IMG/VR virus record: IMGVR_UViG_3300027754_002431
Span: 1 to 28,290 of that record
DNA length: 28,290 bases
Direction: 5' to 3' (one strand)
Source of the DNA: a virus
This document shows positions 1 to 28,290 of this stretch, piece after piece. Positions within the stretch are counted from its first letter, which is position 1; each line of letters opens with the position of its first letter. Below the pieces are notes generated by a model, which had not been told where the DNA came from, ran no database searches, and worked only from the letters and a program-made list of their open reading frames with translations. The position numbers were made by a program, and so were the translations under genes.

Positions 1-1
1 A

Positions 2-832
2 GGGTATTTAGATACTAACGATGTCCCACATCTATTACTATATGGGAAAGCAGGTACGGGAAAAACTACATTAGCTAAAATTATAGCAAATACAATTGAA
101 TGTGATTTGATGATTATCAACGCATCCGATGAGAACAATGTAGAAACGGTTAGAAATAAAGTAAAGAACTTTGCAAGCGGTGCTGGATTTAAGGGATATA
201 AAATCATCATATTAGATGAGTTTGATTATATGACCGCCAACGCTCAAGCAATTCTTCGTAACTTAATGGAAACATTTAGTACCCACACTAGATTTATCCT
301 AACCTGCAATTACCACGAAAAAATTATTGAACCAATTTTATCACGTTGTCAAACATTTGCAGTAACTCCACCATCAAAGAAAGATGTGGCGGTTCACGTG
401 ACAAACATATTAGATAAAGAGGGGATTAAATATGATATTAAAGATGTGGCGGATATTATTAGTGCTTTTTATCCAGATATTCGTAGGGTGCTTAATACTA
501 TTCAGTTGCAATGTTCTAATGGAACTCTTAAAGTAGATACACAAACTGCTTTACAAAATGATTTTAAGATAAAGATTTTAGACATCTTAAAAAATGGGAG
601 TGAGAAACGCAATATGTGGATGGAGATTAGGCAGATTATTGCAAACAATAAAATTACAGAGTTTTCAGAACTATACACTTATCTATATGAAAAAGTAGAT
701 GAATATGGTAAAGATAATAAATCAGGCGTAATCCTAGCATTATCAGACTCCCAACAAAGGGATGCATTAGTAGTAGATAAAGAAATTCCGTTCATAGCGG
801 GTGTAATTCAAATAGTAAGTTTAATTAGATAA
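2..832 (+). CDS. 44: Sliding-clamp loader large subunit (T4 gp44-like AAA+ ATPase), 5' partial
   Basis: The reading frame is open from base 2, so the start lies before the window. AAA+ ATPase of the clamp-loader/RFC small-subunit family, which opens the sliding clamp and loads it at primer-template junctions with the gp62-like partner encoded at 1363. Visible motifs: Walker A GKAGTGKTT (nt 44-70), Walker B IIILDEFD (about nt 203-226), sensor 1 FILTCNY (about nt 294-314) and the clamp-loader signature SRC (about nt 341-349). A helical C-terminal collar region follows. The order and spacing fit T4 gp44; only about the first 40 residues of such a protein should be missing. A start at the TTG of 107 would remove Walker A and is not credible. 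The stop is two bases before the GroES gene, so they are probably cotranscribed. Family call is secure; the exact subunit name rests on the gp62-like neighbour. Confidence 0.93.
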   Translation, partial: GYLDTNDVPHLLLYGKAGTGKTTLAKIIANTIECDLMIINASDENNVETVRNKVKNFASGAGFKGYKIIILDEFDYMTANAQAILRNLMETFSTHTRFILTCNYHEKIIEPILSRCQTFAVTPPSKKDVAVHVTNILDKEGIKYDIKDVADIISAFYPDIRRVLNTIQLQCSNGTLKVDTQTALQNDFKIKILDILKNGSEKRNMWMEIRQIIANNKITEFSELYTYLYEKVDEYGKDNKSGVILALSDSQQRDALVVDKEIPFIAGVIQIVSLIR

Positions 833-834
833 TT

Positions 835-1143
835 ATGGCAGAAAATGTAGAAGTGGCAAAACCTATTGGTGATAGAGTTTTGATTGAGTTTGAAAAAGTA
901 GAAAAGACAGCAGGTGGTATTATCTTACCAGAAACTGCACAATATGGTGAAAACAAAGTAGGTAAAGTAGTTTCAGTTGGACCAGGTGTTTACACACAAA
1001 ACGGAACTCGTATCCCTATGACTTTAGAGGTTGGTAATAAAGTATTACTACCACACAATAGTTACGATACTCAAACCATTAAGTTGGGTGGTAAAGATTA
1101 TATTTTATTGCGTGAGCAAGAAGTTTTAATGGTAATTAGATAA
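835..1143 (+). CDS. GroES-like co-chaperonin (Cpn10)
   Basis: 102 aa, close to the usual length of about 95-100. The N-terminal strand 'KPIGDRVLIEF' (residues 9-19), mobile-loop tip with GGIIL (27-31), 'KVGKVVSVGPG' (41-51) and the C-terminal 'EVLMVI' are standard Cpn10 features. It would cap the host GroEL chamber to fold phage proteins, by analogy with T4 gp31 replacing host GroES during capsid folding. Unlike T4 gp31 it is recognisable directly as a canonical GroES, so it could be a host-derived gene. It sits between the two clamp-loader subunit genes. Its TAATG stop/start overlap with the zinc-ribbon gene implies translational coupling. Very confident of the family; which substrate it folds is inferred. 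Confidence 0.95.
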   Translation: MAENVEVAKPIGDRVLIEFEKVEKTAGGIILPETAQYGENKVGKVVSVGPGVYTQNGTRIPMTLEVGNKVLLPHNSYDTQTIKLGGKDYILLREQEVLMVIR

Positions 1144-1397
1144 TGCAAAATCCTAATATAGATTTATCACAAGCAAAGGATATGCTATGTGATAAGTGTG
1201 GTGGAGATACATTTGCACCTGGCTTTAGATTTAAAAAGATTAGTAGATTACTAACCGGTACAGCACAAGATGCAGTAATTCCAATTGAACTATACCTATG
1301 TGTAGAATGTGGTGAAGTGTTGGAGGAGTTATTACCAAAAGAAGCAAGAAAACCAAAAGAAAATGGCGAAGGAAAAAACCCGCTTGGGCTTATTTGA
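1143..1397 (+). CDS. Small zinc-ribbon protein
   Basis: 84 aa. Two CxxC knuckles, 'CDKC' (about residues 16-19) and 'CVEC' (about 53-56), are spaced as in a zinc ribbon. Between them is a basic stretch with 'GFRFKKISRLLTG'. Zinc ribbons of this size bind nucleic acid or proteins; no specific function can be assigned. It overlaps the GroES stop by one base (TAATG) and its own 3' end overlaps the clamp-loader small-subunit gene by 35 bases, so it belongs to the replication operon. A role in replication or late transcription is plausible from this context only. Confidence 0.8.
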   Translation: MQNPNIDLSQAKDMLCDKCGGDTFAPGFRFKKISRLLTGTAQDAVIPIELYLCVECGEVLEELLPKEARKPKENGEGKNPLGLI

Positions 1398-1830
1398 CCA
1401 CATAGCAGCAATAACGGAACATCAAAAGCCTGATTACTTTGATAAATTGACAGATGATGATAAAAAGACTTGGAGTAATTTTCTAATCTTGCGTTATTTA
1501 TCAATGCAACCTACTTGGGTTGATGTTGTTTCGGAAGTTCAACCATATGTGCAGGGTTTATCACCAGAGTTATTCTACAAAGTGTTTATAGATATTTTAC
1601 CAAAAGGTAAACAATATTTAAAATACATAAGTGGAAGAAAGAAAGCAGATGGACAGCCAGATTGGCTGATAGATTTAGCTATATTATATTACCAAGTATC
1701 ACATAAGCAAGCAGTGGAGTATTTAGATATTTTATATTCTACTAGAAAAGGGCAAGAAGAAATAAACGAATTGTGTGAAATGTACGCAGTTCCAAAAAAG
1801 CAAATCACTTCCCTAAAGCTTAAAATTTAA
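1363..1830 (+). CDS. 62: Clamp loader small subunit (T4 gp62-like)
   Basis: 155 aa from ATG 1363 ('MAKEKTRLGLFDHI'); an upstream in-frame GTG at 1309 would add a Lys/Gln-rich tail read in the zinc-ribbon gene and is not needed. The pattern 'LFDHIAAIT...W..FLILRYLSM' followed by 'LFYKVFIDILPKGKQYLKYIS' is that of phage clamp-loader small subunits, which hold the gp44 ring and help bind the clamp. Length is a little short of T4 gp62 (187 aa). The frame differs from the upstream gene, with a 35-base overlap. Genetic order is 44 - GroES - zinc ribbon - 62, not the adjacent 44-62 of T4. Moderately high confidence, supported by the gp44 homologue upstream. Confidence 0.82.
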   Translation: MAKEKTRLGLFDHIAAITEHQKPDYFDKLTDDDKKTWSNFLILRYLSMQPTWVDVVSEVQPYVQGLSPELFYKVFIDILPKGKQYLKYISGRKKADGQPDWLIDLAILYYQVSHKQAVEYLDILYSTRKGQEEINELCEMYAVPKKQITSLKLKI

Positions 1831-1843
1831 TATCGTTTTCTGA

Positions 1844-1871
1844 TTTCTCCCATATTTATTTGTGGGAGAAA
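1844..1871 (+). promoter_or_regulatory. 9-bp perfect hairpin before the exported-protein operon
   Basis: TTTCTCCCA (1844-1852) pairs perfectly with TGGGAGAAA (1863-1871) around a 10-base loop. No T-tract follows on either strand, so it is not a standard terminator. The 3' arm carries GGGAG, the likely ribosome-binding sequence of the ATG at 1874, so folding would hide it. The loop region contains ATATTTAT, resembling the core of the late-promoter-like motif seen elsewhere in the window. Candidates are a translational switch, an RNA processing site or a promoter with incidental symmetry. Confidence 0.5.
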
Positions 1872-1873
1872 TT

Positions 1874-2356
1874 ATGAGACTAATTACATCAATATTGTTG
1901 GTGCTATTACCTATTATGGGTATGGCACAAAATATAGAGCCAGTTTTTGTTGAAAAAGTTGTTAATAGTGTTCAGATAGGACCTTTAACCGGCAACAAAA
2001 ACCTGGCTTTTGGTGTAAAAAACATCCTACAAGAATTAGTGCAAGAGAACCATTCATTGATGGAAACCATTGATGAAAATACAATCGTTCTTAAAACAGA
2101 AATCGTTTTCTTCGATATTCTAACAACCAAAAAAAATATATCAGTTTTTCATTCAGACGAAACTGAAGTAGTTATACGAATAAAGGGTACGCTTTACAAA
2201 AACGGCAAGAAATTAAAACAATTTTTAGCAGAAGAAAGTTCATCCGAAGTATCTACTAGTACATTATTAGTTAATGAAGGTGGACAATTCAACCAACAAT
2301 CTGCACGAAATGCGATTAAAAAGACTTGTGAAACCTTAATCAAAAAACTATTATAA
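1874..2356 (+). CDS. Small exported CsgG/LptE-like periplasmic protein
   Basis: 160 aa from ATG 1874; the GTG at 1862 would put MGEI before the signal peptide and is less likely. Residues 1-18 form a signal peptide with predicted cleavage GMA|Q, giving Gln at +1 as usual in Bacteroidota. The mature part alternates strands and amphipathic helices. The C-terminal half ('VVIRIKGTLYKNGKKL', then Ser/Thr-rich, then 'FNQQSARNAIKKTCETLIKKL') parallels the C-terminal half of the CsgG-like protein at 7698-8417 ('LGLQVRFTDAETGEV...FNQ...STKKALDIACARILLRMIKK'). It may be a compact CsgG-like or LptE-like outer-membrane-associated protein. It lacks a lipobox Cys. First gene of a TAATG-coupled operon. Export is confident; the fold assignment is inference. 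Confidence 0.6.
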   Translation: MRLITSILLVLLPIMGMAQNIEPVFVEKVVNSVQIGPLTGNKNLAFGVKNILQELVQENHSLMETIDENTIVLKTEIVFFDILTTKKNISVFHSDETEVVIRIKGTLYKNGKKLKQFLAEESSSEVSTSTLLVNEGGQFNQQSARNAIKKTCETLIKKLL

Positions 2357-3981
2357 TGAAAAACTTATTATTCGGATTGGTGTTTATATTAGCATCATTT
2401 GTATCTTACGGACAATTAATCATTAACCAAGAGGTAGTAAACTCAAAACCTTATAGAGTTGGGGATACTCTAACTATGAGATACAATGTTGTTAAAGGAA
2501 CTACAAATCCTAGATACCTATGGATGCGTTATCAATACTCAAACAAACACCTACAAAAATTAGGTAATACTGTATTCTCACAGGGAACAACTGCACAAAA
2601 CTTTGAAGCAACTTGGCCAAATTATATGTTCACTCAAAACCCAGTAATTGGAGTTGGTGAAATGGATAAACAATATGCTTCAACACCTTGGAACTATTCA
2701 CAAAATGGTGATTGGATAGCAAAGCAATTTACAACACAAAGAGCAGATGCAGTAATTGATGGTTTGTGGGCAACTGAAAAGTTTATTTTATTAGAAAATT
2801 CAACTTATCAAGCCATACACAAATTAGATTTGGCAACTGCTAACGGAACAAATGATGCAGCAATCACACCAATTGGTTCTCAAGTTCTTCAATTATCATT
2901 TGCAGATGCAGATGTAAAACACGTATCGGCATTTAGAGTAAAGGTTGGGTATCCAGGTAATTTTGATGCTACATCATTAACGGTTTTAATCTTGCCATTG
3001 AAAGCAGATGGAACTACCGATTTTGCTGCTGCACCAATAGCAAAGAAACCATTAAACTCTGCAGGAATAGTAGATTTCGCACAATTTAATATTGGTGATA
3101 AGTTTGGAGTATATATTGCACCAACTACTGGAGCAAGTTATTTAAATAATGTAGTAACCGTTACTGATGCTTATAGAGCATTTTTAGCAGTAACTGATGT
3201 TGGGTTAAATGGTACATCATCCATATTCCAATACCCTGCAATAGAAAAGGCAATTGGTAATGTAACAATTGGTGATGGTGATTTTAACAACAACGATGCT
3301 TATTACCTATTTGCACACATTTTAGGACAAGATGTATCTACAAAGGCAAATATAACAAGACAAAACACAACCTCATTACAATTTATATCTGTAAAACAAT
3401 CTGCATATCCAAACTTTGCAGCAGCACAATCTAACAATTCAGTTACGATAACATCGGCAAATCAAACAGAGGTATTCTCTTACGCATTTAGTGGTGATTT
3501 GGACTTCTCTCATTCATCTAATCCTGGTCAACCAATTGGTGCAAATAGTGTAGGTGGTGTTGGAACAATGAATAGAACGATAGCTAACAAAGGTATATAT
3601 ACAAATCAATTAGCAGGAACTGCAACTTTAAGTTTATCATCTAAAATTGAAAACAACAAAGTTATATTGAGTGGTAACTTATCACAAGAAGGATTAGCAG
3701 GTTTAGAAGTTATTTTGAAGTATGATAGTTCTAAATTAACTTTGGATGGTATAGTATTTGATGCAGGTGCATCTATAACTAACTTTTCAACAAACAAAGA
3801 TGGTAGATTAACATTTGGTTCTATGGACCAAATTAAGAAAGCTAGAATTAAAACTGGTACACCATACAAACTAACTTTCACATCTAATGTACCTTTAACA
3901 AATACGGCAGGTTTATTCTATACTGAATTGGCAGATGCAGTTGATGGAAACGGAAACAAAATTGGATTAAATGTAGAGTAA
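2356..3981 (+). CDS. Exported protein with dockerin-like EF-hand and C-terminal cohesin-like domain
   Basis: 541 aa. Signal peptide residues 1-19, cleavage SYG|Q. A long beta-rich N-terminal region with many aromatic residues (about 20-265) is not recognised. At about 275-328 comes a dockerin-like module: a 'VTDAYRAFLAV' helix, then the Asp/Asn-rich loop 'GDGDFNNNDAYYLFAHILG' (about 306-324). A second short Ca-loop-like piece 'SGDLDFSHSS' lies near 380. The last ~125 residues ('LSSKIENNKVILSGNL...GLEVILKYDSSKLTLDGIVFD') have the strand pattern of cohesin-type beta sandwiches. The same order of modules recurs in the next gene. Classical cohesins and dockerins bind each other with calcium; here both occur in one chain, which would allow self-association. 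No cellulase or sugar-hydrolase domain is visible. Coupled by TAATG to both neighbours. Domain calls are by eye. Confidence 0.68.
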   Translation: MKNLLFGLVFILASFVSYGQLIINQEVVNSKPYRVGDTLTMRYNVVKGTTNPRYLWMRYQYSNKHLQKLGNTVFSQGTTAQNFEATWPNYMFTQNPVIGVGEMDKQYASTPWNYSQNGDWIAKQFTTQRADAVIDGLWATEKFILLENSTYQAIHKLDLATANGTNDAAITPIGSQVLQLSFADADVKHVSAFRVKVGYPGNFDATSLTVLILPLKADGTTDFAAAPIAKKPLNSAGIVDFAQFNIGDKFGVYIAPTTGASYLNNVVTVTDAYRAFLAVTDVGLNGTSSIFQYPAIEKAIGNVTIGDGDFNNNDAYYLFAHILGQDVSTKANITRQNTTSLQFISVKQSAYPNFAAAQSNNSVTITSANQTEVFSYAFSGDLDFSHSSNPGQPIGANSVGGVGTMNRTIANKGIYTNQLAGTATLSLSSKIENNKVILSGNLSQEGLAGLEVILKYDSSKLTLDGIVFDAGASITNFSTNKDGRLTFGSMDQIKKARIKTGTPYKLTFTSNVPLTNTAGLFYTELADAVDGNGNKIGLNVE

Positions 3982-5915
3982 TGAGAAAACTACTTGTTGT
4001 AATATTAATATTATTATGTAGTAGTATATCCATAGCACAATCCATTACACAACCAACCGCTAGAAAGTTTGAATTAAACGTAAGTGGGCAGGCGTGTAGT
4101 GGATTTGTTTTGAATGGGTTTACTTCTACTGATATATTATTGGCATCCATAGGGTTTATTAATCCACCATCAGGTACAACATTTAATTTAACCACAACAA
4201 CAGGTTTAACACCTGCATCTGGTTTTACTTTAAGTGGTAATAAAAGTAAATTAGTTTTTACGGGTACAATGGCAAACATAAATGCTGCATTGGCAACCTT
4301 AAAAATAAATACGGGTGCAACTGCGGGTAGTGTTCAAGTATCCGTATCTGCAACTATAAATCCAACCGGATTTTATTATAATCCAATAAACGGACATTTT
4401 TACAAACCCGTAACATTAGGAGATACATACACAGGAGCAAGAGCAGCATCGTTATTATCAACATTCAAAGGGCAAAGAGGTTATTTGGTAACTATTACTT
4501 CTGCCGATGAAAATTCTTTTATATTTGTTAATGTTCCTCAAGCTAACATATGGTTTGCGGCAACGGATGAAGTTATAGATGGAACTTGGGTAATTGATGC
4601 AGGACCTGAAAAAGGAACTGTAATGAAAACATCAAACGGACAACTTGCTGGAAATAGACCAGGTGTTTATAACAACTGGGCAGGTGGTGAACCAAATGGT
4701 AGTAATCATAGTGAGGATTATGCAGTAACCAATTGGAGTGGACAATCAACTTGGAATGATTTATCAAACAATTGGACTAATCCATATATAATTGAATATG
4801 GAACTTGGACTAATCCTGATTCACAAACCTTTACCGATTTTTATTCAGCAAATGTAATAAACCCCATAGATGTTCCATCCTCAAAAGTTAATTTTTACTT
4901 TGGTGGTGGCATAAATCCATCACAATGGTCTATAAAAGCATATACTGCAAATGGTGTAACTCCTGTTAGTACAACAACCGGTTTAACTTTGGGAACAAAT
5001 GGTAGTGTAGTTAATACAACGGATTTTGTTAAATCTAAAACTGATATGATTATGTATTTATCCAAACTACCATCAACTACTTTAACAAATATATATTTTA
5101 GTGTATTAACTGTGGGTGATGCTTATTTAGCATTTCAAGAGTTGGCTAATAGAGGATTGAGTGGAACTGAAAGTAATACATTTACAAGTGGAGTACAATT
5201 CTTAAATGGAGATATAGATGGAAACAATGTATTTAATGAAATAGATTCATATAAAATATTACAAAATGTAATAGGTGCAGTACCAATAGTTTCAACTTGG
5301 AGTGAGAGTAATTTATTTAGATTGGTAAAGAAAAGTACATTTGATGCCATAACCAAATCAAATTGGGTATCAACAAATACACCATACTCTGCAACCTATC
5401 CATTAGCAGTTGATGCAACTATAAATGATTATGTATATGATGTGGTAGTAGCATTAAAAGGTGATGTAAACCTCTCACATACACCAGCACAAAATACACA
5501 AGCTACGGCAAGTGTAAATCGTATTATGAGTTTAACTACTCCTATGGAAGTATCTGCATATGTATCAAGTGAAAATATTGGTGGTAAAATTGTGGTAAGT
5601 GTAAAAGTAAATACATTGGGACAATCATTAAAGGGTATTCAGTTAAAATTAAATTATGATAAAGATATGTTACAATATCAAAGTACGGAATATACTACCG
5701 ATGGCAATCCTACAAACTTTTCAAATGATACTGGTAACTATATAAACTTTGGTTCTTTGATTTATAGTGGAAATGGATTACTAAATGATAATACAGAATA
5801 CAAAATAACATTTATACCAAAAACTGGTATTGAAAGTACATTGGGGTTGACATCTATTTCAGCAACCGATGCAGTAAATAAAGAAGGTAAACAACTAAAA
5901 GTAAATATAAACTAA
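3981..5915 (+). CDS. Exported C-type-lectin plus dockerin/cohesin-like adhesin
   Basis: 644 aa. Signal peptide 1-19, cleavage SIA|Q. A beta-sandwich stretch at about 25-125 includes 'MANINAALATLKI', a phrase common in bacterial adhesin repeats. Residues ~137-276 are a C-type lectin-like domain: 'GHFYKPV', 'ARAASLLSTFKGQRGYLVTI', 'NNWAGGEPNG', 'EDYAV', 'WND' and 'YIIEY' fit the WxGxEPN...ED...WND core. At ~410-432 'GDIDGNNVFNEIDSYKIL' matches the dockerin calcium loop exactly in spacing (D1, D3, N5, N9, D12). 'KGDVNLSHTP' lies near 493, and a cohesin-like domain fills the last ~120 residues. The C-terminal half is a paralogue in layout of the preceding gene. Probable role: binding a carbohydrate or protein at the cell or virion surface. 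Position in an operon of exported proteins argues for host-envelope display; a virion role cannot be excluded. Confidence 0.75.
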   Translation: MRKLLVVILILLCSSISIAQSITQPTARKFELNVSGQACSGFVLNGFTSTDILLASIGFINPPSGTTFNLTTTTGLTPASGFTLSGNKSKLVFTGTMANINAALATLKINTGATAGSVQVSVSATINPTGFYYNPINGHFYKPVTLGDTYTGARAASLLSTFKGQRGYLVTITSADENSFIFVNVPQANIWFAATDEVIDGTWVIDAGPEKGTVMKTSNGQLAGNRPGVYNNWAGGEPNGSNHSEDYAVTNWSGQSTWNDLSNNWTNPYIIEYGTWTNPDSQTFTDFYSANVINPIDVPSSKVNFYFGGGINPSQWSIKAYTANGVTPVSTTTGLTLGTNGSVVNTTDFVKSKTDMIMYLSKLPSTTLTNIYFSVLTVGDAYLAFQELANRGLSGTESNTFTSGVQFLNGDIDGNNVFNEIDSYKILQNVIGAVPIVSTWSESNLFRLVKKSTFDAITKSNWVSTNTPYSATYPLAVDATINDYVYDVVVALKGDVNLSHTPAQNTQATASVNRIMSLTTPMEVSAYVSSENIGGKIVVSVKVNTLGQSLKGIQLKLNYDKDMLQYQSTEYTTDGNPTNFSNDTGNYINFGSLIYSGNGLLNDNTEYKITFIPKTGIESTLGLTSISATDAVNKEGKQLKVNIN

Positions 5916-6259
5916 TGAAAAGGATACTATACTTATCGTTAATACTATTGGTTGGGTGTAGTGGACCTGAATTGCAAATGCCAGAAGGATTGGCAAGGGA
6001 TAATATATTTGGAATTACTCAAAGTAGTGTTACAAATAATCAATCTATACACTTTGATTTACCAGAAAAAGGAACTTATACACTAACTTTGATAGATAAA
6101 GAAAGTGGACAAGTAATCGGTAGAGATAGGTTTATTGGACAAAGTGGAGAAAATGTAAGAAAGATTTATACGAAATCGTTACAAAGTAGATATTTATATC
6201 TGTTATTAGAAGATGTTACTAAAAAAGAATTAGGAAAAACATTAATAATAATAAAATGA
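5915..6259 (+). CDS. Small lipoprotein with T9SS-CTD-like beta sandwich
   Basis: 114 aa. N-terminus 'MKRILYLSLILLVGCSGPE' is a lipoprotein signal with lipobox LVGC (Cys 15). The mature part reads as a short seven-strand-type beta domain: 'SIHFDLPEKGTYTLTLID', 'SGQVIGRD', then 'RYLYLLLEDVTKKELGKTLIIIK'. This resembles the C-terminal sorting domain (type A, Por secretion tail) of type IX secretion substrates, including the terminal 'KTLIIIK', but here it follows a lipid anchor and makes up nearly the whole protein. It overlaps the next lipoprotein gene by 4 bases (ATGA) and that protein has the same layout. Function unknown; an outer-membrane or periplasmic partner of the two large exported proteins is a reasonable guess. 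Confidence 0.72.
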   Translation: MKRILYLSLILLVGCSGPELQMPEGLARDNIFGITQSSVTNNQSIHFDLPEKGTYTLTLIDKESGQVIGRDRFIGQSGENVRKIYTKSLQSRYLYLLLEDVTKKELGKTLIIIK

Positions 6260-6630
6260 AAAAAATAGTAGCATCAATATTGGCAATTGGATTATTAGTA
6301 TCTTGTCAAAACGAAGAATTATTATTACCACCACCAACAATGGAAGTAACTGAAAAATTACAAATCGTTGGAAATATGGGTATTAAAGTAGAAACTCCAT
6401 TTGTAAAAAATGAAGTTGCTATGAATGTAAAGGCTGAAACTGCTGGAACATATGTAGTAAAAATATTAAACATAGCAAACAAATCAGTATCAAAAGAAGA
6501 AGTAACTATAAAAGCTGGTAATAATCTATTAAAGATTTACGCAAATGCATTACCATCTTCAGCATATAGAATTGGTTTATTCGATTTAGAAGGAAACCTA
6601 TTAGGAATAGCAGATTTTAACAAACTATAA
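6256..6630 (+). CDS. Small lipoprotein, paralogue-like to its neighbour
   Basis: 124 aa. Lipoprotein signal 'MKKIVASILAIGLLVSCQNEE' with lipobox LVSC (Cys 17). After a short acidic/Pro linker the protein has the same strand order as the preceding lipoprotein: 'AETAGTYVVKILNIANKSV', 'EEVTIKAGNNLLKIYANALPSSAYRIGLFDLEGNLLGIADF'. The 'G-T-Y-V-V-K-I...G-x-N-L-L...A-Y-R-I-G-L-F-D' pattern again resembles T9SS CTD-type beta sandwiches, without the final basic KK-type ending. Translationally coupled by ATGA to the upstream gene. The two may have arisen by duplication and might form a heterodimer; this is inference. Confidence 0.7.
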   Translation: MKKIVASILAIGLLVSCQNEELLLPPPTMEVTEKLQIVGNMGIKVETPFVKNEVAMNVKAETAGTYVVKILNIANKSVSKEEVTIKAGNNLLKIYANALPSSAYRIGLFDLEGNLLGIADFNKL

Positions 6631-6641
6631 AAACAAAGATT

Positions 6642-6953
6642 ATGTCAGAAGAAAAAGAAAATGGTGGAGGTTCATTAAAGAGCATCCTTATTGGTTTAGC
6701 AAGTACAGTTGCATTGGGCGTTGGTGGATATGTAACCAAACAATTAACTGGTGAGAAAGATGAGCCAGCAGCGGCAGTATCAGCACCTGCTCCAGTAATC
6801 AATATCACTAATTCACAAACTCAACAACAATCTGCGGGTGGTAAAACTATTATCATCAACAAAGGTGGAAATGGCGGAACAGCTAAACCAGCTCAACCAG
6901 CTAAACCTAAAAAAGAAGCAGACGAGTTTAAGGATAAGCCAGCAGCTTGGTAA
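6642..6953 (+). CDS. Single-span membrane protein with Pro/Ala-rich tail
   Basis: 103 aa. An acidic, Gly-rich N-terminus (residues 1-12) is followed by one hydrophobic segment ('ILIGLASTVALGVGGYV', about 16-32). Then come a Pro/Ala-rich linker, a short strand-like region 'APVINITNSQTQQQ', 'GGKTIIINKGGNGG' and a Lys/Pro-rich end. No signal-peptide cleavage site is evident. It lies just ahead of two holin-like genes, so a part in lysis or membrane attachment is possible. No family recognised. Confidence 0.65.
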   Translation: MSEEKENGGGSLKSILIGLASTVALGVGGYVTKQLTGEKDEPAAAVSAPAPVINITNSQTQQQSAGGKTIIINKGGNGGTAKPAQPAKPKKEADEFKDKPAAW

Positions 6954-6959
6954 TATAGT

Positions 6960-7307
6960 ATGGCGAATCAAACACCAGATGGATTTAAGCAACTATTAAA
7001 TCAAATGATGCGCCGTAGGTGGTTCATCACTGCTATGGTATTGGGTGGGTTTATGATGATTATAGTTGGTATATTTACCGCTATCTCATTAGGAACTGAA
7101 ATAGCAGGTGAATGGAAAGAACTTCTACTTCTTTTATTGGGAGCATTTATTGGTTCTTATGGTAAGATTATAGATTATTGGTTCTCTGATACAGACAAAG
7201 ATAAAATGTTAGTTCAAAAAATGGACGAGGAAGACGGTGTATCCTTATCAAACACAGGCGTAGGTTCTGCAACTGAAAGTGATGAAGCACACCATAATAT
7301 AGATTAA
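6960..7307 (+). CDS. Two-span membrane protein, holin-like
   Basis: 115 aa. A basic 'MMRRRWF' precedes the first membrane segment (about residues 22-42, 'ITAMVLGGFMMIIVGIFTAISL'). A short Glu-containing loop leads to a second segment (about 52-67, 'KELLLLLLGAFIGSYGK'). The C-terminal tail is acidic ('SDTDKDKM...EEDGVSL...DEAHHNID'). Small size, two spans and a highly charged tail match class II-type phage holins, which form inner-membrane holes at the end of infection. The next gene also encodes a two-span protein with a charged tail and a related 'LG[AS]F' phrase in its second span, so the two could be a holin/antiholin pair. No endolysin is recognised in the window. Confidence 0.6.
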   Translation: MANQTPDGFKQLLNQMMRRRWFITAMVLGGFMMIIVGIFTAISLGTEIAGEWKELLLLLLGAFIGSYGKIIDYWFSDTDKDKMLVQKMDEEDGVSLSNTGVGSATESDEAHHNID

Positions 7308-7328
7308 TTAAAATTAAGGGGAGTAACT

Positions 7329-7628
7329 ATGGGTTTTTTTAAAGATTTGTTTGATGACGATAATACCATCAACGAAAAGTCAGTAATTGGTTTTGCATCA
7401 TTTCTAGTAATGGTAGCATGTATCACAGTTGATTTAGTAACTGGATACATGGGAAAGGAGTTAGTAATTAACGAATATGTATTTAACGCATTCTTAACAC
7501 TAACATTGGGTTCATTTGGTATAGCATCAGTTGACAAGTTTGTTAATAAAAAAGCAGAAAATGATAAGCTAGCACATTTGGATAGTATCCAACCAGAACC
7601 TACGAAAGAGGAAGAAGAATTAGGATAA
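7329..7628 (+). CDS. Two-span membrane protein, holin-like
   Basis: 99 aa. Charged N-terminus 'MGFFKDLFDDDNTINEKS', first membrane segment about residues 19-40 ('VIGFASFLVMVACITVDLVTGYM'), second about 47-65 ('VFNAFLTLTLGSFGIASV'), then a Lys/Glu-rich tail. This is the layout of small phage holins. The start has a clear Shine-Dalgarno-like AAGGGGAG (7316-7323), which most genes here lack, so translation may be strong or separately tuned. Last gene before the terminator at 7636. Holin is a structural inference; it could also be an antiholin or a membrane anchor. Confidence 0.6.
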   Translation: MGFFKDLFDDDNTINEKSVIGFASFLVMVACITVDLVTGYMGKELVINEYVFNAFLTLTLGSFGIASVDKFVNKKAENDKLAHLDSIQPEPTKEEEELG

Positions 7629-7635
7629 TGGATTG

Positions 7636-7666
7636 AAAAGGGAAGGCGAAAGTTTTCCCTTTTTTT
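7636..7666 (+). terminator. Rho-independent terminator with GAAA tetraloop
   Basis: AAAAGGGAA (7636-7644) pairs with TTCCCTTTT (7655-7663). The helix continues through two G.T wobbles and a C-G pair (7647/7652) closing a GAAA tetraloop, and the stem runs into a T-tract (to 7666). It ends the 1874-7628 operon. A second start 'ATATACTTATAT' (7667-7678) follows directly and may be the promoter of the next unit. Confidence 0.88.
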
Positions 7667-7697
7667 ATATACTTATATGAAAGAAAAACTATAAGGT

Positions 7698-8417
7698 ATG
7701 AAGAACATATTTCTAATTTTAACAATGGTATTATTCACTATTGTTGTAAAAGGACAAGTAGTTGGAAAGACTACGACTGAAAACTACAAAGCGAGTTTTG
7801 AAACAAAAGTAGATATAAGTGAGTTGATGGACTACGATGGTCCAACAATTCCAATTCAAATCTTAAAATGTGGGATAAGTGATGAAATTTTGGAACAATA
7901 TCCGGAACTTAAAGAAAAGAAGGTGGGTCTTGGTGTGGCGAATATATCTATGGAATACCTTGAAAATCTTAATCGTTTTACTTTTACAGAGGACAAAACC
8001 GAAATCAAAAATAGGATGGTTAAACAATTTCAAGCTTCTCAAACGGGCATTTCCCAAGATAAGTTAGATGGTAGGGGTAAGATTAGATTAGCACATTATT
8101 TTGTATCTATTGAGGTATATGATTTCTCTATTAGTGAGGATGAAACAATCAATTTAAAAGATGGTGTTAAAAACAAAATGGTTACTAGATTAGGTTTACA
8201 AGTTCGTTTCACAGATGCTGAAACTGGTGAAGTATTTGGTGCATCTGGTTTAGGTGATGCAACTACTACGAGAGAATTATCACTATTAAATGATGATAAT
8301 TTATCAGATGTTAAATTCAATCAATCTACTATTGGTACATCTACAAAGAAAGCATTGGATATTGCGTGTGCAAGAATCCTTTTGAGAATGATTAAAAAAG
8401 GTAAATTTACAAAATAA
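7698..8417 (+). CDS. CsgG-like exported protein (curli-type secretion channel family)
   Basis: 239 aa. Signal peptide 1-19 with cleavage VKG|Q. The mature protein has the CsgG-type order: an N-terminal strand region, an amphipathic helix 'IKNRMVKQFQASQ', 'KIRLAHYFVSIEVYDFSI', the strand pair 'TRLGLQVRFTDAETGEVFGASGLGDATTTREL', and the C-terminal helix 'STKKALDIACARILLRMIKKG'. CsgG forms an outer-membrane pore that secretes curli subunits; CsgG homologues have been reported in other marine T4-like phages. Unlike E. coli CsgG no lipobox Cys is visible; the signal looks like signal peptidase I. No csgA/B-type curli repeat gene is seen here. Preceded by a terminator and promoter-like sequence; coupled by TAATG to the next gene. 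Family call moderately strong, pore function uncertain. Confidence 0.72.
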   Translation: MKNIFLILTMVLFTIVVKGQVVGKTTTENYKASFETKVDISELMDYDGPTIPIQILKCGISDEILEQYPELKEKKVGLGVANISMEYLENLNRFTFTEDKTEIKNRMVKQFQASQTGISQDKLDGRGKIRLAHYFVSIEVYDFSISEDETINLKDGVKNKMVTRLGLQVRFTDAETGEVFGASGLGDATTTRELSLLNDDNLSDVKFNQSTIGTSTKKALDIACARILLRMIKKGKFTK

Positions 8418-8683
8418 TGAAAGAAGAATCAAATGGTGTTACAGACACATTTTTCAGTAAGTTAAAAGAACAATCATTTACAATTATTCTTTTGGTTGGA
8501 ATATTATATTATCAAAATATGAATTTCAAATCACAATTAGAAGAGTATAAAAAAATGATTGATGATAAAGAAGCATTGGTTCTTAAATTGACAGAAGATG
8601 AAAGAACTAGGTTACTAGAAAGAACAAAATATCTTCAAGAACAAAGAGATAAATATGTGGAAGAACTAATAAATAGAAAATAA
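8417..8683 (+). CDS. Membrane-anchored coiled-coil protein, i-spanin-like
   Basis: 88 aa. A soluble N-terminus of ~20 residues, one membrane segment (about 22-34, 'FTIILLVGILYYQ'), then ~50 residues of Lys/Glu-rich helix with coiled-coil character ('FKSQLEEYKKMIDDKEALVLKLTEDERTRLLERTKYLQEQ'). This N-in topology with a periplasmic coiled coil is that of phage inner-membrane spanins (Rz-like), which join the membranes during lysis of Gram-negative hosts. The nearby lipoproteins and lipase fit a lysis neighbourhood. No embedded Rz1-like lipoprotein frame was found inside it. Assignment is by topology only. Confidence 0.55.
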   Translation: MKEESNGVTDTFFSKLKEQSFTIILLVGILYYQNMNFKSQLEEYKKMIDDKEALVLKLTEDERTRLLERTKYLQEQRDKYVEELINRK

Positions 8684-8689
8684 AATAAT

Positions 8690-9751
8690 ATGAACAAAGA
8701 ACAAATTCCTACGGGTTGGCAAGGTAACTTCCCCTCTGAAAATCAAAAACAAATGTTATATCCCACAACGGATTTAACTTCATTACCTATGTTGGGTAAT
8801 ATGGATAACATTAATTTACTACAAAGACAATGGGGTGTTAAATGGCCAATGTTTAGTTGGAATACTCTAAATGGAAAAAAAGACCCAAAGCGTTGTTATG
8901 TACAATTTGCTCCTTATATTTCTAGAATAGGATATACCAATGAAGGTAGAATTTATTCCATAATCTGTCCCCAACAAGGAATGTGGGTTGGAGATGAAAT
9001 TTGTATCAATGTTGAAGTAACAGTTACTGGACAAAGAGGATGGGTTAATGAAACTACAAAAGAAATAGCTGCAGATATGATGGTTGAGGGAAAAATTTGG
9101 TTGACACCAAGTGAACATCAAGGTAGTCATTTAAAAGCAATTTGGCCATTATTAAAATATAGTTCTCATAAATACCCTATCGACAAAGAAAATGCTATTC
9201 GTGTTGGAACACATCTACCAGGAAATCCTAAAGAACCTATATTTCAACTAGGAAAAGGTTTATCCTCAAGATTTAAAAATCCAAAATATGCTTTACACGA
9301 AGAAGAATCATTTACAACAGGACATATTGATGTAGAAATAGGAGGAATGATACCTACAAACGATGAAAAACTAGATAAGTTTAATCAATATTTTTTAAAC
9401 ATTTTTAACATAGCTACGGGTAATATGCTACAAAAGGGTAATGTATTATCGTGGAATTTATGGTTTAATTCACCTGAATTAGTTTCAGTTCCTGAATGGC
9501 AAAATCACGCTGACTATTGGCGTACTTCTATAAACGCTCATCATGGTTCGCCAGAAGGTGAGGGAACAAGTCCAAGATATTTTGATGGAACGTATTTTGA
9601 TACTAAATCATTTGCGGTTAAAGAGATTGTTAAAGAATTTTTAAATCACGTTATAAAAAACCATGTATTGAAGAAGGTATTAATATTCGCCATAGAACAT
9701 TTCCCTAAAACAATTTTGGATAAATTTTTAAAGAAAAAGCAATCAACATAA
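8690..9751 (+). CDS. Uncharacterised 353-aa protein
   Basis: Not recognised. It begins 'MNKEQIPTGWQGNFPSENQ', has no signal peptide, and is rich in Trp, Asn, Gly and aromatic residues. A central region holds beta-type stretches such as 'CINVEVTVTGQRGWVNE' and 'GHIDVEIGGMIP'. A His/Gly-rich phrase 'NAHHGSPEGEGTSPRYFDG' lies near residues 281-299, and the C-terminus is a basic helix ('HVIKNHVLKKVLIFAIEHFPKTILDKFLKKK') that could be amphipathic or membrane-associating. Six bases after the spanin-like gene and 12 bases before the lipase gene, so probably cotranscribed with both. It could be a structural protein or an effector. Confidence 0.6.
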   Translation: MNKEQIPTGWQGNFPSENQKQMLYPTTDLTSLPMLGNMDNINLLQRQWGVKWPMFSWNTLNGKKDPKRCYVQFAPYISRIGYTNEGRIYSIICPQQGMWVGDEICINVEVTVTGQRGWVNETTKEIAADMMVEGKIWLTPSEHQGSHLKAIWPLLKYSSHKYPIDKENAIRVGTHLPGNPKEPIFQLGKGLSSRFKNPKYALHEEESFTTGHIDVEIGGMIPTNDEKLDKFNQYFLNIFNIATGNMLQKGNVLSWNLWFNSPELVSVPEWQNHADYWRTSINAHHGSPEGEGTSPRYFDGTYFDTKSFAVKEIVKEFLNHVIKNHVLKKVLIFAIEHFPKTILDKFLKKKQST

Positions 9752-9763
9752 AACAAATACACT

Positions 9764-10504
9764 ATGACACGAAAGGAAGCATTATATAATTCAAAATTAG
9801 CAGTATTAGCGTATTCAAATCAAGACCAAATTAAATGGGATGAATTGGGATTATCGTTAGTAAAGTGGATTGAGAATAAAAAATCAGATACACAAGGATT
9901 TGTAGCAACAAAAGGTAAAACTATATATGTTGTATGGAGAGGTAGTGAATCAAAGAAGGATTTCCAAAACGATGCTTCAATTGATAAAGTACCATTCTTA
10001 AACGAAGGTGAGAAAGTACATATTGGATTTAAATATTGTTGGGAATCGGTAGTAGGTGATACATACGATGCAATTGATACTGCAATAGAAAATCTAGAAG
10101 GTGAAACTACTGATATTGTAGTTAGTGGACATAGTTTGGGTGGAGCAGTAGCAACATTATATGCATACTCAATAAAGAAACACTATCCTCATTATAATGT
10201 TAGTTCAACAACTATTGGTAGTCCAAGAGTTGGTAATAAAACATTTAAAGAAAACTATGATAAAAGTGATATAGATACTCTACGAATAGTACATAACAAC
10301 GATTTAGTAACACATACACCATATATTAGATTTTATCACGTCAATCATCAAGTAAGATTAGATAATAACGGTAATAGATTGAAAAATGATAAATCACTAA
10401 AATCATTTTGGTTGTACCTTAAAGCAATATTTTCAGGTAAAAATATAAAAGACCATATGGGTGATGGGTATATGGAAGCCATACAAAATTGGGTAAAAAA
10501 ATAA
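9764..10504 (+). CDS. Class 3 lipase (alpha/beta hydrolase)
   Basis: 246 aa. Lipase class 3 features: 'VVWRGSESKKDFQND' (56-70) as the oxyanion-side motif, nucleophile elbow 'VSGHSLGGAVAT' with Ser 124, 'GSPRVGNKTF', Asp 180 in 'HNNDLVTH', and His 231 in 'KDHMGDGYM'. This completes a Ser-Asp-His triad. These enzymes hydrolyse glycerolipid esters. No signal peptide, so it acts in the cytoplasm or is released through the holin. Located after holin- and spanin-like genes and just before a terminator, it may attack membrane phospholipids during lysis; digestion of lipids for the phage or a virion-borne role are alternatives. The fold and triad are clear; the substrate is not. Confidence 0.88.
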   Translation: MTRKEALYNSKLAVLAYSNQDQIKWDELGLSLVKWIENKKSDTQGFVATKGKTIYVVWRGSESKKDFQNDASIDKVPFLNEGEKVHIGFKYCWESVVGDTYDAIDTAIENLEGETTDIVVSGHSLGGAVATLYAYSIKKHYPHYNVSSTTIGSPRVGNKTFKENYDKSDIDTLRIVHNNDLVTHTPYIRFYHVNHQVRLDNNGNRLKNDKSLKSFWLYLKAIFSGKNIKDHMGDGYMEAIQNWVKK

Positions 10505-10521
10505 TAACAATTTAATAATAT

Positions 10522-10552
10522 AAAACCTTATCGTTTCGGTAAGGTTTTTTTT
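10522..10552 (+). terminator. Rho-independent terminator after the lipase gene
   Basis: AAAACCTTA (10522-10530) pairs with TAAGGTTTT (10540-10548); inside it T.G, C-G and G-C pairs close a TTT loop. Eight T residues run from 10545 to 10552. The next ATG (10557) is only four bases beyond the T-tract, so any separate promoter for that gene overlaps the hairpin or the gene relies on read-through. Confidence 0.88.
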
Positions 10553-10556
10553 ATTT

Positions 10557-11276
10557 ATGGGTATGAAAGAAAAATTAACAATAGTTATACCATCAAAAAA
10601 CGAAACCGATACTTTATATGATTGTTTACAATTTTTGTATAATCAAACTAGTATAGATGGTGTTAGGGTTATAGTAGCAGATATATCAGATGACCCATAT
10701 TCGGTTGGCATATTATATAAAGCTAGACGAGAGTTTAACGATAGATTAAATATAGAAATAATAAAAGGTGGGTATCCTGCTCAAGCAAGATTGGCTGGTT
10801 CTAAACTTGTTACTACTCCTTACATTCTGTTTTTAGATGCAGATGTAATGATTATGAATACCAATCTATTAAGTGATATATTCAAAAAGTTAGAAACAAA
10901 TAAAATACAATTATTAACTACTCCATTTAAAACTGCAAAAAGATGGGATTGGGTATTTCGTATTTTTGATATATTCCAATGGTTAAGTGTAAAAATAAAC
11001 ACACCATTTGCAGTAGGTGGATTTCAGTTATGGGATAGGCAAGCATACTGGTATGTGGGTGGGTATGTAAAGGATGAATTATTTGCAGAAGATTATTCAC
11101 TTTCATCAAAATCAAATCCAAAGTATTTTCATATACATAAAACAAAAGGAGTTTGGACATCACCTCGCAGATTTGAAAGCAAAGGTGTGATGTATATGGT
11201 TTCTCTAATGATAAAAAGTTACATCAACAGAAACAATCCTCAATTTTTTAAAAAACATCACAATTATTGGGTTTAA
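10557..11276 (+). CDS. Family 2 (GT-A) glycosyltransferase
   Basis: 239 aa from ATG 10557; ATG 10563 (MKEKLTIV) is an equally good start. 'LTIVIPSKNETDTLYDCLQFL' is the typical GT2 first strand, 'FLDADVMI' gives the metal- and nucleotide-binding DxD (94-96), and 'VGGYVKDELFAEDYSLS' holds the later Asp/Glu of the catalytic site (ED). It would transfer a sugar from a nucleotide donor to a surface glycan or lipid. No membrane segments. The closest neighbours are two small membrane proteins and an LpxH-like enzyme, which suggests an envelope-lipid target; this is inferred. Almost directly follows the terminator at 10522. Confidence 0.88.
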   Translation: MGMKEKLTIVIPSKNETDTLYDCLQFLYNQTSIDGVRVIVADISDDPYSVGILYKARREFNDRLNIEIIKGGYPAQARLAGSKLVTTPYILFLDADVMIMNTNLLSDIFKKLETNKIQLLTTPFKTAKRWDWVFRIFDIFQWLSVKINTPFAVGGFQLWDRQAYWYVGGYVKDELFAEDYSLSSKSNPKYFHIHKTKGVWTSPRRFESKGVMYMVSLMIKSYINRNNPQFFKKHHNYWV

Positions 11277-11278
11277 TT

Positions 11279-11310
11279 TTTGTAAATTTGAAATATTTTT
11301 CGTATATTAG
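11279..11310 (+). promoter_or_regulatory. Bacteroidota-type promoter (TTTG-N20-TATATTAG)
   Basis: TTTG at 11279-11282, 20-base spacer, TATATTAG at 11303-11310, compared with the Bacteroidota consensus TTTG-N19/20-TAnnTTTG (one mismatch in the -7 box). It lies just after the GT2 stop and 23 bases before the ATG at 11334, so it fits as the promoter of the 11334-12417 genes. AT-rich context makes chance matches possible. Confidence 0.5.
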
Positions 11311-11333
11311 TTGTATAAATAAAAAAATAAATT

Positions 11334-11429
11334 ATGGGCACTATATTTCCTTGGATTTTTGGATTCGCAGTTGTTACACTTGGTTGTATTATTATGATGA
11401 TTGTAGATGAGATTAGTAAAAAACGATAA
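11334..11429 (+). CDS. 31-aa single-span membrane peptide
   Basis: Short frame starting MGTIFPWIF and ending EISKKR: one hydrophobic segment (about residues 3-24, including 'GFAVVTLGCIIMMIV') followed by a charged tail. Preceded by an A-rich leader like other genes here and by a promoter candidate at 11279-11310. Its TAA overlaps the ATG of the next gene by one base (TAATG), exactly as the larger genes of the window do, which is the main evidence that it is translated. No function assignable; it may assist or stabilise the next membrane protein. Confidence 0.62.
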   Translation: MGTIFPWIFGFAVVTLGCIIMMIVDEISKKR

Positions 11430-11713
11430 TGTATAAAGAAGTAATCGTATTACTTTCTCAAACTCTATATAATATTTTCAAAGTATTAGAGATAAAATAC
11501 ACATATCAAAACAAAATAGGAGCACTCCTATTAAATTCAATTTGGATAAATTTAGTTGCATTGGCATCTACTTATTATGCAATTGATGATTTATTAAATG
11601 GTAGATTTACTATTGTAATATTTTACATAATTGGTTCTGTTTTGGGAAAATATTTGGGTATGCAATTTGGAAACCCTCGTAATAAAATTTGGAAAAAATT
11701 ATTTAAGAAATGA
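11429..11713 (+). CDS. Small multi-span membrane protein
   Basis: 94 aa. Hydrophobic stretches at about residues 31-50 ('LLLNSIWINLVALASTYYAI') and 58-78 ('GRFTIVIFYIIGSVLGKYLGM') with a weaker one near the N-terminus; the end is basic ('NPRNKIWKKLFKK'). It resembles small bacterial membrane proteins of unknown function but no family can be named with confidence. Overlaps the upstream peptide by one base and the metallophosphoesterase by four (ATGA), so production is coupled to both. Confidence 0.65.
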   Translation: MYKEVIVLLSQTLYNIFKVLEIKYTYQNKIGALLLNSIWINLVALASTYYAIDDLLNGRFTIVIFYIIGSVLGKYLGMQFGNPRNKIWKKLFKK

Positions 11714-12417
11714 AATACATAATAGTATCTGATTTACATTTGGGAACAAAGCATAGTAAAGCAAAGGAGTTCTTAAAATTCATTGAAGAAAATCCATGTG
11801 ATGAACTCATTCTTAATGGTGATATAGTTGATGGGTGGGCATTACAAAGAGGAACAAAATGGAGACCATCCCATACGAAAGTAATTGCTAAACTAATAAA
11901 ACTATCTACAAAACAAAAGGTAGTTTGGATAAGAGGTAATCATGATGATTTTCTAAAAGATTTTACTGGTATTAATTTGGGTAATATAAAAATTAAAGAA
12001 GATTATATTATTACCGCAGATAAACGATACTTTGTATTTCATGGAGATATTATAGATGTATTTATTACAAAATACAAATGGTTATCACAAATAGGAGCGG
12101 TTGGATACGATTTTGCTTTATTGTTAAATGATGTATATAATCGGTATCGTAAGTGGAGAAATCTACCATATTATTCAATCTCACAAAGAATAAAAGAGGG
12201 TGTTAAAATAGCAACCAATTATGTAAATGATTTTGAAACAACCGCAATCCGAATGGCAAGTGAAAAAATGTGTGATGGTGTTATTTGTGGACACATACAT
12301 CAACCTGCGGACAGAATGATTGGAGATAAACGATATTTAAATTCAGGTGATTGGGTTGAAAATATGACAGCAATCTGTATAAATGATAATAATAAGATAA
12401 CAATAAAAAAAGTATAA
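11710..12417 (+). CDS. LpxH-like calcineurin-type metallophosphoesterase
   Basis: 235 aa. Complete metallophosphoesterase signature: SDLHLG (D8, H10), NGDIVDG (D38), GNHDD (N77, H78), HGD (H111) and GHIH (H195, H197). The surroundings of motif 1 and 2 ('SDLHLGTKHSKAKEFLKF...ELILNGDIVDGWAL...SHTKVI') are those of the Bacteroidota UDP-2,3-diacylglucosamine pyrophosphohydrolase-like group, which makes lipid X in lipid A synthesis. No signal peptide, as expected for a cytosolic or membrane-peripheral enzyme. Phage genomes rarely carry lipid A enzymes. Placed with glycosyltransferases and small membrane proteins it suggests lipid A or glycolipid alteration. A nucleotide phosphodiesterase specificity cannot be excluded. 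Confidence 0.8.
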   Translation: MKYIIVSDLHLGTKHSKAKEFLKFIEENPCDELILNGDIVDGWALQRGTKWRPSHTKVIAKLIKLSTKQKVVWIRGNHDDFLKDFTGINLGNIKIKEDYIITADKRYFVFHGDIIDVFITKYKWLSQIGAVGYDFALLLNDVYNRYRKWRNLPYYSISQRIKEGVKIATNYVNDFETTAIRMASEKMCDGVICGHIHQPADRMIGDKRYLNSGDWVENMTAICINDNNKITIKKV

Positions 12418-12420
12418 TAC

Positions 12421-12435
12421 ATATATTTATATATA
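12421..12435 (+). promoter_or_regulatory. Late-promoter-like 15-mer ATATATTTATATATA
   Basis: The same 15 bases occur exactly at 19139-19153 (+) and, reversed, at 15294-15308 (-), each upstream of a start codon on the same strand. Here the ATG follows after 8 bases (12444). No TTTG is found about 20 bases upstream, unlike the host-type promoters, so it may be read by a phage sigma factor as a single-element promoter. The AT-rich genome weakens the statistics. Confidence 0.45.
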
Positions 12436-12443
12436 AAAATAAG

Positions 12444-13484
12444 ATGTTATCTTCAAAAATATTATTCGTTTTAAAAAGAAAACAAGATTATAATCTTTCA
12501 ACCGATTATAGTGTTGGATTAAGTACAGGTCTGTACAATTCGGCTCAATTTATGAATCAAATGCTATTAGATGGCGGAATAGATTCGGAAATGGTAGTTG
12601 TAAATGACAATAACGATATAGATAGAGAAGTAACTCTATACAAACCAACCCACGTTATTATTGAAGCTCTTTGGGTTGTTCCATCTAAATTTGAAGTTCT
12701 TTGTAAATTACATCCAAATGTTAAGTGGGTAATTCGTTTACATAGTGAAATACCATTTTTAGCAAATGAAGGAATGGCAATGGATTGGGTTGGAGAATAT
12801 AGTAAATTTAATAATATTATTATTTCTTGTAATTCACCACAAACAACCAAAGATATTGAGTTTTATCTTACTCATAAATTGGGTGTTACCAAAAAAGTAC
12901 AATTCTTACCAAATTTTTATCCACAACAATACAAAACAAAATCATTCAATAAAAAAAGTGATGTTATAAATGTTGGATGTTTTGGTGCAATTAGACCTCT
13001 CAAAAATCATCTCATCCAAGCAATTGCAGCAATTAAGTTTGCTGATAAAATTGGTAAAAAATTACACTTTCATATAAATTCAGATAGAGTTGAACAAAAA
13101 GGCGAACCAATACTTAATAACCTAATAGCTACATTTGAACAATTAAATCACAAAGGACATAAATTAGTTCATCACGAGTGGAGTGTTAGAGAGCAATTTA
13201 TAGAATTATGTTCTACTATGGATATTGGTATTCAAGTATCTTTTAATGAAACTTTTAATATTGTAGGAGCTGATATAGTTTCACAAGGAGTTCCATTGGT
13301 AGCATCACCCGAAATCCCTTGGGCTAGTAAATTGTTTACATCAAGACAAACAAATACGGATGATATTGTAGATTTACTAAATTGCACTTATTCGCATCCA
13401 AAAATAAATGTATTGTTAAATCAAAGAGGTCTTAAACAATATACAAATAATACTAAACATATTTGGTTTAATTTTTTCAAATGA
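12444..13484 (+). CDS. GT-B (GT4-like) glycosyltransferase
   Basis: 346 aa. Rossmann-type N-terminal half with 'THVIIEALWVVPSKFEVL' and 'VKWVIRLHSEIPFLANEG', then the C-terminal donor-binding half starting 'INVGCFGAIRPLKNHLIQAIAAIKFAD' and 'SFNETFNIVGADIVSQGVPLVASPEI'. The usual E-x7-E motif is present as E269-x7-D277, a conservative change. Cytoplasmic, using a nucleotide sugar. It stands alone between the metallophosphoesterase and the TTG-started surface protein, with its own promoter-like 15-mer at 12421. Acceptor unknown. Confidence 0.78.
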   Translation: MLSSKILFVLKRKQDYNLSTDYSVGLSTGLYNSAQFMNQMLLDGGIDSEMVVVNDNNDIDREVTLYKPTHVIIEALWVVPSKFEVLCKLHPNVKWVIRLHSEIPFLANEGMAMDWVGEYSKFNNIIISCNSPQTTKDIEFYLTHKLGVTKKVQFLPNFYPQQYKTKSFNKKSDVINVGCFGAIRPLKNHLIQAIAAIKFADKIGKKLHFHINSDRVEQKGEPILNNLIATFEQLNHKGHKLVHHEWSVREQFIELCSTMDIGIQVSFNETFNIVGADIVSQGVPLVASPEIPWASKLFTSRQTNTDDIVDLLNCTYSHPKINVLLNQRGLKQYTNNTKHIWFNFFK

Positions 13485-13513
13485 TATTTATAGATGTAGA
13501 AAATATAAGATGA

Positions 13514-15124
13514 TTGAAAAATTTAAAAATACTATTAAGTGTATTATTTATATTTTGTCTAACTTCCAAAGCTAACGGACAGGCAACATTTACACAAACA
13601 TTTATAGATAAGTGCACTGGTGAAGTAAAACTTGCCACTACTACCTATGTCAATGGAAATGCTTTTGTATCATTCTATGACCAAATGAAAGTATTTACAC
13701 CCGAAGAAGTTCAAAGTGGTGCAATGAAAATTTGGTTACAAGCGGTATATATCACATATGCTAACAAAGGTTGTGCTGCAACGGTAGTTCAACAAACAGT
13801 TCAACAAACAGTAAATCAGGCAGTTCAGCAGGCAGCGGCAGCAGCAGCAACGCAAGCAGCGGCGGCGGCAGCTGCATCGGCAGCAGCAGCGGCTGCATCA
13901 AAAGCAGCAGAAGTAGCGGCATCGGCAGCGGCGGCGGCAGCTGCATCGGCAGCAGCCTCAAAAGCAGCAGAAGAGGCGGCATCAAAAGCGGCGGCAGAAG
14001 CGGCTTCAAAAGCGGCAGCGGCGGCGGCATCGGCAGCAGCTGGTTCAGCGGCTGGTTCGGCGGCTGGTGGGGCTGCATCTGGTGCGGCTAGTTCGGCAGC
14101 TAGTTCAGCTGCTTCATCGGCAGCCGGAGCGGCAGTTCCACCTCCACCGCCAACTCCATCTGCACCAACTCCATCTGCTCCTACACCAGCAGCCAATAAC
14201 ACACCTGCGCCTGCAAGTGGTGGTTCATCACAGAGTAGTAGTGGTGGAGCAGCCCCAAAAGCAGAGGCAAAGGCTGAAGCAAAAGCAGAGGCAAAAGCAG
14301 AGGCAAAAGCTGAAGCTAAATCGGAAAGTAAAAGTGAATCTAAATCTGAATCTAAATCCGAATCAAAGGAAGAATCCAAATCCGAAAGTAAGAGTGAGGA
14401 AAAGAAAGAAGAATCCAAAACCGAATCTAAAAAAGAAGAAAAGAAAGAAGAAAAGAAAAAGGTTGCAATAATAAACCCATTACTATTTGCATCTGATTTA
14501 AGTATAGTACAATCCGATACTGCCAAATGGGATGCAATTGTAACATTGGGTGTATCTCGTTCATCGGCAGCAGGTAATGTTAGTTATTCAGGAACAACTA
14601 TGATATGGTCTAGCTTAAAGCAATTTGCTTTGAGTGGTGGTATTACTAAAATGAACTTAAAGGGTGGAGCATTAGTATCTATGAACTCCTATTCAGTTAC
14701 TACTGCATATTTAAGTGGAACTTTAATGGGGTTAGCTGGATTTACTTGGATTAAACCACATCCTAAATTTGGTGTATATGGTTACAATGTGGGTTTGGTT
14801 AATTTACTATCACCACAAGAAACTGGCGGGTATTCGTATGGTATGAGTAGTTCAACCGTTGTGTTTTGGACTAAACCATATCAAATGAATAAAAAACTAA
14901 CACTTTCACCACAGATATTTACGATGTTACCGGGTGGGAGTTGGGATAGTTCTAATGGGGATATAAAAATGGGTAAAGATTTTGGATTTCTATTAGGAAC
15001 ATCCGTAGATTATAAATTATCCAAAAAGTTTGGTTTGAGTTTTAACTATAAGATAAACACATCAACTGCTTCAGGAGCACCGATATTAAGTAATTTCTTA
15101 ATAGGTTCTAGATTAATGCTTTAG
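13514..15124 (+). CDS. Exported Ala-rich / Lys-Glu-Ser-rich protein with beta-rich C-terminus, TTG start
   Basis: 536 aa. TTG 13514 is required: the codon before it is TGA and the next in-frame ATG (about codon 58) would lose the signal peptide 'MKNLKILLSVLFIFCLTSKANG|Q'. Residues ~24-95 form a small folded region with two Cys ('DKCTGEV', 'NKGCAATV'). Residues ~103-208 are almost all Ala with Ser/Lys/Glu, ~209-240 Pro/Ala/Gly linker, ~248-316 Lys-Ala/Glu-Ala then Lys-Ser/Glu repeats of high charge. The last ~220 residues alternate strands ('LKQFALSGGITKMNLKGGALVSM', 'KFGVYGYNVGLVNLL', 'KFGLSFNYKINT', ending 'GSRLML') and look like an outer-membrane beta barrel or similar. Plausibly a stalk-and-anchor surface protein. 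The Ala-rich part is locally GC-rich in an AT-rich genome. Alone in its unit, and convergent with the minus-strand gene at 15121. Confidence 0.75.
   Translation: MKNLKILLSVLFIFCLTSKANGQATFTQTFIDKCTGEVKLATTTYVNGNAFVSFYDQMKVFTPEEVQSGAMKIWLQAVYITYANKGCAATVVQQTVQQTVNQAVQQAAAAAATQAAAAAAASAAAAAASKAAEVAASAAAAAAASAAASKAAEEAASKAAAEAASKAAAAAASAAAGSAAGSAAGGAASGAASSAASSAASSAAGAAVPPPPPTPSAPTPSAPTPAANNTPAPASGGSSQSSSGGAAPKAEAKAEAKAEAKAEAKAEAKSESKSESKSESKSESKEESKSESKSEEKKEESKTESKKEEKKEEKKKVAIINPLLFASDLSIVQSDTAKWDAIVTLGVSRSSAAGNVSYSGTTMIWSSLKQFALSGGITKMNLKGGALVSMNSYSVTTAYLSGTLMGLAGFTWIKPHPKFGVYGYNVGLVNLLSPQETGGYSYGMSSSTVVFWTKPYQMNKKLTLSPQIFTMLPGGSWDSSNGDIKMGKDFGFLLGTSVDYKLSKKFGLSFNYKINTSTASGAPILSNFLIGSRLML
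13820..14462 (+). repeat. Low-complexity coding repeat (Ala-rich, then Lys/Glu/Ser)
   Basis: GCA/GCG/GCT-rich tract (about 13820-14133) coding poly-Ala blocks separated by Ser, Lys and Glu, followed by Pro-rich repeats of CCATCTGCA type and then near-perfect tandem units coding KAEA (about 14256-14320) and KSES/KEES (about 14320-14400). The frame is uninterrupted. Such tracts expand and contract by slippage, so length may vary between isolates, and they also create long meaningless open frames on both strands. Confidence 0.85.
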
Positions 15125-15279
15125 ATTCCTAAAACTTCATCCATTTCTTCAATAACTTGCTTGGTAATATCAGTTTGACCAGCAAGGTTTAACCCTGCCA
15201 TAGTAATACTAAATACCGCAGCTGAAACTACAATTGTTCCAATTGAATAAACTAATGCTTTTGTAAAAAATGTTTTCAT
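15121..15279 (-). CDS. 52-aa minus-strand single-span membrane protein
   Basis: On the minus strand ATG at 15279-15277 opens a frame to TAA at 15123-15121. The product begins MKTFFTKALVYSIGT, has one strong hydrophobic segment (about residues 8-30, 'ALVYSIGTIVVSAAVFSITMA') and an acidic tail ending 'VIEEMDEVLGI'. A good ribosome site GGGAG lies four bases upstream (15288-15284), and the 15-mer ATATATTTATATATA is at 15308-15294 on the same strand. Its stop overlaps the stop of the convergent plus-strand gene by three bases. It is the only minus-strand gene supported in the window. Function unknown; small membrane regulators or antiholins look like this. Confidence 0.68.
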   Translation of the reverse strand: MKTFFTKALVYSIGTIVVSAAVFSITMAGLNLAGQTDITKQVIEEMDEVLGI

Positions 15280-15293
15280 ATAACTCCCGAATG

Positions 15294-15308
15294 TATATAT
15301 AAATATAT
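15294..15308 (-). promoter_or_regulatory. Late-promoter-like 15-mer on the minus strand
   Basis: Read on the minus strand this is ATATATTTATATATA, identical to 12421-12435 and 19139-19153 on the plus strand. It lies 14 bases upstream of the minus-strand ATG at 15279 with GGGAG in between. No CAAA (TTTG on the minus strand) occurs about 20 bases further upstream. Its orientation follows the gene rather than the genome, which supports a promoter role. Confidence 0.5.
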
Positions 15309-15341
15309 TAAAAAAATATTTTGAAAATAATTAAGAAAAAA

Positions 15342-15373
15342 TTAGGAAATGTAAAATAAATTGCCTACCTTTA
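15342..15373 (+). promoter_or_regulatory. Repeated promoter-leader, copy 1
   Basis: TTAG (15342-15345), 20-base spacer, TACCTTTA (15366-15373), compared with Bacteroidota TTTG-N20-TAnnTTTG. From TTGC at 15361 through the ATG at 15409 the sequence is nearly identical to copy 2 (15913-15964): only three mismatches before the A-tract. The -33 box is weak here; conservation of the -7 region and leader is the stronger evidence. Likely drives the small gene at 15409. Confidence 0.6.
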
Positions 15374-15408
15374 TAGAGTAGTAAGAGATAAACATAAAAA
15401 ATAAAGAT

Positions 15409-15609
15409 ATGAGTAACGAAGAGATTGTTTCAATGAGTGTGAGTGAGTATTGTGATTTGTTAATCACAATGGCGGAGTTCGCTGGGAGTAATGACCCCCA
15501 TAAGGTCAATTGGGATTACACCTTTTGGCATGGGGTGGTGAGTGAGGAGCGTTACGCAGAGGTAATACCTGCGTTGGTGGAGAGAGGTTTTGAGTCTTGG
15601 ATGGCTTAA
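15409..15609 (+). CDS. Uncharacterised 66-aa acidic protein
   Basis: Begins 'MSNEEIVSMSVSEYCDLLITMAEFAG' and ends 'ALVERGFESWMA'; helical, acidic, with several Trp ('NWDYTFWHGVV'). No family recognised. Directly follows promoter-leader copy 1 and opens a run of small genes up to 17604 that resembles the early region of large phages, whose small proteins often interfere with host functions. Its length, good start context and tandem setting support a real gene. Confidence 0.62.
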   Translation: MSNEEIVSMSVSEYCDLLITMAEFAGSNDPHKVNWDYTFWHGVVSEERYAEVIPALVERGFESWMA

Positions 15610-15640
15610 TTTTAATTTTTAAACATAAAACAATAAATAT

Positions 15641-15871
15641 ATGAGAAATGGATTGAGTATTTCAACATTAAAAGCGATTGAAGCAGAGTTTGGTGATTTT
15701 GAAATCAAACAAGTTTGGGGTGGTGATTATAATGTGTTTTTCCGATTTGGATATTGGAGAAGCGTTGATTTGGCTAAATTACAGGCCATCATCGGTGGTT
15801 CGAATGAGGTAGTTGAAGATGCAGATTACGATGAAGATTGTGGATATTTATTTATGTATCGCCTAAAATAA
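15641..15871 (+). CDS. Uncharacterised 76-aa protein
   Basis: Starts 'MRNGLSISTLKAIEAEFGDFEIKQVWGGDYNVFFRFGYWRSVDLAKLQAIIGG' with mixed helix/strand appearance and an acidic end ('VVEDADYDEDCGYLFMYRLK'). No family recognised. Leader 'TTTTTAAACATAAAACAATAAATAT' shares the TAAACATAAAA phrase of the two promoter-leaders, typical of A-rich flavobacterial start regions. Probably in one transcript with 15409. Confidence 0.6.
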   Translation: MRNGLSISTLKAIEAEFGDFEIKQVWGGDYNVFFRFGYWRSVDLAKLQAIIGGSNEVVEDADYDEDCGYLFMYRLK

Positions 15872-15893
15872 TTAAAAAATATTTCACAAAGAC

Positions 15894-15925
15894 GTTGCAT
15901 AATTGAATTATTTTGCTTACCTTTA
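15894..15925 (+). promoter_or_regulatory. Repeated promoter-leader, copy 2
   Basis: GTTG (15894-15897), exactly 20 bases, TACCTTTA (15918-15925). The -7 box and the following leader TATAGAGTAATAAGAGTTAAACATAAA repeat copy 1 at 15361-15411 with three substitutions and a one-base shift in the A-tract. Starts about 37 bases before the ATG at 15962. The duplicated leader suggests two genes under the same early control. Confidence 0.62.
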
Positions 15926-15961
15926 TAGAGTAATAAGAGTTAAACATAAAAAAACAAAAAT

Positions 15962-16267
15962 ATGATGAATGAAGCCCCAATTCCAATGCAAGTTCAAAGA
16001 AACTTTTTAAATGAGCTTAATCTTTTCATTGAGTATTGTAATGATTTCTACAACATTAAGAGTGGTATGTATCCCATTGCTAAACGCAGTGAGATTATCA
16101 ACGCAATTGGTGAGTACTTAACCGAACCACATGAATTTGATATTCAGTTTGATTCAATTGATAGAGAGAAAGTTAGAGAGATATTAGAACCCAATTACAA
16201 TTATGCAGGTGTTAGTGGTGGGTTCACATTAGGACCAGCAATTGAGTTTTCGGTTTGTGAAGAATAA
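15962..16267 (+). CDS. Uncharacterised 101-aa protein
   Basis: Tandem ATGs at 15962 and 15965; either may be used. Residues 1-60 look helical ('NFLNELNLFIEYCNDFYNIK', 'AKRSEIINAIGEYL'), the rest mixed, ending 'GFTLGPAIEFSVCEE'. Acidic. No family recognised. First gene after promoter-leader copy 2 and followed at 12 bases by the 58-aa gene, so probably the head of a small-gene operon running to 17604 or 18166. Confidence 0.62.
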   Translation: MMNEAPIPMQVQRNFLNELNLFIEYCNDFYNIKSGMYPIAKRSEIINAIGEYLTEPHEFDIQFDSIDREKVREILEPNYNYAGVSGGFTLGPAIEFSVCEE

Positions 16268-16279
16268 AATATAAAAGTT

Positions 16280-16456
16280 ATGAAAAATTTCCAATTTAAT
16301 TACTACGGCTGGGTGCCAGGTTACAATGATTTTGATGATGAGCAAATCTTCATCTCTGCTCCTTCAAAAGAGGAAGCAATTAAAATCTTCAATTCTATAA
16401 AAAGGTTCATTAAATACGGACCAGAAATTATTGAGTTAGACACTTTAAACAAATAA
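16280..16456 (+). CDS. Uncharacterised 58-aa protein
   Basis: Product starts 'MKNFQFNYYGWVPGYNDFDDEQIFISAPSK' and continues as a helix 'EEAIKIFNSIKRFI' before 'YGPEIIELDTLNK'. The beta-hairpin plus helix layout and tight packing between neighbours (12 bases before, 3 bases after) support a real gene despite its size. A-rich leader AATATAAAAGTT. Function unknown. Confidence 0.6.
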   Translation: MKNFQFNYYGWVPGYNDFDDEQIFISAPSKEEAIKIFNSIKRFIKYGPEIIELDTLNK

Positions 16457-16459
16457 GAT

Positions 16460-16699
16460 ATGAGTTTTATTAGATTTAACAGACATGCCAATATGACTTC
16501 GGAAACGCGAGGTGAAATTATGGATATTCTTAAAGAGGTTGATTTCAATACTGGTTTTGACCTTATGAATATGTTATACGGATTATTTGATGGCTACCTT
16601 TACGATGATTTACTTGAAGTAGCTAGAGGTGCAAAAGTAGATAAGGCACTTTACAATAGAATAGAAAATGTAGTTTCAGTTATTAAAAATTATTTATAA
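16460..16699 (+). CDS. Uncharacterised 79-aa protein
   Basis: Starts 'MSFIRFNRHANMTSETRGEIMDILKEVDF'; mostly helical, with 'FDLMNMLYGLFDGYLYDDLLEVARG' in the middle and a hydrophobic end 'VVSVIKNYL'. No family recognised. Three bases after the stop of the 58-aa gene, in the same small-gene run. Confidence 0.6.
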   Translation: MSFIRFNRHANMTSETRGEIMDILKEVDFNTGFDLMNMLYGLFDGYLYDDLLEVARGAKVDKALYNRIENVVSVIKNYL

Positions 16700-16717
16700 A
16701 CTTTAAAAAATAAAACA

Positions 16718-17170
16718 ATGGGATTAGACATGTATTTAGAGAAAAGAACCTATGTTAGACAATGGGATTTTCAAAAGCCAGAAGAGCAGTACAATGTAGA
16801 AGTGACCAAAGGTGGTGAACCTGCAAACATTAAATCCGAAAGGGTTACGCATGTTTGTGAAGAACTTGGTTATTGGCGAAAGGCAAATCAAATTCATAAT
16901 TGGTTTGTGCAGAATGTGCAAGATGGTATAGATAATTGCGGTGAATATTCTATTAGTAAAGCTCATTTAGAAGAGCTATTGGATTTATGTAAGCAAGTTC
17001 AATCAGACCATTCGCAAGCAGAAGAATTATTACCTTCAGCAAGTGGTTTCTTCTTTGGTGAAACTGATTACGATGAGTGGTATTACAAAGATATTGACCA
17101 CACAATTGAGATTTTAGAAGAAGCATTAAGTGATACCGGTGCTGATTACTATTACTCATCTTCTTGGTAA
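16718..17170 (+). CDS. Conserved phage/bacterial protein of unknown function ('GLDMYL' family)
   Basis: 150 aa. The opening 'GLDMYLEKRTYVRQWDF', the middle 'ELGYWRKANQIHNWFVQNVQDGIDNCGEY' and the late 'LPSASGFFFGETDYDEWYYKDIDHTIEIL' with end 'YYYSSSW' match a family of proteins of about this length that I recall from many phages and some bacteria, always without an assigned role. The conserved Trp, His, Asp and Tyr residues suggest a folded ligand-binding or enzymatic domain. Sits in the small-gene run, one base before the lipoprotein gene. Confidence 0.75.
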   Translation: MGLDMYLEKRTYVRQWDFQKPEEQYNVEVTKGGEPANIKSERVTHVCEELGYWRKANQIHNWFVQNVQDGIDNCGEYSISKAHLEELLDLCKQVQSDHSQAEELLPSASGFFFGETDYDEWYYKDIDHTIEILEEALSDTGADYYYSSSW

Positions 17171-17171
17171 T

Positions 17172-17438
17172 ATGAAACGGATACTAACATTCTATATGAT
17201 TATCATAGTACTAGGTGCTATGATTTTCGGAGCTTGTTCAAATGACCCAATGTCAAAAGAACGATTGGGTAAAGATAATGGGTTTGAGGTAGAATACCTT
17301 TTTGAGAAAGATGGAGTGAAGGTGTATCGTTTTTTTGATGTAGGACACTATCATTATTTTACAACCAAAGGTGAAACCATTTCTGTACAAAGAGTGGATA
17401 AAAACACAACCTATAACGAAAACATAAAATCTTATTAA
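17172..17438 (+). CDS. Small lipoprotein
   Basis: 88 aa from ATG 17172; an in-frame upstream ATG at 17130 lies inside the previous gene and would bury the signal. 'MKRILTFYMIIIVLGAMIFGACSND' is a lipoprotein signal with Cys 22 in a FGAC lipobox. Mature part ~65 residues with beta character ('FEVEYLFEKDGVKVYRFFDVGHYHYFTTKGETISVQRVDK'), like a small DUF-type lipoprotein domain. Export to the envelope from an otherwise cytosolic early gene group hints at superinfection exclusion, a role known for small phage lipoproteins (for example Cor-like and Llp-like), but no homology to those is seen. Confidence 0.72.
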   Translation: MKRILTFYMIIIVLGAMIFGACSNDPMSKERLGKDNGFEVEYLFEKDGVKVYRFFDVGHYHYFTTKGETISVQRVDKNTTYNENIKSY

Positions 17439-17439
17439 T

Positions 17440-17604
17440 ATGGAACTAACGCTAGGAGATTTACAACAAATTGAATTGATTTGTATTGAGGCATCTGCTT
17501 GGGGATTGAGAGAGGAAGTGGTAGATGAGGCAGAACGATTGATTAGAGATGGATACGAACCGGTGGTAGCGTATGAGATTGCATTTGAAGATTGGGTTAA
17601 ATAA
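17440..17604 (+). CDS. Uncharacterised 54-aa acidic protein
   Basis: Frame from ATG 17440 to TAA 17604, product starting 'MELTLGDLQQIELICIEASAWGL' and ending 'AYEIAFEDWVK'. Helical, strongly acidic, with a REEVVDEAERLIRDG central helix. One base after the lipoprotein stop (TAATATG) and 10 bases before the next gene. No family recognised; helical acidic small phage proteins often bind host enzymes. Confidence 0.6.
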   Translation: MELTLGDLQQIELICIEASAWGLREEVVDEAERLIRDGYEPVVAYEIAFEDWVK

Positions 17605-17614
17605 AACATAATAT

Positions 17615-18166
17615 ATGAGCAATTTACAAACTTACATAAAGTATTACGAAGATAATGTCCAATTGGCAAGGTCTTACGCTAACAAAGGCGAGATGGGTAT
17701 GGTTCGTTCCACTATGAAAGAGGTGGTAGAAGGATTGTTAGATTTGATTTGGAAAACTGAAATTGGTGGTGAATCAAAGAAAAATGATTTTATTGAATCC
17801 GTATCTAAAAGTGGTTATACCTTAAAGTTTCAGGTAGATAGACACCTATACCATACCGATGGAACTATGGCAAAGATTGGTGAATGTAAAGCATATTTAG
17901 ATAGATGTTTTATGGAAAGGGCTAGTTCAGATTTTGGTAGAATCCTAAATGGAGTTCAATCAAAACCAACTACTTTTATCCTTGCATTAGAAAATTCTGT
18001 GAGTGATAAGGCATACGAATACTATATGGATGAAGGCAATATACATAAAGTATTTTATCTATGCGATGGAAAGCGTTCATCAACCAAACCTATATGGCGT
18101 AATCCACATTACAAACCAATAAACGAAAACAAATTACAAGATTTTGTTAATTTTATTAAAAAATAA
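17615..18166 (+). CDS. Possible PD-(D/E)XK nuclease-fold protein
   Basis: 183 aa. N-terminal helices ('QTYIKYYEDNVQLARSYANKGEM...STMKEVVEGLLDLIW') lead to 'LYHTDGTMAKIGECKAYLDRCFMERASSDFG', where D82 and E90-x-K92 have the order and spacing of a PD-(D/E)XK catalytic core, followed by a strand 'TTFILALENSV'. This resembles restriction-endonuclease-like folds in which ECK ends the second strand. It could be a degrading or repair nuclease; the match is short and could be chance. The gene ends at a strong terminator and precedes a clear nuclease of the same superfamily. Confidence 0.6.
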   Translation: MSNLQTYIKYYEDNVQLARSYANKGEMGMVRSTMKEVVEGLLDLIWKTEIGGESKKNDFIESVSKSGYTLKFQVDRHLYHTDGTMAKIGECKAYLDRCFMERASSDFGRILNGVQSKPTTFILALENSVSDKAYEYYMDEGNIHKVFYLCDGKRSSTKPIWRNPHYKPINENKLQDFVNFIKK

Positions 18167-18172
18167 TTGAAG

Positions 18173-18200
18173 AAAGATTTGGGAAACCGAATCTTTTTTT
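18173..18200 (+). terminator. Rho-independent terminator with GAAA tetraloop
   Basis: AAAGATT (18173-18179) pairs with AATCTTT (18190-18196); T.G and two G-C pairs extend the stem to a GAAA tetraloop (18183-18186), and T residues run to 18200. It closes the small-gene transcript seven bases after the stop of 17615-18166. The left arm contains the -33 box of the next promoter. Confidence 0.87.
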
Positions 18201-18209
18201 GTATCTTTG
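18178..18209 (+). promoter_or_regulatory. Consensus Bacteroidota promoter nested in a terminator
   Basis: TTTG (18178-18181), 20-base spacer, TATCTTTG (18202-18209): a full match to the TTTG-N19/20-TAnnTTTG consensus of the Bacteroidota housekeeping sigma factor. The -33 box is in the left arm of the terminator hairpin and the -7 box starts two bases after its T-tract. It should start transcription about 10-20 bases before the ATG at 18227, driving the Fe-S nuclease gene. Best evidence in the window for the host phylum. Confidence 0.78.
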
Positions 18210-18226
18210 TATTTAAAGAAAATGTT

Positions 18227-19096
18227 ATGGCAAGAGTAAGTTATTCGAGATATTCAATGTGGACTACCTGTCCACAACAATACAAGTTTAATTATATTGA
18301 TAAGTTAGGTGTTTACTCTGGTTCCATCCACACAATCTTTGGTACTGCATTCCACGAAACCTTACAACACTACTTGGACATATTCTATAATCGCACAAAA
18401 AAGGAGGCCAACGAAATAGATTTACCTGCTTTACTCAAAGAACGGCTTGTAGATACTTTTAAGAAGGAGCACGAAGGATTTGAAGAAGGAAAATTCGTAT
18501 GTAGTAAAGATGAACTAATGGAGTTCTACAATGATGGAGTCATTTGTTTGGAATGGTTCAAAAAGCATAGTGATGATTTCTTCACAAAGAAAGGATGGGA
18601 ACTAGTAGGTATTGAATTACCACTAAACATTCAATTGAAACCTAATGTAAGTATGTTAGGGTATCTCGACATAGTAGTACGCCATAAAGAGTTCAACCTA
18701 TTAAAGATTATTGACTTCAAAACATCAACACGAGGGTGGTCCAAAGAACAAAAGGCAGATAAAACAAAACTAAACCAACTACTATTATACAAACATTATT
18801 ATTCAGAGCAATATAATCATCCGATAGATAGAATACAGGTAGAGTTCCAAATCATTAAACGAAAGATTAGTGAGAATACGGAATATACCATTCCACGTAT
18901 TTCTAAATTAATTCCTGCTAATGGTGGTCCATCGGTAGCTCGTGCAGTTAAAGATTTTATGAGGTTCGTAGATTCAGTATTCAACGAAGATGGAACAGAT
19001 AATTTAGATGCAGATTATACACCAAATCCTGGTGAGGGTAATAAGAATTGCAGGTTCTGCGAGTTTAAGGATAGATGCCCTGCTCGCCAAAAATAA
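18227..19096 (+). CDS. Fe-S PD-(D/E)XK nuclease (Cas4/RecB-like exonuclease)
   Basis: 289 aa from ATG 18227; the TTG at 18167 lies ahead of the promoter and is rejected. Motifs: 'SYSRYSMWTTCPQQYKF' (Cys 15), 'GTAFHETLQHYL' (His 43), 'GIELPL' (Glu 130), 'GYLDIVV' (Asp 148), 'IIDFKTS' (Asp 163, Lys 165), 'NQLLLYKHYY' (Gln 183-type QxxxY), and C-terminal 'NCRFCEFKDRCP' (Cys 275, 278, 284). One N-terminal and three C-terminal Cys are the 4Fe-4S pattern of Cas4, AddB and related phage exonucleases, which resect or process DNA ends in recombination and replication. No Cas1/Cas2 or repeats are near, so a CRISPR role is not supported. Own promoter upstream. Confidence 0.9.
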   Translation: MARVSYSRYSMWTTCPQQYKFNYIDKLGVYSGSIHTIFGTAFHETLQHYLDIFYNRTKKEANEIDLPALLKERLVDTFKKEHEGFEEGKFVCSKDELMEFYNDGVICLEWFKKHSDDFFTKKGWELVGIELPLNIQLKPNVSMLGYLDIVVRHKEFNLLKIIDFKTSTRGWSKEQKADKTKLNQLLLYKHYYSEQYNHPIDRIQVEFQIIKRKISENTEYTIPRISKLIPANGGPSVARAVKDFMRFVDSVFNEDGTDNLDADYTPNPGEGNKNCRFCEFKDRCPARQK

Positions 19097-19119
19097 TTCA
19101 ATTATTTTCGTAATTTTTT
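19090..19119 (+). terminator. Weak AT-only hairpin after the nuclease gene
   Basis: AAAATAAT (19090-19097) pairs with ATTATTTT (19101-19108) around TCA, followed after five bases by a run of six T (19114-19119). The TAA stop of the nuclease gene lies inside the left arm. A stem without G or C is thermodynamically weak, so termination here would be partial at best. Confidence 0.35.
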
Positions 19120-19153
19120 GTATATATATATTTATATTATATATTTATATATA
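19117..19153 (+). promoter_or_regulatory. AT-rich promoter region with tandem ATATATTTATAT motifs
   Basis: Two overlapping readings. As a host-type promoter: TTTG (19117-19120), 19-base spacer, TATATTTA (19140-19147). As the phage motif: ATATATTTATATTA at 19126-19139 (identical to 25035-25048) followed by the 15-mer ATATATTTATATATA at 19139-19153 (identical to 12421-12435). The ATG at 19162 follows the 15-mer after 8 bases, the same spacing as at 12444. Likely start of the 19162-25030 unit. Confidence 0.52.
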
Positions 19154-19161
19154 TAAAATAA

Positions 19162-19371
19162 ATGATTATGAAAAAAGCAGAAACTAAACTGACTTCGGTA
19201 AAGATAATCTCTGATTTATATCAAACATTTAGGGTTGCATCGGTAAGTGAGCACGGAATAACTCTTCAAAAGTTGGTAAATCGTAGTATAAATCTTTATC
19301 TGAACGATGAGAATTACAAAAACAATTTAAACAATTATAATAAACTACAAATTAGCGGTTCAGCATTTTAA
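19162..19371 (+). CDS. Ribbon-helix-helix (Arc/MetJ-type) small protein
   Basis: 69 aa from ATG 19162, or 67 from ATG 19168. 'TSVKIISDLYQTFRVASVSEHGITLQKLVNRSINLYLND' has the RHH layout: a short strand with alternating residues (SVKI), a first helix (LYQTFRVASVS), a turn with the G-I-T-L phrase, and a second helix (LQKLVNRSINLYL). RHH proteins bind DNA as dimers through the strand pair and often autoregulate. It sits directly behind the motif-rich promoter and seven bases before a glycosyltransferase gene, so control of this unit is plausible. The C-terminal Asn-rich tail is unremarkable. Confidence 0.72.
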   Translation: MIMKKAETKLTSVKIISDLYQTFRVASVSEHGITLQKLVNRSINLYLNDENYKNNLNNYNKLQISGSAF

Positions 19372-19377
19372 TAAGTT

Positions 19378-20769
19378 ATGGCAAAAAAGAAAATATTGTT
19401 ACTATCAGATGACCTACGAATGGCAAGTGGTATTGCTAATATGTCAAAGCAATTCGTATTAGGTACATTAAAAGATTTTGATTGGGTACAAATCGGTGCA
19501 GCAGTAAAGCATCCAGAAGAAGGTAAGATTATGGATTTATGTGATGATGTTCGTAAGAGAACGGGTATCGAAGATGCATATGTAAAAATCTATCCATCAT
19601 CAGGATATGGTACTGCGGATTCATTAAGGCAAATTATCAATATGGAAAACCCAGATGCAATCCTACACTTTACAGACCCGAGGTATTGGATTTGGTTATA
19701 CCAAATTGAGCACGAAATCCGTCAAAACATTCCAATCTTATTCTATCACATTTGGGATGATTTACCAGACCCACAATACAACAGAGATTATTTAGAGAGT
19801 TGTGATTGGGTTGGTACTATTTCAAGACAAACATATGGTATTGCTCGTAGAGTATGGGGTATGGATGCTAAATCACGTTGGAAACAACCAAAGGATTGGC
19901 AAGTAAAGTATGTACCACATGGTATCAACGATGTAGATTACAAACCAACAGAAATTGATGATAAGTTCTACAAAGAGGTATTGGGTGATAAAAAATATGA
20001 TTTCGTAGCATATTGGAACAACCGAAATATCCGTAGAAAGCAAGCAATTGATGTGATTGTTTCATTCAGAGATTTCGTAAATAATCTACCAGAAGAAAAG
20101 CGTGATAAATGTGCTCTATTGATGCACACACAAAAAGTAGATGAAAACGGAACTGATTTGCCAAAGGTGGTAGCAGATTTGTGTCCGGGCATCAATGTGA
20201 TATTTGATGATAGAAAGTGGACTGAAGCACAACTAAACCAACTATACAATATAGCAGATGTTACTTTAAACATTTCATCAGCAGAAGGATTTGGATTGGC
20301 TAGTGCAGAAAGTATAGTAGCAGGAACACCTGTTATTGTAAATGTAACTGGTGGATTGCAAGACCAATGCGGTTTCCGTTGGAAAGATAGTGGAGTAGCA
20401 TTAAACGAAGAAGATTATGTAGAGATTGGTTCTTTGCACGATTGGAGAAAGTTTGAAGATAAAGTAACTTGGGGAGATTGGGTTATTCCAATATGGAGTC
20501 GCTCTCGTTCTTACACCGGTTCACCACCAACACCATACATTATGGAAGACCACGTGGATAATTATGAGGTATCCTCTGCACTACGTGAGTTGTATAATAG
20601 GACTCATGCAGAGAGAAAGGCAATGGGATTGAGAGGTAGAGAGTGGGCTTTAGGTGAAGGTGGGTTATCATTAGAAAATATGTGTAAAACTATGACAGAT
20701 GGTATCAACGATGCATTAGAAAACTTTACACCTCGCAAGAAGTACGAATTATTTACATTAGACAAATAA
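19378..20769 (+). CDS. GT-B glycosyltransferase (GT4-like)
   Basis: 463 aa. N-terminal half with 'KKILLLSDDLRMASGIANMSKQFV', typical of GT4 enzymes (strand, then Gly-rich SGIA loop), and 'DAILHFTDPRYWIWL'. The C-terminal donor domain holds 'SSAEGFGLASAESIVAGTPVIV' with the E-x7-E motif E303/E311. Longer than a typical GT4 (about 380), with an insertion around 'VTWGDWVIPIWSRSRSYTG'. It would move a sugar from a nucleotide donor to phage DNA bases, virion protein or host glycan; the acceptor cannot be read from sequence. First of a five-gene glycosyltransferase group, two to four bases apart from its neighbours. Confidence 0.85.
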   Translation: MAKKKILLLSDDLRMASGIANMSKQFVLGTLKDFDWVQIGAAVKHPEEGKIMDLCDDVRKRTGIEDAYVKIYPSSGYGTADSLRQIINMENPDAILHFTDPRYWIWLYQIEHEIRQNIPILFYHIWDDLPDPQYNRDYLESCDWVGTISRQTYGIARRVWGMDAKSRWKQPKDWQVKYVPHGINDVDYKPTEIDDKFYKEVLGDKKYDFVAYWNNRNIRRKQAIDVIVSFRDFVNNLPEEKRDKCALLMHTQKVDENGTDLPKVVADLCPGINVIFDDRKWTEAQLNQLYNIADVTLNISSAEGFGLASAESIVAGTPVIVNVTGGLQDQCGFRWKDSGVALNEEDYVEIGSLHDWRKFEDKVTWGDWVIPIWSRSRSYTGSPPTPYIMEDHVDNYEVSSALRELYNRTHAERKAMGLRGREWALGEGGLSLENMCKTMTDGINDALENFTPRKKYELFTLDK

Positions 20770-20772
20770 GTT

Positions 20773-22038
20773 ATGGCAGATATTAAAAAACCTTTATTAT
20801 TATTTCAAGCACCAGTTAGTACAAGAAGTGGTTATGGTGACCACGCACGAGATTTGGTTCGTTCCCTAATTAAATTGGATAAATACGATGTTCGTATCAT
20901 ATCTACACGTTGGGGAGTAACACCTATGACGGCATTAACTGCAAACGATGAAGATATTATACAACGAATTGTTGTTGGTGTAGATAGAAAGCCAGATGTT
21001 TACATACAAGTTACAGTCCCAAATGAATTTCAACCTATGGGTAATTACAACATTGGTATTACTGCTGGGATTGAAACAACTGCTTGTTCGGTTGATTTTA
21101 TACAAGGATGTAATCGTATGGATTTAATTATTGTACCATCGGAGTTTTCAAAAGAGGTATTAGTTAAAACTACATACAGCGAAACTGATAAGAATACAAA
21201 GCAGGTAATCAAACAACATGGATTAGAAAAGCCAATTGAGGTTTTATTTGAAGGATACAACGAAGAGTTTTTTGGTAAAAAACCAGAAACAAAATTTGTA
21301 GAATTGGATAAGATTAAAGAAGATTTTGCTTATCTATTTGTAGGACATTGGTTGAGAGGTGATTTAGGGCACGATAGAAAAGATGTAGGTATGATGATTA
21401 AATCATTCTGTCACGCGTTTAGAGGGCAAAAGAACCCACCTGCACTTATCTTAAAAACATCTTCGGCAGGTTTTTCTGTAATGGATAGGGAAGCAACTAT
21501 GGGTAAATTAGAAGAGGTTACGGAAGAGTTTGGTAAAAACACTCCACCAATCTATTTACTGCATGGTGAGTTGAGTGATGAAGAAATGAATGCGATGTAC
21601 CACCACCCAAAGGTAAAAGCTATGGTTTCGTTTACACATGGGGAAGGATTTGGTAGACCTCTGTTAGAGTTCAGCTTAACAGGTAAGCCGGTGGTAGCAT
21701 CTAATTGGAGTGGACATTTGGATTTCCTAAAAAGTGGTGCAGTATTATTGGATGGTGAGTTGAAAGATATACACCAATCAGCACAAGACCAATTCATTTT
21801 AGAAGGAACAAAGTGGTTTTATGTAAATTATACTGGAGCAATTAAAACATTAACTGATATTTATAAGGGATACGATAAGTATAAACCTGCATCACAACAA
21901 TTAGGAAAACAAAACCAACAAAACTTTGGTTTGGAAAAAATGACTAAATTGTTTGATACTATTTTAACAAATTATGTTCCAACAATAAAGCAATTTATTC
22001 CATTAAACTTACCAAAGCTGACGAAGGTAGATGAATAA
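20773..22038 (+). CDS. GT-B glycosyltransferase (GT4-like)
   Basis: 421 aa. Opening 'KPLLLFQAPVSTRSGYGDHARDLVRSL' is the GT4 N-terminal strand with the SGYG acceptor-side loop; 'DVYIQVTVPNEFQPMGNYNIGITAGIETT' and 'DLIIVPSEFSKEVL' are usual for this family; the donor site has 'SFTHGEGFGRPLLEFSLTGKPVVAS' with E291-x7-E299. Cytoplasmic. Overlaps the next gene by eight bases. Together with its neighbour at 19378 it could add successive sugars of one glycan. Confidence 0.88.
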   Translation: MADIKKPLLLFQAPVSTRSGYGDHARDLVRSLIKLDKYDVRIISTRWGVTPMTALTANDEDIIQRIVVGVDRKPDVYIQVTVPNEFQPMGNYNIGITAGIETTACSVDFIQGCNRMDLIIVPSEFSKEVLVKTTYSETDKNTKQVIKQHGLEKPIEVLFEGYNEEFFGKKPETKFVELDKIKEDFAYLFVGHWLRGDLGHDRKDVGMMIKSFCHAFRGQKNPPALILKTSSAGFSVMDREATMGKLEEVTEEFGKNTPPIYLLHGELSDEEMNAMYHHPKVKAMVSFTHGEGFGRPLLEFSLTGKPVVASNWSGHLDFLKSGAVLLDGELKDIHQSAQDQFILEGTKWFYVNYTGAIKTLTDIYKGYDKYKPASQQLGKQNQQNFGLEKMTKLFDTILTNYVPTIKQFIPLNLPKLTKVDE

Positions 22039-22570
22039 CCTATATTATTATATTCCATATTTCTATGTAGAGAAACCAACAACTAAATCACAGATTAAGA
22101 ATGGTGCTTTTTATAGATTATATGGGTATGATTATGTAAATGGTTCATCTAAAACCTACGGTCCATCACAGACTCCACTATTAATGACGTTGGGATTTAA
22201 CAGAGGCGATAAATTATTACATTGTATTAAGTTAAACCCTTTGCCATTAAGAGTGTATAGTCAACTAATGAAGAAGATACAAGACCCATTATATGTGGTG
22301 GCATTGTTAAAGGATATACAAAATACCAATGCACTTATTAGTGAAAATTTGGAATATGACCAGGGAGCAAAACCAATTATAATAGATAGAACAGGTAAAT
22401 CTTTTTATCAAAAACAAGTTAAAACCAATCCACTACTTAAACCATATGATTGTTATAGAACATATAAAATACCGGGATTAAAAAGAGTAACGGAGGTATA
22501 TTTTAATGTGGAAAAATTAGGTAAAAAAATAGGGTTAGAATTAGTACCAATAAGTTACAATAAAAAATAG
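22031..22570 (+). CDS. Uncharacterised 179-aa phage protein inside the glycosyltransferase group
   Basis: No glycosyltransferase motifs. Tyr-rich start 'MNNLYYYIPYFYVEKPTTKSQIKNGAFYRLYGYDYV', then 'TPLLMTLGFNRGDKLLHCIKLNPLPLRVYSQLMKKI'. The second phrase (P-L-x3-L-G ... I-x-L-N-x-L-P ... R) recalls a group of phage proteins with 'GINLHYLP...R' in T4-like genomes, some of which I vaguely recall labelled as DNA end protector or virion proteins; I am not sure of this link. The Lys-rich C-terminus ('YFNVEKLGKKIGLELVPISYNKK') could bind DNA. Overlaps the upstream gene by eight bases, so it is expressed with the glycosyltransferases. Confidence 0.55.
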   Translation: MNNLYYYIPYFYVEKPTTKSQIKNGAFYRLYGYDYVNGSSKTYGPSQTPLLMTLGFNRGDKLLHCIKLNPLPLRVYSQLMKKIQDPLYVVALLKDIQNTNALISENLEYDQGAKPIIIDRTGKSFYQKQVKTNPLLKPYDCYRTYKIPGLKRVTEVYFNVEKLGKKIGLELVPISYNKK

Positions 22571-22573
22571 ATT

Positions 22574-23200
22574 ATGCAAATTAGTTATGGTGTGACCGTA
22601 TCCAACGAAATAGTTGAGATACAAAATCTTATAGAACGATTATCTACTAATAAAAGAGTAGAGGATGAGATTGTAATTCAGTTTGACTCATCAACCGCAA
22701 CAATTCCCGTTGTAGAATATCTAAACGAATGTGTGATTAATGCTAAAATACAAAAGTTAGTATCATTTCCATTAAACGGAGATTTCGGACAGTTTAAACA
22801 ACACCTAAATCAAAATTGTAGTGGAGATTGGATTTTCCAATTAGATGCAGATGAAGATTTAGAGTCAACACTCATCCAAAACTTACATACTATATTAGAA
22901 GAAAACCCAGAAATAGATATGTTTTGGCTACCACGTATCAACATTGTAAATGGTGTAACGCCTGATGATATACAAAAGTGGGGATGGAATATAAGTGAGC
23001 AAGGTTGGATAAATTATCCAGATGTGCAAGGTAGATTATACCGAAACAAACAATCAATCTTTTGGGCAGGTAAAGTACACGAGAAAATACAGGGTTATGA
23101 AAGTTATTCCATATTTCCACCAGAAGAATTATATTCAATCAAACACATCAAAGATATAGATAGACAAAGAAAACAAAACGATTTCTATGAGCAACTATAA
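22574..23200 (+). CDS. Family 2 (GT-A) glycosyltransferase
   Basis: 208 aa. Begins 'MQISYGVTVSNEIVEIQNLIERL' (GT2-type first strand and helix), has the metal-binding 'QLDADEDL' (D91, D93), and the later 'AGKVHEKIQGY' phrase typical of GT2 enzymes of the 'VHExL' type. Shorter than average, without a C-terminal extension. Its end overlaps the next gene by 14 bases. Acceptor unknown. Confidence 0.83.
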   Translation: MQISYGVTVSNEIVEIQNLIERLSTNKRVEDEIVIQFDSSTATIPVVEYLNECVINAKIQKLVSFPLNGDFGQFKQHLNQNCSGDWIFQLDADEDLESTLIQNLHTILEENPEIDMFWLPRINIVNGVTPDDIQKWGWNISEQGWINYPDVQGRLYRNKQSIFWAGKVHEKIQGYESYSIFPPEELYSIKHIKDIDRQRKQNDFYEQL

Positions 23201-23834
23201 AGAGGTTTCAGTTGTAGTTACATCTTGTAACAGACCAGATTTGTTAGAGAAAACTTTGGATAGTTTCAATGATTTTAACACACATCCAATCAAAAAGTTT
23301 ATAGTGATTGATGATAGTGGTGTAGTTGGTTGTAATAATGACTTGATTAAAAAGTATCCATTCATTAAGTTTATAGATAATCCCAAAAACATAGGACAAG
23401 TTCGTAGTATAGATAAAGCATACTCTATGATTACAACTCCTTATGTATTCCATATGGAAGAAGATTGGGAGTTCTACAAAGAAGGATTTATTGAGGCTTG
23501 TTTAGATGTAATTGATTTGGATGAAAAGATTATATGTGTATGGACAAGAGACCCCAACGATACACCACACCCATCCATAGACCCAACCTATGCTGTAAAT
23601 GGCAGGGGAGTTCGTAGATTGATTTGGGGATTTGATGGTCATTGGCATGGATTTACATTCAACCCATCAATGCGAAAGATGAAAGATTATCCAAAGGATG
23701 GATATACACCGATTGGTAGAGAATTAGAAATAAGTAAATACTATTACGAAAGAGAATACTTTGCTATGATATTTAGAGAAGGATATTGTAAGCACATAGG
23801 TTGGGATAGACATGTGGTAGACGTAGGAGAATAA
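23187..23834 (+). CDS. Family 2 (GT-A) glycosyltransferase with EED motif
   Basis: 215 aa. 'EVSVVVTSCNRPDLLEKTLDSF' is a textbook GT2 start, 'KFIVIDDSG' the second strand, 'NIGQVRSIDKAYSMITTPYVFHMEEDWEF' the core. The usual DxD is replaced by E91-E92-D93 in HMEEDWEF, a variant I recall from phage and giant-virus enzymes of this family. Later His and Trp residues ('GFDGHWHGFTF', 'KHIGWDRHV') may line the acceptor site. Start overlaps the preceding gene by 14 bases; the stop overlaps the next start by one base (TAATG). Confidence 0.85.
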   Translation: MSNYKEVSVVVTSCNRPDLLEKTLDSFNDFNTHPIKKFIVIDDSGVVGCNNDLIKKYPFIKFIDNPKNIGQVRSIDKAYSMITTPYVFHMEEDWEFYKEGFIEACLDVIDLDEKIICVWTRDPNDTPHPSIDPTYAVNGRGVRRLIWGFDGHWHGFTFNPSMRKMKDYPKDGYTPIGRELEISKYYYEREYFAMIFREGYCKHIGWDRHVVDVGE

Positions 23835-25030
23835 TGGAAACAATAGAAATAATACCAGATTTTACATTTTGTATCACCAGTAAGAATAACTTACGATACT
23901 TAAAGTATGCAGTTCAATACATTAGAGAGAACTGCTATAACAAAGACCATAAGATATTAGTATTCATAGATGCCGATAATGATGGTACAGAGGAGTGGTG
24001 TAAGGAGAATGGTGTAGAGTATCATAAGAACCCACATAGTGAATTGTATGGTATTGGTAATGCATATAACTTATTGGTTGAGAAGGCAACTACGGAGTTC
24101 GTAGTGATATACCACGCAGATATGTTAGCTGGTAAAGATATGGATTTAAACCTATATAAGAATTGGCAGAAAGGTATAGTAGTATCAGCTACCCGTATAG
24201 AACCACCATTACATCCTGCAGACCCAGCAAAGATAGTTGAGAACTTTGGGTTATGGCCTGAAGAAGATGTGAAAGAAGGTTTTATGAAACAAAGGTTTAA
24301 TGATTTCGTAGAACATAATTTAGATAATGATAGAACAACCAAAGGTGTATTTGCACCCTGGCTCATCCATAGAGAAGATTTCTTATCGGTAGGTGGGCAT
24401 GACCCAATTATGAAATCACATAGTGAGGATAGAGATTTGTTTAATCGTTTCTTACTAAATGGTTATGATTTCATCCAACCTTGGAATGCATTGGTTTATC
24501 ATTTAACTTGTAGAGGTGGACAATTTGAACACGCAACTCAAACAGACGATTTGGCAAAGAAGAGTGATGATTGGAATAATTTAGCATTTAGACAGACAAG
24601 AGAGTTTATCCGTAAGTGGGGAACAACACCACTATATGATGAATACCAATACCCAACGATAATACCAAAATATGATATTGCTTTGGTATTGGAAAATGCA
24701 AGAGAAGATGTAGTTGGTTATTTAGAACCTTATTTTTCAAACATCTATTGTGATACTGAAATAGCAGTTGATTATTTGGCAAGTGAATTGAAACTTACAG
24801 ATATTGATATAACCCAAAAGTTTAAACCATTAGATAGTGCCACATATAACGATATAGTGGTTAAGTGTAATTGTGATGATTTATTGGCAAATCAAGAAAG
24901 GTTTAAGTTCATAACAATGATGCCAATGGTGATACACGATAATAATTCAGTTGGTAAATTTAAATACGATGTCTTTGATATATCGGTAAATAAACTAATA
25001 GAGTATCAAAATTCATTGGTTAAACTTTAA
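23834..25030 (+). CDS. Family 2 (GT-A) glycosyltransferase with C-terminal extension
   Basis: 398 aa. 'DFTFCITSKNNLRYLKYAVQYIREN' and 'KILVFIDADNDGTEEW' open a GT2 fold; 'FVVIYHADMLAG' carries the metal site as HAD (94-96); 'GGHDPIMKSHSEDRDLFNRFLLNGYDF' gives the catalytic ED. Residues ~275-398 are an additional C-terminal domain ('KYDIALVLENAREDVVGYLEPYFSNIYCDTEIAVDYL...') with no recognised family, which may bind a partner or acceptor. Last of the glycosyltransferase group; followed by a motif-like AT tract and the structural genes. Confidence 0.84.
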   Translation: METIEIIPDFTFCITSKNNLRYLKYAVQYIRENCYNKDHKILVFIDADNDGTEEWCKENGVEYHKNPHSELYGIGNAYNLLVEKATTEFVVIYHADMLAGKDMDLNLYKNWQKGIVVSATRIEPPLHPADPAKIVENFGLWPEEDVKEGFMKQRFNDFVEHNLDNDRTTKGVFAPWLIHREDFLSVGGHDPIMKSHSEDRDLFNRFLLNGYDFIQPWNALVYHLTCRGGQFEHATQTDDLAKKSDDWNNLAFRQTREFIRKWGTTPLYDEYQYPTIIPKYDIALVLENAREDVVGYLEPYFSNIYCDTEIAVDYLASELKLTDIDITQKFKPLDSATYNDIVVKCNCDDLLANQERFKFITMMPMVIHDNNSVGKFKYDVFDISVNKLIEYQNSLVKL

Positions 25031-25034
25031 ATCT

Positions 25035-25048
25035 ATATATTTATATTA
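25035..25048 (+). promoter_or_regulatory. Late-promoter-like motif ATATATTTATATTA
   Basis: The 14 bases are identical to 19126-19139 and share the first 12 with the 15-mer at 12421, 15294(-) and 19139. It lies 22 bases before the ATG at 25071, at the switch from glycosyltransferases to likely virion genes, where a late promoter would be expected. No good TTTG-N20 partner is found upstream. Confidence 0.5.
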
Positions 25049-25070
25049 GTAAAACTATACATTAAAAGAT

Positions 25071-26024
25071 ATGCCTGCACAGTCAAAAGCACAACAAAGA
25101 TTTATGGGAATGGTTCACGCCGCTCAAAAGGGTGAAATGGATAACCCATCAACCGAAGTAGAAAAGGCAGCAGATTCAATGACTGATAAAGCAGCAAAAG
25201 ATTTCGCATCTACAAAACACAAAGGTTTACCAAACCACGTGAAGAAAGAAAACAAAATAGATTTGGAAGATGAAGATTTACCATCCGCAGTAGTACCGGG
25301 TGTTAGTGTTGAAAACACTATGAAGGTGTATGATGCTAATTGTGGTTGTTTTAGAACCGAAGGTGTAAATCCAAATGCCACTATGGCATCATTAGAAGAT
25401 TTACCAAATAATAGAACTCAAAAGAATTTCCCACTACCAACTAACAGAATACTTTGGAACGCAACTGGTAAAGTATGTGAAGGTAGACCTGTTGTTGAAC
25501 GCATCAAAATGTATGAGAAGAAAGGTGGTGGTTGGAGAGAAGGTATAGCAGATGATGAGCAAGTATATAACTCAATAAAGGAGTTGCATAGTGAGAGAAA
25601 GCAAGTAGAAGAAATCAAAGAAAGTGTTAGAGCAATTTTAAAAAAAAAAGTTCAAACCGAATCTAAACTAAACGAAGATATATCGGATATTGTAATGAGT
25701 GGATTACAAATGATTGGTATTGTAGCTAGTAGTTTATTTTTAAGATTTTTAATTAGATATATAATTGGTGAGTTTTTAAAATCAACAAAGGATACAACAA
25801 TGAATGGAATAAAGAGTATTATTCAGGGTGTTAAAAATGCTTGGACTTCATTGAAGAATATAAGTAGAATACGTGAATTGGAAAAAGAATTAAAAGATGA
25901 TGAGGATATTAAACATGCAGTATCACATCCAAAAACAGTAGATTTTGCAAAGGTTTTGAGAATAAAGTTAGAAGCAAAAGATTATGATTTAATAAGCAAG
26001 ATAACTAGAAATAATTTTAGATAA
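25071..26024 (+). CDS. DUF3008-type phage protein with long C-terminal extension
   Basis: 317 aa. The first ~60 residues, 'PAQSKAQQRFMGMVHAAQKGEM...ADSMTDKAAKDFASTKHKGLPNHV', match the short phage-protein family known as DUF3008, usually 60-100 aa alone. A middle region with 'DANCGCFRTEGVNPNATMASL' and a charged helix follows. The C-terminal part has a strongly hydrophobic stretch ('VMSGLQMIGIVASSLFLRFLIRYIIGEFL', about 203-231) and a charged end, so this looks like a fusion of DUF3008 with a membrane-seeking domain. In many phages such proteins lie with head or tail genes; a minor or internal virion protein is my guess. Coupled by TAATG to the next gene. Confidence 0.72.
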   Translation: MPAQSKAQQRFMGMVHAAQKGEMDNPSTEVEKAADSMTDKAAKDFASTKHKGLPNHVKKENKIDLEDEDLPSAVVPGVSVENTMKVYDANCGCFRTEGVNPNATMASLEDLPNNRTQKNFPLPTNRILWNATGKVCEGRPVVERIKMYEKKGGGWREGIADDEQVYNSIKELHSERKQVEEIKESVRAILKKKVQTESKLNEDISDIVMSGLQMIGIVASSLFLRFLIRYIIGEFLKSTKDTTMNGIKSIIQGVKNAWTSLKNISRIRELEKELKDDEDIKHAVSHPKTVDFAKVLRIKLEAKDYDLISKITRNNFR

Positions 26025-26401
26025 TGGAAAATAAAGATTTACAACAATATATAGCAGATACACAACACTTTTCAAATGCATTGAAGTTCTTTCATTGGCA
26101 AACTAAAATCTATGCAAAGCACATAGCATTGGGTGAATTGTTTGCTGGTGTAACAGAATTGATTGATGAGTTTACCGAAACAGCAATGGGCAAGTATGGT
26201 AGAGTTGATGTAGCTGGTTTATCTTATGATTTTGTAAATATCAGCGATGCTAATGTAATAACTGCAATTGATGATATGATTGAAAAAGCAATCAATCTTA
26301 CAGATGTATTAGATGCAAGAAAGGATACAGACTTATTAAACTTACGCGATGAGTTGATGGGCAAATGTAATAGAACAAAATACTTACTAACATTAAAATA
26401 G
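26024..26401 (+). CDS. Dps/ferritin-like small phage protein (DUF5856-like)
   Basis: 125 aa, all-helical. 'FSNALKFFHWQTKIYAKHIALGELFAGVTELIDEFTETAMGKYGR' has the Dps-type order: His-Trp at the end of the first helix, a second His, then a Glu-rich helix, followed by two more helices. Phage proteins of this size and pattern (I believe DUF5856) are common beside structural genes. Whether the metal site is functional is unclear: only part of the Dps ferroxidase residues are in place. Might bind iron or simply use the four-helix fold. Starts on the stop of the DUF3008 gene; four bases before the ParB-domain gene. Confidence 0.68.
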   Translation: MENKDLQQYIADTQHFSNALKFFHWQTKIYAKHIALGELFAGVTELIDEFTETAMGKYGRVDVAGLSYDFVNISDANVITAIDDMIEKAINLTDVLDARKDTDLLNLRDELMGKCNRTKYLLTLK

Positions 26402-26404
26402 AAA

Positions 26405-28290
26405 ATGGCAAATATATCTTCACAATTTAAAAAAGCATCGGAGCTATACCAAAGGGCATTGCAACAATACCAAGCGAAAGAGAAAGAGCAACTAGCTATT
26501 ATCAATCAATTTAAAGTTGGAGATGTAACTATAAAATCTAAATTAAAACCACAACTAATTGCTTTACATAAAGAGATGCAACATTACCAAAATTTGGTAG
26601 ATAGAGCAGAAAACGCCTTTGAAAGAGCATTAGTAAGTGAGCCAATTGATTTGGGTGAAGATACAATAGTAAAGAATAAAAAGACGGGTAATGTATATTC
26701 AGTAAAGAACGCTAATCCAGCAATCCATACAAAACCATCGGCAAAAGATATAGCACACGCTAAAGCAGAACCTAAAGCAGATGGTATGGCAACCGTAAAT
26801 GGTATTGCATCCACAACAGGTTTAAGAGCACAAGCAGTAGCAGGTTGGGCAGATGAAAATGGTGTAAACCTTTCAAAAGTAGCAGATGATTTAAAATCTA
26901 AAAAGTTAAAACCTATGGATTTTATGACTGCGGTAGTTGGTAATCCTGGTAACAAATATGCAAAGGATATAATCTCAAAGTATTCTCAAAAAGCAGAACC
27001 AACCAAAGGACCTGAATTAGATGTAGATAAACAATCACACATCAAAGATATTCCACAAAAGTTCCGTAGTATGGTATCTATGAAGATAGACCAATTAGCA
27101 AAAGCAGCAGATGAAGCTAAAGCAAAAGGTGAGAAAGCACCAAACTTTAATCTATGTGATATTACTATTCCTGGTACTAACTTATATTGTAAGGGAAACA
27201 AAGGTATTCCTCGTGAGGATATGCCACAATTCAAAGGATACGCAAAGCCAGGTTCAATCGCAGATAAATTACCAAAAAACAATGATGGTGAGGTAGATAC
27301 AGAATCACAATTCAAAGTTCTATTAAAGAGAAATGGTGTAGCAGTATCAGAACCACAAGAAGTACCAGCAGACCAATTGAAAGCAACTCAAACTGAATTG
27401 GTTGGAGCAAAGGTAGCAGGTATGACAAAGGCATTGGAAACAGAACCTAATCATCCAAAGATTACTGCACCTATCTATGTATCCAATGATGGGTATGTAT
27501 TGGATGGACACCACAGGTGGGCAGCAGTTACATCTTCAGCAGTAGCAAGTGGTAAACCTGCTATGATGAATGTAAGAGTGATTGATATGCCAATTAAAGA
27601 TTTGGTTAAAATATCAAATGATTTTGCAGACCAAATTGGTATTCAACAAAAGAAAGCAGATGCAAATGCAGAAGCACCAAAGAAAGAAGTAGCAGAAGTA
27701 ACTACAAACGATTGGCACTTTAAGAAAATCTTACAGATGTGGGATAAAGCTAATTCATTTGGTAAAAAGAAAATTGGAACTGTGTTATGTAGAAACCCAA
27801 GAGCATCTCGCAATGATATTATAGTAGCAATGCGTGATAGTGATTACAAAGAAATAACCCATTTTACTGATAAACTACATATTGAAAGTGTAGTGGTGGA
27901 AGATGCAGATACATCTAATATCATTAAAGATTTAGATAAAGTAAGACACGATTTAATTAAAAAGGTAGATGTTCTAATTACTAAAAAGAAGAAACTTTAT
28001 GCTAATGTAGATATTACAACACCAATGAGTGCAGATGAAAAGCAATTAGATAAAGATATACAAAGTATATTTTCACAAATACAAAGCATAATTCAACAAA
28101 AGAGAAAGATAAAGACCGAAAATGTAGTGGTAGAAGATACAGGAACAGAGGCAGATGAAAGTGGAATGGCTAAAGGTCAAACTAAAACAGCAATAGAAGC
28201 AGCAACAAGCATACAACAAATATTAGATTCAAAAGGAGATAACTTCGATGTTCCAGCGTGGGTTCAATCATATTTAGCATTAGCTAGTGA
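26405..28290 (+). CDS. Large ParB/Srx-domain phage protein, 3' partial
   Basis: Open from ATG 26405 to the window end (628 residues visible, no stop). N-terminal ~80 residues are a coiled coil ('ASELYQRALQQYQAKEKEQ', 'LHKEMQHYQNLVDRAENAFERAL'). Then come several Ala/Lys-rich linkers and a repeated-looking helical region. Residues ~240-300 contain 'FNLCDITIPGTNLYCKGNKGIPREDMPQF', a conserved phrase in phage proteins of this type, leading to 'PIYVSNDGYVLDGHHRWAAV' (~357-376), the ParB/sulfiredoxin-type motif DGHHRW (367-372). A further ~250 residues are charged and helical, with 'VPAWVQSYLALAS' at the end, recalling a phrase near the C-terminus of internal proteins in T4-like marine phages. It could be a virion-packaged protein. 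ParB/Srx domains can act as nucleases or NTP-binding folds; which applies is unknown. Confidence 0.7.
   Translation, partial: MANISSQFKKASELYQRALQQYQAKEKEQLAIINQFKVGDVTIKSKLKPQLIALHKEMQHYQNLVDRAENAFERALVSEPIDLGEDTIVKNKKTGNVYSVKNANPAIHTKPSAKDIAHAKAEPKADGMATVNGIASTTGLRAQAVAGWADENGVNLSKVADDLKSKKLKPMDFMTAVVGNPGNKYAKDIISKYSQKAEPTKGPELDVDKQSHIKDIPQKFRSMVSMKIDQLAKAADEAKAKGEKAPNFNLCDITIPGTNLYCKGNKGIPREDMPQFKGYAKPGSIADKLPKNNDGEVDTESQFKVLLKRNGVAVSEPQEVPADQLKATQTELVGAKVAGMTKALETEPNHPKITAPIYVSNDGYVLDGHHRWAAVTSSAVASGKPAMMNVRVIDMPIKDLVKISNDFADQIGIQQKKADANAEAPKKEVAEVTTNDWHFKKILQMWDKANSFGKKKIGTVLCRNPRASRNDIIVAMRDSDYKEITHFTDKLHIESVVVEDADTSNIIKDLDKVRHDLIKKVDVLITKKKKLYANVDITTPMSADEKQLDKDIQSIFSQIQSIIQQKRKIKTENVVVEDTGTEADESGMAKGQTKTAIEAATSIQQILDSKGDNFDVPAWVQSYLALAS

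Follow-up and report, generated by a model that had tools for sequence, protein, structure and literature searches.

In bacteria, PlcP is described as stripping the head group from phospholipids, and Agt as glycosylating the resulting diacylglycerol (PMC4796936, PMC8528852). For P. aeruginosa the gene order plcP followed by a glycosyltransferase gene (PA3219-PA3218) has been published (PMC8528852), and Fjoh_4577 of Flavobacterium johnsoniae was reported as a PlcP which is strongly induced without phosphate (PMC8115612). PlcP is also known from Phaeobacter MED193 and SAR11; the comparisons made here are with the enzymes of S. meliloti and P. aeruginosa. Genes for the uptake of phosphate are familiar in phages. 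In titles and abstract openings, with most subscription journals outside the scope, no description of a phage PlcP was found. Genes named lpxH are present in virome gene lists (PMC10653327, PMC9611531, PMC13253880) and in the gene table of a phage isolation study (PMC12837969). One was predicted in Xanthomonas phage X1, with a suggested effect on LPS and adsorption (PMC13384950). Viral lpxH has been read as an auxiliary gene for LPS or glycan synthesis (PMC10653327, PMC9611531, PMC13253880, PMC13384950).

The DNA investigated here, referred to as the window, is a virus record of 28,290 bases (IMG/VR IMGVR_UViG_3300027754_002431) analysed at its full length. T4-like clamp-loader matches were located at 107-832 and 1309-1830, and a tRNA search of the window found none. 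Judged by sequence comparison, the window rather probably carries a phage PlcP-glycosyltransferase pathway of membrane lipid remodelling. Its genes are listed in Table 1. All four open reading frames lie where the first-pass annotation had placed them. The overlaps that it described, TAATG of one base and ATGA of four, are both present in the sequence, and the glycosyltransferase (GT2) that it placed next to the metallophosphoesterase (MPE) group was recognised by Pfam.

Table 1. Genes of the MPE locus (positions in the window)
Feature	Position	Strand	Evidence
GT2 glycosyltransferase, 239 aa; proposed lipid (diacylglycerol) glycosyltransferase	10557-11276	+	PF00535 Glycos_transf_2, 3.6e-14
Hydrophobic ORF, 31 aa; probably lineage-specific or not a gene	11334-11429	+	open frame with hydrophobic stretch
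Membrane protein, 94 aa, between GT2 and MPE	11429-11713	+	without Pfam family; dN/dS 0.09-0.15
PlcP-type metallophosphoesterase (MPE), 235 aa; proposed phospholipase C	11710-12417	+	Metallophos, 9.2e-16; identities; trees

The MPE was compared with two PlcP references. The first, from S. meliloti (CP090106, L272), has genes for a LuxR regulator and an AHL synthase beside it; this agrees with the place of SMc00171 next to sinR/sinI, and on this basis L272 was taken as PlcP. The second (L273), from P. aeruginosa, is encoded on a plasmid record and followed by a glycosyltransferase gene, which matches the published PA3219-PA3218. Both references are 47% identical to each other; the published value for the two enzymes is 46% (PMC8528852). 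Over nearly the full length, the MPE showed 37% identity (165 bits) to PlcP of S. meliloti and 38% (176 bits) to PlcP of P. aeruginosa. The corresponding E-values of 4e-55 and 2e-59 were obtained from single pairs and are not database E-values; a BLASTP E-value below 1e-40 to the MED193 PlcP served as search criterion for PlcP in published work (PMC4796936). The MPE resembles the characterised enzymes in subfamily, metal residues and identity and, as seen for P. aeruginosa, in having a glycosyltransferase gene next to it. It differs from them in being phage-borne and in its length of 235 aa, compared with 270-281 aa for the known PlcPs.

A relative from Algoriphagus reached 47% identity (227 bits) to the MPE. 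The values were 23% (38 bits) for LpxH of E. coli and 25% (46 bits) for the LpxH-like paralogue in the same Algoriphagus genome. The motif CGH[IST]H was detected in 131 of 134 viral, all 80 cellular and both PlcP sequences, and in none of 13 LpxH or LpxH-like proteins. According to the first-pass annotation, which corresponds to the current database label, the enzyme is LpxH-like, hydrolyses UDP-2,3-diacylglucosamine and alters the supply of lipid A. The NCBIfam LpxH model NF003743 is indeed the best-matching NCBIfam model for the MPE, which scored 50.5 bits (E 1.5e-13) against a curated cut-off of 134. Paralogues were surveyed in 14 genomes (12 of Bacteroidota, 2 of Verrucomicrobiota), and none passed this cut-off; the Bacteroidota LpxH-like proteins were likewise below it (48.6-100.3 bits). 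In each of the 12 Bacteroidota genomes searched, such an LpxH-like gene was found besides the relative of the window MPE and outscored it, whereas the two Verrucomicrobiota genomes gave one match each with the LpxH model. The name LpxH-like for these 12 paralogues follows from their score rank and from the signature GDxFDxW, which all 12 possess. This signature is absent from the MPE.

In structural comparison, LpxH gave the best matches. All nine PDB profile matches and the twelve best fold matches of the MPE are LpxH, the best of them with a TM-score of 0.57 and 18% identity. No PlcP was seen among the best 50 of 585 structure matches listed; hence, the fold search cannot separate LpxH from PlcP. 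The MPE shares its fold and metal site with LpxH. The MPE copies of Pelagibacter phage Mosig and Synechococcus phage S-SRM01 are also annotated as UDP-2,3-diacylglucosamine hydrolase or diphosphatase, in agreement with the LpxH reading.

In phylogenetic trees of 36 and 47 rows, calculated with care, nine LpxH-like rows, assigned to LpxH by inference, were split from all others at 100/100. The other side comprised both characterised PlcPs, proteins of Bacteroidota and Verrucomicrobiota, plasmid-borne relatives and the phage rows, so the MPE lies in a clade with characterised PlcPs that excludes LpxH, with an unsure position of the root. The window belongs to a phage clade with support of 100/99 (36 rows) and 98/93 (47 rows). 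Both characterised PlcPs fell into a subclade other than that of the window. Mosig and a few IMG/VR rows stand outside the phage clade, nearer to proteobacterial proteins. S-SRM01, E. coli LpxH and a Thioclava protein were included in a quick tree only. There, E. coli LpxH, whose branch is very long, fell within the LpxH group, and S-SRM01 and the Thioclava protein on long branches on the PlcP side. The longest branch separates the LpxH-like rows from the rest. Attachment of the LpxH-like group at the window's own branch was not rejected by the AU test (p 0.237). The root position is unsure because of this very long branch between the families and the AU result. In a separate AU test on a quick tree of 70 rows, both constrained trees were better than the free tree, itself a poor one.

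Membership of the MPE in LpxH was rejected in view of its score, its position outside the LpxH-like clade and the missing signature. Phylogeny was the check that had been set beforehand for the lipid A idea, and the MPE fell outside the LpxH group. Considering also the separate, better-scoring LpxH-like gene of the Bacteroidota genomes, hydrolysis of UDP-2,3-diacylglucosamine is very unlikely. By sequence and tree, the MPE is classified as a member of the PlcP family.

All metal-site motifs are kept, as the first-pass annotation stated. In an alignment of 52 relatives from viruses and bacteria, no variation was found at D8, H10, D38, N77, H111, H195 and H197, which we take to be the metal ligands by analogy with the MPE/LpxH family. 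These seven residues and the MPE fold, modelled with a pLDDT of 88.6, agree with PlcP membership. In the lid (residues 111-180) the model is of lower confidence, with block means of 57-84. The lid residues Y133, N140, S156, K162 and K166 are invariant from bacteria to phages, and W124 is nearly so. Purifying selection was indicated by dN/dS values of 0.09 and 0.12 (two pairs). The sequence GDFCEN was observed in 21 of the 134 distinct viral loci (L211:5983-6702 and 20 loci between L212 and L241), compared with GDWVEN elsewhere.

Viral relatives of the MPE were collected by two IMG/VR scans. The best 80 of 111 encoding stretches were used from the first scan and the best 80 of at least 567 from the second, for which an alignment served as query. 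This gave 156 viral MPE loci, 134 of them distinct after identical stretches around the gene end had been dropped; the viral counts therefore describe near relatives, that is, the best-scoring loci of both scans. In 50,697 phage records, six matched the MPE at E 1e-3, among them Mosig (40% identity) and S-SRM01 (29%, two records). A further record, MT836169 (L084, human faecal, "Bacteriophage sp."), encodes a Bacteroides-type MPE and a glycosyltransferase and groups with Bacteroides; it may be bacterial DNA.

A homologue of the window GT2 was detected by BLAST upstream of the MPE, on the same strand and within 0.8 kb, for 117 of the 134 distinct viral loci. The genes overlap or are at most 60 bp apart in 91 loci and are separated by 61-1000 bp in 24 (largest gap 772 bp); the remaining two were scored as downstream, but this is an artefact, the MPE having been given too long a start. 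Within 4 kb of the MPE, the sense-strand family that ranks next was present in 28 loci. Upstream GT2 was missing from 17 loci. Four of these (L002, L007, L074, L242) have under 1 kb of upstream sequence. In the remaining 13, at least 2.3 kb is available, and these loci speak against a pairing without exceptions. In one viral locus without GT2 (L208) a PF13528 glycosyltransferase overlaps the MPE, as in bacterial loci; a frame break truncates this MPE (5989-6597), which has no GHIH metal segment.

The reciprocal search, starting from GT2, gave comparable results. Among the best 80 GT2 loci, 76 contained an MPE, located less than 200 bp downstream in 65, at 327 and 767 bp in two, and in reversed order in nine. 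On contigs outside the MPE-derived set, which accounted for 31 of the 80 loci, the MPE was found in 27. Two of the four GT2 loci without MPE are on contigs that end right after GT2. In the other two (L339, L344) GT2 is followed by an unrelated protein of 507-508 aa, and the MPE is absent although the sequence continues. The nine reversed loci hold a second MPE lineage with 42-46% identity to PlcP of S. meliloti and 42-45% to that of P. aeruginosa. One GT2 family is thus paired with two PlcP-type lineages.

GT2 and MPE together form the conserved unit. A small phage pathway altering lipid A supply or a glycolipid had been suggested in the first-pass annotation. Its lipid or glycolipid route via MPE and GT2 is supported by this context; its lipid A and LpxH part is not. 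The pairing also bears on a different function, in which the MPE has a nucleotide substrate, perhaps as a phosphodiesterase in counter-defence, and is unconnected to the adjoining GT2. The MPE fold includes nucleases and cyclic nucleotide phosphodiesterases, and such models and structures match the MPE. However, GT2 is paired with it in either order and from either starting gene, and the MPE is closely related to PlcP, which makes a nucleotide substrate extremely improbable.

The two small proteins between GT2 and MPE were proposed earlier as members of the pathway, but they are conserved in too few loci. Both have hydrophobic stretches, and neither matched a Pfam family at E 0.1. A homologue of the 94-aa protein was found in 6 of 156 viral loci. 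The gene is under purifying selection in three pairs (against L064, L052 and L180); the protein is real but rare. Beyond the window, the 31-aa frame was found only in L001, whose MPE, 94-aa and GT2 proteins are identical to those of the window, and not in L052, L064 or L180, all with the 94-aa gene. It lacks support. A class-3 lipase (PF01764, 1.9e-30) is encoded directly upstream of the pair at 9764-10504. It was rejected as part of the cassette, its homologue being present in just 3 of 156 viral loci. At 13514-15124 the window encodes an alanine-rich protein of 536 aa with homologues in 37 of 156 viral loci. Its signal-like N-terminus presumably resembles those of secreted Bacteroidota proteins. 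A 125-aa protein (26024-26401) matches a PHROG named starvation-inducible transcriptional regulator (1.2e-18).

For GT2, the residues D94xD96, E178-D179 and R204-R205-F206 are invariant in 27 rows. The model is of the GT-A type (pLDDT 94.2), and fold, DXD motif and family score agree with membership in PF00535. GT2 has no strongly hydrophobic stretch and is under purifying selection (dN/dS 0.18, one pair). PF13506 (GT21), which we take to be the family that includes ceramide glucosyltransferase, matched 21 of the 27 GT2 members at E 0.01 (best 4.8e-10); the window GT2 gave 0.0029, below the family cut-off. This signal hints at a lipid acceptor, no more. With tblastn at E 1e-5, the window GT2 had no match in the 50,697 phage records. 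In 149 genomes from the class of a Dyadobacter genome, relatives of the MPE were found in 75 (E 1e-30) and relatives of GT2 in five (model E 1e-20), the top one scoring 93 bits. From these counts, GT2 appears to be a family of phages.

The nearest solved structures to the GT2 model are WrtF, TarP and PcManGT, which act on glycans or polymers, judged by the structure titles. The window also contains a glycosyltransferase cluster at 19378-25030, with two GT4-like and three GT2-like genes, and besides it a 346-aa protein with a weak glycosyltransferase match at 12444-13484. The pair could alternatively modify a surface glycan or polyprenyl-linked sugar: GT2 would add a sugar and the MPE trim a phosphodiester or pyrophosphate, with the effect of masking the receptor or keeping other phages out. 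Both the cluster and the structural neighbours of GT2, which include glycan and teichoic acid transferases, are consistent with this. The MPE, however, is of the PlcP lineage with lid residues kept from bacteria to phages, and its bacterial homologues adjoin glycosyltransferases of the PF13528 or MGDG synthase-like kind, joined by a diacylglycerol kinase in the one locus where this was checked. We regard modification of a surface glycan as unlikely.

The bacterial neighbourhoods were examined in the best 80 of at least 590 MPE-encoding stretches of a genome scan. In these 80 loci, 60 open reading frames of at least 150 aa start within 100 bp of the MPE end; 58 were scanned, one of two overlapping frames being omitted in L142 and L160. 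PF13528 was assigned to 41 of the 58, MGDG_synth (MGDG synthase) to three and PhoU to four. Bacterial MPE homologues thus mostly adjoin glycosyltransferases of other kinds than GT2. A motif scan of the bacterial loci gave five diacylglycerol-kinase-like frames. One of them (L302:4116-5042), located after an MPE homologue and its glycosyltransferase, was recognised by Pfam as DAGK_cat at 3e-25. The phage locus is like that of Agt1 (PA3218) and other plcP partners in having a glycosyltransferase gene beside plcP. Unlike them, it contains GT2 with a weak GT21-like signal, whereas GT4-type models fit Agt1, and most bacterial partners belong to PF13528.

Sequence relationships point to a probable host among the Bacteroidota. 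No terminase was present among the scanned window proteins. The terminase of a related phage (L011 contig) is nearest, among phage records, to that of Flavobacterium phage immuto (54%), followed by Microcystis phage Mel-JY01 (52%). In the trees, the MPE phage clade is close to proteins of Bacteroidota and Verrucomicrobiota.

Unlike the described PlcP systems, the window shows no sign of phosphate control, and the phage enzyme is known from its sequence. No E. coli-type Pho box was found before the window genes; this consensus is of the E. coli type, and that of the host may differ. The Bacteroidota -7 motif was no commoner in the window than by chance. In Mosig, PstS-like and PlcP-like genes are divergent across 150 bp (L082:11839-11988), an arrangement which fits a gain of phosphate, but PstS was detected in no more than 2 of 22 phage records, and Mosig is the only one in which it adjoins the MPE. 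A search between the two Mosig genes found no Pho box of the E. coli type. The gap holds the tandem TTTAACA-N4-CTTAACA, possibly a phosphate box; the pattern was written after the site had been seen, so its rarity proves nothing. No mention of lipid or phosphate was seen in the Mosig announcement (PMC7892664). PhoH was found in 18 of the 22 records. It is common in phages, and its co-occurrence is therefore weak evidence. As co-occurring phosphate genes, PstS and PhoH are both weak.

Because of the kinship to PlcP and the pairing with GT2, the two-step PlcP-Agt chemistry is proposed for the phage. The MPE would be a cytoplasmic, metal-dependent phospholipase C of the PlcP type, with a helical lid holding the phospholipid. 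It would cleave off the phosphate-bearing head group and leave diacylglycerol, onto which GT2 would move a sugar from a nucleotide sugar to give a glycolipid. A bilayer lipid would thereby be kept in the membrane while phosphate-bearing head groups are released. As purpose, salvage of phosphate for phage DNA synthesis is our first choice. Second comes a changed envelope, through receptor masking or membrane charge, which is as easy to imagine. We infer the substrates of both enzymes, the glycolipid product and the purpose from kinship and pairing. The proposal builds on family membership, on the conservation of the metal residues and on purifying selection, together with the pairing seen from both starting genes. 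Points against it include the Pfam family of GT2, which is other than that of Agt1 and the PF13528 glycosyltransferases, and its structural matches to glycan or polymer enzymes.

In general, and tentatively, large T4-like phages, mainly of Bacteroidota, may possess a two-gene kit which, in the infected cell, converts phospholipids of the host to glycolipids and uses the membrane as a phosphate store for viral DNA. PlcP lineages and glycosyltransferases might have been combined into such kits on more than one occasion, and the kits might have gone unnoticed since pipelines call the PlcP gene lpxH. If the proposed pathway is true, the lpxH label on PlcP-type phage genes would be corrected, and phages would have an apparently new route for taking phosphate from the membrane lipids of their hosts. 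Infection would then be tied to lipid remodelling in phosphate-poor waters.
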